DNA from: Sulfurimonas sp. SAG-AH-194-C20
Lineage (GTDB): Bacteria; Campylobacterota; Campylobacteria; Campylobacterales; Sulfurimonadaceae
Direction of reading: 5' to 3'
Assembly (NCBI RefSeq): GCF_029215975.1
Contig: NZ_JAEMVD010000001.1
Coordinates: 124,001-188,000, forward strand
Length of the DNA: 64,000 bases
The position numbers and the translations under genes were made by a program. Below are positions 1-64,000 of the stretch, in pieces (positions within the stretch are counted from its first letter, which is position 1; each line of letters starts with the position of its first letter). The notes beneath the pieces are model-generated. The model searched no databases. It had not been told where the DNA came from and was given only the letters and a program-made list of their open reading frames with translations.

Positions 1-231
1 GTGCCTAACATTGCATCTAAAAACTTCTATAAAGAGATGCAAAAAATCAATGAAGACAGAAGTATAAATGTAAAGCTTCATGGTGCAAAAGTGTATGTAC
101 GTTTGATTGGAAAGATGGATGCAACAAGAGAAAATAATCTTAAAATATTTTATAAAAGATTTTTCAAAGAAGCAGGAGGAGAGTTGAAGTTTTTTGCTAA
201 CTCTTCACTCTCTAAGTCAAAGATAAAATAG
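1..231 (+). CDS. Hypothetical protein, probably 3' end of a longer gene
   Basis: This is an open frame from the first base of the window to a TAG stop, 76 codons long. The first codon happens to be GTG, but nothing upstream is visible, so it may be the tail of a larger gene. The product is basic and rich in Lys, Phe and Asn, with no signal peptide, membrane segment or recognisable motif. The next gene starts at the base after the stop codon, so the two are probably cotranscribed. I do not recognise the family. Confidence 0.45.
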   Translation: MPNIASKNFYKEMQKINEDRSINVKLHGAKVYVRLIGKMDATRENNLKIFYKRFFKEAGGELKFFANSSLSKSKIK

Positions 232-831
232 ATGTCTCAGTTCTCACAAAAGTACTATAAGCATTACTTTGTCGGCAAAAAAAAAGAAGTAGAGAGTATA
301 GAGTTTGACTTTTGGGTATGGAGTAACAGGTATAAGTTTTTTGAAATAATAGTTATACTTTTACTACTGCTCATACTCTTTTGTGTATGTACAAGATGTG
401 TAGAGCCAAGTCACAGAAGTATATCTTTTGGCATGGATACACCTGATGTAAGTCTAGCATCACAACAGCACGATATGAAGAGAAACGAACCTCCCGTACC
501 TAAAAAAAAAGCCCCACTACTAACTCTTGAAGAAAAGATACCAAAACTTGTACTTCCAGAACTCTCAAAACTCATCCCCAAAAAAGAGGTCACACTCCAA
601 GAATACATGTACTATGTAAACGACACAAACAAAGGTTTTCCAAGTTATATAGATGCTCAAACAAACAGAATGATAAAAGAAAAAAGACCAAGTTGTAAGG
701 GTGTAGAGTGTCCAGTACGTGGCATAAGTCAAGAGGATAAACAAGCATATGCAGAGTGGTTAAGTGAGCAGGGCAGTGCAAAATACAAGGTAGTTGAAAC
801 CTCTAAAGGCTTTTTTATCTCACAAATGTAA
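232..831 (+). CDS. Single-pass membrane protein with a C-terminal fragment resembling a formylglycine-generating-enzyme (SUMF1) motif
   Basis: The protein has 199 residues: a cytoplasmic N-terminus of about 35 residues, one strong membrane segment (about 37-56), then a proline- and lysine-rich linker and a C-terminal region. Residues about 160-187 read P-V-x-G-I-S-x-E-D-x-x-A-Y-A-E-W-L-S, which resembles the conserved P-V-x-x-V-S-W-x-D-A-x-A-Y-x-x-W-L block of FGE/SUMF1 domains. The protein ends just after this block, so the catalytic part of such a domain is absent. It may use only the fold's interaction surface, or the likeness may be accidental. ATG follows the preceding stop directly, which implies an operon. 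Function unknown. Confidence 0.55.
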   Translation: MSQFSQKYYKHYFVGKKKEVESIEFDFWVWSNRYKFFEIIVILLLLLILFCVCTRCVEPSHRSISFGMDTPDVSLASQQHDMKRNEPPVPKKKAPLLTLEEKIPKLVLPELSKLIPKKEVTLQEYMYYVNDTNKGFPSYIDAQTNRMIKEKRPSCKGVECPVRGISQEDKQAYAEWLSEQGSAKYKVVETSKGFFISQM

Positions 832-1071
832 GCTCAAGGAAGAGAAGAGACTGCTTTCCCCCCTTTACTGTACAGACAGGGCTTAAGTGTATGTTACTTC
901 CTGATATTCTCACTGTTTTAGGGTTTATATTATCACGATGTATACTCCATAGCCTATCATCAAAAAAGTGTTTATCAAATTAGCAAGAAGAAGGGGCATA
1001 TGTTGTAAACATAGTGTCTATTTTATTACGGATTTTAGGTTTATATATAAGCAGAGTCGAAATCACCCAGT

Positions 1072-2073
1072 TTAAAAATAGTAGTGTATTGATTGTAAGT
1101 TAATAACCGTTTTATAGTCGCCTTGATCAAACTGTGTAATGTTAATATTCCAGTAATTCTCCAATGCCATGCCCACGATTATAGCAACTGCTTCTGGCAT
1201 AGAGTGTGCAATGGTTATATCTGAATACTCCAAATGCAGATTATTAATAGTGTTATAAATCTCCTGAGCATATAAGACCCAGTCCTCATTCATACCGATA
1301 GTACCATTGCCTAAACTCTTCAAGATGACCTTGTTCTCAAAGTCTTTAAAGGTGTCATGATCATAAGAGACATTATGACTAGAGAGTTGTATCACTAAAA
1401 GAAGGCTTTTGCTTTGTGGGTTAGATATGTTTTTAACAAGAGAGAACTTCTTATACTCTGTAATCTGTTCTTTATATTGTCTTGAAGATATCGTTGCAAC
1501 CCTGTCAAAGCGATCTTGAAAGTCATTATTCTGATACACAACAATCCCATCACTACGAAACATACTACCAATAGCAAAGCCGATGGCAGGTCTTTTAAGA
1601 TAAGCGATATGGAACTGTACCTTGTTGTCAAAACACCGTTCAATAGCATTGAGAGAGTAGCGAATAATTTGCAAAAAGCTAATCAGCCTTTTATTATCAT
1701 ACATACTACCGTTATACTGAAAGAGCAGATCATTTCGTGAGATATTAAAGTAGCGATTTAACTTTTTTTCGATATCCTTAAAACGCTTGTCTTTTTCGAT
1801 CTCTTTGGTAATGGAGAGATAGATAGCATTGAGTGGTTTTGGATCATCTACACTAATAACAATGGGAATAGGCAACACTTCATTGGTGTAAAACTTTCTC
1901 ATACGATACTCGTCAATAACAGACCAAGACAATAGCGCAAGTGCAATAAATAGTGTTATCCAAAAACCATACATACCAAGATAGGCATCGGAGAGAAGTC
2001 CACCAAAACCAGCTAATGCCATAGAGGCTTGAAAGAGGTGATTCTCAAAAATATTACCCAGATACTTAAACAT
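1072..2073 (-). CDS. Two-TM protein with SAVED-like domain, candidate cyclic-nucleotide-gated membrane effector
   Basis: The protein has 333 residues. Two hydrophobic segments (about 13-30 and 35-53) form an N-terminal hairpin, followed by a soluble region. Residues about 150-185 and 275-320 have the layout of the two halves of SAVED sensor domains: a strand, then a P-x-x-x-x-x-x-x-G helix (RPAIGFAIGSMF; MPEAVAIIVGMAL), then a strand ending in V-Y-Q or I-T-Q-F. SAVED domains are known to bind cyclic oligonucleotides in CBASS and in some CRISPR effectors. The start codon overlaps the stop of the upstream gene by one base (TAATG), so it is translationally coupled. It is the last gene of a three-gene operon made only of membrane proteins. 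No cyclase gene is visible in the window. The SAVED call is from pattern reading, not a profile search. Confidence 0.65.
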   Translation of the reverse strand: MFKYLGNIFENHLFQASMALAGFGGLLSDAYLGMYGFWITLFIALALLSWSVIDEYRMRKFYTNEVLPIPIVISVDDPKPLNAIYLSITKEIEKDKRFKDIEKKLNRYFNISRNDLLFQYNGSMYDNKRLISFLQIIRYSLNAIERCFDNKVQFHIAYLKRPAIGFAIGSMFRSDGIVVYQNNDFQDRFDRVATISSRQYKEQITEYKKFSLVKNISNPQSKSLLLVIQLSSHNVSYDHDTFKDFENKVILKSLGNGTIGMNEDWVLYAQEIYNTINNLHLEYSDITIAHSMPEAVAIIVGMALENYWNINITQFDQGDYKTVINLQSIHYYF

Positions 2074-3305
2074 TATCGACTACTTTTCTTTGTGTATTTT
2101 TCATAAATCCAACCTTTTTTATCAACATAGAGCCAGTTACCAAACTTCTTTGTTACACAGACACTATCACCTTTATGGAGTGTTGCAACACTATGTGCTT
2201 TAGACTGATGATCACTACGTATGTTTAAACCATTGCTCGTGATTTTGTAATAATTGCATGTACTTTTATCGGCAGTTTTTACTGCTTCATACTTGTGCAC
2301 CTGTGATGATTCTTTTGTTTTTATATTGGAAAAGTATTGACTTGCAAAATATATTATAATTACGACAACTAGAATTTCCACAATATGCGCAAGAATATAG
2401 AGTATCACATTTACAACAAACATAAGCACCTGACTAATTAAAAATATTACAATAAAAAGAGGTGTTAGTAACCATAATATTAATCTTGTTAAGCTCTTAA
2501 GCAGTAATATTATAGCTCGAAATAGTTTTTGAAACAGACCAAAATAGGATAAAGTAAGAAATATATTCAAAAGAATAACAAAACTGTAACTATGAGATAA
2601 CACAATTTCTGTAGTGTGACCATCCAGCTTCATCCAAAATACTGCACCTAAATTAGCGATAAGTAGCATTATTATTAAACTAATATACTCTTCTATAATG
2701 ACTAGCAAACATTTATCTTTTAGTTTTAAATGTAGTGGTAGTCTATGTTGGTCTATAAGAATCTCTTGTTTTGCTTTTAGGTTTACCACTGGTTTAGAGA
2801 GCCATTTTGTACCCTCAAGATAGGATATTACATCACGACAAGCCCGTTTAAACTTTCGAAATTCAGGTATTTTGTAGTTGTGTATGTGTAATAATTGGTT
2901 ACGTTCATGTGCAATGCGTATTAGATTATTATAGTGTCCACCTATTAACTGTGCTCTATCTCGATAATATTTATCTTTTTGAGTATTAAAGTTGTCAAAC
3001 TCATCATTAAGGTTTTCTTGGGCATCTTTATAAGCAATATAAGCATTAAGTTCATTATCAATATTTGATTCATATTCATACTGCTCTTTATAATAATAAT
3101 CTCCATCATCACGATCACGATAGAACTTATGCCCTAAAGAAGCAATAGCAGGCTTTTGAATTGGTGTCGGTCTAACAGGTTCTCTTAGCTTGTTAAATGA
3201 CTTTACTTTGTCGCTGTAACTTTCACCTACCGCACCTTTTGTATCTAAAAGTTTTTCAATGCTCTGCACGAAGTAAAGGACTTCACTAATCTGTGCTGTT
3301 GTCAT
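2073..3305 (-). CDS. Multi-TM protein with HEPN/DUF4145-like RNxxxH motif and C-terminal bacterial SH3 domain
   Basis: I start this at the ATG at 3305 because it overlaps the stop of the upstream gene as ATGA, giving 410 residues; the frame stays open 35 codons further upstream. The N-terminal 200 residues are helical and charged with an R-N-x-x-x-H motif (R135-H140), as in HEPN and DUF4145-like proteins. Four or five membrane segments follow (about 205-345). The last 55 residues read as an SH3b domain (G-L-N-I-R-S start, then W-L-Y-V and G-W-I-Y), a fold that usually binds cell wall or peptides. It lies between a tail-anchored RNxxxH protein and the SAVED-like protein and is coupled to both. 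Function unknown; a membrane-linked defence role is inferred from neighbours. Confidence 0.6.
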   Translation of the reverse strand: MTTAQISEVLYFVQSIEKLLDTKGAVGESYSDKVKSFNKLREPVRPTPIQKPAIASLGHKFYRDRDDGDYYYKEQYEYESNIDNELNAYIAYKDAQENLNDEFDNFNTQKDKYYRDRAQLIGGHYNNLIRIAHERNQLLHIHNYKIPEFRKFKRACRDVISYLEGTKWLSKPVVNLKAKQEILIDQHRLPLHLKLKDKCLLVIIEEYISLIIMLLIANLGAVFWMKLDGHTTEIVLSHSYSFVILLNIFLTLSYFGLFQKLFRAIILLLKSLTRLILWLLTPLFIVIFLISQVLMFVVNVILYILAHIVEILVVVIIIYFASQYFSNIKTKESSQVHKYEAVKTADKSTCNYYKITSNGLNIRSDHQSKAHSVATLHKGDSVCVTKKFGNWLYVDKKGWIYEKYTKKSSR

Positions 3306-3949
3306 TTGATCATGCCCATGTAGACAGAAATACTCACAATAGCTGCTACCATAATAAGTGCTGCTGTGAAACGTAGAAAACGGTACCATCGTGCTGCATA
3401 ATAGTGACATGAATGCTTATTTAAAGCACGAAGTATCTCTACATAGTTTTCATGGTAGATGCTAAACTTTGACGTACCACACTCTACACAACAGTTAGTA
3501 AAAGATCGTATCAAAGAGCCTATTTTAGGATCATAACTTTTAGTATTGTGTAAGTCTATATGAGATTCTTCTACTTTTAACATGATTACTGAATGTAAAT
3601 GTAAACGTACTTTGTAATCATCTATTATTTGTAAAACAACCCTACATTTTTCTAATGCTACTTCAAGGTCGTTAACACTTCCATTACCATGAACCGCTTT
3701 ATTTCTAATCTCTCCAACCTCTATAATCTTAGCCTCAAAACTTGGATCGAATTGTTTAAACAGAACACTCGCCTTGTCATAGATTCCTTTTCCCTCTCCA
3801 CCAAGTGACTCTAAAGATGACTCTATCTTAGTGCTCATTTGAATAAGCTGTGCTAAATCATAAAAGTGCTGACATTCTGTTTTGATATCAGGGGAAAAGA
3901 AAACGGATAAAAGTGCTCTAAAAAGTGAGGGTTTGGAAATAGTAGCCAT
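3302..3949 (-). CDS. Tail-anchored HEPN/DUF4145-like protein
   Basis: The protein has 215 residues: a helical N-terminal domain and one C-terminal membrane segment (about 190-212) with a very short tail. Residues 82-87 (RNKAVH, followed by G) form the R-N-x-x-x-H signature of HEPN RNases and the related DUF4145 fold. In active HEPN toxins the Arg and His act on RNA; many DUF4145 proteins are not shown to be nucleases. It is the first gene of the SAVED operon and overlaps the next gene by four bases. Two further Cys pairs (CC-x-x-C) occur near residue 143. The promoter probably lies in the 320-base gap upstream, but I see no clear -35/-10 there. Confidence 0.6.
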   Translation of the reverse strand: MATISKPSLFRALLSVFFSPDIKTECQHFYDLAQLIQMSTKIESSLESLGGEGKGIYDKASVLFKQFDPSFEAKIIEVGEIRNKAVHGNGSVNDLEVALEKCRVVLQIIDDYKVRLHLHSVIMLKVEESHIDLHNTKSYDPKIGSLIRSFTNCCVECGTSKFSIYHENYVEILRALNKHSCHYYAARWYRFLRFTAALIMVAAIVSISVYMGMIK

Positions 3950-4268
3950 GAATTTATGTTAATCCTATTTTGAGAGCCACTTATAGATTCAAAAAAATAA
4001 CCTATAATTTAAGCTTAAACGAATTTAAAAAAAAAGCCTCCAATATAGCTGTAAAATGTTATAATTCTTTGGTACAAAACAATAACTTTATATCTATCAG
4101 AAGGCTTAATATAAAAAACATTGTACCAAAAACATCATCAACTCTGTCTAAAATATGAATTAAATTTTCAATCTAGAAAACTCATTCTTTCCTTAACTTG
4201 ATTTATACATCTAAACACTGAATATCATTTTTTTCATAGTTTGATTTTACCCTTATAAAACGAATACA
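3950..4268. other. Intergenic region with interleaved inverted repeats
   Basis: These 319 bases separate the SAVED operon from the WYL gene; both flanking genes are on the minus strand. There is a perfect 10-base inverted repeat, TTTGGTACAA at 4068-4077 and TTGTACCAAA at 4121-4130. It is interleaved with a 6-base pair, AAGCCT at 4034-4039 and AGGCTT at 4102-4107. The order A-B-A'-B' would give a pseudoknot-like RNA on either strand. A palindrome TTTAAGCTTAAA lies near 4010-4022. A 62-codon plus-strand frame here has a TTG start and no ribosome binding site, and I do not call it. Confidence 0.45.
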
Positions 4269-5195
4269 TCATTTCGCTTTTATTTTTTTAAGATAATCTT
4301 CAAGCTCATTTATAAGCTTCTCTTTAAATCTTAACGGTTCGAGTATCTCTACATGCGGAAGCCATGCTTTGATAATGTTATCTATATCTTCATCATGGCT
4401 TATCTTAAAACTCACCCTGAGAGAAGCATCGCTATACTCCTCTAAAATATTTTGTGATTCTAAAAAATCTTTATTTTTAAAGTAGGGTGCTACTTCTTTG
4501 TAAACTTTTATGATTACCTCAAAAGAGTTTCCATCACTGTAAAATGCTGAGTGAGCATTGTCTAGAATTTTTTCTATTTCTTGAACTGTTGTCTTGTAAT
4601 ATCTTTGAGTAGAACTGATTTTCTTAATTTCTGAGAGTTTGAATGTTTTAGTTTTGTTGTCGTGCAGGTCTTTAGCAAAAAAATACCAAAAACCATCAAA
4701 GTTAACTATCTTATATGCTTCTACTTCTACTATTTTAGAATTAAGACTAAGAGATAGTATTTCTTGATTGTTAATGTACTTCTCAAGCCTCTCAATAAAA
4801 ATAGAATCTATATCTATATCTTCGATATCATCTTGTTTCACATAGTATGGGTTAAAAAAGTTTTTTGTAGAGAGTTTTTTAAAAATTCTATTTTTGATAA
4901 GGTCAATATTTTTGACATCAGTAAATTGAGAGAGTGCAATTTTTAAAAACATCATCTCATCATTATCTAAAACCGTTCTGTTAAGAGAAAAGCCCTCTTG
5001 AAACATAAACTTTCCATTTGAGTCTTTAATGATTGGAAATTCACAGAGATTATCTTTTATATCTTTTTGGATAGTCCGTACACTTACATTAAACTCTTCT
5101 GCAAATTCTTTAGTATTTAGTCTTTCATTGTAAGAGAGTTTACTTAGGATTTGAGTTAATCTTCGTAAGGTCTTGTCGTAATCTTTTTTTCCCAT
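4269..5195 (-). CDS. WYL-domain transcriptional regulator
   Basis: The protein has 308 residues. An N-terminal DeoR-like winged helix-turn-helix (about 20-55, with the F-N-V-S-V-R-T-I-Q-K-D recognition segment) is followed by a WYL domain (about 145-215, core F-W-Y-F-F-A-K-D) and a C-terminal WCX-like region. WYL domains are thought to sense ligands, often nucleic acid or nucleotides, and many such regulators control CRISPR or other defence loci. It is the last gene of the minus-strand operon, 11 bases after the CARF-like nuclease gene, which makes that gene its likely functional partner. Target and ligand are unknown. Confidence 0.85.
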   Translation of the reverse strand: MGKKDYDKTLRRLTQILSKLSYNERLNTKEFAEEFNVSVRTIQKDIKDNLCEFPIIKDSNGKFMFQEGFSLNRTVLDNDEMMFLKIALSQFTDVKNIDLIKNRIFKKLSTKNFFNPYYVKQDDIEDIDIDSIFIERLEKYINNQEILSLSLNSKIVEVEAYKIVNFDGFWYFFAKDLHDNKTKTFKLSEIKKISSTQRYYKTTVQEIEKILDNAHSAFYSDGNSFEVIIKVYKEVAPYFKNKDFLESQNILEEYSDASLRVSFKISHDEDIDNIIKAWLPHVEILEPLRFKEKLINELEDYLKKIKAK

Positions 5196-5206
5196 AAATC
5201 AGCCTT

Positions 5207-6553
5207 TTACTTTAGATGTTGTTTGTAGTACTCATATACATCATAGATAGATATGTACTCTTTTTTAGAAGTAAGCATCTTATTCATAAGAAGGATAAAG
5301 TTTTTAAATACTTCATCTTGCATCAGCACTTTAGTCTGCACCGTTGTACGTTTATCTGTTTTATACTGCATTATTAAAAGTAGAGTGTTTTTATCGAAAA
5401 AGTCCATATTAAGAGTAAGCTTTTGAGAGAGATGTGATTGTATCTCTTCTCGAAATGCTTCCCTCTCTTTTTGTTTTATAGATTTAAAATTTTCTTTTTC
5501 ATTTAGAATGGTATTAATATTTGTGCTTTGCAATCCAAACTGTGCATCTATCTCTCTTATAAAAGTTTCTATATTGTTTTTTGGTGAACCTCGTACAAAT
5601 ATTTTCTTTGCAAAAGCACGTTTATAGCTAGGGTTAATTTTTGAGTTTGGTAAATCTGCGATATCATTGTACTTATCAAAGTCTGTAAGTATGCAGATAT
5701 TTGCATCCTCATCTAAACTTTCTCTTACTGAATCTAGTTTGTAAAGTAGGGCAGTTGTGTCTAAAATTTTCAAGTATTTACACTCTATCATATGCAGATG
5801 ATTATTTTTCATTATCAAAATATCATATTCATTTTCTATAAAGATATCATCAAGCCGTTTATCTTTTATCTTTACACCAAGGAGTATGTCATCGTAGTTG
5901 AGTTCTTTAATAAGATTAAAGACATATTGCTCATACAAAAAACCAGTTTTTATTTTCTTAAATGAAGTGTTTGGCATTTCACTATTAAAATAGAGTAATT
6001 TATCTGCTTCATACTTTTCAAAAAAAACATTTAAATCTTTTTTATATTTATCAGCTATAGTTGAACCTTCAATGCAAACAACCTCAATATCTTTGAGTAA
6101 GAAGTGATCTTTTATGGGGATAGAGGTATTCATCTTATATGTTTTCATACTCTCTTTTGTTAAAATATTATACTCATTATCATATCTATCATAAGTAAGT
6201 ATTTTAGTATTCTGGGCTAGAAATTCATTTGAAAATAAGATGCCAATATTTGCTAGCCCATCACTAACATTTATATGTAAATCCCCATAGTCATCGGTAT
6301 ATGTTTTTAGAATATCAATCACTTGATGTATGGCTTTTAGGCTATCTTCATCTAGTTTAATGGAAAATGTTTTAATCTCTAAGTCATACTTTTTTATAAA
6401 TGCTGTTGTGCCATTAATGATTTTTTTTGCACTGATGAGGTCGTTTTTAAAGTCATCATAAATAATGATATGTTTTGTGATTTTATCTTTGTATTCATAA
6501 AAAATGGGAAGGATTGATGAGTAGAAATCACCAACTATTGAAACTAAAATCAT
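5207..6553 (-). CDS. CARF-like/PD-(D/E)XK nuclease (Card1/Can2-like, DUF1887 type)
   Basis: I start this at the ATG at 6553, which has AAGG eight bases upstream. A TTG start 13 codons earlier is possible. The 448 residues begin with a Rossmann-like region (M-I-L-V-S-I-V-G-D-F onward). Around N95-G99 it has the position of the CARF ligand loop, though here it reads N-V-S-D-G instead of the usual N-x-T-G-G. The nuclease core follows: E208 in a G-F-L-Y-E-Q-Y helix, D244 in N-E-Y-D-I-L, and E257-x-K259 in I-E-C-K. This order matches Card1/Can2 effectors, which cut nucleic acid after binding cyclic oligoadenylate made by type III CRISPR. A helical tail of about 100 residues is unassigned. No CRISPR genes are in view; a WYL regulator is adjacent. 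Confidence 0.7.
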   Translation of the reverse strand: MILVSIVGDFYSSILPIFYEYKDKITKHIIIYDDFKNDLISAKKIINGTTAFIKKYDLEIKTFSIKLDEDSLKAIHQVIDILKTYTDDYGDLHINVSDGLANIGILFSNEFLAQNTKILTYDRYDNEYNILTKESMKTYKMNTSIPIKDHFLLKDIEVVCIEGSTIADKYKKDLNVFFEKYEADKLLYFNSEMPNTSFKKIKTGFLYEQYVFNLIKELNYDDILLGVKIKDKRLDDIFIENEYDILIMKNNHLHMIECKYLKILDTTALLYKLDSVRESLDEDANICILTDFDKYNDIADLPNSKINPSYKRAFAKKIFVRGSPKNNIETFIREIDAQFGLQSTNINTILNEKENFKSIKQKEREAFREEIQSHLSQKLTLNMDFFDKNTLLLIMQYKTDKRTTVQTKVLMQDEVFKNFILLMNKMLTSKKEYISIYDVYEYYKQHLK

Positions 6554-6632
6554 TTTATTAACCTTGACTTGAAGTATTTTTTGTACGTCCAATTATGACA
6601 TAAAATATAGCTATTTGTAGTAATCTCAATAG

Positions 6633-6935
6633 TTAAAGTTTTTTGACATTCTTGTCGTGGAACTTCACCCACTTACATCTTTTTTTATTTTTTATAGCAT
6701 AGATATTATAAGTAAACTTTCGCCCACACTCTTGACATAAAAATGTAGCTCTGTTTTTAGCCTTGTTGTAGTTAACAAATAAAAAGTTTCCAAGTTGGTC
6801 ACCCTCTTTATAAATGACTTTTTCATTTTTTAAGTAAGATTTTTCAGTGAGAAGGGCATCTTCTTTTTGTTTTGTGAGCCAAGTAGGTTCTATATCTTCT
6901 TCAAACTCATCTTCGTTCATCATAACGCTAAACAT
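6633..6935 (-). CDS. Small hypothetical protein with CxxC
   Basis: The protein has 100 residues: an acidic N-terminus and a C-terminal basic region with C-Q-E-C followed by one more Cys and Lys-rich sequence. This resembles half of a zinc ribbon. Its start overlaps the end of the tautomerase-like gene by eight bases. In-frame ATGs at 6923 and 6920 are alternatives, and none has a convincing ribosome binding site. It lies between the tautomerase-like and CARF-like genes and so probably belongs to the same transcript. Family not recognised. Confidence 0.55.
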   Translation of the reverse strand: MFSVMMNEDEFEEDIEPTWLTKQKEDALLTEKSYLKNEKVIYKEGDQLGNFLFVNYNKAKNRATFLCQECGRKFTYNIYAIKNKKRCKWVKFHDKNVKKL

Positions 6936-7317
6936 TTACCTTATAGTTGAGTTTTATATCTTCACTGTTCATTCCAGAAAAACCCCAGTTACATGCGGGA
7001 GACTCTATAATGCAAATCTCGATGTCAGTTTTGAGTATCTTTAGTTCTGTGTGTATATTTTCAAAAAGTGCAGTTATAAGTCTCTTTTTTGTTTCTTTGG
7101 CTCGACCTTCCATCATCATGATTTCAATGATGGTGTAGTTAGAACTTTTTACATCAGAAAATAGCATATCCTCATCACTAAACGCGATAAATCTATGGTA
7201 CTTTTTCTCTGTTGGAAATGAAAGCTCTTTTACAATAGTTTCATGAATAATTTGAGAGAGTTGTGTTTGTATGACTTTAAGGTTTTTTTTAAGGCCATAT
7301 ATTTTAACTTGTGCCAT
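6928..7317 (-). CDS. Tautomerase-family protein lacking the N-terminal proline
   Basis: The protein has 129 residues. The M-A-Q-V-K-I-Y start, the T-I-I-E-I-x-M-x-E-G-R-x-x-E-T-K-K segment and the C-terminal E-x-P-x-x-N-W-G-F-S-G segment fit the tautomerase (4-oxalocrotonate tautomerase) superfamily, long form. The catalytic proline that normally follows the initiator Met is Ala here, so classical tautomerase chemistry is doubtful. It sits three bases after the RNase HI gene in the minus-strand operon. Role in the cell unknown. Confidence 0.75.
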   Translation of the reverse strand: MAQVKIYGLKKNLKVIQTQLSQIIHETIVKELSFPTEKKYHRFIAFSDEDMLFSDVKSSNYTIIEIMMMEGRAKETKKRLITALFENIHTELKILKTDIEICIIESPACNWGFSGMNSEDIKLNYKVNV

Positions 7318-7320
7318 AAT

Positions 7321-8145
7321 TTAGCCAGCTCTCATTTTAAGTAGGGCATTTATATCTATGGCTTCATCATACTTCACAAACGCAGCACTCTTTTTATCTA
7401 TGGCAAACATTGTCATTCTGTCGGCCAACTCATTTCCCTCATACCCTGCATGTGCTTTTATGTGGGAGAGTTGTACATCTTGCTTGATTTCATTGTAAAG
7501 ATAGTAGGCCTTTTTTATGATGTCAAGGTTTTTAATCTCACCACCTTTTTTAGTCCAGCCTTTTTTCTCCCAGCCAATAGCCCACTTGCTGATGCAATCG
7601 ATGGAGTACATGGAGTCACACTTTATGCTAACGTTATTCCCTGCGTTAGTCTCTCGTTGTGCAATAATTAAAGACTCATACAGAGCTCCGAGTTCTGCTG
7701 TGTTGTTAGTTCCCATCGGCTCATAGAGTCCGTACCAAAGTTCAGAGAGTTTATCATCTCTGTAGATTGCCACACCTGAACCAGCTTTTCCAGGGTTTGG
7801 AGTACATCCACCATCGCAGTAGATAGTTACAGCTCCATCAGTTGGGGGAACTTGAATTGCTTGCGTTTGGGGTGCTTCTTGGAGTTCACTTTCTCTATCA
7901 TTTTGTCTAAATTTTTGAAGTGCTTTATAGTTTGTGATGATAGTTTTTCGAGATGTTTTTGCTTTTATATCTCGCAGTAGAACAAAAAGTTCAGCTCTTG
8001 CGTCTGAGAGTTCTTTTGTAAGACTAAGTGCTATAAAGTCATCTTTATTTTCTAAAGTAAGTCCAAGTAAAATGAGCTGTTCTTCATTTAGCTCGCCTTT
8101 TTTATCAACCCCTAGTTCAAGTAGGGCTTCTGTTACAACTTGCAT
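7321..8145 (-). CDS. rnhA: RNase HI family protein with about 100-residue N-terminal extension
   Basis: It degrades the RNA strand of RNA-DNA hybrids. The catalytic domain occupies about residues 105-260. It has the four acidic residues D111 (Y-C-D-G-G), E151 (N-N-T-A-E-L), D177 (K-C-D-S) and D242 (N-E-L-A-D), plus H232 in the flexible loop. Usual stand-alone RNase HI is about 150 residues; here a helical, charged N-terminal region of about 104 residues precedes it. The extension is not a recognised hybrid-binding domain. The start overlaps the upstream stop by one base. The symbol reflects the catalytic family; another RNase H may exist elsewhere in the genome. Confidence 0.85.
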   Translation of the reverse strand: MQVVTEALLELGVDKKGELNEEQLILLGLTLENKDDFIALSLTKELSDARAELFVLLRDIKAKTSRKTIITNYKALQKFRQNDRESELQEAPQTQAIQVPPTDGAVTIYCDGGCTPNPGKAGSGVAIYRDDKLSELWYGLYEPMGTNNTAELGALYESLIIAQRETNAGNNVSIKCDSMYSIDCISKWAIGWEKKGWTKKGGEIKNLDIIKKAYYLYNEIKQDVQLSHIKAHAGYEGNELADRMTMFAIDKKSAAFVKYDEAIDINALLKMRAG

Positions 8146-8681
8146 TAGCCAGTCACTTTAGAGAGGTCAACAGGTGTAAATGTTTTAGCATTGTACTCAT
8201 TGAGTTTGTCTTTTTTATCTAACTTTATAGCCCACTCACGGTACTCAACTCTATCTTCTTTGTACTCCATGATAGGAACAGCTTCTCCACAACTCGTCTC
8301 CACTGCATGGATGTTAAAACGAAAGAAGTTACGAACGATGTTTTTTATCTCCCCAAACTCTTTGGCATAGCCATCAAACTTAGCATCTTCTCTCTCAACT
8401 ATTTCAGCCTTACAAAAAAGTCTGAGTATCTGTGGTTTACCAACAAAAGCATTAAAAACAAGGGTGACTTCTCCACCTGCGTTTGCATCTCTATATGTTC
8501 TGTTTCCACTTCCTGGGTACTGCATAAAAAGAAGAGTGCTCTCATCTAAAACACGGATACTATCGTAACCTTTAGGAGAGAGGTTTACCTCTCCACCTGA
8601 ACAAGATGCAAGATAAAAAAGCTTCTGCTCTTGTATGAAGTCTATGTCCTTTTGTTTTAACACTTTGTACTGCTTACCCAT
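8145..8681 (-). CDS. Pyridoxamine 5'-phosphate oxidase-like flavin protein
   Basis: The protein has 178 residues. The early segment with F-Y-L-A-S-C-S, V-N-L-S-P-K-G, the Y-P-G-S-G-N-R-T-Y-R-D block and the L-R-L-F-C-K-A-E strand fit the PNPOx-like split-barrel family that binds FMN or F420. Members annotated from sequence alone have varied or unknown substrates. It is the first gene of the minus-strand operon that ends with the CARF-like nuclease and WYL regulator. AAAGGG lies seven bases before the ATG. It is divergent from the ATPase pair, with a shared 119-base upstream region. Confidence 0.8.
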   Translation of the reverse strand: MGKQYKVLKQKDIDFIQEQKLFYLASCSGGEVNLSPKGYDSIRVLDESTLLFMQYPGSGNRTYRDANAGGEVTLVFNAFVGKPQILRLFCKAEIVEREDAKFDGYAKEFGEIKNIVRNFFRFNIHAVETSCGEAVPIMEYKEDRVEYREWAIKLDKKDKLNEYNAKTFTPVDLSKVTG

Positions 8682-8739
8682 TTATAGCCCTTTTAATACT
8701 TCTAGTTTCATATTCTACTTTATTTTAGTAACAAAGCTA

Positions 8740-8787
8740 TTGACAACAAATAAGTTGTCAGATATAATGACACCAATAAAGTTGTCA
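8740..8787 (+). promoter_or_regulatory. Consensus sigma-70 promoter with embedded palindromic operator
   Basis: TTGACA (8740-8745) and TATAAT (8763-8768) are both perfect and separated by exactly 17 bases. The perfect inverted repeat TGACAAC-N6-GTTGTCA (8741-8760) covers the -35 box and most of the spacer. A third GTTGTCA lies at 8781-8787, just after the expected start point. A repressor bound to the palindrome would block the promoter. The promoter reads into the ATPase pair. Such a strong -35 is unusual beside the other promoters in this window, which show only a -10. Confidence 0.8.
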
Positions 8788-8800
8788 AAAGGAAATATAG

Positions 8801-9967
8801 ATGAAAAATTGTGTTGGACAAGTTGTACGTGGAAGTGATTTTTGGAATAGAACAACTGAACTTGAAACTATTTGGGATGCTATAGATTCTGGAAGTCATA
8901 TTCTCTTAGTCGCTCCAAGAAGAGTTGGGAAAACTTCTATTATGCATAAGATTAAAGATGAGCCTAAAGATGGTCACATCGTTATCTATATTGATACAGA
9001 ATCAGCAGATACTGAGAATGAGTTTTGGCATAAACTTTTTAATACAATGATGGAAGAAGAGTTCGTAAATAAGCTAATGTCTAAGTCAAAAGTTCTATAT
9101 GAAAAATTGACAAACATTAAAATAATAAAGGTTTCTGTATCCGGTGTAGAGTTTGGGGATGGTGAGACTCTTGATTATTCTATTGCATTTGAGAGCTTAG
9201 TAAGAGATTTAGAAATAGATAAAAAACTTATTATTATGATAGATGAATTTGCCCAGACTATTGAAAATATTATAAAATATGAAGATGTGAAAAATGCAAA
9301 CTCACTTTTAAAAGCTCATCGTGCATTGAGACAAAATCCAAAAGTATCAGAGAAAGTGACTTTTATCTATGCGGGTTCTATAGGTTTAGAGAGTGTTGTA
9401 TCTAAAATAAGTGCTATTAAAATCATCAATGATTTAAATAGTATAAAAGTACTTCCATTATCTAAATCCGAAGCTTTTAAGTTTGTTAGTGCATTATGTT
9501 CTAGTGTAAAAATAATTTTAGAAGAAAATGTAATTCACTATCTTTTAGAAAAAATAGAATGGTTAATACCTTTTTATATTCAATTACTAATTCAAGAGTT
9601 AAAAACACTCTCACGAATAGATATAAGTTGCCCACTTGACAGTACAATGGTAGATGAAGCTATGGATAAGGCTTTAGAACACAGAAATTATTTCGAGTCT
9701 TGGCAAACTAAACTAAGAGAATCATTTTCAAAAGAGGAGTATCTTTTTGCTAAAGATGTTTTAAATATTATGTCCCAAGAGAGCACAATGCAATCATCTC
9801 AAATAATTAATATTGGGGCTAAACACTCTCTTGATGAAGATGAAGCAAAAGATATGATTCGTACTCTTGTTTACGATGGTTATATTAATAACAATGAGGA
9901 CAATAAAGTCTATAGATACAACTCTCCAATACTAAGACAATGGTGGAATAAAAATGTTGCAAACTAG
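8801..9967 (+). CDS. AAA/STAND-type ATPase, first of a coupled pair
   Basis: The protein has 388 residues. V-R-G-x-D-F-W-N-R-x-x-E leads into a Walker A motif (A38-P-R-R-V-G-K-T-S46). A Walker B-like I-I-M-I-D-E-F strand follows near residue 140, and the C-terminus looks like a winged helix (about 310-385). This is the archaeal-type ATPase_2-like family. AAAGGA lies about nine bases before the ATG. Its end overlaps the next gene by 14 bases. Such ATPases often act as molecular switches, and some STAND relatives are anti-phage sensors, but no effector domain is seen here. Function unknown. Confidence 0.75.
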   Translation: MKNCVGQVVRGSDFWNRTTELETIWDAIDSGSHILLVAPRRVGKTSIMHKIKDEPKDGHIVIYIDTESADTENEFWHKLFNTMMEEEFVNKLMSKSKVLYEKLTNIKIIKVSVSGVEFGDGETLDYSIAFESLVRDLEIDKKLIIMIDEFAQTIENIIKYEDVKNANSLLKAHRALRQNPKVSEKVTFIYAGSIGLESVVSKISAIKIINDLNSIKVLPLSKSEAFKFVSALCSSVKIILEENVIHYLLEKIEWLIPFYIQLLIQELKTLSRIDISCPLDSTMVDEAMDKALEHRNYFESWQTKLRESFSKEEYLFAKDVLNIMSQESTMQSSQIINIGAKHSLDEDEAKDMIRTLVYDGYINNNEDNKVYRYNSPILRQWWNKNVAN

Positions 9968-11972
9968 TTATAGTAGGTATAAATATACTCCTGATGAAAT
10001 GAGTGAGGATGAATTTTTAAACAGGTTTGTAGTTCGTGCAGATATATTTCAAGATATATTTCAAGATATAAAATCATCTGATGATACTAATACAAATCAG
10101 CACTATATACTCATAGGTCAACGCGGTCAAGGTAAAACAACTCTTCTGAGAAAACTGCATATAGAAGTGAAAAATGATAAAAAGTTATCAAAGTTTTTAC
10201 TTCCTATAAAGTTTGCAGAAGAGCAGTATCAGATCCGTTCTTTATGTAGACTTTGGGAAGAAGTGGCTGAGTACCTACAAACATTTTATGAGGATGAGTT
10301 TGCTACTGTACTTGATGATATGGAGAAGCATTTTGAAGATGAAGACTATTATTTAAAATGTTTTTCTTATTTAGAGTCTGTTGTAAAAACTAAAGGGAAA
10401 AAGCTTCTTTTACTCATAGATAATATTGATGAACTTATAGGCAAACTGAGTGAAAAAGAGCAGAGACAACTTAGAGAGATACTCATAAGTTCTAATATAT
10501 TTCGTATAGTTGGTGGCTCAACTAAGATGCTTGAACATCAGCATGACTACTCAAAAGCATTTTACGAGTACTTTAAAATCATAAAGCTGAAAAGTCTCAA
10601 TGCTAAGGAGAGTAGAGAGTTTCTTCTGAGTATCGCAAAAGAGGAACAAAAAGAGCAAATACAAAGTGTCATAAAAAATTCTCCAGCTAGAATAGAAACA
10701 CTCAGACGCATAACGGGAGGAGTCCCTAGAACATTAGTGATGCTTTTTGATATATTTCTCGATGAAGAGGGTAGTGCTTTTGATGATTTACTAAAAATTC
10801 TTGATGAGGCTACACCTCTTTATAAGCACCGAATGGATGACTTGCCCCCAGCACTTCAAGAGATAGTACATACCATCGCTATAAACTGGGATGGTATGCT
10901 AACAGGTGAGATAGCAAAAAAACTGAGAATGGAGAGTAAGTTAGTTTCCGCACAACTGAAAAAACTTGAAAAGTATGAGATAGTTGAGTCTGAGTCTATC
11001 GGTAAAAATAAAATATATAAGATAAAAGAGAGATTTTTTAACATCTGGTATCTTATGCGTTTTGGAAGAAAAAAAGATAGACAGAGAGTTGAGTGGCTTG
11101 TTAAGTTCTTGGAGTCTTGGTGTACTAAAGAAGAATTAGAAGAAAGGGATGCTAAATTTATTGATAGAGTTAAAAAAGGTGAGCTTAGTTCTTCTTTTGC
11201 TTATACTATGGCTGAAACTTATTGCTATCTAGATATTGATACAGCAATTGGGGCAAATGTTAAATCAGAAGTAGCAAAATTATTGAATACTAATTCTTCT
11301 AATTTAGGTAACCACCTCTCCTTGTCAAACGAAGAATTAATAAATAAAGCAATTCTATTGCAAAAGTCTGGGGCAATAGATATCGCACTAACTACATTAC
11401 TTAAATCTAATAAAAGGACGAAAGAAATTCTCTTGTTTATTGGATTACTTTTTGCACAAAAAGGGGAGTTTTTAAAGGCTGAAAAACCTTTATTGCAAGC
11501 TATAAAGAAAAAGTCTCATAGAGCAGTATATTATTTAGCGAAGATATATTTTATACAGAATATAAATTTGAGTATGTCTTTGATAATGATAGATGAAGCA
11601 TACAAAAAATCAAGAAACGCTAATAATACACTATTATTTTCTCTATTACTATTGTGGAATGAAGATTTTACACAAAGTTATGATGAGTATGCTGAATATC
11701 TTATTTATCCTGGTGCTGCAGGAACAAAAGATAATAATACCATTTATTTCACTCTCTTAATCTCAAAAGGACAACACTACCAAGCTAAAAAGTTCCTAGA
11801 GATGAAAGAGTATCAATTAAAAGAAAGATACAAACCAATTTGGTATGCTCTTATGACTCTTATGCAAGATGAGTTTCCTCATGAGATTAAAAAGATGGGA
11901 AGTGAACTTCAAGAGAGTGTCGATGAAGTTCTCAAAGAGATAGAGGTTTATAAAGAAAAGTATGCAATTTAA
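9954..11972 (+). CDS. ATPase with winged helix and TPR-like C-terminus, second of the pair
   Basis: The protein has 672 residues. Walker A G-Q-R-G-Q-G-K-T-T lies at about 55-63 and a Walker B-like L-L-L-L-I-D-N-I-D-E near 157-166. A MarR-like winged helix occupies about 305-355, and helical repeats resembling TPRs run from about 450 to 640. The two-ATPase arrangement and 14-base overlap suggest the products work together. The winged helix makes DNA binding possible, and this protein could be the one acting at the palindrome upstream; that is inference. An in-frame I-F-Q-D tandem repeat (10041-10070) lies near the N-terminus. The gene ends four bases into the convergent NAT gene. Confidence 0.75.
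   Translation: MLQTSYSRYKYTPDEMSEDEFLNRFVVRADIFQDIFQDIKSSDDTNTNQHYILIGQRGQGKTTLLRKLHIEVKNDKKLSKFLLPIKFAEEQYQIRSLCRLWEEVAEYLQTFYEDEFATVLDDMEKHFEDEDYYLKCFSYLESVVKTKGKKLLLLIDNIDELIGKLSEKEQRQLREILISSNIFRIVGGSTKMLEHQHDYSKAFYEYFKIIKLKSLNAKESREFLLSIAKEEQKEQIQSVIKNSPARIETLRRITGGVPRTLVMLFDIFLDEEGSAFDDLLKILDEATPLYKHRMDDLPPALQEIVHTIAINWDGMLTGEIAKKLRMESKLVSAQLKKLEKYEIVESESIGKNKIYKIKERFFNIWYLMRFGRKKDRQRVEWLVKFLESWCTKEELEERDAKFIDRVKKGELSSSFAYTMAETYCYLDIDTAIGANVKSEVAKLLNTNSSNLGNHLSLSNEELINKAILLQKSGAIDIALTTLLKSNKRTKEILLFIGLLFAQKGEFLKAEKPLLQAIKKKSHRAVYYLAKIYFIQNINLSMSLIMIDEAYKKSRNANNTLLFSLLLLWNEDFTQSYDEYAEYLIYPGAAGTKDNNTIYFTLLISKGQHYQAKKFLEMKEYQLKERYKPIWYALMTLMQDEFPHEIKKMGSELQESVDEVLKEIEVYKEKYAI
10041..10070 (+). 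repeat. 12-base tandem repeat inside ATPase gene
   Basis: The 12-base unit GATATATTTCAA is present twice, followed by a partial third copy, and encodes I-F-Q-D twice. It keeps the frame and probably arose by replication slippage. Confidence 0.7.
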
Positions 11973-12766
11973 TTTATACGAAGCCCTTTGTTAAATACGA
12001 TTTGTGCTTCTTCATTATTAAGCATAATAGAAAATACATCTTGAAATAATTTTTGTAATTTGGATGAAGAACTTATCTCTTTTATCTCGTTAGAATTTTT
12101 CTTTATTATATGATATTTATTGTTTTTAAAGGAGAGTGTCTCATCTTGATGTTGTAGTGAAATGACAGCATTGTTAACAAACGCAGCATCTTTATAGTTT
12201 GAAGAGTAGAAGTTTCCCATGATACAATCAGCTTCAGAGTAGGTCTGCAAATCAAACATATAAAGTGTAAGTAATCCATCTGGAGTTTGTATTCTAAGAG
12301 AAAGTGTTTTATCATTATTTTTTTCTATAATGTAAGAGTTGTTTAGTGTACTAGAGGAGATACTTAAAGGCTTGTTTGGACAGATAAATCCAAAACCAAC
12401 ATCAACAAGGTAGAGTTCATCTTCAAAACTCAAGAGTGTTACTCGATGGGTTTTAGCTACATCAATCTTTTCATTTGTAAGTAAAACTTTTCCTACTACA
12501 AACAAAACATCAAACCCAAGTTCATTAAGTACTTCATAAAAAAGTTTGTTATGCTCAAAGCAATATCCACCTCTGTTTTCTTGTACTATTTTTTTGAAAA
12601 TGTCATTTAACTCTAAGGAAATTTCCTCACCTAGTAAAACAGCGATATTGTTAAAACTAAAGTGTGATAAATGTTTTTTTTGCAGTAACTCAATAAATTC
12701 AAGAGTATGCCCTGTCTTTTGTATATCGAGTGCATCGAGGTAGAATTTTAAGTCATTTTTATTCAT
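11969..12766 (-). CDS. nat: Arylamine N-acetyltransferase
   Basis: It transfers acetyl or another acyl group from CoA to arylamines or related amines through a cysteine. The 265 residues contain the family's triad: C69 in R-G-G-Y-C-F-E, H107 in K-T-H-R-V, and D122 in V-D-V-G-F-G. These are also the positions used for well-studied bacterial NATs. Length is normal. It lies ten bases after the ABC exporter gene on the same strand, so the two may be cotranscribed, and it is convergent with the ATPase pair, with a four-base overlap. The physiological substrate is not evident. Confidence 0.92.
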   Translation of the reverse strand: MNKNDLKFYLDALDIQKTGHTLEFIELLQKKHLSHFSFNNIAVLLGEEISLELNDIFKKIVQENRGGYCFEHNKLFYEVLNELGFDVLFVVGKVLLTNEKIDVAKTHRVTLLSFEDELYLVDVGFGFICPNKPLSISSSTLNNSYIIEKNNDKTLSLRIQTPDGLLTLYMFDLQTYSEADCIMGNFYSSNYKDAAFVNNAVISLQHQDETLSFKNNKYHIIKKNSNEIKEISSSSKLQKLFQDVFSIMLNNEEAQIVFNKGLRIN

Positions 12767-12775
12767 TTTTTGCCT

Positions 12776-14542
12776 TTAAATCAACTGTTTTCGGACAAAC
12801 TCTTTGTAATGTCCCTCTTCATTTTCTAGTTCTGCATGAGTTCCACTTTGTACAAGTTTTCCCTCTTCTAAAACATAAATCTGATTTGCATTTTTTACAG
12901 TTGAGAGACGATGTGCGATAGTGATAACTGTTTTCTCTGCAAGTATCTGCTCTAGTGCCATTTGAAGTTTCATCTCTGTGTGAACATCTAGGGCAGAGGT
13001 GGACTCATCGAAGATAACCACACTAGGATTAGCGATAATCATTCGTGCTATGCTTAGTCGTTGTCTCTGTCCACCTGAGAGCCTAACCCCATGGTGTCCG
13101 ACTATCGTGTCAAGTCCATCATCCATTTTCTCTATCATCTCTAAGAGTTGAGCGATGTGAAGTGCTTTGTGAATCTGCTCATCACTTATGCTCTCATCCC
13201 CCATAGTGATGTTAAAACGCAGACTAGAGTTAAAGAGTATGGGCATCTGTAAAACGAGGTATATTTTCTCTCTTAGTGAGCTTTTATTTAGCTTCTCTGT
13301 TTGGATATTGTTGTAGTAAATTTCACCAGCACACTTCTCATAAAAGCCAGATATAACTTGTGCAAGGGTTGTTTTTCCACTTCCACTCGCTCCGATAAGG
13401 GCTATTTTACATCCTTGAGGGATACTTAGCGAGATATTTTGAAGTGTGTTTTTCCCATTTCCATAAGAAAAGTCTACATCTTTTAGAGAGATATTGACTG
13501 CATTTGTATCTAAGGTCTGTGTTCCACTCTTTTCAGTTTTTAGACTAAGTATCTTATTTATTCGCTCTAACGCAGACATAGCAGAGGAGTAAGAGTACTG
13601 AAATCCTAGTAAGTCTTGAACTGGTGTCATGATAAACCAGATGTAACCAAACATGGCAAACATCATCCCAATACTCAAATCACTATAAACTACTAGAAGT
13701 AGTCCACTCGCACGAAGTATCTCAAACATGATGAGAAAGATAGTGTATGAAAGTCGCTCATAAGCTACATTTTTATAACCGTATTCGTTTGAAGTTATTT
13801 GGATTTTATCGGCTAGTTTTATGGCTCGTGAGAAGAAAAAGTGTTCTTGATTACTCGCTTTTATCTGCCCAAAAAGTTCTAGCGACTCGCCCACATCTTC
13901 TTGAAAATCAGAAATAGCACTATTTTCTGCTTTTTTGAGCCCACCCACTCTTTTAGACATCTTTTTACTCAGAAGCATTATGAGAGGTTGAATGACAAGT
14001 ATCATAAGCCCTAAAATAGGGTCGATGCTTAGCATAACAAGAGCAATCGCTAAAAGAGTTAAAACAGAAGAGACCACTTTACTCACTGCGGTGATGATAA
14101 AACCATCTAAGGTGTTTACATCGGTGACAAGGTTTGAAGTGATGGCACCACTTCCTATGGTTTCATACTCATTCATAGAGGTGATTTGAAGGTGGTTTAT
14201 AAGTCGCTCTCTAATCATAAATGTAACATACTTTGAGATATGAGTGAATATTTTAGTCAAGATAACAGTGAAAATGTAGTAGATAAATCGCAGGGCAATA
14301 ACCACTAAAGCCACTATAAGTATGTAGTTAAACGCAGAGGTAGAACCAAGTAGAGAGTTTATAGTCTCAACAAAAATTCCAGGTTTATTTAGTAGAACTT
14401 CATCTACCATAACTGGAAGCATAAGGGGAATAGGAACACTTACTAAAATAGCAAAAAGTGTTACTATTTGCCCATAAATGAGGATTCTTTTTTTCTTTAA
14501 AATAAGGGCGAAAATTGTTTTTATAGTTATCTTATTATTCAT
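12776..14542 (-). CDS. ABC exporter, fused permease and ATPase (MsbA-like)
   Basis: It is a half-size exporter in the inner membrane, expected to act as a homodimer. The 588 residues carry a six-helix transmembrane domain (about 15-315). The ATPase domain follows, with Walker A G-A-S-G-S-G-K-T-T, the signature L-S-G-G-Q-R-Q-R, Walker B V-V-I-F-D-E-S-T and the H-loop A-H-R-L-S. Family members export lipids, peptides or drugs, and the sequence does not tell which. YceI lies 16 bases upstream and NAT downstream on the same strand. Confidence 0.93.
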   Translation of the reverse strand: MNNKITIKTIFALILKKKRILIYGQIVTLFAILVSVPIPLMLPVMVDEVLLNKPGIFVETINSLLGSTSAFNYILIVALVVIALRFIYYIFTVILTKIFTHISKYVTFMIRERLINHLQITSMNEYETIGSGAITSNLVTDVNTLDGFIITAVSKVVSSVLTLLAIALVMLSIDPILGLMILVIQPLIMLLSKKMSKRVGGLKKAENSAISDFQEDVGESLELFGQIKASNQEHFFFSRAIKLADKIQITSNEYGYKNVAYERLSYTIFLIMFEILRASGLLLVVYSDLSIGMMFAMFGYIWFIMTPVQDLLGFQYSYSSAMSALERINKILSLKTEKSGTQTLDTNAVNISLKDVDFSYGNGKNTLQNISLSIPQGCKIALIGASGSGKTTLAQVISGFYEKCAGEIYYNNIQTEKLNKSSLREKIYLVLQMPILFNSSLRFNITMGDESISDEQIHKALHIAQLLEMIEKMDDGLDTIVGHHGVRLSGGQRQRLSIARMIIANPSVVIFDESTSALDVHTEMKLQMALEQILAEKTVITIAHRLSTVKNANQIYVLEEGKLVQSGTHAELENEEGHYKEFVRKQLI

Positions 14543-14558
14543 AAGAGAATTATATCTC

Positions 14559-15122
14559 TTATTTTGTTTTTACAAACCTAATTTTTGCACCTATTTCTAT
14601 GCTCTCTTTCGCTTTTTTGATAAAACCTCCAAGAGTGGGTGGCGCAATTTCAAAGTCTATGTATTTGACTTTTAATTTCCCTTCGTATGTAATAGAGTCA
14701 TTTATATATGTTTTTATAACTGCTACTGTTATGGTTTTTATAACTGAATTTACTTCAAGGGTTCCTACTAAAAAGAGCTGTCCTTTTATAACTTCTGTAT
14801 TATGAATGCGAAAAGTGATGTTAGGATTTATCTCATAGCCTACAATACTCATAACATCATCATCTCGCATACCATTTTGACTATCAAAATCTTTGATATT
14901 TATGATAATTTCCCCATTTATAAGTCTATTATCCTCTACCTGTATCTTACCTTGAACACTCTGGTTTATGCTGAGAATAGAGTTGTCTATAAAGAAAAAA
15001 ACATCAGCGAGAGCTTTGTAGTAAACAGTAGAGTTTTTTGTATCTACTGTATATGTTTGTTGTGCTTGAAGTGAACTTGTGAAAAATAGTAATGTGCTGA
15101 GTGCAGTAAAAAAATATTTCAT
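14559..15122 (-). CDS. YceI-family periplasmic lipid-binding-like protein
   Basis: The protein has 187 residues with a signal peptide (cleavage likely after S-L-Q-A, about residue 20). The rest reads as the YceI beta-barrel: Y-T-V-D at the start, an alternating strand pattern, and the late G-x-L-x-V-K-Y-I-D-F segment. YceI proteins bind isoprenoid-type lipids in the periplasm. It is followed on the same strand by the ABC exporter. Confidence 0.85.
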   Translation of the reverse strand: MKYFFTALSTLLFFTSSLQAQQTYTVDTKNSTVYYKALADVFFFIDNSILSINQSVQGKIQVEDNRLINGEIIINIKDFDSQNGMRDDDVMSIVGYEINPNITFRIHNTEVIKGQLFLVGTLEVNSVIKTITVAVIKTYINDSITYEGKLKVKYIDFEIAPPTLGGFIKKAKESIEIGAKIRFVKTK

Positions 15123-15164
15123 ATAGTTTTTCCTAATATTTGTTTAGAGTAATCATAACAAAAA

Positions 15165-16559
15165 TTAGGCTAATGAGTTAGCCCTGATTGAATTTTTTAT
15201 ACGAAGTAATGTTTCTTCTTTACCAATTACAGCCATAATTACATCTATATTTGGTCCACCCATCTTTCCTAGAAGTGCAACACGAAGAGGCATCCCTATC
15301 TTACCAAAGCCTATCTCCATCTCACTTACAACTTCTTCCATAAGTGAGTGATAATCACTTGGAAGGTGCAACTCATCTGCATTTGAGAGTTTTGTACTGT
15401 AAGCCTCAAGCACATCAAAAGCATCACCTTTAAAAGCTTTTTTTATAGCTTTTTCATCAAAAGAGCTAGGTGTTGTAACGATTTCTTCTACAAGTGTTGC
15501 TAACTCTTTTAAAGTTTTTGCACGCTCTTTAAGTGCATCTAAAAGAATCTCTTTTTTATCATGAGAAGTGAGTACTATGTCGTAAGCTGTGAGCAGTTCT
15601 GCTAGCTCTGCGTTTGGTGTGTTCTTAATGTAGTGAGAGTTTAACCAGTCTAATTTTTCAGTATTGTAAATACTCGCTGATTTGTTGATGTCTTTAGGAT
15701 TAAACAGCTCTATCATTTCTTGCATTGAAAAGATTTCTTGGTCACCATGAGACCAACCTAAACGCACAAGAAAGTTAAGTAAAGCAGCTGGTGTATAACC
15801 CATCTCTTTATAATCCATAACATCAGTAGCACCATCGCGTTTAGAGAGTTTTTTGCCGCTTGAGTTGTGAATCATAGGAACATGATAAAACGCAGGGATT
15901 TTAAAGCCTAAGGCCTCATATACAACTATCTGTTTTGGAGTGTTTGAGAGGTGGTCATCTCCACGGATAACTTCGTTAATGCCCATAAGGTAATCATCTA
16001 TCGCGACTACAAAGTTATAAGTTGGTGCACCATCCCCACGAGCTATAACAAAGTCATCTAAAATGTCTTCGGCTTGAAAACTAATAGTCCCTTTAACGCC
16101 ATCTTGAACTAAAATCTCACCAGTTAAAGGAGCTTTTATGCGGATAACAGGTGCTACACCCTCAGGAGGAGTTCCACTAAAGTCACGGTAACGACCATCA
16201 TACATAGTACGTTGTTTATTTGCCATCTGTGTTTCACGAAGCTCTGTAAGCTCTTCTTTTGACATATAACACTTGTATGCTTTGCCCTCATCAAGAAGTT
16301 GTTTGATATACTTTGCATAAATCTCATCGCGTTGGCTCTGGTAAGTTATTTCACCATCAGCCTCAAGACCTAGCCACTCAAATGCTTTTAAAATTGCCTG
16401 AGTTGCTTCCTCAGAGTTTCTTGCTTTATCTGTGTCTTCTATGCGAAGAACAAACTTACCACCACGGTTTTTAGCCCAAAGGTAAGAAAAAAGTGCGGTT
16501 CTGAGACCACCGATGTGTAAGTATCCAGTAGGGGAAGGGGCAAAACGAGTGACAGTCAT
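15165..16559 (-). CDS. gltX: Glutamyl-tRNA synthetase
   Basis: It charges tRNA with glutamate. The 464 residues have the class I signatures: the HIGH-type motif (P-T-G-Y-L-H-I-G-G) at the start and the KMSKS-type K-L-S-K-R-D-G near residue 240. A helical anticodon-binding domain follows. Length is normal. Campylobacterota usually carry two GltX paralogues, one of which may act on tRNA-Gln, so this copy may be either. Confidence 0.95.
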   Translation of the reverse strand: MTVTRFAPSPTGYLHIGGLRTALFSYLWAKNRGGKFVLRIEDTDKARNSEEATQAILKAFEWLGLEADGEITYQSQRDEIYAKYIKQLLDEGKAYKCYMSKEELTELRETQMANKQRTMYDGRYRDFSGTPPEGVAPVIRIKAPLTGEILVQDGVKGTISFQAEDILDDFVIARGDGAPTYNFVVAIDDYLMGINEVIRGDDHLSNTPKQIVVYEALGFKIPAFYHVPMIHNSSGKKLSKRDGATDVMDYKEMGYTPAALLNFLVRLGWSHGDQEIFSMQEMIELFNPKDINKSASIYNTEKLDWLNSHYIKNTPNAELAELLTAYDIVLTSHDKKEILLDALKERAKTLKELATLVEEIVTTPSSFDEKAIKKAFKGDAFDVLEAYSTKLSNADELHLPSDYHSLMEEVVSEMEIGFGKIGMPLRVALLGKMGGPNIDVIMAVIGKEETLLRIKNSIRANSLA

Positions 16560-16684
16560 AAAAAAGCCTTTAGTTTAAGTAATGCAATTTTAGCTAAAAT
16601 AGGTTAAAACTGCTTTATATGTATCGAATGCATTATAATGTTACAATAAATATTTGGCATAGATTAAAAGAAGATAAAAAGTAT

Positions 16685-18634
16685 TTAAAAATAGTAGCGA
16701 AGATTTAAGTAGGCACTAGCTCCTGCACCACCTGGAATCTCTTTTATATTTTGTCGTACACTTTCAGGAAATGTGTACTGCTCATCAAAAATATTTTTTA
16801 GATAAAGATTTACTTCGTATGGTCTATTTTTGTAAGTCAGTGTAATGTTACTTAAATTGTACCCATTTATGTTTCCTGTTTCACCTGATGTAAGTAGATA
16901 TGACTTTCCTGAAATATATTGTGTTGAAAAAGCACTACTGAGATGTGTTGTAAAGTTATAGTTGAGCATAATGTTACTTGTATAATGAGCTATATAGTCA
17001 ATGTCGTTATCGCCTTGTATATGTTTAAGGTGCTTACCATTAACATAAGAAGCATTAAAGATAAGTTCTGATTTTTTTGTGAGTTTACTAGTTAGTTCAG
17101 TTTCTATTCCATATGTTTCAATACCATCAGAGTTATAGTACTCTGTCTCAGTCGCATTTCCTGTAGCACGCCGTGTAATTTCGTTGTGTAGTAAAATATG
17201 GTAAAGTGTTATCTGTAGTGCATTCGTTTTGTTAAGTTTAGTATCTACACCAAGCTCTTGTGTTTTAACATGTTCTCTTTTTAAGTTTACATTTCCAAGT
17301 AATACACCCGAGACATTTGCATATTTTTCTAAAAAAGTAGGGCTTCTATACGCCTCGGAGTAGAGTAGCTTAATGTTTGTATCTTCACTGTATCGGTAGT
17401 TAAAACCAAGTCGAGGATTAAAGTTAGATTTTGTGTCACTATTATCTTCATAACGAAGACCAAGTATTGTTTTTAAGTTAGTAGAGAGATTATACTGGAG
17501 TTGTGTATATAGAGATATATTGGTTGTATTGTATTTTTCTTGAAATGGACTTGCCGGATGGATGCTGCCATCGGTTTGATCTATAAAGAGTAAAGGGTCT
17601 GTTTTATCATCCTCGTAGGCTGCTCCTATAATATAAGAAAAACCTTCATTAATATCCTTTTTATACTGAATTTCAGTACTATAACGCTCAACAACATTTG
17701 TAACAGTAGTTGGATTAACAGGAAAGTTAAGTGTACTTAGCTTTTTATTCATATAGTCATAACGTAACCAGATGTTTAACTTGCCTGAGTCAAGAGCAAA
17801 CACCTTATTCGCATCAATATAAAAAGACTCGTAGTCATTAAGACCTCCACTTTTGTTTGTTGCAGTAAGACCTAACTTCTCTTTTTGAGAACTAAAATAA
17901 GCAGCTTGGACTCTCCACTCTTTACCATAAGCATCGAGAAAAATATTCTTTAAATCGTTTTGATAAGGCTTGTTAACCTCTAGCCCATCTTCATCTGTTG
18001 TTCCTGCAAAATTATAACCGGCATCATTTTGATAGGAAGCACCCATGCTAATATTCGCTGAGTGTAGTGATAAACTACCATATGCATGGTTATTACTCCC
18101 ACCTCTAACGGCTATCTCATTTGAATTTTTAATTCCCTGTTTGGTAATTACATTAACTACACCAGATATAGAATTTGTACCATATAAAACAGAGGCAGGG
18201 CTTCGTACAACCTCGATGCGTTCAACCATTTCAAGAGGAAGAAATTCTAAATGTGAAGATCCAAAAAGTTTTTCATGGAGGGGATGCCCATTTATCATAA
18301 ATAAGGCTTTGTTATTGTATAAACCTGGATTTAGTCCTCGAAAAGTCAAAACAGTATAGCCCATGTATGTTTCATTAAGTTGGATACCAGGTAAAAAACT
18401 CAGTGCCTCATAAAGTGTTAGTGCCCCTAGCTGTTTTAGCTGTTTAGCACTCATAACAGAGACAATAGCCAAAGAGTCAGAAGCTTTTTCTTTTTTTTGA
18501 GACACAGTTATAATTTCAATGTTCATTAATTCTTCTAATGAAAGGTCAAAAAGTTCATCATATTGTGTCTCTTGAGCATTTACAAAAGAGTATAGACAAA
18601 GAAAAATAATAATACTCTTTTTAAACATAAACAT
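16685..18634 (-). CDS. TonB-dependent outer-membrane receptor
   Basis: The protein has 649 residues: a signal peptide (cleavage near residue 20), a plug domain (about 45-160, with S-D-S-L-A-I-V-S-V-M-S and the R-S-P-A-S-V-L-Y-G-T-N block), and a beta-barrel ending in a terminal aromatic residue (L-N-L-R-Y-Y-F). The plug resembles receptors for iron chelates, vitamin B12 and similar ligands; the ligand cannot be read from sequence. It is a single gene with an AT-rich inverted repeat just upstream. Confidence 0.92.
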   Translation of the reverse strand: MFMFKKSIIIFLCLYSFVNAQETQYDELFDLSLEELMNIEIITVSQKKEKASDSLAIVSVMSAKQLKQLGALTLYEALSFLPGIQLNETYMGYTVLTFRGLNPGLYNNKALFMINGHPLHEKLFGSSHLEFLPLEMVERIEVVRSPASVLYGTNSISGVVNVITKQGIKNSNEIAVRGGSNNHAYGSLSLHSANISMGASYQNDAGYNFAGTTDEDGLEVNKPYQNDLKNIFLDAYGKEWRVQAAYFSSQKEKLGLTATNKSGGLNDYESFYIDANKVFALDSGKLNIWLRYDYMNKKLSTLNFPVNPTTVTNVVERYSTEIQYKKDINEGFSYIIGAAYEDDKTDPLLFIDQTDGSIHPASPFQEKYNTTNISLYTQLQYNLSTNLKTILGLRYEDNSDTKSNFNPRLGFNYRYSEDTNIKLLYSEAYRSPTFLEKYANVSGVLLGNVNLKREHVKTQELGVDTKLNKTNALQITLYHILLHNEITRRATGNATETEYYNSDGIETYGIETELTSKLTKKSELIFNASYVNGKHLKHIQGDNDIDYIAHYTSNIMLNYNFTTHLSSAFSTQYISGKSYLLTSGETGNINGYNLSNITLTYKNRPYEVNLYLKNIFDEQYTFPESVRQNIKEIPGGAGASAYLNLRYYF

Positions 18635-18639
18635 CCCAA

Positions 18640-18658
18640 ATTATAATCTTTAATTATC
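18640..18658 (-). promoter_or_regulatory. Possible Fur-like box and -10 of the TonB receptor gene
   Basis: Read on the minus strand, GATAAT-N7-TATAAT lies 6-24 bases before the start codon, a partial match to the GATAAT-based Fur box. In DNA this AT-rich it could be chance. Confidence 0.25.
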
Positions 18659-18787
18659 TAAGCATAACAATAAAGTCTTAAAGAAAAGATAAAAAAGATA
18701 AAAATCTATTTTAATGTTCTTAATATTTATTTATCTGTTGGTAAAATATAGATAAGATACTACTAAAATTTTTAAAATGGAATATAT

Positions 18788-19624
18788 ATGTATAAAATAA
18801 TTTTCCCCTTGTTTATTGTTACACTACTTAATGCAGAAGTTTACAATGGAGTTGCTGTTGTTGTAAAAGACAAAGCAATTACACTTTTTGAGATACAACA
18901 TGAAATGGAAATATCTAAACTAAGTGCGAACAGAGCAAGGGATATCTTAATTCGTCAAAAACTCGAAGAGGCAGAAATAGATGATAGGAAAATTAAGGTA
19001 AGCTCTGCTGAAGTATATGACGACATTAAAAAACTCGCAGCTAGAAATAACATGAGTATTAGTGATTTTTATGATGCAGTAAGAGAATCAAATGGAATGA
19101 ATTCGATGGAGCTAAAAGCCAAAACCAAACAAAAGCTATTATCTCAAAAATTGTATCAGGCTATTGCTTATTCATCTTTGAGTGAACCGAGTGATTTTGA
19201 ATGTGAAGAGTATTATGACATACACAAAGATACATATAAACATCCAGCTTCATTTACGGTTATTATATATGATGCAGACAATGAAAATGAACTTCAAACG
19301 AAAGTCGATAATCCGATGTTTTATTCACCTAAAATTAGAACAAATGAGCAGTTACTTCCTTATGATAAAATTTCTCCTGAGCTAGCTTCGCTTTTGGAAA
19401 GAACAGCACTTAATAGTTTTACAAATGTCATACCAAATGGTAAAGGCGGTTTTATGAGTTTTTATATTAAAGAGATAGAGTCTGCTAAAGAAGGAGGACT
19501 TTCTAGTGTTAGAACTCAGATAGTAAATTCTATTATGTCAGAGAAACGTGAACAAGTCCTGAGTGATTATTTCGCACGACTCAAGCATAATGCAGATATA
19601 AATATAATACGAGAAGTAAATTAA
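18788..19624 (+). CDS. SurA/PpiD-like periplasmic chaperone
   Basis: The protein has 278 residues with a signal peptide (about 16 residues). N-terminal SurA-type helices begin V-Y-N-G-V-A-V-V-V-K-D-K-A-I-T, where bacterial SurA has V-D-x-V-x-A-x-V-N-x-x-x-I-T. The region after about residue 150 resembles a reduced parvulin domain but lacks a clear prolyl-isomerase core. The likely role is folding or escort of outer-membrane proteins. The next gene begins at the base after its stop codon, so it is cotranscribed with dCMP deaminase. Confidence 0.75.
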   Translation: MYKIIFPLFIVTLLNAEVYNGVAVVVKDKAITLFEIQHEMEISKLSANRARDILIRQKLEEAEIDDRKIKVSSAEVYDDIKKLAARNNMSISDFYDAVRESNGMNSMELKAKTKQKLLSQKLYQAIAYSSLSEPSDFECEEYYDIHKDTYKHPASFTVIIYDADNENELQTKVDNPMFYSPKIRTNEQLLPYDKISPELASLLERTALNSFTNVIPNGKGGFMSFYIKEIESAKEGGLSSVRTQIVNSIMSEKREQVLSDYFARLKHNADINIIREVN

Positions 19625-20056
19625 ATGCTCAGTGATGCAAACTTTATAAACATAGCGACAGAAATAGCAAGTGCTTCAAAGTGTGTCTCTAAGCAAGTAG
19701 GTGCGGTTATCGTTAAAGATGGACGAATACTTAGTACAGGTTATAACGGTACACCAGCAGGTTTTACAAACTGTCGTGAGCATTGGGACAACAAGTACAC
19801 TCCTGAGCATCATGAGTGGAGTAAAACTTATGAGATTCATGCAGAGATGAACGCAATCATCTGGGCAGCTCGTGAGGGGATAAGTATAGAGGGTGCAACT
19901 ATTTATGTAACACTTGAACCTTGTAGTGAATGCTCTAAAAATGTCATAGCTAGTGGGATAAAACGTATAGTCTATGCAAAAGAGTATGAGCATACTCACT
20001 CCGAAGTAATTTCCAAATTTATCGAAGATAATGGTGTGGTTATAGAAAAACTTTAA
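19625..20056 (+). CDS. dCMP deaminase
   Basis: It deaminates dCMP to dUMP for dTTP synthesis. The 143 residues contain the zinc-site motif H72-A-E74 and the P-C100-x-x-C103 pair of the cytidine/deoxycytidylate deaminase family. The N-terminal G-A-V-I-V-K-D-G-R-I-L-S-T-G-Y-N-G-T-P-A-G strand and loop typify dCMP deaminases (ComEB type). It starts directly after the SurA-like gene and overlaps the convergent ArsC-like gene by four bases. Confidence 0.9.
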   Translation: MLSDANFINIATEIASASKCVSKQVGAVIVKDGRILSTGYNGTPAGFTNCREHWDNKYTPEHHEWSKTYEIHAEMNAIIWAAREGISIEGATIYVTLEPCSECSKNVIASGIKRIVYAKEYEHTHSEVISKFIEDNGVVIEKL

Positions 20057-20412
20057 ACACCATCTTTTAAAAAGTCAGTTATTGCAGACTCGGGACGACC
20101 AATAATCGCATTATCTCCTCTGATAAGTACAGGACGTTGTATAAGTTTAGGATTTTGAATCATCGCTTCGATGAGAGCATCTTCATCTGTAACATTTTTA
20201 AGGTCAAGTTCTTTATATATAGCTTCTGTTGTCCTCATCCATTCTCTGGCACTCTTAAAACCTAACATTTTGAGCATATTTTTCATAGTATGAGTGGTGA
20301 GAGTTTTATCCAAATACTTAACTACCTCATTTACTTGTCCACTTTCTTCTACAAGATTTACTGCCTCTCGTGATTTTGAACATCGTGGATTATGCCAGAT
20401 TGTTGTTTTCAT
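20053..20412 (-). CDS. arsC: ArsC-family protein (arsenate reductase, glutaredoxin-coupled type)
   Basis: The protein has 119 residues with a thioredoxin-like fold. The catalytic-type Cys is C11 in N-P-R-C-S-K-S-R, and the later I-Q-R-P-V and G-R-P segments match ArsC of the E. coli plasmid type. That type reduces arsenate using glutathione and glutaredoxin. No other arsenic genes are nearby, and chromosomal homologues (YffB/Spx-like) can have other roles, so arsenate reduction is likely but not certain. Confidence 0.8.
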   Translation of the reverse strand: MKTTIWHNPRCSKSREAVNLVEESGQVNEVVKYLDKTLTTHTMKNMLKMLGFKSAREWMRTTEAIYKELDLKNVTDEDALIEAMIQNPKLIQRPVLIRGDNAIIGRPESAITDFLKDGV

Positions 20413-20444
20413 AAATATTCCTTTATTTTATTGCTATTTTACAC

Positions 20445-20450
20445 TATAAT
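20445..20450 (+). promoter_or_regulatory. -10 element before GAF gene pair
   Basis: A perfect TATAAT lies 46 bases before the first GAF gene. No good -35 is present, as is common in Campylobacterota. Confidence 0.5.
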
Positions 20451-20496
20451 AGTTCTAAATAAATTTAAACAATGAATGTAGAAGGAAAATTTCACA

Positions 20497-21015
20497 ATGA
20501 AATATGCTAACACTTATCACGCACTTGCAAATTTCGGAAGAGAACTGCTTGAGAAAAAAACACTTTCAGAAGGTCTACCTCTCATCTCAGTCTATGCAAA
20601 AAATGTCATTGGAGCACAACGTTGCTCTATTTTTATAAATGATGCAAAAAATCAAGAGCTCTGGACAACTATTGCTGATGGTGTTGAGAAGATTATTGTT
20701 CCCTCGGACAAAGGGCTTGTTGGAGTGACATTAAAAGAAAAAAAACCGCTGATGACTAATGATCCTTATTCTCATCCAAATTTTTTATCTGATGTTGATA
20801 AAGAGACGGGTTTTGAGACAAAAAATGTAATTACTGCTCCTATATTTAGCTCAAAACGTCATATACTTGGGGTGCTTCAGCTTATAAATAAAAGCACAGA
20901 TTTTGATGAAGAAGATAAGCGGTTTATGATATTTTTTGCACATTATATTAGCGGATTTTTAGAACTTACTAATGTATATCTTAACGAAGCAGAACAACTT
21001 AAACGGGATGCTTAG
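20497..21015 (+). CDS. GAF-domain protein, first of twin pair
   Basis: The protein has 172 residues and is almost entirely one GAF domain (about 15-165): R-C-S-I-F-I-N-D near residue 43, then a G-L-V-G-x-x-L-x-x-x-x-P-L-M-x-N-D-P segment, and V-I-T-A-P-I-F plus G-V-L-Q-L-I-N-K. GAF domains bind small molecules such as cyclic nucleotides or act as redox or light sensors. There is no output domain. The next gene follows at the base after the stop and is a paralogue. Confidence 0.85.
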   Translation: MKYANTYHALANFGRELLEKKTLSEGLPLISVYAKNVIGAQRCSIFINDAKNQELWTTIADGVEKIIVPSDKGLVGVTLKEKKPLMTNDPYSHPNFLSDVDKETGFETKNVITAPIFSSKRHILGVLQLINKSTDFDEEDKRFMIFFAHYISGFLELTNVYLNEAEQLKRDA

Positions 21016-21501
21016 GTGAAATCTTTTAATGAAATAGCAGAATTTGGTAAAAAGTTGGCATCATTATCTAATATGGATAATGCACTAGAACTCATCGGTG
21101 AAGAGGCAAAACGTCTCTCTAACTCTGAACGCTGCTCTATTTTCATAGTAGATGATGAAGATAATATGCTATGGACAAAGTTAAACAATGGTATAGGAAG
21201 AATAGTAATCGGATTAGACTCTGGAATAGTGGGTGATACCTATACAAAAAAAGAGGGTCAAATTGTCAATAATCCTTACGAAGATTCACGATTTTTACCC
21301 AGTATAGATAAAAAAAGTGGATTTATCACAAAGAATATGCTTAGTGTACCCATTTTTAACTCAAAACGTGAAGTGATGGGTGTAATGCAATTACTTAATA
21401 AGTCAAGGTTTGATTTTGATGATAAAGATTTAGAGATACTTACATTTTTAGCAAACTACATAAGTGGAAGTTTAGAACTCGTGCTTATGCAAGACAACTA
21501 G
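21016..21501 (+). CDS. GAF-domain protein, second of twin pair
   Basis: The protein has 161 residues with a GTG start immediately after the preceding stop. It repeats the same GAF landmarks as its neighbour (R-C-S-I-F-I-V-D, G-I-V-G-D, V-N-N-P-Y, V-M-Q-L-L-N-K). The two probably arose by duplication and may form a heterodimeric sensor. No effector domain is present. It overlaps the convergent transglycosylase gene by four bases. Confidence 0.85.
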   Translation: MKSFNEIAEFGKKLASLSNMDNALELIGEEAKRLSNSERCSIFIVDDEDNMLWTKLNNGIGRIVIGLDSGIVGDTYTKKEGQIVNNPYEDSRFLPSIDKKSGFITKNMLSVPIFNSKREVMGVMQLLNKSRFDFDDKDLEILTFLANYISGSLELVLMQDN

Positions 21502-22475
21502 TAGAGGTAGTAGTGAGACTCATATGCGAGTCTCATAACTCCTAGAGCATAGTTTGATGAGTTGTTATAACGCATAACCTTCTTTGCGTACTCTTTCATC
21601 TTCTTTAATTCAGACCTACCTTTTGTGAAACAATTATATACTTTTCCATTCTTGCTTGTCTCATACACAAATGAAGCATTTTTTGTAGCATAATCATACT
21701 CGTACCATTGTGCTTCAACTGCAGGAATATCTGGCATTGTATCCCAGTTTATGAGTGTGTCAAATCCAGCTTTTTGATGAAGAAAATTTGCAGCTGAGAC
21801 TATGGCATCTTCCATTTTACTTAAATCAGCAATTTTATTTTTATAAGACTTAGCGTAAATAAAACTATTTGGCATGAACTGAGGTATGCCAACTGCACCG
21901 GCATACGAACTTGCAAGGTTACACTGTGAAGGTGGCAGACTTAGTTTAAAACAATGACTTATGATAGAAGCCATATTTGTTTTGCCCATCTTTAGTAACC
22001 ACTTTTCTCTAGTTGAATTTGGATTGGTTCGTACTACCATAGTGTTAAAAACTATAAAAGCATCATGACTTGGTTTGATTTTACCAAGTTTTGTTTCTTT
22101 TAAAAGGATGGCTGCGATTATCTCACGATTTACACCGTACTTTTTTTCTGCATAGTCATACACCTCTTTGTATTTTTTGAGGTTTTGTAACATTTGAGGA
22201 ATATATGCAACAAGGGCATTATTTGCTTTTTTCTCTTGCACTTGATGATGTTTGATTTTATTTGGTTGTAGATATTTCCAACTCACTTCATCATACTTTT
22301 TTGTTTTAAAGTAAGAAGTTAAAAATTGGTTTGCATACTTATATGAAACACCTGATTTAACAGCTTGAATACAAACATCAGAGTAATTTTTATTTTTAAA
22401 AGTACAGTTTGTATATTTTGCTTGGAGTAAAGTACCGAGTGTGAGTAGTATGAGTAGTAATAGTTTAGTTTTCAT
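21498..22475 (-). CDS. Lytic murein transglycosylase, MltB/SLT_2 family
   Basis: It cleaves the MurNAc-GlcNAc bond of peptidoglycan, leaving 1,6-anhydro-MurNAc ends. The 325 residues start with a signal peptide (about 19 residues). The catalytic Glu is E127 in A-I-L-L-K-E-T-K-L-G. The family's G-A-x-G-x-x-Q-F-M-P-x-S segment is present near residue 205. It is the last gene of an operon with MurU-, AmgK- and AnmK-like genes, so its anhydro-muropeptide products fit the recycling enzymes made from the same transcript. Confidence 0.88.
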   Translation of the reverse strand: MKTKLLLLILLTLGTLLQAKYTNCTFKNKNYSDVCIQAVKSGVSYKYANQFLTSYFKTKKYDEVSWKYLQPNKIKHHQVQEKKANNALVAYIPQMLQNLKKYKEVYDYAEKKYGVNREIIAAILLKETKLGKIKPSHDAFIVFNTMVVRTNPNSTREKWLLKMGKTNMASIISHCFKLSLPPSQCNLASSYAGAVGIPQFMPNSFIYAKSYKNKIADLSKMEDAIVSAANFLHQKAGFDTLINWDTMPDIPAVEAQWYEYDYATKNASFVYETSKNGKVYNCFTKGRSELKKMKEYAKKVMRYNNSSNYALGVMRLAYESHYYLY

Positions 22476-23124
22476 TGTTTATCTTTTTTAATCTTGAAGG
22501 TGTACCAATATCATGCCACATTTTTGTAAACACTTCACCACTTATCTCTTCTTTTTGTATAGCTTCTCTCAAAAGTGGTGCGAGAGATTTTTTCTCTATG
22601 TTAATAGTATCAAAAAATTCATGTGTGTAGTATCCTATGCCTGAGAATGTATACATTTTCTCAGCTTGGTTTAAAACTACACTGTTTTTTAAGGCAAAGT
22701 CACCATTAGAGTTATGTTCAGGATTAGGTACTAAAATAAGATGTGCCTTTTTATCTTTTAGGTCAAAGTTTATATCAAACTCATAGGAGCAAAAGACATC
22801 ACCATTAACAACTAAAAAAGGCTCATTCCCTAAAAGTGGAAGAGCTTTTTTTATACCACCAGCAGATTCTAGTGCACCTGAATTTTGCTCATCTGAGTAG
22901 AGTATGCTTATACCATATTTCGAACCATTGCCTAGGTATTCAGGGATTTTATAGCCTAAATAAGCAGTGTTAATAATTATCTCTTTAAAGCCATTTTTGA
23001 CAAGCTTTTCAATATGCCAAAGTATAAGTGTTTTACCTTGTACCTCTAGGAGTGGTTTTGGAAGAGTATCGGTAAGTGGTCGCATTCTCTCCCCTCGACC
23101 AGCTGCAAGTATCATGGCTTTCAT
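22465..23124 (-). CDS. murU: MurU-like nucleotidyltransferase (MurNAc-1-phosphate uridylyltransferase)
   Basis: The protein has 219 residues. The nucleotide-binding start A-M-I-L-A-A-G-R-G-E-R-M-R-P-L-T and K-P-L-L, plus V-V-N-G-D-V-F, mark a sugar-1-phosphate nucleotidyltransferase of the short, single-domain kind. MurU couples MurNAc-1-phosphate and UTP to UDP-MurNAc in the Pseudomonas recycling pathway. The specific call rests on the AmgK- and AnmK-like genes in the same operon; sequence alone would also allow another sugar. It overlaps the transglycosylase gene by 11 bases. Confidence 0.75.
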   Translation of the reverse strand: MKAMILAAGRGERMRPLTDTLPKPLLEVQGKTLILWHIEKLVKNGFKEIIINTAYLGYKIPEYLGNGSKYGISILYSDEQNSGALESAGGIKKALPLLGNEPFLVVNGDVFCSYEFDINFDLKDKKAHLILVPNPEHNSNGDFALKNSVVLNQAEKMYTFSGIGYYTHEFFDTINIEKKSLAPLLREAIQKEEISGEVFTKMWHDIGTPSRLKKINNEN

Positions 23125-23844
23125 TTAAAGCACACACACTTTATTCTTTCCTGTGGACTTAGCTTGATACATTGCCTTATCTGCTCGAAGAACTGCTGTA
23201 CTGAGTGAATCATGTTCCTTTATGAGTGTAAGACCTAAGCTAATTGTTACAGGAGAATAAACAATATTTTGTATTTCTATGGAATTTGTTACACAGAGAC
23301 GTATCTTTTCTGCTAATGCTTTAGCGATTTGGAGTGTACTACCTGAAAAAGCGATTATAAACTCTTCTCCCCCATACCTTGCGATTAAGTCACTTTTACG
23401 TACGTTGTTTTTTAAAATTTTTGCAAACTCTATAAGAACTTTATCCCCACATTGATGACCTAAACTATCATTAATAATTTTAAAATTATCTATATCCATA
23501 TAGACTAAATAAGAATCAATTTTAGAACGTGTATTGAGTGCAGCTAAGTACTCAAATTTAGTATTAAAATTTCTACGGTTTGGGATATTTGTGAGTGTGT
23601 CAACTTGGGAGATGTATTCAAATTTTTTACTCTTATTAAAAATAATACTTAGAAGCATAAGAGTTCCAGTTAAGGATATAAATAGAAGTATGATGATAGT
23701 CCTTTCACTGATCACCTCAAGTAAAAGTTCATTGTTGAGTGTAAAAGCCCCAGCACTGAAAAGTAAAAATAAGATGAGGACACTATTACTGGTTATATAT
23801 TTTGGGTACATTATAGTTCTTTTGTATTGATATAGGTACATCAT
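23125..23844 (-). CDS. Membrane diguanylate cyclase (GGDEF)
   Basis: The protein has 239 residues. Two hydrophobic segments (about 19-37 and 46-67) precede a GGDEF domain with an intact active-site G-G-E-E-F. An R-K-S-D sequence five residues before it matches the RxxD product-inhibition site. It is expected to make c-di-GMP. Its start overlaps the AmgK-like stop by four bases and it ends just before murU, so it is embedded in the recycling operon. The short N-terminal hairpin leaves little room for a periplasmic sensor. Confidence 0.88.
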   Translation of the reverse strand: MMYLYQYKRTIMYPKYITSNSVLILFLLFSAGAFTLNNELLLEVISERTIIILLFISLTGTLMLLSIIFNKSKKFEYISQVDTLTNIPNRRNFNTKFEYLAALNTRSKIDSYLVYMDIDNFKIINDSLGHQCGDKVLIEFAKILKNNVRKSDLIARYGGEEFIIAFSGSTLQIAKALAEKIRLCVTNSIEIQNIVYSPVTISLGLTLIKEHDSLSTAVLRADKAMYQAKSTGKNKVCVL

Positions 23845-24791
23845 AATACATTTTTGTAAAATTTTTGTAAAATCAGAGCAAAATTTTTAGTCTCATCATA
23901 TCTAAGGGCTGTTTCAACAGTGTATTTTAAAACAAGAGGAATATCTTTAAGATAGCAATCTTTCTTGTCTCGTAAATGCAAACGCGAGAAGATACCAAGC
24001 ACTTTTATGTGGCGTTGTAGTCCCATAAAGTCAAACCACTTTAGAAAAGTCTCATCGCTAACACTAGGCACTTTTTTATCTCTAAAGTAAAGGGCTAACA
24101 CTTCGATGTCCTCTCTCTTAAACTCGATGTAACAGTCTTTTAAAAGTGAAACTAAGTCATAAGTTATAGCCCCATTCATGGCATCTTGGTAGTCTATGAC
24201 GCCAATTTCATTTTGTGGTGTGAGCATAATGTTTCGAGAGTGAAAGTCACGATGCACAAAAACATCTTGGGGCTGTTCTAAGACTACTTCAGAGATGGCG
24301 TTTAGAGTGTTTATGATAAGTTCTTTTTCTTGTGTTTTTAAGCAAAGCCCAAGGTTTTTTTCTAAGTACCACTCCTGCATTAAACCCATCTCAAAGTGTA
24401 AAAACTCTTTATCGTACAGAGGAAGAGAAGCTGTCTCTGCATTTTGCATCTTGAGTATCTCATCTATGGCTTTTTTGTAGTGTGTTTTAAAGTTTGAAGC
24501 CTCTAAAACATCAAGTAGTTGTGTGTCCCCAAAATCTTCTAAAATCAAGTAGCCATTCTCTTCATCTTTTTCTAAAATTTGAGGGGCTTTTACTCCCGCG
24601 TTTAGGAGTCGCGAAGTGACATCTAAAAAAGGAGAAAGGGAGTTTAACTCTAAAGAACTATCCATTACTACAAAAGTTTTAGTATCTTTTGTTAAACGGT
24701 AGTACTTACGAAAACTAGCATCAGCACTTACTATACTAAGGGTGAAGTCGGCATAAGGAGTTGTCTGTATCCAAGTTTTCATCTTATCCAT
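23841..24791 (-). CDS. amgK: AmgK-like anomeric MurNAc/GlcNAc kinase
   Basis: I choose the ATG at 24791, which has GGAG upstream and gives an eight-base overlap with anmK; a start at 24824 is possible. About 316 residues form an aminoglycoside-phosphotransferase fold: A-D-A-S-F-R-K-Y-Y near the N-terminus, the catalytic H-R-D-F-H-S-R-N and I-D-Y-Q-D-A metal site, then G-L-Q-R-H-I-K-V-L-G-I-F-x-R-L. This matches AmgK, which phosphorylates MurNAc at the anomeric carbon to feed MurU. The position between AnmK- and MurU-like genes supports it. Confidence 0.82.
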   Translation of the reverse strand: MDKMKTWIQTTPYADFTLSIVSADASFRKYYRLTKDTKTFVVMDSSLELNSLSPFLDVTSRLLNAGVKAPQILEKDEENGYLILEDFGDTQLLDVLEASNFKTHYKKAIDEILKMQNAETASLPLYDKEFLHFEMGLMQEWYLEKNLGLCLKTQEKELIINTLNAISEVVLEQPQDVFVHRDFHSRNIMLTPQNEIGVIDYQDAMNGAITYDLVSLLKDCYIEFKREDIEVLALYFRDKKVPSVSDETFLKWFDFMGLQRHIKVLGIFSRLHLRDKKDCYLKDIPLVLKYTVETALRYDETKNFALILQKFYKNVL

Positions 24792-25872
24792 ATATGGCTC
24801 CGAGTTGTGAAGTTTTTTTAGCACCGGTTATAGAGCAGAGCTCAACACTCTCTGCGTTTACACGTTTGTATGCAAACCAAGCAAACGCCATAGCTTCGAG
24901 GGCATCACTATCTACTCCAAGTGCATCACTGCGTTTAATCTCACAACAGTGAAACTCTTTGAGTCTTTGCATAAGAAAAGTGTTTTTAGCCCCACCACCA
25001 CAGACTATAAGAGTAGAAATATCTCTGTCTTTTAAGTCATTTGAGATACTTTTTGCTGTGAGTTCTAAAAGTGTTCTTTGTACATCTTTTTCACTTAAAT
25101 GTGCGAAGTTATTTAGTTTTTCTTCTAACCAAAGAGCATTAAAGTACTCTCTTCCTGTACTTTTTGGAGCTTTTTTTATGAAGTATGCATCTTCTAGCAT
25201 GAGTTTTAGGAGTGTTTCGTCCACTGTACCACTAGAAGCAAACTCGCCATCTTTATCGTAAGGTTTAAGCTGCGTTTGACTCATCCAGTAGTCAAGTAAA
25301 ACATTACCACAACCAGAATCCCAGCCCAAAACCTCTTCATCTAAAATGGTGATATTCGCCATTCCACCGATGTTTAAAACAGCTACATTTTTCCCTAAGT
25401 TTGCAAAAAGAAACTTATGAAACGCAGGAGCAAAAGGAGCACCTTGTCCACCGTTGGCTATGTCCATACGTCTAAAGTCTGCTACTGTTTGTATCTGCGT
25501 TTGGGCACAGACAATGTTAGCATCCCCTAACTGCATAGAAAAAGGGTAGTCACCCTCAGGAGAGTGCCAAAGAGTCTGTCCGTGAAGCCCGATAGCTCGT
25601 ATGCTTGAAGCTTCTATATTTTCTTTTTTTAAAAAGGTATTGATAGCATCTGCGAATAAACTACCTAGTTTATAGTCAAGCTCACCAAGACTTTTTAGAG
25701 TAGTTTTTCCCGCTATCATCTCAAGAATTTCTTTTTTTAAGTCTGCATCAAAAGGGTGCTCATAAGAGCTAAGGAGTTTACACTTCTCATTTGTAATCTC
25801 ACACAGAGCAACATCAACCCCATCAAGACTTGTCCCAGACATAACACCGATAAAAGTATTTGAATTTTTCAT
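24784..25872 (-). CDS. anmK: Anhydro-N-acetylmuramic acid kinase
   Basis: It opens and phosphorylates 1,6-anhydro-MurNAc to MurNAc-6-phosphate. About 362 residues open with F-I-G-V-M-S-G-T-S-L-D-G-V-D, the family's ATP-site signature. N-I-G-G-M-A-N-I and the C-terminal V-C-G-G-G-A-K-N segment are also present. I place the start at the ATG at 25872 by family length; a GTG at 25887 is open in frame. It heads the recycling operon. Its product must be dephosphorylated before AmgK can use it, and no MupP-like phosphatase is visible here. Confidence 0.92.
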   Translation of the reverse strand: MKNSNTFIGVMSGTSLDGVDVALCEITNEKCKLLSSYEHPFDADLKKEILEMIAGKTTLKSLGELDYKLGSLFADAINTFLKKENIEASSIRAIGLHGQTLWHSPEGDYPFSMQLGDANIVCAQTQIQTVADFRRMDIANGGQGAPFAPAFHKFLFANLGKNVAVLNIGGMANITILDEEVLGWDSGCGNVLLDYWMSQTQLKPYDKDGEFASSGTVDETLLKLMLEDAYFIKKAPKSTGREYFNALWLEEKLNNFAHLSEKDVQRTLLELTAKSISNDLKDRDISTLIVCGGGAKNTFLMQRLKEFHCCEIKRSDALGVDSDALEAMAFAWFAYKRVNAESVELCSITGAKKTSQLGAIYG

Positions 25873-25951
25873 ACGATATAGTAGCACATTTCCTTAACGA
25901 TACTCTAATGTTAAAGCTGTAAGATGTGTAAATAACTAGAAGGATTTTATC

Positions 25952-28354
25952 ATGGTAACAAACTGGCGAATGAAAGTAGAAAAAAAGTTTGAAGATTTTA
26001 CGCACCTCACTATCAAGTATAGATTTATCGCTCTGTTTTTGACTCTAGCACTTGTTATTGGACTAGCTTCAAACCTTCCAAAAATCACCTTTGATACTTC
26101 TACTGAGGGATTTTTGTACAAAGATGATCCACAGATACTAATGTACAATGACTTTAGAAATCAGTTTGGTCGAGATGAGAAAATCATAGTTGCCATTAAA
26201 ACAAAAGATGTCTTTGACAAAGCCTTTTTAGAAAAACTTTTCAAACTTCACGAAGAGATACAAGAAAAAGTGCCTTACATAAAAGAGGTTGACTCCCTTA
26301 AAAATGCTAGAAAAACCATAGGAAACAAGTCTGAACTTATAGTCGAAGATCTCTTTTTAGATGGCATACCTGATGATACCAAAAAGCTCAAAGCCATTGC
26401 AGACTTTGCAAAAACAAACAGTATATACAAAGACCTCTACTTAAACGCAGACTCTACTTTTACAACCATCATGATAACCACTAACACTTATACATCTGTA
26501 GGTGCTGATGAGTTTGATGCACTCTCAGACGGCTTTGGAGATGATACTCATGGTGATGAAGAGTTAGAATTTATCACAGGAGCTGAGACAAATGAGTTAA
26601 TAGTAACACTTGAAGAGATACTCAAAAAGTACAAGGCTGATGATTTTAAAATCTATGATGCGGGCTCACCCATCGTTACAAAAAATCTACAAACAACACT
26701 TATGGCAGATATGTCAACATTTATACTTTATGTTATTCTGACTATCTCTATTTTACTTTTTTTAACATTTAGAAGAGTGAGTGGAGTTGTTATTCCTCTT
26801 ATGGTAGTTATTTTGACTTTACTTGCTACCATAGGCTCTATGGCTCTTCTTGGCTACCCCATAACTTCTATGACACAGATACTTCCCTCGCTTCTCTTAG
26901 CTGTGGCTATTGGAGATAGTATTCACATACTTTCCATCTTTTATCATAAGTATGATGAGACAGGAGATAAAAACTTAGCTATTACCTATGCGATAGGACA
27001 CTCTGGTCTGGCTGTAGTTATGACCTCTTTTACAACGGCAGCTTCACTGCTCTCTTTTGCTATCTCAGACATAGCACCCGTTGCTGCACTTGGGATATTT
27101 TCCGCTATTGGTGTGAGTTTAGCACTTGTGTTAACACTTGTTCTTATCCCTGTTTTACTCTCTTTAACTCCCATGAAACATAAGATAAAAGATGAAGATA
27201 GTTTCTTAGATAAGTTTATGATAAATATCGCAAACTTTTCCATCAACTACTCAAAAAGCATAGTAACTACTGCGTTTATCGTCATTGTAGTCTCTCTAGT
27301 ACTAGGCTCACAGATGCAGTTTTCTCACAATCCTCTTCATTGGTTTAAAAAGGACAATGTTGTGCGAACAAATACAGAGACTATAGATAAAGAGCTTCGT
27401 GGATCTATAAGCATAGAAGTGGTTTTAGATACGGGAGAGGAAAATGGAGTTTATAATCCTCACTTTTTAAACACTTTAGAAAAAGTAACACAAGAGATAT
27501 ATACTTACAAAGGTGAGAACTACTTTATAGGAAAAATAGTAAGTATAAATGATGTCTTAAAAGAGATACATATGGCGTTAAATGAGAACCGAGGAGAGTA
27601 CTATGTCATCCCTCAAAACAAAGACCTCATTGCCCAAGAGTTTTTACTTTTTGAGAATAGTGGGAGTGATGACTTAGAAGAGATAGTCGACTCTCAGTTT
27701 TCTAAAACTCGCATGAGTATCAAAGCTCCATGGGTGGATAGTGTGGAGTATGTTGAGATGATAGATGAGCTACAACTCCTACTTAATGAAGAGTTTAAAG
27801 GTATGGCAAGTGTGAGTGTGACAGGAACACTACCTATCCTCTCGACTACGATTACGAAGTCTATTGAGAGTTCTATCGAGTCTTATATCATTGCGTTTAT
27901 TGTCATAGCTATTTTAATGGTGATTCTCATTGGGAACTTCAAGTTAGGCTTACTGAGTATGATTCCTAACCTTACACCTATCATGTTTGCCATAGCGTTT
28001 ATGGTTGTGTTTGACCTGCCTTTAGACATGTTTACTATTCTCATCGGGGCGATAGCCATAGGGATGGTAGTAGATGATACCATCCACTACATGCACAACT
28101 TCAAACGCTACTATATACTGCATAATGATGTGGACGAGGCTATAAGGCTGACACTTCACTCAAGCGGTCGTGCGATACTTATAACATCAGTAGTGTTGAG
28201 TTCTGGCTTTTTAGTTTTTATGTTCGCGAGTATGACAAATCTTTTTAACTTTGGACTCATCACAGGTATAACAGTTATAGTCGCGATGATTACTAATTTA
28301 ACACTAACGGGTGCATTGATGAAACTAGTTATAAAAAGTCATGCTGATATTTAA
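25952..28354 (+). CDS. RND-superfamily exporter (MMPL/COG1033-like)
   Basis: The protein has 800 residues: one N-terminal helix, a periplasmic domain, a block of membrane helices (about 250-415), a second single helix and periplasmic domain, and a second block (about 650-795). Each block carries the G-D-S/D-D motif region (A-I-G-D-S-I-H and V-V-D-D-T-I-H-Y). This two-fold layout is that of the lipid-type RND exporters related to HpnN and MmpL. AAGGA lies eight bases before the ATG. Substrate unknown. It is divergent from anmK. Confidence 0.88.
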   Translation: MVTNWRMKVEKKFEDFTHLTIKYRFIALFLTLALVIGLASNLPKITFDTSTEGFLYKDDPQILMYNDFRNQFGRDEKIIVAIKTKDVFDKAFLEKLFKLHEEIQEKVPYIKEVDSLKNARKTIGNKSELIVEDLFLDGIPDDTKKLKAIADFAKTNSIYKDLYLNADSTFTTIMITTNTYTSVGADEFDALSDGFGDDTHGDEELEFITGAETNELIVTLEEILKKYKADDFKIYDAGSPIVTKNLQTTLMADMSTFILYVILTISILLFLTFRRVSGVVIPLMVVILTLLATIGSMALLGYPITSMTQILPSLLLAVAIGDSIHILSIFYHKYDETGDKNLAITYAIGHSGLAVVMTSFTTAASLLSFAISDIAPVAALGIFSAIGVSLALVLTLVLIPVLLSLTPMKHKIKDEDSFLDKFMINIANFSINYSKSIVTTAFIVIVVSLVLGSQMQFSHNPLHWFKKDNVVRTNTETIDKELRGSISIEVVLDTGEENGVYNPHFLNTLEKVTQEIYTYKGENYFIGKIVSINDVLKEIHMALNENRGEYYVIPQNKDLIAQEFLLFENSGSDDLEEIVDSQFSKTRMSIKAPWVDSVEYVEMIDELQLLLNEEFKGMASVSVTGTLPILSTTITKSIESSIESYIIAFIVIAILMVILIGNFKLGLLSMIPNLTPIMFAIAFMVVFDLPLDMFTILIGAIAIGMVVDDTIHYMHNFKRYYILHNDVDEAIRLTLHSSGRAILITSVVLSSGFLVFMFASMTNLFNFGLITGITVIVAMITNLTLTGALMKLVIKSHADI

Positions 28355-28368
28355 CTTTTTATCTGTAA

Positions 28369-28394
28369 GCTTGTTTGCATAAGTCTAAACAAGC
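28369..28394 (+). terminator. Stem-loop after RND exporter gene
   Basis: GCTTGTTT (28369-28376) and AAACAAGC (28387-28394) form an 8-base stem with a 10-base loop, 15 bases after the stop codon. The following T-run is poor, so termination may be weak. Confidence 0.45.
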
Positions 28395-28543
28395 CATTTC
28401 GTATATAAATATAATATATTAGGTATATATTTTAGTAAGATTTTTACTATAAAAAACAAGATATTTTATTTTATTAAGATGTCTTTACCACTATTGTGCT
28501 ATAGTATAGATACTTTATAAATACTATTACAAAGGAGTACATT

Positions 28544-28846
28544 ATGTCAGTAGTTATTAATATAAAAAATGAGACTGGTGGTTTTGACTTTGTTGGTTCT
28601 AGAGGTGCAGGTGAAATCGTTAGAAAAAGAATGAAAAAAGAATTAGATAAAGGAAGTACAATAACATTAGATTTTAATGGAATAGAACAAGTGACTCAGT
28701 CTTTTATAGATGAGTTTTTTGGTATTTTCATACGAGCATTTGGTATTGAATATGTTAGAGGAAAAGTTAGACTTGTAAATGAAACACAAGGAATAAAAGA
28801 TACTATCAACTTTGTTATTAAATATTCAAAAGAGCGTTCTGCTTAG
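28544..28846 (+). CDS. STAS-like protein (DUF4325 type)
   Basis: The protein has 100 residues. G-S-R-G-A-G-E-x-V-R near the N-terminus, I-T-L-D-F-N-G-I-E-x-V-T-Q-S-F-I-D-E-F-F in the middle, and a helical end match the STAS-like DUF4325 family. These are often paired with an ATPase of the histidine-kinase fold, as anti-sigma/antagonist-style partners. A strong AAGGAG precedes the ATG. The partner-type ATPase gene lies just beyond, on the opposite strand, and the two stop codons overlap by four bases. Confidence 0.8.
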   Translation: MSVVINIKNETGGFDFVGSRGAGEIVRKRMKKELDKGSTITLDFNGIEQVTQSFIDEFFGIFIRAFGIEYVRGKVRLVNETQGIKDTINFVIKYSKERSA

Positions 28847-29673
28847 TAAAAATCTTCATCTTTATCATCAATTATCTCTTTCCAAAGATAGTTTCTCTTA
28901 AAATAATCCATATCAAACTCAATTTTGGCTTCATCAAATTCAAAAGCTACAACGACTCCTTTCCAGGGGTCTGATAATTTCTTTGTTGTATAGAGTCCAT
29001 TAGTATATCTAATCAAGGTGTCATTAGAAATAATAATAAACCTACCATCTGTTTGTTTGAGAATTTCCACCATTGCATAAAGTCCAAAACCTGCATTTTT
29101 TTCTTGACCATACATTTTTTGAGGTGTTGCAGTAATTCCTTTTTTTAGTGCTTTATGTATAGCTTCTTCTTCTGTCGTAATGTCATTAAATTTTAGTTTT
29201 AAATTTGAAAGAAATCCTACACCTCTATCTGAGATTGCAAATTGAATTTTCTTATTTGTTGGATAGTATTGTGCCATTACATGTCCATCAGATTGTGCAT
29301 GGTCAGCTACATTATTCATTAATTCTAAAAATAGGTAGTGCAGGTAATGTTTTAAATCCTTATTATCTGTATCTGTTAAATCTTTGAAATTTTTAAGCAT
29401 TACATCGGTTAATTGTGTTGAGATTGTTTCTAGTCCTGCACGTGTTTTAACTATAGATATTGGACTAAATGTTTTGCAAAACTTATAATCGGAAGTTAGC
29501 ATATTATAAATGTAGTCATTATCTGTTGTAAGTTGAAAATTAACATCACTGTTATAGGCACTTGTCATAGAAATGAAAATTGGTTCAACCCACTTGATAT
29601 CTTCAAATAAATTATTATTGTTATTAAATAAATTACTATATTTTTCGATGTTTGATATCTTAATTTTTTTCAT
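28843..29673 (-). CDS. HATPase_c-domain protein, partner-type to STAS-like protein
   Basis: The protein has 276 residues. A C-terminal GHKL ATPase core has the N-box E-L-M-N-N-V-A-D-H-A (about 130) and G1 box I-S-D-R-G-V-G-F, then a G-F-G-L-Y-A-M lid segment near 195. There is no phospho-accepting His domain and no receiver, so it is not a classical sensor kinase. It may regulate the STAS-like protein by binding or phosphorylation, as anti-sigma kinases do; this is inferred from family habit. Confidence 0.75.
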   Translation of the reverse strand: MKKIKISNIEKYSNLFNNNNNLFEDIKWVEPIFISMTSAYNSDVNFQLTTDNDYIYNMLTSDYKFCKTFSPISIVKTRAGLETISTQLTDVMLKNFKDLTDTDNKDLKHYLHYLFLELMNNVADHAQSDGHVMAQYYPTNKKIQFAISDRGVGFLSNLKLKFNDITTEEEAIHKALKKGITATPQKMYGQEKNAGFGLYAMVEILKQTDGRFIIISNDTLIRYTNGLYTTKKLSDPWKGVVVAFEFDEAKIEFDMDYFKRNYLWKEIIDDKDEDFY

Positions 29674-29676
29674 AAA

Positions 29677-31152
29677 TTACTCCTTCTGTTTTATACTTTG
29701 CATTATAGCAAATGATATTACAGTCCCAAGTGCTATCTGCCATGCAAAACCAATGCTAAACCCAAATGTATAGGGTTGTAGAGCAAGAACAGTTAAAAAT
29801 CCTCCACCAAGAGCAAAAGGGACAGTTTTTACACTTCCTCTCTTGGTGAAAATTGCTGAGAAAAACACACCGAGTAGACCAGTGTAAGCAAACGCCATAA
29901 CTCCAAGCGCAAAACCTATGAGTGAAAGTTCTGCATATCTTTGCCAGAAGTAAGAGAGGATTGCCATGAGGGTGAGTGTAAGAGCAAAAAAGAGGACTGC
30001 GTTTCTTGAGGCTTTTATGAAGTGTCTCTCATCTGTATTTGGATTTTTTGCTAGTTTATAAGGCTTGTAGAGATCTTCTATGGCGACAGACGCCATGGCT
30101 CCTAAAACAGAGTTTGTGCTTGAGAGTGCGGCAGCTATGGCTCCGACAGTTACAAAACCACGAAGACCTTCAGGCATTTCGTTTAAGATATAGTACATAA
30201 AGATAGTGATTTTTTCACCCTTAAAAGTTTGTAAAACTTCCGTGCTTTGGTAGTGAACAAAAAGTAAAGCCCCAATGCTTAAAAAAAGTAAAACGATAGG
30301 AATAGTAAAAAGGATAGAGAGCAGAAGTGAACGAGAGGCTTCATCTTTGTTTTTACAGCTTAGAACCCGTTGTGTCATGTCTTGGTCGAGTCCAAACGCA
30401 GCAATGTTGAGGAGTAACCATCCACTTAAAAGCCCGATAATACTAAACTTCCCATCTAAAGAAGTATCTATAAACACTAACTTGTCACTTGCATTTAAAG
30501 TAGCTAGAATATCTACACCCTCTAAAGAAGTGTAAAGATAAAACACAACAAGTACTCCAGCACTAACATAGGTAATAGCCTGAATGATGTCACTCAAAAT
30601 AACAGACTTTACCCCACCAAAGTAAGTATAAGCTAAAGCCCCAAGAACTAAGATAAGAATGGAGATAAGCATATGAACAAACGCGATGTCAAGAAAAAGT
30701 ATCATGCTTATAGCGAGTGCCGCGATGTAGAGTCTAGCCCCACTAGCCATAACACGACCGACAAGAAACATAACACCAGCTTGTTTTTTCGCACTCTCAC
30801 CATAACGATTTTCTAAAAGTTCATAAACTGTGATGGCATTTATCTCATAAAACTTTGGCACAAAGTATTTCGCTACAAATATAACTCCAAGAAGAGAAGA
30901 GAAGTAAAATCCGATGAGTGTAAAGTTGTGAGAGTAAGAAAACTCAGGCACACCGAGAAAAGTAGCGGCTGACTGAGTAGTTGCGAGTATGCTGATGGCA
31001 ACTGCGAGAAGTGGCATGGCGTTTGAAGCGGTGAAGTACTCTTTTGTTGAGTTTATTTTAGAGCGAGAAAACCAGTAAGAGCTAAAGGCTAAAACACCAA
31101 AGTAAGCTAAAAATATAAGCCAGTCAAGAGAGGAAAAAGTACTATTTATCAA
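29677..31152 (-). CDS. Sodium:solute symporter (SSS family)
   Basis: The protein has 491 residues with about 13 membrane helices. The N-terminal Y-W-F-S-R-S-K-x-x-S-T-x-E-Y-F-T-A segment and the A-T-Q-S-A-A-T-F-L-G-V-P sodium-site helix are typical. Substrates of this family include sugars, sialic acid, amino acids and organic acids. It overlaps the NagZ-amidase gene by 11 bases, so an import role for amino sugars released from peptidoglycan is plausible but unproven. Confidence 0.88.
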   Translation of the reverse strand: MINSTFSSLDWLIFLAYFGVLAFSSYWFSRSKINSTKEYFTASNAMPLLAVAISILATTQSAATFLGVPEFSYSHNFTLIGFYFSSLLGVIFVAKYFVPKFYEINAITVYELLENRYGESAKKQAGVMFLVGRVMASGARLYIAALAISMILFLDIAFVHMLISILILVLGALAYTYFGGVKSVILSDIIQAITYVSAGVLVVFYLYTSLEGVDILATLNASDKLVFIDTSLDGKFSIIGLLSGWLLLNIAAFGLDQDMTQRVLSCKNKDEASRSLLLSILFTIPIVLLFLSIGALLFVHYQSTEVLQTFKGEKITIFMYYILNEMPEGLRGFVTVGAIAAALSSTNSVLGAMASVAIEDLYKPYKLAKNPNTDERHFIKASRNAVLFFALTLTLMAILSYFWQRYAELSLIGFALGVMAFAYTGLLGVFFSAIFTKRGSVKTVPFALGGGFLTVLALQPYTFGFSIGFAWQIALGTVISFAIMQSIKQKE

Positions 31153-32800
31153 GAGCTTCTCTTAGCTGAGACATAAAAACTTTTCCAGGGTCATTTTTCT
31201 CTGTTCTGTATGACTTATCATTTTCTAACCAAAGTTTTGAGTCTTCATACTCTCTATACTCGTAATGCCCAAAGACATTTTTTATACTTGGGTATTTACT
31301 CTTGAGGTACTCTATGAGTCTGATGTTTGCGCGAAGTTGTGCTGGCGTCAGGTCTTCTTTTGTGTTACTCTCTCCTCCAACATTTTCTATACCTATACTT
31401 GAGTAGTTTAAGCCTATGACATGTCTTGCCATAATGTTCTCAGGCATGAGTTGGTAGATAACACCTTTACGGTTGATGAGAAAATGAGCTGAGACATTTA
31501 GAGCCGATGCTTTAGCGATGTCAGCTCTATCGCTAAAAAGAAGTTCAGGATTTAAACGCTCAAATGACTGCTCAAAACTCATCACAGCAGTCCAGTGCAC
31601 GACTACACTTTTAGGCACAATTTTAATGTTTATTACTTCAAGTGAGTAGTGCGTTTTGATGTACTCCTTAGTTAGCTCTATGCGTTTGTCTGTAAAGATG
31701 ATGGGCTTTTGTATGATAGAATTTTTCGTATGCATATTTTGAATGCGTCTGTTTGCAGCTTTTATTTGTCCTAAGGGTATAGCACCACTTTTGACCTGTT
31801 TATATATAGTGTCGATTATCTCAGTGATGCTATTGTGTGCGAGTTGATTTCCAAAGAGCAGTATATCTACCCCTGCGTTTATGGCTAAAGTTGTACTCTC
31901 TTTAAGTGTATAGTGTGCAGATATAGCTTTCATCTGCATATCATCACTGATGATAAGACCTTTAAAGTGAAGTTCATTTCTAAGTAGGTCTGTGTTTATT
32001 TTACAAGAAAGTGTCGCTGGATACTGAGCATCAAGATGTTTGTTAAAAACATGTGCTGTCATAATGGTGTCAGCTCTATTTTCTTTGATGAGAGTTTTGT
32101 AAGGCTCTAGTTCTTTTTGACTCCAAGTCTCACTCACATCCACAAAACCCTTATGCGAATCTCCAAGAGAAGAACCATGACCGGGAAAGTGTTTTAATAC
32201 GGAGATGATGTTTTTCTCTCTTTGTGCATCTATCACTAAAGAAGCATACTTTACTACATCTTCACTTTTTTCACCAAAAGAGCGCTCAAGTCCAACTATA
32301 ACTCTGTTTTTTGGATTGACACTTAGGTCTACTACTGGAGCAAAGTTGAGGTTAATGCCGACATTTTTTAGCATCTGTGCTTGGGTAGCATATATCTCTT
32401 TTGCCTTAGCTGCGTTTAGCTTGGATACCTCAAACGCAGAGGGAATTTTGACAAAACCATACTGCGGTTTAAGTCGAGCAACTTTTCCTCCCTCTTGGTC
32501 TATGGCGATAAAAAGAGGTTTTTTAGAGTAGTTTTGTAAGTCTTGGGTGAGTTGTTTTACTTGATAGGGATTGAGTATGTTTTTTACCCGTTTTTTATCC
32601 TTATAAAACCTATCAAAAAGTATAACACCACCTAAGTTGTAAGTCTGGATGTCTTTAATAACTTGTGAATTGTAGAAAACAGCTTGATCTTCAAAACCTA
32701 CGACAAGCATTCTCCCTATCATTTTTTTAAGTTCTATATCTTCAACGGAGGTTGCATTTAGTAGTAAAACTGTTTGTAAAAGTAGAAAAAATATTCTCAT
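31142..32800 (-). CDS. Secreted NagZ (GH3 N-acetylglucosaminidase) fused to N-acetylmuramoyl-L-alanine amidase
   Basis: I start this at the ATG at 32800, where GAGGG lies six bases upstream and ATGA overlaps the preceding stop. About 552 residues start with a signal peptide, followed by a GH3 domain (about 25-345). It has the NagZ loop K-H-F-P-G-H-G-x-x-x-x-D-S-H and the nucleophile Asp in I-S-D-D-M-Q-M. An amidase_2 domain follows (about 375-550), with V-V-H-W-T-A, H-F-L-I-N-R-K-G, G-I-E-N-V-G and N-D-P-G-K. The two domains would remove GlcNAc and the stem peptide from the same muropeptide. The signal peptide places this in the periplasm, unlike cytoplasmic NagZ and AmpD of enteric bacteria. 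Confidence 0.9.
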   Translation of the reverse strand: MRIFFLLLQTVLLLNATSVEDIELKKMIGRMLVVGFEDQAVFYNSQVIKDIQTYNLGGVILFDRFYKDKKRVKNILNPYQVKQLTQDLQNYSKKPLFIAIDQEGGKVARLKPQYGFVKIPSAFEVSKLNAAKAKEIYATQAQMLKNVGINLNFAPVVDLSVNPKNRVIVGLERSFGEKSEDVVKYASLVIDAQREKNIISVLKHFPGHGSSLGDSHKGFVDVSETWSQKELEPYKTLIKENRADTIMTAHVFNKHLDAQYPATLSCKINTDLLRNELHFKGLIISDDMQMKAISAHYTLKESTTLAINAGVDILLFGNQLAHNSITEIIDTIYKQVKSGAIPLGQIKAANRRIQNMHTKNSIIQKPIIFTDKRIELTKEYIKTHYSLEVINIKIVPKSVVVHWTAVMSFEQSFERLNPELLFSDRADIAKASALNVSAHFLINRKGVIYQLMPENIMARHVIGLNYSSIGIENVGGESNTKEDLTPAQLRANIRLIEYLKSKYPSIKNVFGHYEYREYEDSKLWLENDKSYRTEKNDPGKVFMSQLREALDK

Positions 32801-33351
32801 TGACATCCCTCTGTACTAAGTAATAGTTTATTTATATCATTAATCGCTTTAAAGATAAGTGATTTCGTTTTTTCTTTTGTAACACTCTGTGGCTCAAAGT
32901 GATCGCTTACTACTTTTAAGATATGAAAGTTTTTTATAGCGGGGGAATGGAGAACTGCATCTAAAAATCCATAAGACTCCATATCTACTAAATCATATTT
33001 TGCTTCACTTAAGGCTTCATCTACACAGACAATATCCTTTTTATTTTTAGCAAAACCTTGAGAGACTCCATTATAGACAACTACACCTATATCCATCAAA
33101 GTGCCTATCTTAGAGCTACTTTTCGCAGCACAAATCCCGATGTTGAGAAAGATGTCAGTATCACAAATATCATATTGATTGATAAGTGTCTGTGTTGCTT
33201 CTCTCGCACTTTTAATACCAACCCCACTTAATATAATTTTTCTAGTATCATCATAATAGAGTGAAAAACTACCTAAATGAGATTTTTGAAGTTTATACTT
33301 ATCTACAAATGCTTGAACTTCGCTCTTAAGTGCCATAACTATATAAGTCAA
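32797..33351 (-). CDS. Nucleoside phosphorylase/MTAN-fold protein
   Basis: The protein has 184 residues and is short for the family (usually 230 or more). Features of the purine nucleoside phosphorylase/MTAN fold are visible: I-V-M-A-L-K-S-E near the start, I-L-S-G-V-G-I-K-S-A, N-I-G-I-C-A-A, V-D-M-E-S-Y-G-F and K-V-V-S-D-H. The purine-site V-D-M-E and late Asp are kept. It may hydrolyse or phosphorolyse a nucleoside, or be a futalosine-type relative. It is first in the operon with the NagZ-amidase and symporter genes. Confidence 0.7.
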   Translation of the reverse strand: MTYIVMALKSEVQAFVDKYKLQKSHLGSFSLYYDDTRKIILSGVGIKSAREATQTLINQYDICDTDIFLNIGICAAKSSSKIGTLMDIGVVVYNGVSQGFAKNKKDIVCVDEALSEAKYDLVDMESYGFLDAVLHSPAIKNFHILKVVSDHFEPQSVTKEKTKSLIFKAINDINKLLLSTEGCQ

Positions 33352-33411
33352 TAAGTTTTCCTTTAAAGTTTATTTCGATATTATAGTGAAAATATTATAA
33401 GGAAATTTTTG

Positions 33412-33750
33412 ATGGCACTTACAAATCCTGATTATTCAAATTTAGATTATGATGATATGGCAAAGAATATTGGGCTTAAACCAAAGCATATACCATTGCT
33501 TTTAAGCAGTTATCTTGAAGAAGCTCAACCACTTTTTGCAAGTTTAGAAACGGCAATCGCAAAAAATGATTATGAGACCATTAAAAAGAATGCTCATTCA
33601 TTAAAGGGTAGCTCTGGGAACATGCGTTTTACTGAGCTCTATGATATGGCAAAAGAAATGGAGCTTTCAGCAGCAGAGAGTAACTCTTCTTTTGAATATG
33701 CAAAGTATTTAGAGGCAATAAGTATAGCAGTCGCAACAATTAAGATATAA
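33412..33750 (+). CDS. Stand-alone HPt phosphotransfer protein
   Basis: The start is ATG at 33412, with AAGGA eight bases upstream. The 112 residues form a four-helix HPt bundle with the phospho-accepting H62 in A-H-S-L-K-G-S-S-G-N. It would relay phosphate between receiver domains in a phosphorelay. No kinase or receiver gene lies next to it, so its partners are elsewhere. Confidence 0.88.
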   Translation: MALTNPDYSNLDYDDMAKNIGLKPKHIPLLLSSYLEEAQPLFASLETAIAKNDYETIKKNAHSLKGSSGNMRFTELYDMAKEMELSAAESNSSFEYAKYLEAISIAVATIKI

Positions 33751-33765
33751 ATAAATAATTTTAGC

Positions 33766-33771
33766 TATACT
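33766..33771 (+). promoter_or_regulatory. -10 element of SRP RNA gene
   Basis: TATACT lies seven bases before the inferred 5' end of the RNA at 33779. No clear -35 is visible. Confidence 0.5.
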
Positions 33772-33778
33772 TTCAGTT

Positions 33779-33881
33779 CTCTTCTTTAGACCTGTGCAAT
33801 GGTTGCTACGGATAATGGGTCAGGGTAGGAATACAGCAGCCCACCTTTAGCAATTATGTGCCGCAGGTATCTGGAGAAGAG
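33779..33881 (+). ncRNA. ffs: Signal recognition particle RNA (4.5S type)
   Basis: This RNA forms the SRP with Ffh. The conserved apical loop region reads GGGTCAGG-GTAGGAA-TACAGCAGCCC (33827-33843 at its centre), equivalent to the GGTCAGG-x-GGAA-x-AGCAGCC core of small bacterial SRP RNAs. The ends pair: CTCTTCT at about 33779-33785 with AGAAGAG at about 33875-33881. At about 103 nucleotides it has normal size for the short, Alu-less form. The exact ends are estimated from the stem. Confidence 0.9.
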
Positions 33882-33959
33882 TCTTCTACTATAAAACATT
33901 TCACATATAAATTTTCCCGATACATACTTTTTAATAATGATAAAATAATAATTTTTTAC

Positions 33960-33965
33960 TATAAT
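33960..33965 (+). promoter_or_regulatory. -10 element of the type II secretion operon
   Basis: A perfect TATAAT lies 33 bases before gspG. AAGG (33986-33989) can pair with CCTT (33994-33997) over a four-base loop just before the ATG, which might weakly hide the ribosome binding site. Confidence 0.55.
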
Positions 33966-33997
33966 AGAGTATTTAATAATAAGAAAAGGTTCACCTT

Positions 33998-34399
33998 ATG
34001 AAATATACAACAAATAAAAAAGCTTTCTCACTCATAGAGCTGATGATAGTTATTGTTATTTTAGGACTACTTGCAGCTATGGTAATGCCGAGTCTTACAG
34101 GTAAAGGTGAAGAGGCGAAACGCGACTTGGTTTGTGTACAGATGAAGTCTATTTATGATGGTGCTTTAGATATGTACAAGATAAAAAATAGTGTTTATCC
34201 CGCAACCGAGGAAGGTATTAAAGCATTAACTGAAGATGACTCTTACTTTAAAGATGGAAAAATGCCAAAAGACTCATGGGGTCAAGAGTTTATCTATTTA
34301 AATGATGATGGTAGCATCGAACTTATATCTTTAGGTGCTGATAAAAAAGAGGGTGGAAAGAAAGAGGGCAAAGATATAAGACTGAGTGAGTGTAAGTAA
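33998..34399 (+). CDS. gspG: GspG, major pseudopilin
   Basis: It is the main subunit of the type II secretion pseudopilus. The 133 residues start with a short basic leader. The prepilin site reads K-K-A/F-S-L-I-E-L-M, with Glu at position +5 but Ala instead of Gly before the cut. A long hydrophobic helix follows, then the GspG C-terminal pattern Y-P-x-T-E-E-G-I-K-A-L, W-G-Q-E-F-I-Y and S-L-G-A-D. It is the first gene of the T2SS operon. Confidence 0.93.
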   Translation: MKYTTNKKAFSLIELMIVIVILGLLAAMVMPSLTGKGEEAKRDLVCVQMKSIYDGALDMYKIKNSVYPATEEGIKALTEDDSYFKDGKMPKDSWGQEFIYLNDDGSIELISLGADKKEGGKKEGKDIRLSECK

Positions 34400-34928
34400 A
34401 GGCGTGAAAAAAGCTTTTTCTCTTATAGAATTGATGATAGTTATAGTAATTATCGGGGTGATTTACACCCTTGCTGTGAGTAAGCTACAAAATGTAGGTG
34501 CACAAAAACCAGTTCCAAGTTTGAAAAATCTTAAAGAGTACCTCTTTACTTATGTAAAAGAAGAGACTAAAGAGGTGAAACTTTTGTGTTTAGGTGCATG
34601 TGAGAGTTGTGATGTTTATGTTGATGATGTGAAACAAGAGAAGAAAATAGAGCCTTTTTTTGATGACAGCATAGAAGTATATAAATATGATTTTTCACAA
34701 GGGACACGAAAAGTTCAAGATGCAGTTTTTTTTAACGAAGAGGGGAGACAAGAAGATGTCTGTTTTTCATTTACTATGAGTAGAAATTCAATAAGCGAGC
34801 AAGTTCTCATTGTTTTTAAAGAAAAAGCTTATGACTACACAAGCTACTTTACTCCTACAAAAGTGTATGACCACCTAGAAGAATTACTTGAGTCTAAAGA
34901 GATTGTAGTACAAGAAGTAGCACGATGA
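34386..34928 (+). CDS. Minor pseudopilin, GspH-like
   Basis: The protein has 180 residues. The prepilin start K-K-A/F-S-L-I-E-L-M-I-V-I-V-I-I-G is nearly the same as in GspG, again with Ala before the cut. The remainder has a C-x-x-C pair (L-G-A-C-E-S-C) and no closer match. The GTG at 34386 overlaps gspG by 14 bases; a GTG at 34404 is an alternative. The H assignment comes from gene order and size. Confidence 0.7.
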   Translation: MSVSKGVKKAFSLIELMIVIVIIGVIYTLAVSKLQNVGAQKPVPSLKNLKEYLFTYVKEETKEVKLLCLGACESCDVYVDDVKQEKKIEPFFDDSIEVYKYDFSQGTRKVQDAVFFNEEGRQEDVCFSFTMSRNSISEQVLIVFKEKAYDYTSYFTPTKVYDHLEELLESKEIVVQEVAR

Positions 34929-36139
34929 TTTTTAAGTATAAGGGCATAAATGCAGAAGGTAAAAAGCTAAAAGACAGAGTTGAGGCACTCTCTATCACTG
35001 AGGCTAGAAGTAAGCTCAAAGCTATTGGTGTTATCTATGAGTCTTTAGAAGAAGAGAGTCCTAGCCTTTTTGAAAAGTTTGAATTTTTAACAAAATATAA
35101 AATTCCACCAAAAGAGTTGTCTGCACTCTCTCGTGAACTCTCTATGTATATCCGTTCAGGCATAAGCATTGTTGCCGCTTTAAAAGTTGTGCAATCACAC
35201 TATGAGAGTAACAAGAAGATGAAACTTTTTCTCTCTACTATAAGCACACATCTTGATGAGGGACAAAACTTCTACACCGCGTTAGAATCACAAACCATAG
35301 TAGAACTCCCACCATTTTTTAAAGAGTCTATACGGGTGAGCGAGAGTGGTGGTATTTTAGATGAAGTGCTTTTAGAGCTTTCACGTTTTTTAAAAGAACA
35401 AGATAGAATCCATAAAGAGATAAAAGGGGCTTTTGCTTATCCGAGTTTTATGATTATCATCTCTCTAGTTATGATTGCATTTATGCTTACTTTTGTTGTG
35501 CCTCAAATTACAGGTATTTTTGAGAGTATGGATCAAGAATTACCTCTTCCTACTCAGTTTGTTATAGCAGCAGGAGATTTTTTTTCTAGTAACTTTCAGC
35601 TTATGTTAGGGATTATCTTCTTAGTTGTTGTTGTGTTTGTTACATTGAAGAAAAAAGTATATGCTTTTGCCTATGGTGTTGATAAGTTTATGCTCTCCCT
35701 ACCGCTTTTTGGGAGTATCGCTATGAAAAGTGAGTTGGCTCGTTTTGCCTACATTGCTTCACTACTTACCCGCTCAGGTGTTCCTTTTGTTCAGACCATA
35801 AACCTCTCTGCAAACATCTTAAATAACCGTGTTATAAAAGAAATCTTTATCCGTGCGAGTAAAAAAGTTGTTGAGGGAAAACTTCTGTCTGCTGCACTAA
35901 ATGAATCACAAAAGGTCATAGATATTGTATTTATTCAGTCTATCGCTTTAGGAGAGGAAACCTCAGAGCTAGAGAATATTTTAACACATACTTCTGAACT
36001 TTATTTTGAAGAAAACCGAGATAAAATCGCTCTTTTACTGACACTCCTAGAACCAGTACTTATGCTTTTTGTTGGTGGAAGTATAGGTTTTATCGTTGCA
36101 GCAATGCTATTACCTATCTTTTCTATGAGTATCTCTTAG
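34925..36139 (+). CDS. gspF: GspF, inner-membrane platform protein
   Basis: The protein has 404 residues with two T2SSF domains (about 65-190 and 265-390), each followed by membrane segments: one near 170-190, one near 220-240, and one at the C-terminus. The S-R-E-L-S-x-x-I-R-S-G-I and A-Y-x-A-S-L-L-T-R-S-G-V-P segments are typical. It anchors the GspE ATPase to the inner membrane. The start overlaps the upstream stop by four bases. Confidence 0.93.
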   Translation: MIFKYKGINAEGKKLKDRVEALSITEARSKLKAIGVIYESLEEESPSLFEKFEFLTKYKIPPKELSALSRELSMYIRSGISIVAALKVVQSHYESNKKMKLFLSTISTHLDEGQNFYTALESQTIVELPPFFKESIRVSESGGILDEVLLELSRFLKEQDRIHKEIKGAFAYPSFMIIISLVMIAFMLTFVVPQITGIFESMDQELPLPTQFVIAAGDFFSSNFQLMLGIIFLVVVVFVTLKKKVYAFAYGVDKFMLSLPLFGSIAMKSELARFAYIASLLTRSGVPFVQTINLSANILNNRVIKEIFIRASKKVVEGKLLSAALNESQKVIDIVFIQSIALGEETSELENILTHTSELYFEENRDKIALLLTLLEPVLMLFVGGSIGFIVAAMLLPIFSMSIS

Positions 36140-37039
36140 ATGAAACACAACCGTAGTGCCATAGCCCTTCTTATAACCTTGATGTTTGTCATAGTTATAA
36201 CAGTGGCGATAGCTTACGGTTTAAAGCAGGTAAATGATGCAACAAAGATCGTAAAAGAGGAAAACTTTCTCTATCAAAAGAGTATTATCGTTGAAGATAT
36301 ACTTAACATTTTAAAAAACTCTCCGGAGCTTCAAGCCTCAGTTGAAAATAACTCTAGTGCTAATTTTTTTCGGCTTTTGTCACAGGCCTCTTTTATCCCT
36401 TTTGAGTATGAGGGTATAGAGATTTTTCTAAGTATGAAGAGTGCAAGAGCAAAGTTTAATCCAGCGATGTTAGATGAGCCAAAAGTAACCCTTTTGAGAC
36501 AGTACTTATCTAACCATAATGTTAACTCGCAGTATGTAGATATTTTGCTAGATAACATTAGAGGGATTAAAGAAGATAATAGTTATAATAGCAACATATT
36601 TGATGAAAATCCCTATCTTTTTAGAGACTATATCGCCTCTACTAAACATTTAGAGATAATAAACGATTATTACACCAAAGAGTATAACGATAATTCGCTC
36701 GAAGACATAGACTTTAATGCTTTGTTTTATTACGGAAGTAATACAAACATAAGTATTGATATAAACTATGCAACTCCTGAAGTATGGGAGTTTATGCTTA
36801 ACTGTTCGAGAAATAGAGCAGAGTTTTTAAGTGCAGGAGGTGGCTACTATACTTCTTTTGAAGACTTAAATCTAAATGATGATGAGAAAGAGATTTTAAC
36901 TAAAAATTTTAAAAGTAGTTTTTTTGAACCGATAATAGAAATAAATTTAGAGATAACACTAAATGGACAACACTCAAAAATGAGTTTTGAGTATGATATA
37001 AAAAAGAAAAAGGGGTCTAACTTTGCTTACGAAATTTAA
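36140..37039 (+). CDS. gspK: GspK-like minor pseudopilin
   Basis: The protein has 299 residues. The N-terminus reads N-R-S-A/I-A-L-L-I-T-L-M-F-V-I-V, a prepilin-like helix without Glu+5, which is the hallmark of GspK tip pseudopilins. The large C-terminal domain fits GspK length, with an N-P-x-x-L-D-E segment after the first alpha region and a saposin-like helical part near 110-240. It starts at the base after the gspF stop. Confidence 0.75.
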   Translation: MKHNRSAIALLITLMFVIVITVAIAYGLKQVNDATKIVKEENFLYQKSIIVEDILNILKNSPELQASVENNSSANFFRLLSQASFIPFEYEGIEIFLSMKSARAKFNPAMLDEPKVTLLRQYLSNHNVNSQYVDILLDNIRGIKEDNSYNSNIFDENPYLFRDYIASTKHLEIINDYYTKEYNDNSLEDIDFNALFYYGSNTNISIDINYATPEVWEFMLNCSRNRAEFLSAGGGYYTSFEDLNLNDDEKEILTKNFKSSFFEPIIEINLEITLNGQHSKMSFEYDIKKKKGSNFAYEI

Positions 37040-37961
37040 ACGCAGTACTAATGCTGTCTTTTTAGACCCTAAATCAAGTGAGACTATTAGCTGTGAGAAA
37101 GGGAAAAAGCTTGATATAATTCTCTCTCCTAGACTCTATTGGGTTAAAAAGATGAAGCTACCTGTTTCAAGTGTACGCGAAGTTACAAAACTTCTTCCCT
37201 CTATCTTTGAGGATTCACTCCCTTTAGGACGCTACTCATACTATGCTTATAAAAGTGAAGATGAGTTCATACTTTTTGCTTTCGAAGATAAAAAAATCCT
37301 TGACTTGATAAGCCAAAGAGGTATCAGCAGTTCTGAAATAGGCAGCATTCGTTTTGCACAGTCTGAGTTTAACTCTTTAGAACATGGTGTGAGTATAAAC
37401 GATAAAGAGTGTATATATCTTCAAGATGGACTACTCGTTTTAGCCCCTTTGTCTTGGGTTCATGAGTCGAAAGACATAGACTTGAGTGAGTTAGAACTCT
37501 CCAAGTATACTATAAAGCTTCAACAGTTTGGGCATATTGTTGATAATAAAAGTCTTTACAAGGTTGGTGGTGTTTTAGTTGCGTTTGTAGTTATTTTATT
37601 AGTTGAGATTTTTATCACAAGTACTAAGATAGGGTCGATAGAAGAAAAGAGAGAAGCACTTTTCACAAAGTATAAACTTCAAGCAACAATGATTCAAAAT
37701 AGATCAACATATGCTAAGTACTCTAAAATATACAAAACACAGACAAAACTTAGAGAAGCAATAGCCGTGTTTTTGACATTACCTCTTAAAGCTACTCAGA
37801 AGATAACACTCCTAGAGTATAAAAACAAAAAACTCTTTGTGAGTATAAGTGGTATTAAAAAAGGAAGTGAGACAGTATTTCTTTCAAAACTTAATGCCAA
37901 AAAGCTCAAGTACAAAACATTTTTTAGTGCTAAAAGTATGAAAGTGGAACTTAGTTTATGA
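37023..37961 (+). CDS. GspL-like assembly protein
   Basis: The protein has 312 residues. A cytoplasmic actin-like half without a clear nucleotide site (1-180) is followed by one membrane helix (about 181-200) and a periplasmic ferredoxin-like part. This order is that of GspL, which links GspE to the pseudopilus. Sequence identity to GspL is weak, so the call rests mainly on layout and position. It overlaps gspK by 17 bases and starts with TTG. Confidence 0.65.
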   Translation: MLTKFKRSTNAVFLDPKSSETISCEKGKKLDIILSPRLYWVKKMKLPVSSVREVTKLLPSIFEDSLPLGRYSYYAYKSEDEFILFAFEDKKILDLISQRGISSSEIGSIRFAQSEFNSLEHGVSINDKECIYLQDGLLVLAPLSWVHESKDIDLSELELSKYTIKLQQFGHIVDNKSLYKVGGVLVAFVVILLVEIFITSTKIGSIEEKREALFTKYKLQATMIQNRSTYAKYSKIYKTQTKLREAIAVFLTLPLKATQKITLLEYKNKKLFVSISGIKKGSETVFLSKLNAKKLKYKTFFSAKSMKVELSL

Positions 37962-38365
37962 ATCAGGTGAATCCTCTACATATAGGTGGACTACTCCTTG
38001 TAATCATCATGTTTTTATTTTTTAAACTAGGTGAAGTTAAGAGTGAGTTGGGTGAAGTTAAGAGTGAGTTTCTTGTGAGTGAGGCACTAGCAGTTGACTT
38101 AAAAGCTTTAAAGTCTATTTATGTAGATAAGAAGAAGGTGAAAAATAGGATTGAGAAAATTCTTAGAACTACATCTATAAAAACAGCAGCTTTAAGCCTT
38201 AACCACAAGAAAAAGTTTATAAAAATCAGTTCAAAAAGTATGGATAGTAGAGTTTTAAATACTTTAATGGGTAAAGTTTTAAATGACTCCTTCAATATCA
38301 CTACTTTAAAGATAAAAAGACTCAACGATACCAAGGCTAGTTTAGAAATGGAAATACAATGGTAA
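37958..38365 (+). CDS. GspM-like assembly protein
   Basis: The protein has 135 residues: one N-terminal membrane helix (about 8-22), a coiled-coil-like stretch, then a small ferredoxin-like periplasmic domain. It fits GspM by order, size and topology. The coiled-coil start carries a perfect seven-residue tandem repeat, G-E-V-K-S-E-L/F (residues 25-38). It overlaps its neighbours by four and seven bases. Confidence 0.6.
   Translation: MNQVNPLHIGGLLLVIIMFLFFKLGEVKSELGEVKSEFLVSEALAVDLKALKSIYVDKKKVKNRIEKILRTTSIKTAALSLNHKKKFIKISSKSMDSRVLNTLMGKVLNDSFNITTLKIKRLNDTKASLEMEIQW
38030..38071 (+). repeat. 21-base tandem repeat in gspM-like gene
   Basis: Two 21-base units (38030-38050, 38051-38071) differ only in the last base. 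They are in frame and double the G-E-V-K-S-E heptad. Confidence 0.9.
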
Positions 38366-38892
38366 AAAAACTCTTAAAGCTTTTTGCCTATATTCTTTTT
38401 TTTATTTTTGCACTTATAGTGTTTGTTCCAAAGTCTAGTGTGTACTATCTTTTAGAAAAAAATCTAAAAAAGTTTGATGTAGTTGTCTCTAAAGAGAGCC
38501 TTAGTGAGAGTCTCTTTTCACTAGAAGCAGATAATTTAGAGGTAAGTGTAAAGGGAATTGAGGGGGGTGTTGTAGAAACAGCAAATATAACTTTTCTACT
38601 CTTTTACAATAATGTAAGCTTTAGAAATATTAAACTTTCATCTTTAGTTGAGGCTCATTTACCATCGGAGATAGATAGAATTGATGTAACTTATACTCTT
38701 TTTCATCCTTTAGTTTTAGTGCTTCATGCAAAGGGGCAGTTTGGTGAGATAAATGGAGAGTTTAATATACTAAAAAGAGATTTAAATGTTACATTAAGAC
38801 CAACAAATACAATGCTCAAAAAGTATAAACTAAGTATGAAAATATTTCAAAAATATAAAGATGGGGCTTATATATATGCAAAATCTTTCTAA
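38359..38892 (+). CDS. GspN-like membrane protein of the T2SS operon
   Basis: The protein has 177 residues: an N-terminal membrane helix (about 7-25), then a beta-rich periplasmic region. In the order L-M-N-C it takes the place of GspN, a periplasmic-facing accessory protein found in some type II systems. Direct sequence support is weak. It overlaps the gspM-like gene by seven bases and the gspC-like gene by 17. Confidence 0.5.
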   Translation: MVKKLLKLFAYILFFIFALIVFVPKSSVYYLLEKNLKKFDVVVSKESLSESLFSLEADNLEVSVKGIEGGVVETANITFLLFYNNVSFRNIKLSSLVEAHLPSEIDRIDVTYTLFHPLVLVLHAKGQFGEINGEFNILKRDLNVTLRPTNTMLKKYKLSMKIFQKYKDGAYIYAKSF

Positions 38893-39685
38893 CACAAAAT
38901 TTCTTAGAATGACAACAAAGCTTTTAATACTCCTTCTTATTGCGAAGGCAATAGCTGTTTTTATTTATTTGTATTTACCAACTGAAGGAATTCAACTTAG
39001 TTGTGCTAAGTCTTACCGATCAGTGTATCAAAGAGTAGACTTTAAAAATATGCTTAAAAGAGTAGACTTTAAAAATATGCCACAAGAGCGAAGGAGTAAC
39101 ACAATAGCATATAGTATAAATTCACTTCTTTTAAAAGGATTATACGGAAGTCGGTTTAATGGCTTTGTTATAGTAGCTAAAAAAGTATCGCCAAAAAATA
39201 CTACGATAGTAAGCATAGGGGAATATTATGCTGGATATAAATTAAAAGAGATAGCATTAAGAGAAGTAGTGTTTAGTAAATTAGAAAAAGATTTTGTGTT
39301 AAGATTAACAGATATAGAGACTTACAATAACCCAGCCCCAAGGAGTAAAGATCTTCAGCTTACAAGAACACAAAGAAGTGTGACAAAAAAAGACATTGAA
39401 AAGTATTCAAATAATCCATCAGACATTTGGAAAGACATTGCTATTTCTCCACTTAAAAAGGGTAGTAAAATAATAGGATTTCATGTGATTCGCATTAGAG
39501 AGGGCTCTAAAATGGCAGAATTAGGTCTTAAAAAAGGAGATCTTATAATTAGTGTAAATAATATAAAATTGACATCTTTTAAAGATGCACTAAGTTTTTA
39601 TAAAAAAATAGATACAATTAAAACGATATCTTTAATAGTTTTACGCAATAATCAAGAGAGGGAAATAATTTATGAGATTCATTAA
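38876..39685 (+). CDS. gspC: GspC-like protein with PDZ domain
   Basis: I place the start at the ATG at 38876, with GGGG upstream; 38861 is also open. About 269 residues: one membrane helix (about 15-35), a linker, an HR-like domain near 80-150, and a C-terminal PDZ domain (about 185-268, with G-S-K-M-A-E-L-G-L-K-K-G-D-L-I-I-S-V-N). GspC bridges the inner-membrane platform and the secretin. A nine-residue tandem repeat R-V-D-F-K-N-M-x-x lies in the linker. Confidence 0.82.
   Translation: MQNLSNTKFLRMTTKLLILLLIAKAIAVFIYLYLPTEGIQLSCAKSYRSVYQRVDFKNMLKRVDFKNMPQERRSNTIAYSINSLLLKGLYGSRFNGFVIVAKKVSPKNTTIVSIGEYYAGYKLKEIALREVVFSKLEKDFVLRLTDIETYNNPAPRSKDLQLTRTQRSVTKKDIEKYSNNPSDIWKDIAISPLKKGSKIIGFHVIRIREGSKMAELGLKKGDLIISVNNIKLTSFKDALSFYKKIDTIKTISLIVLRNNQEREIIYEIH
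39030..39083 (+). repeat. 27-base tandem repeat in gspC-like gene
   Basis: Two 27-base units share 24 identical bases (39030-39053 and 39057-39080). They encode R-V-D-F-K-N-M twice in frame. Confidence 0.9.
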
Positions 39686-41528
39686 AATAGTACTACTAAC
39701 AACACTTTTAGTTGTGATACTTCAAGCAAGAGAGCAGGTAAACATCAACTTTTCTGATTTACAGATAAATGACTTCATCAAACTTGTCTCAAAAGTTAGC
39801 CATAAAAATATACTGATAAACAATAAAATTAATGGAACGGTAAACTTCATAAGTACAACAGCTATTTATGATGATGAGCTTATTGGTATTTTAGTCTCCG
39901 TGTTAAAGTCTAAAGGTTTTACTCTTGTAAAAAATGCTTCTATCTATGAAGTAGTACGTTCCACAGAGGCTGCAAAACATAATGTGATAGTTGTAGATAA
40001 AAATAAAAAGGCATACGGTTCACTAATGGTTACTCAAGTTATACATATAAAGGGTGATAATGTGGATGTTGTAGCAGCAAAAATTCGTTATTTGATTTCT
40101 AAAACAGCAAAACTTATGACAATAAAAGAGAGTAATATTCTTTTATTAACAGATTACCCTCAAAACATTGCAACTGTTAAAAAAGTTATAAAAGATATTG
40201 GCTCAAACAATAGAACTATTGTTAAAATAATTCCTATTCACAATGCAAATGCAAAAAAACTTCAAACCAGACTTCTTGAAGTTGCAAAATCTATTTTTAA
40301 TGCAAAAATTGCTTCAAATACAGTAAAGATTATTTACGATGATAATATTAATGCATTAATAGTGGTTGGATTAGACTTAAATGTAGAAAAAATTGAGTCT
40401 TTGATAAAAGAGATGGATATAGAGTCTAATGGCAGTAATAGTGTGGAGATTTATGAACTGAAAAACTCTGATGCAACAACAGTTGCCGCATCACTTAATG
40501 AAATTATTGCAAAACAGATTTTTTCAGATCCTTCGTTAAAACCAAGTGTATCTGCGAGTGTAGAGATTAATGCTATCATTACCATCGGTAATCCACTTAT
40601 ACTTAAAGGAATAAAACTTATTATAAATGAACTTGATAAAGAAAAATATCAGGTCTATGTTCAGGCAAGAATTATAGAAATAAACAAAAGTAATGCACAA
40701 GCGATAGGGGTAAAGTATGGATTTGACGCGGGAGTGTTGACATCAGAAGGCCTATACTCATTAGCAACAAATTTTGGAGGACAAGCAATAGCTGGTCAAA
40801 TTGGTGCGGCACTGTCGACAACTGTTATCGGTTCAGGAGCTACAAATGGCTTTGCACTTGGTGCCACTCTCGACTTTCTTGAGACAAATGGAGCTGCAAA
40901 ATCTATAAGTAATCCTTCTATTCTTTGTGTAAATAATAAGGAATCATCTATTTATGTTGGAAGAACAATCTCCATCTCAACAGGAAGTGTCACAACAACA
41001 TCGGGATTAAATGGTGTTACGAGTAGTTTTAAACGTGAAGATGTTGGCCTTACTTTAAAAATAAAACCTCGAGTGTCTTCAAAAGACAAGGTAACACTTG
41101 ATGCAGAAGCAATTTTGGAAAATTTAGTTGATGATGGAAGCAATAATGCAACAGGACAGCCAGTTACTTCAAAACAAGAGGTTAAAACACAGGCTATTCT
41201 TCGTCATGGCGAGAGTATTATCATTGGAGGTCTAGTAAAAGTATATGATAGAACTTCCGTGAGTAAAGTTCCAATTTTAGGAGATATCCCTTGGCTAGGA
41301 GAGTATCTTTTTTCTTCAACAACCACAACAGTAGAACAGGATAATTTAATAGTGATGCTAACCCCATACATCATAGATAAAAGTGAAAAACTTTCTCAAC
41401 TCCAAGAGGACTTAGGATTACTCTCAAAAATTCAACAAGAATATAATATAAAAGTATTTGAGAAGCTTGAAAAGAAAGCAAAGATGAAAAACATTGCTGA
41501 AATAAAATCTAGTGAAGCAAAAAAGTAA
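39672..41528 (+). CDS. gspD: GspD secretin
   Basis: It forms the outer-membrane channel. The 618 residues start with a signal peptide (about 19 residues), then N0 (about 25-95) and N1-N3 domains, then the secretin core (about 330-580). The core includes V-P-I-L-G-D-I-P-W-L-G-x-L-F near its end, the secretin signature. A short C-terminal tail rich in Lys and Glu follows. It overlaps the gspC-like gene by 14 bases. Confidence 0.95.
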   Translation: MRFIKIVLLTTLLVVILQAREQVNINFSDLQINDFIKLVSKVSHKNILINNKINGTVNFISTTAIYDDELIGILVSVLKSKGFTLVKNASIYEVVRSTEAAKHNVIVVDKNKKAYGSLMVTQVIHIKGDNVDVVAAKIRYLISKTAKLMTIKESNILLLTDYPQNIATVKKVIKDIGSNNRTIVKIIPIHNANAKKLQTRLLEVAKSIFNAKIASNTVKIIYDDNINALIVVGLDLNVEKIESLIKEMDIESNGSNSVEIYELKNSDATTVAASLNEIIAKQIFSDPSLKPSVSASVEINAIITIGNPLILKGIKLIINELDKEKYQVYVQARIIEINKSNAQAIGVKYGFDAGVLTSEGLYSLATNFGGQAIAGQIGAALSTTVIGSGATNGFALGATLDFLETNGAAKSISNPSILCVNNKESSIYVGRTISISTGSVTTTSGLNGVTSSFKREDVGLTLKIKPRVSSKDKVTLDAEAILENLVDDGSNNATGQPVTSKQEVKTQAILRHGESIIIGGLVKVYDRTSVSKVPILGDIPWLGEYLFSSTTTTVEQDNLIVMLTPYIIDKSEKLSQLQEDLGLLSKIQQEYNIKVFEKLEKKAKMKNIAEIKSSEAKK

Positions 41529-43043
41529 ATGCTACACCAAGAGCCTCTACATAACTTAACACTTGAGATATATGAACCTCTAGAGTTAGATACTAACATC
41601 AGTGTGAAAAATGCATTACTTTTTAGTGAACTGGATGGAGTTGTTACTGCATTTACATCAGAGGAGTCTTATGCAAGTGCGAGTAACTACTATACTAAAT
41701 TAGACAAAGAGTATCCTCTTTGTCTATTAACCCAAGAATCTTACGAAAGACTTTTTAACCGTTTTTTAGAACTTAGAACTGATAAAGCCATAGAAACTAT
41801 GCAAGAAGAAGAGGGTGAAGAGAGTGAAGAAGATATCTCACTTACTGACTTTCTTCGTACTTCTAGTGACATCTTAACAAGTGAAGAGTCTGCTCCAATT
41901 ATCAAGTTTGTAAATGCTCTTTTTTATCAGGCTGTTAAAAAACGGGCTTCGGATATTCACATAGAAGTTCAAGAAAAAAAAGGTGTAGTTCGTTTTCGTG
42001 TTGATGGCATGCTTAGTAAAAATGCAGACTTAGATAAAAAAGTAGTGAGCCTTATAGTAAGTCGTATAAAAGTTATCTCAAACCTTGATATCTCTGAGAA
42101 ACGTATCCCCCAAGATGGTCGTACACAGATAAAAATAGCGGGTGAAGTACTTGATATTCGTATCTCTATTCTTCCGACTTTTTACGGTGAACGAGTTGTT
42201 ATGCGTTTACTGATGCAAAGTTCACAAATACCGCAGATAAATGAACTCGGATTTGATAATGCACTTATAGAGACGATGCAAAAATTACTCCGTTCATCTC
42301 ATGGAATTATTTTAGTAACTGGACCAACTGGTTCTGGTAAAACGACCTCTCTGCACTCTTTTTTACGCGAAATCCAAGAGCCTCATAAGAATCTCATAAC
42401 AGTTGAAGACCCTGTTGAGTATAAGAGTGATAATATCGCACAGATTCAAGTGAATGAAAAAGTAGGGCTTACTTTTGCTTCAGCACTCCGTTCTATTCTT
42501 AGACAAGATCCAGATGTCATTATGATAGGAGAGATTCGAGATGAAGAGACTGCAGCTATCTCAGTCCGTGCAGCTCTTACAGGTCACTTGGTATTCTCAA
42601 CTCTTCATACGAACTCAGCAGCTGCAACTATCTCGCGTTTAGCAGATATGAAAGTGGAACCATTTTTGATAAGTTCTTCACTTTTAGGGATTTTAGCACA
42701 GCGTTTAGTGCGAGTTATTTGCCATGAATGTAAAGAAGAAGATGGGTTGGCTGAGAACTTTGCAGAGGATTACAATATTTCTAAAGATGCAGTGATTTAT
42801 AAGTCTGTTGGTTGTAAATCTTGTAACTACTCAGGTTATTCTGGTCGTCGCTCTATTGGTGAACTGCTTGTGATGAATGATTCTATAAAAGAGTTGTTAA
42901 AGACCACTACTGATGAGCATACTATCAAAAAACACTTAGAGGCTAGTGGTCTTAAAACTATCTCTATGCAACTCTCACAAATGCTACTCAATGGAGACAC
43001 TTCGCTTGATGAAGCTATACGTATCGGTTTAGGTCATGCCTAA
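41529..43043 (+). CDS. gspE: GspE, secretion ATPase
   Basis: The protein has 504 residues. An N-terminal region is followed by the ATPase with Walker A G-P-T-G-S-G-K-T-T, Asp box, Walker B (I-M-I-G-E-I-R-D-E-E-T) and His box. A zinc-site pair follows near residues 400-440 (I-C-H-E-C and C-K-S-C). It powers pseudopilus assembly at the inner membrane. It begins directly after the gspD stop. Confidence 0.95.
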   Translation: MLHQEPLHNLTLEIYEPLELDTNISVKNALLFSELDGVVTAFTSEESYASASNYYTKLDKEYPLCLLTQESYERLFNRFLELRTDKAIETMQEEEGEESEEDISLTDFLRTSSDILTSEESAPIIKFVNALFYQAVKKRASDIHIEVQEKKGVVRFRVDGMLSKNADLDKKVVSLIVSRIKVISNLDISEKRIPQDGRTQIKIAGEVLDIRISILPTFYGERVVMRLLMQSSQIPQINELGFDNALIETMQKLLRSSHGIILVTGPTGSGKTTSLHSFLREIQEPHKNLITVEDPVEYKSDNIAQIQVNEKVGLTFASALRSILRQDPDVIMIGEIRDEETAAISVRAALTGHLVFSTLHTNSAAATISRLADMKVEPFLISSSLLGILAQRLVRVICHECKEEDGLAENFAEDYNISKDAVIYKSVGCKSCNYSGYSGRRSIGELLVMNDSIKELLKTTTDEHTIKKHLEASGLKTISMQLSQMLLNGDTSLDEAIRIGLGHA

Positions 43044-43470
43044 ACGCAGTGCTTTTACACTCATGGAAGTAATGGTAGCAGTTGTTATTGTCTCTGTGGT
43101 AATTGCAGCACTGTTGCAGATGCAAGGAAATACAAACCAGAAGTTTTTTGGTATAAAAAAGATGATGAAAACAACTCAGTACAACTCTTTTTTACTTTCC
43201 CTTTCAAATAAGTATGGTTTTGAATCATCAAAGATAGATATGAAAAGACTTGTAGATGAGTTTGAGCTAGAGAGCGATTTACGTCGGCGTTTAAAAACTA
43301 TGAAAGTAGAGATAAACTATGAAGAACTTACAACGATAGATACAAGTGAGTTTGAAGACCCTTCTGAGTCTGAGCAGAGTTCCAATTCAGGTTTAGTCTT
43401 TGAAATAGGAAAAACTACTCTTCATGCAAAAGATTTCAGCACACAACTCATACGAGTAAAAATTCAATGA
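43036..43470 (+). CDS. Minor pseudopilin, GspI-like
   Basis: The protein has 144 residues. The prepilin start reads K-R-S-A/F-T-L-M-E-V-M-V-A, with Glu+5 and Ala before the cut; the M-E-V-M-V-A block is typical of GspI. The C-terminal domain is short. It overlaps gspE by eight bases and the next gene by four. Confidence 0.78.
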   Translation: MPKRSAFTLMEVMVAVVIVSVVIAALLQMQGNTNQKFFGIKKMMKTTQYNSFLLSLSNKYGFESSKIDMKRLVDEFELESDLRRRLKTMKVEINYEELTTIDTSEFEDPSESEQSSNSGLVFEIGKTTLHAKDFSTQLIRVKIQ

Positions 43471-43982
43471 AAAAATCAGCTTTTACACTCATAGAACTTT
43501 TAATCTCTATCATTATTTTAACTATACTAATGCTTTTTTTATATAAAAGTTATGCAAACCTCAATCGTTCTAACTCTTTACTAAACGAAGAGGTAGAAAA
43601 AATATCCAAGATAGAGAAAATCAAAAAAACTCTGCTTATGGATTTTACTAGAGCTTTAAATGTGAAAGTTTTAAATCAAGATACAAAAATAGATATAACA
43701 TTTCTGCAAACTACCCACTCTTTATATAAACGGATAAATCCTTATGTTGGTTACATTGTAAAAGATAAAAAACTTTATAGAATAGAATCACTTAGACCCT
43801 TAACTGAGTTTCCTTTAGTAGCTGATAGTGAGTTTGTAGCGGAAGAGTTGGGTGAAGTGAAAATATTTCGTATTTATAAGTCGACAGATACTAAGAGCAG
43901 TTTGTATCTAGTTCATCTTCTTTTCAAAGATACAACAGAGATACTTCTAAAATTGAATCCTCTCGAGGGATTCGGCATTTAG
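43467..43982 (+). CDS. Minor pseudopilin, GspJ-like
   Basis: The protein has 171 residues. The prepilin start reads K-K-S-A/F-T-L-I-E-L-L-I-S-I-I-I-L-T, again with Ala before the cut and Glu+5. The larger beta-rich C-terminal domain and last position fit GspJ. It ends the operon. No gspO prepilin peptidase gene lies in the window. Confidence 0.75.
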   Translation: MKKSAFTLIELLISIIILTILMLFLYKSYANLNRSNSLLNEEVEKISKIEKIKKTLLMDFTRALNVKVLNQDTKIDITFLQTTHSLYKRINPYVGYIVKDKKLYRIESLRPLTEFPLVADSEFVAEELGEVKIFRIYKSTDTKSSLYLVHLLFKDTTEILLKLNPLEGFGI

Positions 43983-44002
43983 TGTCTCACTTACATGGGA
44001 TA

Positions 44003-44227
44003 TTAGTCCCTATGCTTAGAGATACCACAAGGCTGATTTGGACTTGGTGGATTATCTTTTAGGTATGTTAAATCTTCTAGTGTTTGATCGAGTACTCTTT
44101 TTTGTTGTAAAATTGGAAGCATTAGATTATCTTTTTCATTAAGGGGAATATCCCAGTTTAAAAGTATTGTTTGGACTTCATCATCAAGCTCTTTGAGGGC
44201 ATTTTTTATGTGTTGTATTGAGTTCAT
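44003..44227 (-). CDS. Small hypothetical protein
   Basis: The protein has 74 residues, acidic and helical, with no recognised motif. It lies between the T2SS operon and rpmI on the other strand. TATAAT on the minus strand ends only about six bases before the ATG and no ribosome binding site is seen, so it could be leaderless or not a gene. Confidence 0.4.
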   Translation of the reverse strand: MNSIQHIKNALKELDDEVQTILLNWDIPLNEKDNLMLPILQQKRVLDQTLEDLTYLKDNPPSPNQPCGISKHRD

Positions 44228-44262
44228 AAGTAGATTATAGCAATAATTTATAAATATTTGGG

Positions 44263-44268
44263 TATAAT
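44263..44268 (+). promoter_or_regulatory. -10 element of rpmI leader
   Basis: A perfect TATAAT lies 134 bases before rpmI, giving a leader of roughly 125 bases. No clear -35. Confidence 0.6.
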
Positions 44269-44274
44269 CCCACT

Positions 44275-44401
44275 CTCAAAGTGTGTTTGGCTTTTATCTA
44301 TCTCGTAAGAGGTTAGCTTTAGTGCCTGAGCGGTTAGCGCTTTTTTATGGACTCTGTTCATGAAAAACATACTCATGATATTTTTACCTAAAGGATTATC
44401 G
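44275..44401 (+). promoter_or_regulatory. rpmI leader with attenuator-like hairpin
   Basis: GAGCG-GTTAG-CGCTT (44328-44342) forms a short hairpin that runs straight into six Ts (44341-44346), as in a weak intrinsic terminator. The blocks TGCCTGAG (44323-44330) and TGGACT-C-TGTTCAT (44348-44361) flank it and recur before rplT. Control of this operon by L20 is known in other bacteria; here it is inferred. Confidence 0.5.
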
Positions 44402-44593
44402 ATGCCAAAAATGAAATCGGTAAAAGGCGCTGTTAAGCGTTTTAAAGTTAAGAAAAATGGTCAAATTAAACGTGGTAAAGCGTTTAGAAGCCATATTTTA
44501 ACTAAACAAGATGCAGGAACTCGTCGTGATCAAAATCAACCAGCAGTGGTTGCTAAGTCAGACGCAGCAAACATCAAGGCTATGATAAACTAA
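44402..44593 (+). CDS. rpmI: Ribosomal protein L35
   Basis: The protein has 63 residues, starting M-P-K-M-K-S-V-K-G-A at the ATG at 44402, with AAAGGA seven bases upstream. The frame stays open further upstream, but family length sets the start. It is very basic, as expected for a small large-subunit protein. rplT follows after 179 bases. infC, which precedes rpmI in many bacteria, is absent. Confidence 0.96.
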   Translation: MPKMKSVKGAVKRFKVKKNGQIKRGKAFRSHILTKQDAGTRRDQNQPAVVAKSDAANIKAMIN

Positions 44594-44772
44594 TTTTAGT
44601 TTTCATTACATCTCCAATTTTTAAATAAATTGGGCAAGACCACCAAAGTAGTGGCACCTTGATTGTTTAAGTAAAGCCTTTAGGGGGTTGTAGGGACTTT
44701 GTGTCCCTGCCTGAGAAGTGGACTTGTTCATTTCTTAGTGAAATAACGACTAGGTAAAGAAAAAGGAAAGAA
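44594..44772 (+). promoter_or_regulatory. Structured rpmI-rplT intergenic leader
   Basis: Three hairpins can form: CCAATTT/AAATTGG (44614-44633), CCAC/GTGG near 44640-44654, and AGGGAC/GTCCCT (44692-44708). After these come TGCCTGAG (44708-44715) and TGGACTTGTTCAT (44719-44731), both shared with the rpmI leader. AAAGGAAAG precedes rplT. A binding site for L20 or another regulator is plausible but inferred. Confidence 0.5.
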
Positions 44773-45132
44773 ATGCCAAGAGTAAAAACAGGTGTAGTTC
44801 GTAGAAGAAGACACAAAAAGATATTAAAATTAGCGAAAGGTTTTTATAGTGGTCGTCGTAAGCACTTCCGTAAAGCCAAAGAGCAAATTGAACGTTCACT
44901 TTATTATGCATTCCGTGACCGTAAGCAGAAAAAACGTGAGTTCCGTAAACTATGGATCATCCGTATCAATGCAGCGGCTCGTTTAAATGGAATGAACTAT
45001 TCATCTTTCATGAATGGTGTACATAAAGCAGGTGTTGAGCTTGACCGTAAAATTCTTGCTGATATGGCAATGAACGATGCAGCAGCATTTACTGCAGTTG
45101 CAGACGCTTCTAAAGCAGCATTAGCAAAATAG
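44773..45132 (+). CDS. rplT: Ribosomal protein L20
   Basis: The protein has 119 residues and starts [16 protein letters not shown], with the [11 protein letters not shown] segment and normal length. It is an early 23S rRNA-binding assembly protein and the known autorepressor of its operon in several bacteria. Confidence 0.97.
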
Positions 45133-45157
45133 TCTTTATCCCTTTTGGGATGAAGTA

Positions 45158-45739
45158 CTACTTAAGAAACATGACAGTGATGTCATTCTCCAAATACCCC
45201 TCTCTATAAATTATATTTTTCACTTTAAGATTTTTAGCAATATTCTCTATCTCATATTTTTGCATATAATTATATGTATCACTCTCTTTATCCCCATATA
45301 AAGCATTAAAAATAAAAGCTTTTCTTGAAGAGTTATAGCAGTTATGTATAAATAGATGTATCTCAAAATCTGTGAGAACATTAAGTGCACCACTACAGAT
45401 ATAATAGTCCTGTATAGGAAGTTCTTCTTTACAAATATCTAAATGGAGTATCTCAGTTGGTGTTTGAGTTGAGGCAATGCTTACCATATCCGATAAAGAA
45501 TCCACTCCTAAATAACTAGCAGGTTTTCGGTCTTTCTTCCCTAAGTAGCGATAGAAATCACCAAAGCCACAACCGGCATCTCCTATACAAAAGGTGTCAA
45601 GTTGTTCAGGAAGAAGTTGTAGTATCTCATGAAAACGAAGCTCTTGATTTTTTTTTGATGACCAGTTTAGACCTTTGGCATTGAGTCCATACTTTTGTAT
45701 AGCACTTGTGTAAAATTTTGAACTATTTATTTTAGGCAT
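45158..45739 (-). CDS. Class I SAM-dependent methyltransferase
   Basis: The protein has 193 residues. The SAM motif I reads I-G-D-A-G-C-G-F-G-D-F (about residue 56), followed by an acidic end of strand 2 (G-V-D-S-L) and a short strand 4 (Y-Y-I-C-S-G-A-L-N). The substrate cannot be deduced. It is convergent with rplT, with a 25-base gap, and divergent from msrA. Confidence 0.78.
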   Translation of the reverse strand: MPKINSSKFYTSAIQKYGLNAKGLNWSSKKNQELRFHEILQLLPEQLDTFCIGDAGCGFGDFYRYLGKKDRKPASYLGVDSLSDMVSIASTQTPTEILHLDICKEELPIQDYYICSGALNVLTDFEIHLFIHNCYNSSRKAFIFNALYGDKESDTYNYMQKYEIENIAKNLKVKNIIYREGYLENDITVMFLK

Positions 45740-45810
45740 TAGTCATTATATGTAAAGAAAATTAACAAGTACATTATGTATAATTGGCTTAATATATGTA
45801 AGGAAAATTT

Positions 45811-46338
45811 ATGAGCGAAAAAAGAGTTGTTCTTGGCGGTGGGTGTTTTTGGTGTACTGAAGCTATTTACCTAAATGTTAAAGGTGTCATCGGTGTTGTG
45901 AGTGGTTATGCAGGAGGAAATCGTCCAAATCCAAATTACCAAATGATATGCACTGGAGTGAGTGGTTATGCTGAGATTATAGACATAAAATATGATGAAG
46001 AAATCATCACTTTAAGTGAGCTACTTGACATCTTTTTTGCTGTACATAACCCAACTACCCTTAATGCCCAAGGTGGAGATAGAGGAACACAGTACCGTTC
46101 AGTCATCTACTATGCTAGTGATTTAGAACATGAAGTTATAAATGATGCGATACAGAGAAATCAGAAAAACTTTGATGAGCCAATCGTTACAGAAGTGAGT
46201 GCTCTTCCTGAGGTGGTTTATCCTGCTGAGGATTATCATCAAAATTACTATGCACTTAATTCTGAGCAGGGTTACTGTCAAGCAGTTATAGCTCCAAAAC
46301 TTCAAAAATTTATGATGAGTTTTCCTCAAAAGTTATGA
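45811..46338 (+). CDS. msrA: Peptide methionine sulfoxide reductase A
   Basis: It repairs methionine-S-sulfoxide. The 175 residues have the catalytic C12 in G-G-G-C-F-W-C-T-E, the G-Y-A-G-G segment, and G-T-Q-Y-R-S. Length is typical of the short forms. AAGGA lies seven bases before the ATG. The acetyltransferase gene downstream overlaps it by four bases. Confidence 0.95.
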   Translation: MSEKRVVLGGGCFWCTEAIYLNVKGVIGVVSGYAGGNRPNPNYQMICTGVSGYAEIIDIKYDEEIITLSELLDIFFAVHNPTTLNAQGGDRGTQYRSVIYYASDLEHEVINDAIQRNQKNFDEPIVTEVSALPEVVYPAEDYHQNYYALNSEQGYCQAVIAPKLQKFMMSFPQKL

Positions 46339-46757
46339 TTAGAGAAGCAAAATATGAGGACTTAGAAGCTATATCCCTCCTAATGCACGAAGTATTTGAG
46401 TTAAAAATGCGAGCATTTTATAGTATTGAAGCACAAAATGCTTTCTTAAACCAGATAAGTTTGAGTAGTCTTCAAGAGAGTTATAAAGCAAAAAATATTT
46501 TTTATATAAATGAAAATATAAGTGCAGTTTTAGAGTTTGAGACATACTCGCATATCGCTTTTTTGTTCTCTAGAGAGGAAAATAGAGGAAATGCAAAAGC
46601 TCTATGTGAGTATGCATTTACACATAAAAAAAGTGAGGCTTTAACTGTCTGTGCTTTTGAAAATGCTATCAACTATTATGAAAAAATTGGCTTTAAAAAA
46701 GTTTCTAATGAGATAGTTCTTGAGGGAATAAATTTTACTATTATGGAGCGAAAATAA
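46335..46757 (+). CDS. GNAT-family acetyltransferase
   Basis: The protein has 140 residues. I-R-E-A-K-Y-E-D-L-E-A-I at the start, a weak acetyl-CoA segment (R-E-E-N-R-G-N-A-K-A-L) in the middle, and A-I-N-Y-Y-E-K-I-G-F-K-K-V near the end give the GNAT outline. The Q/R-x-x-G-x-G/A loop is degenerate. It is translationally coupled to msrA. Substrate unknown. Confidence 0.75.
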   Translation: MIREAKYEDLEAISLLMHEVFELKMRAFYSIEAQNAFLNQISLSSLQESYKAKNIFYINENISAVLEFETYSHIAFLFSREENRGNAKALCEYAFTHKKSEALTVCAFENAINYYEKIGFKKVSNEIVLEGINFTIMERK

Positions 46758-47114
46758 TTATCTAAGTTGTAATATGGCAGGATCTATTTCACTGAGTTGT
46801 CCATCAGGAGTATCTAGTAAAAGTTCTATGTCACAGTGAGGATACTCAGAAGTTTTGAGTGTCTGTGTTGGTTTACTCTCAAACGCAGCCTTCTTTGCAC
46901 AAAGAATAATATTACTAAGAAGGGAATTTTGTACATTATTTGATGTAAAACTCCCTTTGAGTTCTTTGTTTATAAAAAGATTTATAGTTGTTGATATCTT
47001 CTCATTTAAAAGTGGATGTTCTTGGAGCAGTGCATTTTTATCTATACTTCTTTGGGCATGAAACACCTCTTCAATGGAGTCACGAGCAAGTTGCAGTAAA
47101 ACAGAACGACTCAT
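46758..47114 (-). CDS. AMMECR1-like protein without the RGCIG motif
   Basis: The protein has 118 residues. L-A-R-D-S-I-E-E at the start, I-x-L-F-I-N-K-E-L-K-G in the middle and A-K-K-A-A-F-E-S followed by Y-P-H-C-D-I-E-L-L-L-D-T resemble an AMMECR1 domain. The normal L-R-G-C-I-G segment reads L-K-G-S-F-T here, and the domain is shorter than usual (about 170). If related, it is a reduced member. It overlaps the antiporter gene by four bases. Confidence 0.4.
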   Translation of the reverse strand: MSRSVLLQLARDSIEEVFHAQRSIDKNALLQEHPLLNEKISTTINLFINKELKGSFTSNNVQNSLLSNIILCAKKAAFESKPTQTLKTSEYPHCDIELLLDTPDGQLSEIDPAILQLR

Positions 47115-48277
47115 AAGGTCTCCTCTAACTCTTTTTGTAGTTTATATCTATGGATAATTTTAATAACTATCATAACACTAATAACCTGAAAGAGTGCCGC
47201 TAAAATAAAAGCATAGTAGTGAAGCTTGTCTATGGAGTTGGCATTAAAAGCAAGTGTTGCCATAGCTATGAGTAGTGTTAACGGCATAGAGTGTGAAAGT
47301 CCCATCAAAACAGCATCTCGTACTCCAAGCTCTTTTATAAAGACTAAAGAGGCGATAAGACGCATTATAATCATAACAAGAGTAATTACAAGTGCTTTTT
47401 CAATAAGCCCCTGGATTAAAAGTGCATCTAAGTTAAACGAACTTCCAATATGAATAAAGAAAATGGGGATAAGAAAACCAAAACCGTAAGAGGCTAGTTT
47501 TTCTGGAAGTTCATGTTTATGCTCAAAAAATGTTGGTATAAAGATACCTGCTAAAAAAGCACCAAAAGCGAGTTCGAGATGAAGATAAAGCATTGCACCA
47601 ACGAGAAGAAAGAAGATACCCATACTCAGACGGATATCTTGTTCTTTGTTATCTTCATGTGGCATAAGAGCAAGTGAGACCTTTGGAAACCACCAAAATA
47701 TAAGCTGCATACTACGAAAAAGTAAGAACATAAAGAGTAAAAAAGCCAAAAGTGCCATAATAGTTTGAAAAAGTCCTAACCCAACTCCTGAGGTTAGAGT
47801 AGCAGAGGTAATGGTTAGGATAACGATACTTACAACTTCTCCAATTCCTCCAACTGTCATAGACATAGCAAGCCAGTCTGTTTTACCATACTCTTTTGAA
47901 AGAGTCGCGACAAGACCAACAGAGATAAGTGGGAGAAGAACCATAAAAATCTTACCAAGTGAGAACTGTATAGCAAAAAGAATAGAAAAAGCATATAAAA
48001 AGATAAGATATACAATGACTTTTTTCATGATGACAGGTGAAGTGTTGAGTACTTTTTTGAGGTTAATCTCGGTTCCGGCTATAAACATAAGATATAAGAA
48101 ACCAAACTCTGCAACTATTTCAAAGAGATGAGCATCATGTAAAAAGCCAACATAACCAAGAAGAGAACCTAAAATCATCTCAATAGGAGTAGTAGGGAGT
48201 TTTAAAAATTTTGCGAAAAAAGGAGAGAACATGATGATGAGTGATAGTGTCAAAATAAGTGTGATATTATCATTCAT
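47111..48277 (-). CDS. CPA2-family cation:proton antiporter (Kef/NapA-like)
   Basis: The protein has 388 residues with about 12 membrane helices and no cytoplasmic NAD-binding (TrkA-N) domain, so it is the short type. The G-x-x-L-G segment near residue 40, E-F-G-F-L-Y-L-M-F-I-A-G-x-E helix and L-A-F-G-A-F-L-A-G-I-F helix are typical of the CPA2 family. It would exchange H+ for Na+ or K+. Confidence 0.88.
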   Translation of the reverse strand: MNDNITLILTLSLIIMFSPFFAKFLKLPTTPIEMILGSLLGYVGFLHDAHLFEIVAEFGFLYLMFIAGTEINLKKVLNTSPVIMKKVIVYLIFLYAFSILFAIQFSLGKIFMVLLPLISVGLVATLSKEYGKTDWLAMSMTVGGIGEVVSIVILTITSATLTSGVGLGLFQTIMALLAFLLFMFLLFRSMQLIFWWFPKVSLALMPHEDNKEQDIRLSMGIFFLLVGAMLYLHLELAFGAFLAGIFIPTFFEHKHELPEKLASYGFGFLIPIFFIHIGSSFNLDALLIQGLIEKALVITLVMIIMRLIASLVFIKELGVRDAVLMGLSHSMPLTLLIAMATLAFNANSIDKLHYYAFILAALFQVISVMIVIKIIHRYKLQKELEETL

Positions 48278-48292
48278 CAGCAGTGATTTCCT

Positions 48293-49135
48293 TTAGACTT
48301 TTTTGGCGACTTCTAGTTTGAGGGATTGTAGCATATCTAAGTCTTTATTCATAGCTCGACCATTTGTTGTAAGGTAGTTTCCTATAACAATAGAGTTTGC
48401 ACCATGCTCAAAGATTTCAGATTGTCTCTCGCCAAACATAAGTTCACGGCCACCTGCAACCATAATTCTGTCTGCATTTGGAATGAGTTTTCGTGTTAAA
48501 GCGATGAGATTAAAAGCATCTTCTATCTCTATGGAGTTAGGTTCTAGCTCAAGAGCTTCATTGTGATGGTAGAAGTTTATAGGCACAGAAGTTGGGTTAA
48601 GTGAAGCGAGAGACTCTAACATGCTTACTCTATCTGCCTGCGTTTCGCCCAGACCAAAGATACCACCGGTTATCAGTGTAAGTCCTGCTGTGTTCACATT
48701 TTGGCAAGTCTCATAGCGCTCACTCCAAGGATGTGTTGTACATATCTCCTGATAAAAACTTTCACTTGTCTCTAAGTTGTGGTTGTATGCTTTAATTCCT
48801 GCCTCTTTAAGGATAAGTAATTGTTCAACTGAAGCTGTTCCATTACAAGCTATCAAACGCAGCTCAGGGGCTACTTCTCCAACAGCTTTAGCAACAGCAC
48901 AAACAAACTCTAGTGTTTTAGGTTTAAGCCCTTTGTCTGCTGTAACAAGACAAAACCCAAGTGCTCCATTGTCTCTAGCAGTGATAGCTTCTTCTTGGAT
49001 TCGTTTTATATCTTTTTGTTTGTATCTATCTATATCTGCTTTATAGCGAACACTTTGAGAGCAAAACTTACAATCTTCTAGGCATGTTCCACTGTTGATG
49101 TTACAGATAGAGCATAAAAATATCTCTTTGTTCAT
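48293..49135 (-). CDS. bioB: Biotin synthase
   Basis: It inserts sulfur into dethiobiotin. The 280 residues have the radical-SAM cluster motif C18-x3-C22-x2-C25 and the BioB segments N-H-N-L-E-T-S and R-I-M-V-A-G-G-R-E. Length is short compared with the E. coli enzyme (346), as is usual in Campylobacterota. The second cluster's Cys residues are harder to match and might differ. Its start overlaps the upstream gene by one base. Confidence 0.9.
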   Translation of the reverse strand: MNKEIFLCSICNINSGTCLEDCKFCSQSVRYKADIDRYKQKDIKRIQEEAITARDNGALGFCLVTADKGLKPKTLEFVCAVAKAVGEVAPELRLIACNGTASVEQLLILKEAGIKAYNHNLETSESFYQEICTTHPWSERYETCQNVNTAGLTLITGGIFGLGETQADRVSMLESLASLNPTSVPINFYHHNEALELEPNSIEIEDAFNLIALTRKLIPNADRIMVAGGRELMFGERQSEIFEHGANSIVIGNYLTTNGRAMNKDLDMLQSLKLEVAKKV

Positions 49136-49653
49136 TATAATTTCCTCTCGTATGAGAATTGCTGAGACTTAAACTTTTTGTCGTTTTTTTCTTTGCTAAA
49201 GTAAGTGACTTTAAACTTTTTCTTTTTTATCTCAAGCAGTACACACTCAGATACAGGTTTATTTCTTGCACAGGATTCACCAGGATTTAAAAAAAGTGTG
49301 CCTTCTACAAACTCTGATTTAAACTCATGTGTATGACCAAAGATAACTACTTCAGCATCAGGAGCCATATAAAAAGGGAGATGCATAAGTTTGAACTTTG
49401 TGTTGTCTAACTTAAAGTAGTAGGGTTCTTGAACAAGATTATAGTCGTTGTGAAACTCAACTAAATGTGCATCATTGTTCCCATAAACGCAGACATGTCT
49501 TTTACCACAGTTTTTTAAGAGTTCTAGTGTTTCTCTCTCGTAAACATCACCAGCATGAACAATAAACTCAGCCCCATTCTCAATGAGTAAATCAAGCGAT
49601 GCTTTAGCTTTTTTTACTTTAGTATGGGTGTCTGAGAGTATACCAATTTTCAT
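49135..49653 (-). CDS. YfcE/MJ0936-type metallophosphoesterase
   Basis: The protein has 172 residues. Metal ligands are visible in order: D-T-H at residues 8-10, G-D-V near 41, G-N-N-D-A near 60, and G-H-T-H-E near 108. Family members hydrolyse phosphodiesters, but physiological substrates are poorly known. The gene ends one base into bioB and starts three bases after topA. Confidence 0.88.
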   Translation of the reverse strand: MKIGILSDTHTKVKKAKASLDLLIENGAEFIVHAGDVYERETLELLKNCGKRHVCVYGNNDAHLVEFHNDYNLVQEPYYFKLDNTKFKLMHLPFYMAPDAEVVIFGHTHEFKSEFVEGTLFLNPGESCARNKPVSECVLLEIKKKKFKVTYFSKEKNDKKFKSQQFSYERKL

Positions 49654-49656
49654 AGT

Positions 49657-51903
49657 CTATTTTGTCTCTTCTTTCTCAGTTGTCTCTTCTTCACGAGGAG
49701 TACGAGCTTTACACTTCACACACTCATAAACTTCTTTATTTCTGTAAGTTCTCGGTGCAACAACACCCTTACAGCCTTTTTCTTCACACTTAATAGTAGT
49801 CGGTTCAAACTTTGAGATGAACTTACACTCAGGGTAGTCATTACATCCCCAAAATGGACCACGGCGAGAGTTTTTAAGACTAATAGTCCCACCACAATCA
49901 GGACATGGCGTATCGCTATTTTTCTCTTCTACATTGATACTTTTAGTGTTTTTACAATCAGGATAATCACTACACGCTAAAAACTGACCATTACGACCAT
50001 TTTTTATAACCATATCATTGCCACATTTGTCACATTTTTCTTCTGCTGTAGTCTCTTTTTTCTCTACTGCGTTTCCTTCTTCATCACACTGTTCAGTATA
50101 CTTACACTTTGGAAAACCAGAGCAAGCGATGAAGTTTCCAAAACGACCACTGCGTAAAAGAAGTTCACTCTCTCCACACTTAGGACAAGTTCTCCCTAGT
50201 GGCTTAGCAAGTTTTAAACTCACAATGTTTTCTTTTCCATCAGCAACTTGTTGCATAAATGGACCGTAAAACTCAGCTAAAAGTTCTTGCCAGTCAGTTT
50301 TTCCTTCACTAACTTCATCGAGTTTTTCTTCCATGTTAGCAGTAAAAGAGATGTCTACTATGTTTGCAAAATGCTCTTCTAGTATCTTAGTAACTGTAAA
50401 CGCCATCTCAGTAGGTACTATCTGCTTTTTCTCGATGTTTACATAAGTACGCTGGCTTAGTGTTGCAACGGTTGGTGCATAAGTAGATGGACGACCAACT
50501 CCTTCAGACTCTAGTTTTTTGATAAGTGATGCTTCGCTATAACGTGCAGGAGGCTCAGTAAAGTGTTGCTCAGGTTTAATAGTCTGAATTTCTGCAGTGT
50601 CACCCTCTTTAAGAGTAGGAAGAAGTTTATCTTTGTCTTCTGCCCCAGTTAGTGCATAAAAACCATCAAAAAGGAGTTTTCTACCACTTGCACGGTACTG
50701 GTTCTCATTCCCTTTAAATATAATACTTTGTTGTTCAAACTGTGCATCTTCCATCTGACAAGCCATAAAACGCTCATAGATTAAACGGTAAAGTTTAATC
50801 TCATCAGCCTTTAAAAAGCTCTGTGCTACCTCAGGAGTAAACGCAAGCATAGTAGGGCGAATAGCCTCGTGAGCCTCTTGTGCACCTTTAGACTTTTTAG
50901 TGTAAACCTTTGGCTCTTTTGGAAGATACTTTTTACCAAAACGGCTTTCAATGATACCACGGACGCCACCAACTGCCTCACCTGCAAGGTTAAGTGAATC
51001 TGTTCTCATGTATGTAATAACACCTGAAGTTCCATCAGGAGTTTTAACACCTTCATAAAGTGATTGCGCAATCATCATCGTGCGTTTAGGAGTAAAGCCT
51101 AACTTACTAGATGCAGTTTGTTGCAAAGTTGAAGTCATAAAAGGTGGAGGAGTTGCAGACTTTCTCTGTTTAGTCTCTAACTTTGAGATAACAAAACTGT
51201 CAGCTTTAACACTTTTCTCAATTGCTAGTGCTTGTTCTTTATTCTCTATCGTCATCTTTGTAATCTTATCACCCTTATGGATGATTAAGTTAGCATCAAT
51301 ATTTTTCTTAAACACAGTGTCAATAGACCAGTACTCAACAGGAACAAAAGCTTGAATTTCGCGTTCACGGTCTACAACAAGTTTAAGAGTAGAACTTTGA
51401 ACTCGACCACCTGAGAGTCCTTTTTGAATCTTAGACGCCAGTAGTGGAGAGAGTTTATACCCAACAACTCTGTCAAGCATACGACGAGCTTGTTGTGCGT
51501 TTATCATGTCCATATCTAAAGTACGAGCAGACTCTAACGCATGCTTGATAGCAGTCTTAGTAATCTCATGAAACACGATACGAGGTAACTCAGCAGGATC
51601 TTTTTTCATAGCATGAGCGATGTGCCACCCAATAGCTTCACCCTCGCGATCCTCATCGGTCGCGATATAGATAGTGTCCGCTTTTTTGGCAAGAGCTTTT
51701 ATCTCTTTAACGATGGCTGCATTTTCTTTTGCAACTGAGTAAGTAGGTACAAGGTGCCCACTCTCTTCATCAAGTGTGATTCCAAAACGAGATTTAGGTA
51801 GGTCACGGATATGCCCTTTAGAGGCTATAACCTCATAACCCTTCCCTAAAAAGTTTTTTATAGTCTTGGCTTTAGCCGGTGACTCTACGATAATTAATTT
51901 CAA
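49657..51903 (-). CDS. topA: DNA topoisomerase I
   Basis: It relaxes negative supercoils. The 748 residues contain a Toprim domain at the N-terminus (I-V-E-S-P-A-K-A-K-T-I and D-E-D-R-E-G-E-A-I). The active-site Tyr is in V-I-T-Y-M-R-T-D-S near residue 300. Four C-terminal zinc ribbons of the C-x2-C type follow between about 570 and 740. Length is normal for the family. Confidence 0.97.
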   Translation of the reverse strand: MKLIIVESPAKAKTIKNFLGKGYEVIASKGHIRDLPKSRFGITLDEESGHLVPTYSVAKENAAIVKEIKALAKKADTIYIATDEDREGEAIGWHIAHAMKKDPAELPRIVFHEITKTAIKHALESARTLDMDMINAQQARRMLDRVVGYKLSPLLASKIQKGLSGGRVQSSTLKLVVDREREIQAFVPVEYWSIDTVFKKNIDANLIIHKGDKITKMTIENKEQALAIEKSVKADSFVISKLETKQRKSATPPPFMTSTLQQTASSKLGFTPKRTMMIAQSLYEGVKTPDGTSGVITYMRTDSLNLAGEAVGGVRGIIESRFGKKYLPKEPKVYTKKSKGAQEAHEAIRPTMLAFTPEVAQSFLKADEIKLYRLIYERFMACQMEDAQFEQQSIIFKGNENQYRASGRKLLFDGFYALTGAEDKDKLLPTLKEGDTAEIQTIKPEQHFTEPPARYSEASLIKKLESEGVGRPSTYAPTVATLSQRTYVNIEKKQIVPTEMAFTVTKILEEHFANIVDISFTANMEEKLDEVSEGKTDWQELLAEFYGPFMQQVADGKENIVSLKLAKPLGRTCPKCGESELLLRSGRFGNFIACSGFPKCKYTEQCDEEGNAVEKKETTAEEKCDKCGNDMVIKNGRNGQFLACSDYPDCKNTKSINVEEKNSDTPCPDCGGTISLKNSRRGPFWGCNDYPECKFISKFEPTTIKCEEKGCKGVVAPRTYRNKEVYECVKCKARTPREEETTEKEETK

Positions 51904-52002
51904 ATAGTATTCCTATATATAGTATAGTAAAAATTGTTTTAGTTTTGGAAGTGTAGCGAAAAAAGATAAAAAGTCTAAATTTGTATAAATTTACAAAAAA
52001 GC

Positions 52003-52029
52003 TAAAGTTATTTTTGTGGCTACCGATAT
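52003..52029 (+). promoter_or_regulatory. Sigma-28 (FliA) promoter of flagellin gene
   Basis: TAAAGTT (52003-52009) and CGATAT (52024-52029) are separated by 14 bases, matching the flagellar sigma-28 pattern of Campylobacter and Helicobacter. The -10 CGATAT is also the left arm of an inverted repeat with ATATCG at 52037-52042. Confidence 0.85.
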
Positions 52030-52105
52030 TACTTCTATATCGAGGCAAGGAAGCCAAGATACAAATTAACTTAGAGCGAAAGGCTCTACCCTAAAAGGAT
52101 TTATT

Positions 52106-52942
52106 ATGGGTTTTAGAATTAACACAAACATAGGTGCATTAAATGCATTTAGAAATGCTTCAATGAATGGTCTTGAACTTAACAAAAGTTTAACTTCACT
52201 ATCTTCAGGTCTTAGAATTAACAAAGCTGCTGATGATTCAGCTGGTCTTGCAATTGCTAACAAACTTTCAGCTCAGTCTCAAGGTCTTGGTCAAGCTATC
52301 AAAAATGCAAATGATGGTATTGGTATGATTCAAACTGCTGATGGTGCTATGGAAGAGTATGGTAACATTATGAAAAGAGTTAGAGTTCTTGCTGTTCAAG
52401 CGAGCAATGATACTCAAGATTCTACATCTCGTGGATTTATTCAGCAAGAGGTTACAGCACTTTTAGAGCAAGCTAGTGATATCGCTACTGATACTAAGTT
52501 TAATGGTGTAAGTCTTCTTGATGCAACTGGTGGAACAACTGGTACATTTACTTTCCAGATTGGCGCATACAGTGGAGATACACAAACTGTTGATTTTGGT
52601 AATAATACTGTTGCTTCAATTACAGGTAAAACAACTGCTTCTATTTTAGTTGGTACACGTACAGAAGCACAAACTACAATTACTGATATGGATACTGCTA
52701 TTACAGCTGTTGATGGTCAACGTGCAACGCTTGGTGCATCTCAAAATAAACTTGAGTCTACAGTTAGAAATATATCTGTAACACAGGTAAATATCGCAGC
52801 TGCTGAATCAAATATTCGTGATGTTGATTTTGCTTCTGAATCTGCAAACTTTGCAAAAAGAAATATTTTAGCACAGTCTGGTTCATATGCTATGAGTCAA
52901 GCAAATTCTGTTCAACAGAATGTTCTTAGATTACTTCAGTAG
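52106..52942 (+). CDS. flaA: Flagellin, short form
   Basis: It forms the flagellar filament. The 278 residues have conserved N-terminal (G-F-R-I-N-T-N-I-G-A-L-N-A, S-L-S-S-G-L-R-I-N-K-A-A-D-D) and C-terminal (Q-A-N-S-V-Q-Q-N-V-L-R-L-L-Q) coiled-coil domains. Only a small central part lies between them, so the exposed D2/D3 domains are nearly absent. AAAAGGA precedes the ATG. Transcription from the sigma-28 site upstream is expected. Glycosylation by the Maf genes downstream is likely. The letter in the symbol is provisional. Confidence 0.95.
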   Translation: MGFRINTNIGALNAFRNASMNGLELNKSLTSLSSGLRINKAADDSAGLAIANKLSAQSQGLGQAIKNANDGIGMIQTADGAMEEYGNIMKRVRVLAVQASNDTQDSTSRGFIQQEVTALLEQASDIATDTKFNGVSLLDATGGTTGTFTFQIGAYSGDTQTVDFGNNTVASITGKTTASILVGTRTEAQTTITDMDTAITAVDGQRATLGASQNKLESTVRNISVTQVNIAAAESNIRDVDFASESANFAKRNILAQSGSYAMSQANSVQQNVLRLLQ

Positions 52943-52963
52943 TAAGTAATTTCGCTCTCTTAA

Positions 52964-52994
52964 CTAATCAAGATTTTTTCTTGATTAGTTTTTT
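52964..52994 (+). terminator. Intrinsic terminator of flagellin gene
   Basis: CTAATCAAGA (52964-52973) and TCTTGATTAG (52979-52988) form a perfect 10-base stem with a five-T loop, followed directly by TTTTTT. Read from the other side, it also lies just after the last Maf gene. Confidence 0.92.
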
Positions 52995-54999
52995 AACATT
53001 TATTTGTTAAAAAATCTTCATAAGCATCTTTGTAAGTCTCACAAAGATACAACATTTCATCAACAAATAGTTTGTCCATGCTTTTCATATGATACTTTTC
53101 ATTTTTTAAGCCTACTGTATTTAAAAAATCATATATAATAGGTACGGTATATTTAAAATAGAGTAGATAAGTTCCTATCGTATTGTTTGTTTCTCTTTCA
53201 CCATTTAAATGTAAAATATCTGATATTACTCCAAAAAGCTCATATAAGTATTTATCAACACTCTTATAAGAGGCATTTTTTTTGTATTTAAAAACATATT
53301 TATTTATTGTTTTTATGTGTTCTAATCGCTTTTTTAGAGAGGCTATATCACCACAAGAAAGTTTTTGAGAGCTGATGTTAAGAAACATACATTGGATTTC
53401 ATTGCGAATCACTTTTTTATCTAAGATAGAATGATCTGGAATTTCCAGAGTACTCATTGGCTCAGTACATATAATGTGAGCACCAAAATTTAAATTGTAA
53501 ATTTTTTGTGAAGCATCCTTAAGATAAGGAAGTAATAAATAAAGACTTTGAAGAGATGTTTGGTAAAGCGGATTCGTATATACTATTTTATCAAAATTTC
53601 CCTTTATGGGAAACAAGTTACTTTGTGAATCCATAGAACTTAATAGTTCGTCTTTTTTCTTGAGATCTTGCTGATTTTTTGTTGTATGTGAATTAGAGTG
53701 AGACTTTCCTGTTTTACTGTCAAGGGCAAAATCTAGTCCTAAAAGGTATATCTCTTTTGCATCAAACATTATTGTATGGATTAGAGAAGTAGAACCTACA
53801 CAAGAAGCATGTCTTGAAGAAAAACCATCGAAATAGAATGTATTTTCTTCAAGAAAAAAACATTGTTCTTTTTTAAAAAGTTTTCTAACATTAGTTGGAG
53901 CAAAGGAGCCAAAAAGGAGGGTAGAATCTTTTAAAAACTCTTTTACATCAAAACCTGAATAAAGAATGATAGAGTTATAAAAGCCATCAAGGTGTACTAC
54001 TAAGTCGGGCACGATATTATGCTTATGGAGGTGTCTTAAACTTGAACCTACGGCTACGATGATAAACTTTTTATGGTTTTTTTGTAGCCATTGCGTGTGT
54101 TTATCGAGGGATGGCCCTGCACCTATAACCAGTACAGGTTTCTTTGAAAAGATAGTATTCTTTTGATGTTGGTTCAAGTTTATAATTGAGTAGTCATTAT
54201 TGATAAACTCTAAGGGTCGTAAGTGTTTGTCCTGAGTAATTCTATAGGGAAAAGTCATAAAATCTTGAGATGCTAGAGTATGTTGTACTAACTTAATTTT
54301 ATGTTCAGAATGTGCTGGAAAGTATGAGTACTTAAGGTACTTATTTGTAAACCACTCTTCATTTAAGAAAAGTTGAAAGTTATTTATAAAACTATTGTCA
54401 TCTTGTGCAATACAAAAGACTAAAGAACTTTGGTTTGCTATTTTATAATAAGGCGTACAAAAAAGTGAGAGATAAAAAAGTTCTAAATCATCTTCTATGA
54501 TTAAGTAATGTTTCGCTTTAACTTTTTCATGAATCAATGGTATGTGAAGCCCAAGACCTGCACCAATAAATAAGAACTTATCTATTTTTTTGAGTGAATC
54601 ATCACTGTTTGTATTGTCAAGATAGTAAGTCATTAGAGGGTAAAGACCGAGTATGCCTTTTTGTGTATCCATGAGTTTATCACTAGCTTTTTCAAGGTTA
54701 TGGAACATGGTGAAACCATCAAAACAGTATGTAGACTTAGAAAAATCAACTCTTTTTGCAAGTTGAGTTGAAGTTACATTACTATCGGAGGCATATAAGT
54801 ACTTTTTATTATGTAAGAGCTTAACATCAAAGTAGCTACCCATGTACTCAAGGTCATATTTTGCCTTGTACTCTCCAGATTCTAAAGCTGATGTAAATAC
54901 TTTTATTTTTGTGAGTGTATCTTGGTGCTTTTGTTCGAAGTAGCTTAGATTTTTTTCATATGTTTTAATTGCTAGTGTTTGTAGCTCTTGTTCATTCAT
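52993..54999 (-). CDS. Motility accessory factor (Maf/DUF115), copy 1
   Basis: The protein has 668 residues. The Maf core holds V-L-V-I-G-A-G-P-S-L-D-K near residue 285, L-V-V-H-L-D-G-F near 335, and Y-L-L-G-L-D-F-A-L-D-S-K-T-G-K-S-H near 415. Maf proteins transfer nonulosonic sugars to flagellin Ser/Thr residues. The N-terminal half is variable and the C-terminus is helical. It overlaps the next upstream Maf gene by four bases and ends close to the flagellin terminator. Confidence 0.87.
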   Translation of the reverse strand: MNEQELQTLAIKTYEKNLSYFEQKHQDTLTKIKVFTSALESGEYKAKYDLEYMGSYFDVKLLHNKKYLYASDSNVTSTQLAKRVDFSKSTYCFDGFTMFHNLEKASDKLMDTQKGILGLYPLMTYYLDNTNSDDSLKKIDKFLFIGAGLGLHIPLIHEKVKAKHYLIIEDDLELFYLSLFCTPYYKIANQSSLVFCIAQDDNSFINNFQLFLNEEWFTNKYLKYSYFPAHSEHKIKLVQHTLASQDFMTFPYRITQDKHLRPLEFINNDYSIINLNQHQKNTIFSKKPVLVIGAGPSLDKHTQWLQKNHKKFIIVAVGSSLRHLHKHNIVPDLVVHLDGFYNSIILYSGFDVKEFLKDSTLLFGSFAPTNVRKLFKKEQCFFLEENTFYFDGFSSRHASCVGSTSLIHTIMFDAKEIYLLGLDFALDSKTGKSHSNSHTTKNQQDLKKKDELLSSMDSQSNLFPIKGNFDKIVYTNPLYQTSLQSLYLLLPYLKDASQKIYNLNFGAHIICTEPMSTLEIPDHSILDKKVIRNEIQCMFLNISSQKLSCGDIASLKKRLEHIKTINKYVFKYKKNASYKSVDKYLYELFGVISDILHLNGERETNNTIGTYLLYFKYTVPIIYDFLNTVGLKNEKYHMKSMDKLFVDEMLYLCETYKDAYEDFLTNKC

Positions 55000-56951
55000 G
55001 AATTCTTCTTTAATGTAGATTGATAGTACGTAATTAGTTTCTCGATTTGTGTTAAAAGGAGAGTTTGTAAATCATAGAGAGCTGTTTTTTTCTCAATTAG
55101 ATTAGTACTATTAAAGTAGTCATAGATATAGCTACCAATATAGTGTAAGTAGTCATTTAAAATTCTACTCAGTTCATAGTTTTGGATGTCTTTTTGTGAA
55201 GCAAAAATTTCTGTTATCTCTTCAAGTAAAGTAGCTATATCATTATATGTTTCTTCTTTTGTATGTAGAATCAGAGTTTGTAAGTTTAGGGTATGTGTAA
55301 ATTTAGCATTTATTAGTACTTCATCTTCGTTGGAAAGGTTTGCTGTACTGTGGTTTGTAAACAAATTTTTAAGAAGCTTGTCTTGTGTTATGATTTTTAA
55401 AATTACTTCTTCTGGATGTAAAGGAATAGTGTGAGAAAATTTTGCACCATTACTGAGGTTATAAATAGTTTGACTTTTATTTATTAGCTGTGTTGTAAAA
55501 TACTCTATAGTATAAATAGAAGAGTAAAAACCTGGTGTAGTCTCAACAGTCTCTTTGAAATTTCCTGCAATATTAAAGAGACTCTTTTTATAAGATAGGA
55601 TTTCTGTATCTTCTTTGATAAGAGACTGTTGTGCCTGATGCTCTCCTGCATGTGTTTTCCCCGTTTTTGTATCAACTGCAAGATCTAAACCAAGTAAATA
55701 TATCTCTTGAGCTTTAAGTACTATGAGCAGCTGTAAAGCCATTGAACCAACACAAGGTGAAGATAGTTTTAAAGAATCTATTTTATAGCTTGTACCTGTT
55801 TCAAAAAAGAAGAGTTTTTCTTTATCTATCAATGAGATAATATTACTAGGTGTAGATGTTCCAAAAAGACAAAGGGACTCTTTTATAAAGTCTAAGGATT
55901 CTAATTTCTCAAAAGAGGTGATTCCCCACTCAAATGGATCAATATGAAGAATGATATCGGGTTGTACATTTATACTTTCAAGATAAGCAAGTGAAGAAGA
56001 AACAGCAATCGTTATGAAGTTATGATGATTTTTTTGTAACCAAGCAGAGTTGTTTTGCAGGGATGGCCCTGATGCTAAAACTAAAAATGGAAGTTCATCA
56101 AACTCTTTAGAGAAGTTTATTGACTTATTGAGAATGTTATAGTTATCGAGTATATAGGGTAAAGGTTGAGTGTACTGTAACATTAAGTTGTTAAAGAGAA
56201 ATCGAATATGGGGCTGAGAAGTTATAGAAAGTTGAAAATCTTCCACTTTTTTTTCAGAGTGACTGAGTAGATAAAAAAACTTTATGTATTGGTTGAGATA
56301 ATTTTTTGTATCTAAAAAGAGAGAGCTTGAGTACATAAACTCCTCTTTATCCTCAAATACACTAAATATAAGTGTTGCTTCTTGTGAAAGTTTTTTATAG
56401 TTGAGTGTAAAGAGAGAAAGTCTAAAAAGCTCCAAGTCATCTTCAACTATAAAGTAGACTTGTGAGTGAATTTTTTGATGAATTTTTTGTATGTGTAGTC
56501 CAAGACCAACACCAAAAAAGATAAACTTATCCAGAGTAAGTAACTCTTTAGGAACATTGAAATCACGTTTAATATATTGAGTAATATCGAGTGTGTAAGT
56601 ACGAAACTCAGAGATACCCTTTTTATCTCGAATTGATTGGAGCTCATTCTCGCTGTAAGAGTGTCTCGCAAAACCTTCAAAAACATGATCAGCTGTTGTA
56701 TTGTTTACAGAGTACTCGCTCGCTAGAGTATGTCCAACACTCTCTTTGTTATAGAGAAAAGAAGCACTCTCTTGCTCGTAAACATCAAAGCCATCATTTT
56801 CATAGACAAGTTCATACTTGTCTTTATAGTGACCATTTGCTATAGCACTGTCAAGTGAACTCAGCTTTTCAAATACTTTTGGGTGTTGGCTCTCAAAGTA
56901 TTTTATATTCTCATTAAAATTATTTGTGATAAGTTCATTTATATCTTGCAT
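54996..56951 (-). CDS. Motility accessory factor (Maf/DUF115), copy 2
   Basis: The protein has 651 residues with the same core: F-L-V-L-A-S-G-P-S-L, D-I-I-L-H-I-D-P-F (where the other two copies have Asp-Gly-Phe) and Y-L-L-G-L-D-L-A-V-D-T-K-T-G-K-T-H. It is clearly paralogous to the flanking copies. A difference at the D-P-F site may indicate a different acceptor or donor preference. It lies 45 bases after copy 3. Confidence 0.87.
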   Translation of the reverse strand: MQDINELITNNFNENIKYFESQHPKVFEKLSSLDSAIANGHYKDKYELVYENDGFDVYEQESASFLYNKESVGHTLASEYSVNNTTADHVFEGFARHSYSENELQSIRDKKGISEFRTYTLDITQYIKRDFNVPKELLTLDKFIFFGVGLGLHIQKIHQKIHSQVYFIVEDDLELFRLSLFTLNYKKLSQEATLIFSVFEDKEEFMYSSSLFLDTKNYLNQYIKFFYLLSHSEKKVEDFQLSITSQPHIRFLFNNLMLQYTQPLPYILDNYNILNKSINFSKEFDELPFLVLASGPSLQNNSAWLQKNHHNFITIAVSSSLAYLESINVQPDIILHIDPFEWGITSFEKLESLDFIKESLCLFGTSTPSNIISLIDKEKLFFFETGTSYKIDSLKLSSPCVGSMALQLLIVLKAQEIYLLGLDLAVDTKTGKTHAGEHQAQQSLIKEDTEILSYKKSLFNIAGNFKETVETTPGFYSSIYTIEYFTTQLINKSQTIYNLSNGAKFSHTIPLHPEEVILKIITQDKLLKNLFTNHSTANLSNEDEVLINAKFTHTLNLQTLILHTKEETYNDIATLLEEITEIFASQKDIQNYELSRILNDYLHYIGSYIYDYFNSTNLIEKKTALYDLQTLLLTQIEKLITYYQSTLKKNS

Positions 56952-56996
56952 ATAGTTAGCCCCTTGTAATGGCTCTAAAAAGCAATATTTATACCA

Positions 56997-58901
56997 TTAA
57001 ATCTTAGTGTTAAAAGTAGTGATAATATCTTTAATATTTACTATAATTTTTTTGAATAATTGCTCTTGATAAGTCTCAATCATAATCTCTTGAGTATTAA
57101 AAAAATCAAATATAAAAGTGTAAGAAAACCTTATGTAGTTTTGGAGTATAAGTGTGATAATTTGAGCCTCTTTTGAAGTGGCAGAAGTTAACTCTTTTTC
57201 GAGTTTGATAAGAATGTTTAGAATCTCTTTATGTACATTATTTTGTTCATATTGCTCAAGGACTACGAGTAGCTTTTTATTGTACTGCTTCATCTTTAGT
57301 AAAAAAGCGAGTTCTTGTTTGGATAAATAATTTTGAGAATTATTAGTAAAAATATTTAAAAGTTCCAATCCAGTACCTGTAGAAGGTTTTTGTATGAGAA
57401 TAATATCTTCTGTTTTGAAAGGTTTTGTGCCTTTAAGAAGAGCACCTTCACTTAAGTTGTAAACATTTTGAGTCTCTTTTTTTAGCCCTTGTGAGATTTC
57501 ATTGATAGCATTTATAGATATGGAGAAATTGGGTGTTGTTTGTACTGTTTGTGTAAAATTTCCCTGCGTTTGAATAAGAGAATTCCTAAAATCAAGTGTA
57601 TCAGAACTCTCTTGTGAGAGCTCTTGCTTGTAGGTATAGTTATCGGTATGTGTTTGAAGTGTTTGAGCATCTACAGCTAAGTCTAAGCCTAAGAGGTAAA
57701 GCTCTTGCACTTCAAATGCAATGAGAAGAAGATAGGTGCTACTTCCTGCACAAAAAGCACTCATTTCACCAAAACCCTCTTTAAAGTTTGTACCACTCTC
57801 AAAGAAAAATACTCTCGCTTTATCGAAAAACGCAACTACTTTTTTTGGTGTTTTAGCTGATGTTAGAAGAATTGATTCATCAAAATAAGTTTTATCTGGA
57901 ATCTTTTGTAAATGCACGATACTTCTCTCAAAACCATCAAAATGAGTAATGATATCTGGTCTAATACCTGCTTCATAAAGTGTTAAGAGTGTTGCAGAGA
58001 GTGCAACTATGATAAACTTATCTTGATGCTCTTTTACCCATGCTATATTTTTACCAAGTGATGGACCAGGAGCGAGTAAAAGAGTAGGTTTCTTTTTAAA
58101 CTGCTCATGGAGAGTTTGACTTGTAAGATTAAGAAAGTTGTAATTTTCTTTGAGATACTCAAGCGGTTTAGTGTACTGCTCTGAGATACTTGTATAGAAG
58201 AAGTTAAGGTGTGACTGCGTAGTTGTTAGAGTATGAAAAAGATTAAGTTTTTCTTCACTATGGTGTATAAATTCAAAAAATTTAATATATTGATTATAGT
58301 AGTGTTTATCTTCTAAAAACTTAGTAGCTGTTATTTTAAACTCAGGAGATTTAGAAGCTATACAGAAGTAAAGTTGTGAGTTTTGTGCTATTTCATAATA
58401 ACGAGTTGTAAAAAGAGAGAGACGAAAAAGTTCCATATCATCTTCAACGATAAGGTACATTTTTGCATTTATTTTTTTACTAATACTACTTAAGTGAAGC
58501 CCTAATCCAACACCAAAAAATATAAATTTTTGTAACTCTTTAAGATGATAAGAGTCTTGATGGTGCTGTGTATAAAAATCAAATAAAAATTTATATCCCT
58601 GAGGAGCTACATCTAAAGGAAGTATTTTATAGGTTTTAAAAGTACTTTCATCTTTTTTATCATTAACACTTTGAGTCATTATATTTGTAAAGTGGGTACT
58701 GTTTTTTGCATAAAGATAGTTGTCATCTTCTTTTACATACACATCAAAACCATTTTCTTCATAAGTGAGTTCATATCTCTCAAGTAGTTCCCCATCAGCT
58801 ATTTTCTTTTCATAAGATAGAAGTCTATTGTAGAGATTCAAATGGTTTTGATGGAGGTATTTTACATTATTTGTAAAATTGTTTTGGATTAATTTATTCA
58901 T
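56997..58901 (-). CDS. Motility accessory factor (Maf/DUF115), copy 3
   Basis: The protein has 634 residues with core motifs T-L-L-L-A-P-G-P-S-L-G-K, D-I-I-T-H-F-D-G-F and Y-L-L-G-L-D-L-A-V-D. Its Q-T-L-Q-T-H replaces the K-T-G-K-x-H of the other two. The N-terminal half resembles copy 2 more than copy 1 (the E-N-G-F-D-V-Y strand). It overlaps the methyltransferase gene by eight bases. Confidence 0.87.
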   Translation of the reverse strand: MNKLIQNNFTNNVKYLHQNHLNLYNRLLSYEKKIADGELLERYELTYEENGFDVYVKEDDNYLYAKNSTHFTNIMTQSVNDKKDESTFKTYKILPLDVAPQGYKFLFDFYTQHHQDSYHLKELQKFIFFGVGLGLHLSSISKKINAKMYLIVEDDMELFRLSLFTTRYYEIAQNSQLYFCIASKSPEFKITATKFLEDKHYYNQYIKFFEFIHHSEEKLNLFHTLTTTQSHLNFFYTSISEQYTKPLEYLKENYNFLNLTSQTLHEQFKKKPTLLLAPGPSLGKNIAWVKEHQDKFIIVALSATLLTLYEAGIRPDIITHFDGFERSIVHLQKIPDKTYFDESILLTSAKTPKKVVAFFDKARVFFFESGTNFKEGFGEMSAFCAGSSTYLLLIAFEVQELYLLGLDLAVDAQTLQTHTDNYTYKQELSQESSDTLDFRNSLIQTQGNFTQTVQTTPNFSISINAINEISQGLKKETQNVYNLSEGALLKGTKPFKTEDIILIQKPSTGTGLELLNIFTNNSQNYLSKQELAFLLKMKQYNKKLLVVLEQYEQNNVHKEILNILIKLEKELTSATSKEAQIITLILQNYIRFSYTFIFDFFNTQEIMIETYQEQLFKKIIVNIKDIITTFNTKI

Positions 58902-59961
58902 ATTTTCTTATATATAATCGTAATTGAGAATGAAAATTATCTTCCATTTTTAAACCAAATATGGAGTCATCGGTTTGAATCAACTTATAATTAGGTAAAA
59001 ATGTATCGTAGTCATTACCAAAAATAGGCTCTTCTACACCATAAATGTGAGTTGCAGATTTCTTCTTTTTACCTTCTTGAATATTACGTAATAAAATATA
59101 TTTTGGTTCTAGTTTATCAATATAATGACAATAATTTTTAACAATAATTGGTTCCATTTCTTGAAAAGAGATAAAGTTTACAAATAGGTCAATCTTTCCC
59201 CGAAGATTTGGCACTTGCCATGAACAAAGGTTGAGTGCTTTATAGTTTTGACTAAGGGTATCAATATCTAATATATCTAAATTTTTAAGTTCACTATAAC
59301 TTGCTACATTTTCTTCCCCTAGAAGAGTTTTTAGATAATATGATGAGAAGTGAGAGACAGGAGGTATATCAGCATTGATATAAAAACAGTCATTTCTTTC
59401 ATCGCCTAAGAGAATTTCACCAAGGGTACCAAAGCCCCCACCAATTTCCATCACTTTTTTGATATTAGTGGTATCAATGTGCTGTTTTAAAAAGTTTAAT
59501 CCTAAAAGATAATTTAAAAAAGAACGAGAAAAATGTCTGTTGTCAAAAGTAAATTGTTCAAGAGGATTTCCTATATTACTTTCAGAAATTTTATCTGTAT
59601 AGGGCGCAAGGTTTTTATTACTCGCGCAGAGAACTCTATAATCAGAATATGCCTGTGTCTCACCATTAATTAAATAATTGAGTTTAATATTTGTTTTTGG
59701 ATCTGAAATTATATTTGATAAGGTGTGTTTAAGAGTATCAAAAAGAGAGGGGTCACTAAGATAGTTTGGTAAAGCATATGCAGGTACAAACATACTTCTA
59801 GAAGACTTGAAAGCCCTAAAGTTTTTTAGATCCTTTGTAATGGCTTCGTCAATTATAACACGAGAAGCTTCTTCCCAAAAGGCTGTTGGTTTATAATAAA
59901 ATGATTGATTTTGCATATCTTCGAGCATCTCTTGTAACTCTTGGTTTTGTTTTATAGTCAT
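58894..59961 (-). CDS. Putative sugar O-methyltransferase
   Basis: The protein has 355 residues. A SAM-binding motif (V-M-E-I-G-G-G-F-G-T-L-G) lies near residue 168, and the sequence E-M-E-P beside N-F-I-S-F-Q-E follows. The overall pattern matches the 'putative sugar O-methyltransferase' family seen in surface-glycan clusters. It lies between the Maf genes and a GH57-like gene, so glycan decoration is the likely job. Confidence 0.75.
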   Translation of the reverse strand: MTIKQNQELQEMLEDMQNQSFYYKPTAFWEEASRVIIDEAITKDLKNFRAFKSSRSMFVPAYALPNYLSDPSLFDTLKHTLSNIISDPKTNIKLNYLINGETQAYSDYRVLCASNKNLAPYTDKISESNIGNPLEQFTFDNRHFSRSFLNYLLGLNFLKQHIDTTNIKKVMEIGGGFGTLGEILLGDERNDCFYINADIPPVSHFSSYYLKTLLGEENVASYSELKNLDILDIDTLSQNYKALNLCSWQVPNLRGKIDLFVNFISFQEMEPIIVKNYCHYIDKLEPKYILLRNIQEGKKKKSATHIYGVEEPIFGNDYDTFLPNYKLIQTDDSIFGLKMEDNFHSQLRLYIRKYE

Positions 59962-59970
59962 AGTTTCCCT

Positions 59971-61860
59971 TTATATGTCAAATGTATATTTAAGTTTAAA
60001 ATCTCTATTTGGAGATTCTTTTAGTGTGTCATCAAGCTCTTGGAGACTGAAGAAGACTCTGGTTAGATAATATTCACTATCATAACTGTTTTGTAACATT
60101 ACAAAAGGAGAAGAAACTTTTGTGTCAATTGTAAGTTGAACTAAGGTTTTGTGAGTATTTCCAAAACGTAAAATACCATTTGTAACACCTAGTCCTGCAT
60201 TACTACTCTGTATTAAAGATTTTGCATGACTATGATTTATCTCTTGTTTATCATTAAAATAGAATCGCTCATAAGTGTCTCCTCCGTTTTTACACTCATA
60301 CCATAGACCTTGATCTTTTTTCTGTTTGAGAAGTGTGAATGTACCTGCCCTAATAGTACCGTTTACAAAATCTGATAATTGTAATGAAATATCTAAACTT
60401 AATGTTGAATTTTGTATGTCTATAGTCCATGTTTTTGTTTCAAGTGCAATATTTTTCATTCTAATACTTGTGGAGAGTGTGTAAATATTGGGTGCTATCT
60501 TATTAAAACTGTAAGTCTTGATGGCTACTAAATCGGATACTCTTTTTAATTCTGCGGACTCGATAATAGTTGTTGATGTATGGAAATCAGCAGTATTGAT
60601 AATATAATCTAATTCACCATGGTGAACAGTTCCAAAAGGCAGCAAGATATTATCTTTGACAATTGAATCTAGTGCTAAACCTTTGTTTAGATTAAAATTT
60701 ATCTTGTATCCCCCTTTTTCAAATATAAGGGACCCTGCTTGTTTTTTAAGACTTATATCGTTCTCTAAGATTTGTATCTCATTAAAGGTACTTTGTTTGG
60801 GCACATCTAAAAACTTTAAGGCATTATTCCACTTTGTGTGTGTAATATGTGTTCTGTAATCACTACCCCAGTACTGCAGTAATGTTTTTAGACTTTTGTC
60901 ATCTTTCATATTTTGGTAATAATTAAGACAGAGAGTATTTATTTGGTTAGCACCTCTACCACAAGCTGACCATCGAGAAAGAGAATATTTTGTTTGTTTT
61001 TTAACGATGATTGGAAAGGCTGCACTAGTAAGTAGCAGTGCCACATTTTTATTAAGAGATGATGCTAAAATTTCACTTGGCAGATAAAAAGTTGCTTTTT
61101 TTTGTAGTCTTTGAAGTATAAAAGAGATTCTCTCCCATTCATCAGTTGATATTAGTGCTTCAGTTTCAAAACGACCAGGTCTATAGTTGAAAATTTCTAA
61201 ATCTGAGGAGTAAAGAGGAAGTGCTATATATCCTAATTTATGGTATTTATCTATCAGTAATTCATACTGTTGGATTTCTATTTCTTGATGAACAACTCTT
61301 TGAAATTGTTGAAAAAGCAAACTATCTGTCCATAATAAAGAGATAGTACTATTGTAGCCTTTGACTAGCACAGGAGTAAAAGCATAAGATTTTTTCCATT
61401 GAGAAGCATGGATTGAATATGGATTATTCCACTCAGTAGCTAGAGCGCTATAGCCAACTTCTGCATATATATCAACAAGAGATCTTGAAAAAACTTGCTC
61501 ATTTACATAAGCAATAGATGGCTGGAGGTTTAAGATTTCTTTATATACTTCGAGCCCTAACTTTTGATTTTTTATGTTTACCTCATAGGGAACCATAGGG
61601 GCTATCATCTGGATATAACCACTTCCTATTAGCTCAACAAGCCCTTTTTTATGAAGCTCTGAAAATTGTTGAATCCATATGGGCTTTAATTCCTGTATCC
61701 TTTCCAATGTATAGCCACTCATCTCAATCGCAATTTTAACTTTATTTTCATGTATTAAATTGAGTAAAGGTAGATAGGTCTTTTCTATAACCTCCATGTG
61801 TGCACTTTCTTCAATGGCAGAAAAGGATAAATTTGCATGGTAAATCTTATAAAATTTCAT
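59971..61860 (-). CDS. GH57-like glycosidase/transferase fold protein
   Basis: The protein has 629 residues. Family-57-like blocks are visible: G-S-G-Y-I-Q-M-I-A-P-M-V-P near residue 80, Y-V-N-E-Q-V-F-S with a possible nucleophile Glu near 120, and an S-S-D-L-E-I-F block near 220. The first block, usually His-x-His, reads H-A-N-L here. The C-terminal half is beta-rich. It may process glycans for flagellin or the surface, or be a catalytically altered relative. It lies ten bases from the methyltransferase gene. Confidence 0.65.
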   Translation of the reverse strand: MKFYKIYHANLSFSAIEESAHMEVIEKTYLPLLNLIHENKVKIAIEMSGYTLERIQELKPIWIQQFSELHKKGLVELIGSGYIQMIAPMVPYEVNIKNQKLGLEVYKEILNLQPSIAYVNEQVFSRSLVDIYAEVGYSALATEWNNPYSIHASQWKKSYAFTPVLVKGYNSTISLLWTDSLLFQQFQRVVHQEIEIQQYELLIDKYHKLGYIALPLYSSDLEIFNYRPGRFETEALISTDEWERISFILQRLQKKATFYLPSEILASSLNKNVALLLTSAAFPIIVKKQTKYSLSRWSACGRGANQINTLCLNYYQNMKDDKSLKTLLQYWGSDYRTHITHTKWNNALKFLDVPKQSTFNEIQILENDISLKKQAGSLIFEKGGYKINFNLNKGLALDSIVKDNILLPFGTVHHGELDYIINTADFHTSTTIIESAELKRVSDLVAIKTYSFNKIAPNIYTLSTSIRMKNIALETKTWTIDIQNSTLSLDISLQLSDFVNGTIRAGTFTLLKQKKDQGLWYECKNGGDTYERFYFNDKQEINHSHAKSLIQSSNAGLGVTNGILRFGNTHKTLVQLTIDTKVSSPFVMLQNSYDSEYYLTRVFFSLQELDDTLKESPNRDFKLKYTFDI

Positions 61861-61865
61861 ACTGT

Positions 61866-63134
61866 TTATACTTTATAGAAGTGTGGATTACCACTATGAG
61901 TCTTTTTATCAACAATAAAGGTGACTCTTTCGTATACTAAATTTATTATATCTTGAACTTTCTCTCTGGACTCAGCTTTTACAATAAAAACACCAATTCG
62001 TTGACCATGATTTTGTATTTTTGGAATAATGTCACCTATGGAGTAGTTAAATTCTAGTTTTTCAATATTTGGATGATTGTGAATAAATGCTAATCCTACA
62101 ATTTCTTCAAGTTTCCCTTGAGGAATAAAAAAATATCTGTTAGCTACAATGTAGTTGGTTTTCTTGGTTAATTTTTTAAAGTTTGGAGTCTTATTTATCG
62201 CAATTTCTATGGCTGTTTGGACATAGTTGATATCATGTGCTAAGGGTACAAGACTAGCAGAAAAATCTCCACCACTTAATCGCGATGCGACTTCAATAAC
62301 CATGGCTTTTTTGTACTTTGTTGAGTAAACAATATCTCCTTTGATTACCCCTTTCTTTAGTTTTATTGCCTGTGCTATTTTTTCAAGCAGTGCACAAACT
62401 TCTTTTTGTACACTTGCATCTAGTCCACTCGGTTGCCAACCGCCATTTTCCATTATATAAGGATGAAAATTGAGTGTGTCTTCGTATACACGATCTGCAA
62501 AACCTGGATGAGCATATCTTCCATTGTAAACAATGGTCTCTGTACTAATTTGACTACCCTCAATGAACTCTTCAATAATCACTTGTTTAGTTTTAGAGTT
62601 CTCTTTTGCATGAGTATATAAAGTGAAAATTTGTGTAGGATCTTGACAAATACTTACACCACGTGAGCCCGCAGCATCAACAGGCTTTATAATGATTGAT
62701 TTTGTATTCCATTCTTCCCAGTAACTTAAAATCGTATCTGGATTTTCTATGAGTGCATAGTTTGGGATAGGGATGTCATTTTCCCTAAAGCACTCTTTCA
62801 TTAGAAATTTATTTGTTGTTATGTTAGCAGTTTCAAAGCTTGGTGAAATCCATCCGAATTCTTGAGCAATTATTGCAAGAAGGTGGGGTATATCACTTCC
62901 CATTGTTAAAACACCAGATAGCATAACACCCTGAGAAATTAGTTGCTTAACATAAGCTATCACCTCTTGTGTTTTACTAAAGTCAATGGCTTGTGAATAA
63001 TCAGCTTCATCTAGTCCAACAGCATTAGGATTCGCATCAACAACAACAGTTTGTAAACCCATATTTTTTGCTGTTTGGAGTAAAAAAAGTTGATCATTAC
63101 TAGCACCAAGAATTAGAAGAGCTTTTTTTTTCAT
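61866..63134 (-). CDS. ATP-grasp ligase
   Basis: The protein has 422 residues: a Rossmann-like N-terminal part (L-L-I-L-G-A-S-N-D-Q), then an ATP-grasp domain (about 110-300). The latter has K-P-V-D-A-A-G-S-R-G-V, I-I-E-E-F-I-E-G-S and E-V-A-S-R-L-S-G-G-D. Related enzymes join a carboxylate to an amine or thiol. The acceptor is not evident. It overlaps the transketolase-like gene by four bases and likely serves the glycan cluster. Confidence 0.82.
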   Translation of the reverse strand: MKKKALLILGASNDQLFLLQTAKNMGLQTVVVDANPNAVGLDEADYSQAIDFSKTQEVIAYVKQLISQGVMLSGVLTMGSDIPHLLAIIAQEFGWISPSFETANITTNKFLMKECFRENDIPIPNYALIENPDTILSYWEEWNTKSIIIKPVDAAGSRGVSICQDPTQIFTLYTHAKENSKTKQVIIEEFIEGSQISTETIVYNGRYAHPGFADRVYEDTLNFHPYIMENGGWQPSGLDASVQKEVCALLEKIAQAIKLKKGVIKGDIVYSTKYKKAMVIEVASRLSGGDFSASLVPLAHDINYVQTAIEIAINKTPNFKKLTKKTNYIVANRYFFIPQGKLEEIVGLAFIHNHPNIEKLEFNYSIGDIIPKIQNHGQRIGVFIVKAESREKVQDIINLVYERVTFIVDKKTHSGNPHFYKV

Positions 63135-64000
63135 GAAATAATATTTCTTTTTCTTAATGTATTAAGAATAGCTTCATTATCGATTTTTTCAATACTCGAG
63201 AGGTACTCTTTATCGCCAGTACTAGTGTATTCATTTTCAATGGCGATTCGTATAAGTTTAGTATCTATATCATGATCGGTAATTAATTCACTGATTATTG
63301 AACCAAAGCCAGCGGATTTGACATTTTCTTCCAGCGTAATTATAAAGTTTGTGTCACTAATGAGTGGAAGAAGCTTAGTTGTTTTAAATGGCTTAATCCA
63401 TCGTACATTTACAATCCCTACATCTTTAGACCTAGTTTGTAGTTCCTTTTTGAGTTTGATAGCAGTATCTAATCTATTAGCAACAGTAAATATATAACCA
63501 TCTTTACCTTTGCAAATGAACTCATTATCATCTAAAGAATCATTTGTAATATGCACTTCCTCATCAGTCCTTATCGCTTCATATGGATGGAGTATAATCA
63601 TAGGCGAAGAGGCGGAAGTATGTCTTTTTTGAATTATTGCTTCTAAATCTTTACTCGTACCTGCATAAAAAATATCTAAATTTGGAAGTCCTCTAAGGTA
63701 GGAAATATCATAAATAGCATGATGGGTAGGACTGTCAAAACCAGCAAATCCAGACCGCGAAGCGATGATTGTTACTGGAAGATTCATAAAACAAATATCA
63801 TGAAAAATTTGATCCATAGCTCGTTGCATAAAAGTAGCCTGATAGCATAAGAAGACTTTTTTTTGATTCATTGCAAGGCCTGCAGCCATTCCTGCTGCTT
63901 GTTGCTCAGCCATTCCAACATCGATTACATTGTGAGGAAACTCTTGGATGAGAGTATCTAAGCCTGAAGCATAAGGTGTTGATGGCGTAATCGCATATAC
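63131..64000 (-). CDS. Transketolase/DXS-like C-terminal half, 5' end beyond window
   Basis: The frame runs in from the right edge with no start in view; the first ATG inside (63913) lies mid-domain. The visible 289 residues show I-D-V-G-M-A-E-Q-Q-A-A-G-M-A-A-G and F-M-Q-R-A-M-D-Q-I, typical of the pyrimidine-binding half of transketolase or DXS, followed by the C-terminal domain. A separate N-terminal subunit gene probably lies beyond the edge, as is usual for split forms in sugar clusters. It may lengthen a sugar or make an activated ketose. Confidence 0.8.
   Translation of the reverse strand, partial: VYAITPSTPYASGLDTLIQEFPHNVIDVGMAEQQAAGMAAGLAMNQKKVFLCYQATFMQRAMDQIFHDICFMNLPVTIIASRSGFAGFDSPTHHAIYDISYLRGLPNLDIFYAGTSKDLEAIIQKRHTSASSPMIILHPYEAIRTDEEVHITNDSLDDNEFICKGKDGYIFTVANRLDTAIKLKKELQTRSKDVGIVNVRWIKPFKTTKLLPLISDTNFIITLEENVKSAGFGSIISELITDHDIDTKLIRIAIENEYTSTGDKEYLSSIEKIDNEAILNTLRKRNIIS

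Follow-up and report, generated by a model that had tools for sequence, protein, structure and literature searches.

The genes for the ribosomal proteins L35 (rpmI) and L20 (rplT) of Sulfurimonas sp. SAG-AH-194-C20 are each preceded by a leader that carries the same two short sequence blocks, which raises the question of whether these blocks form the site through which L20 would control its own synthesis. The original prediction took them as two copies of an L20-responsive motif before two genes. In the stretch of DNA analysed (64 kb, hereafter the window), the blocks were found in both leaders as described, in the following setting:

44263–44268, + strand: TATAAT, likely the -10 element of the rpmI–rplT promoter (by consensus only; position shared by same-genus relatives)
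44323–44330 and 44708–44715, + strand: copies of TGCCTGAG in the rpmI leader and before rplT, respectively (by sequence)
44348–44361 and 44719–44731, + strand: the second block, TGGACTCTGTTCAT in the rpmI leader and TGGACTTGTTCAT before rplT (by sequence)
44402–44593, + strand: rpmI (L35), 63 aa (reading frame, relatives)
44773–45132, + strand: rplT (L20), 119 aa (reading frame, relatives)

Chance recurrence of the longer block was ruled out: the pattern TGGACTN0-2TGTTCAT occurs twice in the 64-kb window versus 0.02 expected occurrences, none of 100 shuffles reached two, and the shorter pattern TGGACTN0-3TGTTCA is found nowhere in the genome assembly except in these two leaders. TGCCTGAG by itself is weak (7 occurrences in the window versus 1.17 expected), with five of the seven lying outside the two leaders. 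Order and spacing had been described as similar; the order is indeed the same and the second block lies about equally far from the start codon in each leader (40 and 41 nt), but the blocks are 17 nt apart in the rpmI leader versus 3 nt before rplT.

A comparison of same-genus leaders revealed that the blocks are missing from both leaders in most relatives compared, which rules out conserved twin blocks; such a lack of conservation had been named in advance as evidence against the prediction. Each pair of blocks belongs to a dispersed palindromic repeat, of type B in the case of rpmI and of type A in the case of rplT:

44298–44367, + strand: type B repeat, containing TGCCTGAG and TGGACTCTGTTCAT (other copies, relatives)
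44328–44348, + strand: terminator-like stem with a downstream T run, within type B (consensus scan; weak)
44677–44738, + strand: type A repeat, containing TGCCTGAG and TGGACTTGTTCAT, with hairpin 1 at 44690–44710 and hairpin 2 at 44711–44738

In both leaders, TGGACT(C)TGTTCAT caps the final hairpin of the repeat. The origin of TGCCTGAG differs: in type B it lies within the conserved part, and in type A at the junction of the conserved GTCCCTGCC with the variable stem. Judged from these sequence comparisons, its presence in both leaders is a coincidence, and the shared blocks are not the L20 operator.

Type B consists of CTA-hairpin-TTAGCTTTAGTGCCnnAGCGG(C/T)TAGCG followed by a hairpin with a similar tip in several copies. 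The rpmI-leader stretch is matched in 36 of the 80 same-genus genomes searched, and the own genome has a second, partial copy between rplK and rplA (locus L034, G000:C12:2733-2775; genes read from sequence). At least three gaps between ribosomal protein genes of the Sulfurimonas sp. SAG-AH-194-C20 genome harbor such repeats. Array-like series of type B, on the same strand and ~80–140 nt apart, were seen at G319:C108:1863-2085, G332:C15:44687-44989 and G325:C1:213504-213617. The distance from TATAAT to the rpmI start is 33–72 nt in most same-genus leaders, which carry no type B, and 114–139 nt in the window and three relatives (L162, L163 and L164), with type B at the same place in all four. 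This pattern is best explained if the rpmI leader acquired type B in a common ancestor of this genome and these few relatives.

Type A begins with GTAGCTTTAGGGGGTTGTAGGGAC-loop-GTCCCTGCC and continues with a hairpin of up to 12 bp. Across 28 distinct copies, the arms of this second hairpin vary yet remain complementary, and its tip is commonly GGAC..GTTC or GGGC..GCTC. The rplT-leader stretch has two further partial copies in the own genome and is matched in 47 of the 80 same-genus genomes, where as many as 11 copies were scored in a single genome. The rpmI–rplT gap spans 179 nt in the window versus 78–129 nt in the relatives measured, and L162, which closely matches the window on either side of the insert, has no type A there; among the leaders compared, only the window carries it in this gap. 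The best explanation is that type A was inserted into the gap, so far only in this genome.

With its GTAG tag, short palindrome and dispersal between genes, type A fits the GTAG-tagged REP repeats (PMC3733652); it differs from them in being a two-hairpin unit with a fixed hairpin 1 and a freely changing second stem, and type B does not have the GTAG layout. Searches for a RAYT link of types A and B gave no support so far: no Y1_Tnp was found in the 66%-complete assembly of the Sulfurimonas sp. SAG-AH-194-C20 genome, and type A was absent from the 16 loci examined around Y1 transposase genes of relatives.

Once the insert is set aside, the rpmI–rplT gap displays a strongly conserved succession of P1, NAAG(U/A), P2, CACC, a variable loop, GGU, AAAG and the rplT Shine-Dalgarno sequence. 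In the window, the conserved structure comprises 44613–44659 and 44752–44755, with the following parts:

44613–44634, + strand: P1 hairpin, UCCAAUUU / AAAUUGGG (covariation, 60 leaders)
44635–44639, + strand: CAAGA, the NAAG(U/A) joint, counterpart of 23S AAAGU (conserved in leaders; own 23S)
44640–44654, + strand: P2 hairpin, CCAC / GUGG (strongest covariation; two-sided changes at all four pairs)
44655–44659, + strand: CACCU, of which ACCU is the 5′ strand of P3 (CACC/GGU co-occurrence in relatives)
44660–44751, + strand: P3 loop, 92 nt, containing the type A insert (loop lengths; insert-free L162)
44752–44755, + strand: AGGU, 3′ strand of P3 (92% of P3 cells paired)
44763–44767, + strand: rplT Shine-Dalgarno AAGGA, eight bases past P3 (by sequence)

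Covariance modelling across Campylobacterota, proposed along with the original prediction, revealed strong covariation in this separate structure. In an alignment of 60 leaders that excluded the window, RNAalifold alone recovered P1 and P2; P3 (ACCU with AGGU) was picked by eye from the very sequences counted, which biases its counts in favour of the structure. Pairing was present in 91.4% of cells versus 76.0% in shuffles, 125 versus 41 cells had changed on both sides, and the covariation score was 0.429 versus 0.191 ± 0.012, a value reached by none of 500 shuffles. Shifting the pairing partners brought pairing down to 20–47%. P2 is the best-supported helix, fully paired in 21 of 36 observed cases versus 2.5 when arms were shuffled among leaders. 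Since the two central C-G pairs of P3 are nearly invariant and variation occurs in the end pairs only, P3 rests mostly on these end pairs (in L215, one G-C replaces A-U, CGCC with GGC) and on the co-occurrence of its strands: CACC is present in the leaders of 77 of 90 relatives, and GGU near the start codon in 74 of these 77. The P3 loop mostly measures 5–26 nt in relatives versus 92 nt in the window. In one close relative (L002:1855-1982), this loop is 44 nt long and contains another small hairpin, GGGCTCCATCGGAGTT, which may represent a separate insertion or a relic.

The core of the leader recurs in 23S rRNA. The organism's own 23S (locus L276) reads CAGCUAAGGUCCCAAAGU-CUUGUCU ... AGACAAG-CACCGAAGCU; next to NAAG(U/A)-P2-CACC ... 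GGU of the leader, the same letters flank the helix alike, and GGU-ACC pairing is possible in both. The joint is CAAGA in the window versus AAAGU in 23S, and GGU stands 5′ of the helix in 23S and 3′ of it in the mRNA leader. Three 23S-bearing loci each contain a single helix of at least 5 bp between AAG(U/A) and C(A/G)CC, a scan that is by itself only moderately informative because shuffles give 0.2–0.4 by chance. We take the matching 23S stretch to be the H40/H41 junction. The regulatory domain of L20 binds this junction (PMC6962249), and earlier L20 leaders have been identified by an AA dimer together with two adjacent G-C pairs (PMC7247131). The leader provides both, with the CC/GG of P3 and the AA of NAAG, in agreement with the own 23S. 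On this correspondence of motifs, the leader core is a copy of the H40/H41 junction in which the GGU strand is joined 3′ instead of 5′. The blocks, for which the same comparison had been suggested, show no likeness to the 23S site.

Covariance model R1 detected the window leader at 54.4 bits despite the insert, with no second match in the 64-kb window. It also detected Campylobacterota leaders that had not been used in model building, and 0 of 22 rplT loci of other phyla. Matches were obtained in 253 of 397 Campylobacterota genomes and 59 of 68 genera, with a single match per genome except for G253, which has two. In all 60 genomes for which the place of rplT was also given, the match lies directly before rplT on the same strand and ends at most 12 nt from its start. 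In the window, the conserved structure is single and sits before rplT only, contrary to the predicted two copies before two genes. Leaders with CGCC and no GGU (L064, L065, L066, L068, L070, L071, L072, L075, L085, L095 and L099) score less well with R1; in these, we infer, the Shine-Dalgarno sequence itself might supply the GG partner of the CC.

In both E. coli and B. subtilis, L20 control of these genes operates through mimicry of rRNA (PMC10931766; PMC6962249). In Campylobacterota, the comparative data make L20 autoregulation through this single site before rplT likely, which upholds the predicted feedback through a motif of this phylum, but with an operator other than the blocks. Free L20 beyond its rRNA sites would bind the leader junction and stabilise the weak P3 beside the Shine-Dalgarno sequence, and the closed P3 would block ribosome loading on rplT. 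P3 alone is weak, as expected of a ligand-held helix.

The insert may interfere with this device. A fold that keeps both P2 and P3 lies 3.7 kcal/mol above the optimal one for the window leader, versus 0.2 kcal/mol for the insert-free L162; as single-sequence energies, these values are only suggestive of weaker control. The cost in the window arises because CCUUGA, which includes the CC of P3, is able to base-pair with UUAGGG in the type A insert, and by offering this competing partner the repeat may weaken L20 control here. That feedback through a circularly permuted 23S H40/H41 junction has been altered in this genome by a mobile repeat in the P3 loop is a tentative proposal, possible rather than probable. 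A natural experiment is at hand in this leader, which exists both with a mobile repeat in its loop and free of one.

How do other readings fare against these data? That the paired blocks before rpmI and rplT act as twin L20 operators would suit their recurrence above chance and their ends 40–41 nt before both start codons, but most relatives lack them, dispersed repeats at many unrelated places account for them, and they are unlike the 23S L20 site; we find this hardly credible. The type B repeat could also have been co-opted as an rpmI transcription attenuator. The attenuator-like hairpin noted originally beside the blocks of one leader does exist (stem and T run at 44328–44342, within the terminator-like site at 44328–44348), and the repeat has been retained at one position in four genomes. 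Its stem is weak, however, with five pairs, one of which is lost in L163, and the T run doubles as an arm of the next hairpin, which leaves attenuation quite unlikely.

The conserved leader may be real but answer to another ligand, L35, or have another role, as an RNase processing site or in the translational coupling of rpmI and rplT. Binding of L20 to the leader is inferred, and rpmI is always adjacent: it lies upstream of rplT in 90 of 91 loci, the remaining one being cut short, and loci without rpmI, sought to separate L20 from L35, were absent among the 91. Because of this arrangement, linkage does not distinguish L35 from L20 as the ligand. Yet the core equals the 23S L20 site, and repression of these genes by L20 is well established in two other phyla (PMC10931766); we consider a different ligand or role rather unlikely. 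A point against the L20 leader itself is that part of the phylum has CGCC without GGU, or no R1 match; another is the window's CAAGA joint in place of the AAAGU of 23S. Taken together, the sequence data make it quite probable that repeats were inserted into both leaders and that the gap between rpmI and rplT harbors a Campylobacterota L20 ribosomal leader.

No L20 leader in Campylobacterota was found in the open-access main texts searched; those of PMC7247131, PMC11109978 and PMC2965389 name none. Rfam families gave chance matches only at the leader region. The window's only Rfam match at gathering score is the bacterial small SRP RNA at 33783–33880 (RF00169, 60.9 bits).

A conserved RNA structure with covariation in the mRNA of the L20 gene is what characterizes L20 ribosomal leaders, and by this comparison the Campylobacterota structure is a candidate further member of the group. 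The Firmicutes L20_leader (Rfam RF00558) likewise responds to L20 at the same genes, but it is located before infC and works by transcription termination. It has no match at gathering score in any Campylobacterota leader examined, and a 25-bit match in L061 was discarded, as it lies at the far end of rplT, outside the leader. The E. coli rpmI–rplT operator, a pseudoknot and an irregular hairpin (PMC10931766; PMC6962249), shares L20 control by rRNA mimicry and long-range pairing. It has two sites before rpmI and reaches rplT via coupling, whereas Campylobacterota have one site between rpmI and rplT, where the sole R1 match of the window lies. The L20 leader candidate of Deltaproteobacteria likewise retains, in the leader of the L20 gene, both elements of the rRNA site, the AA dimer and the two adjacent G-C pairs; it is described as another scaffold in another lineage (PMC7247131), and R1 had no match at the two Deltaproteobacteria rplT loci tested. 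Next to these systems, the Campylobacterota leader would be one more scaffold on which this rRNA site is rebuilt, and one whose resemblance to the original is unusually literal. It would also offer an L20 feedback mechanism, open to direct testing, for an entire phylum that includes Helicobacter, Sulfurospirillum and Arcobacter-type bacteria.
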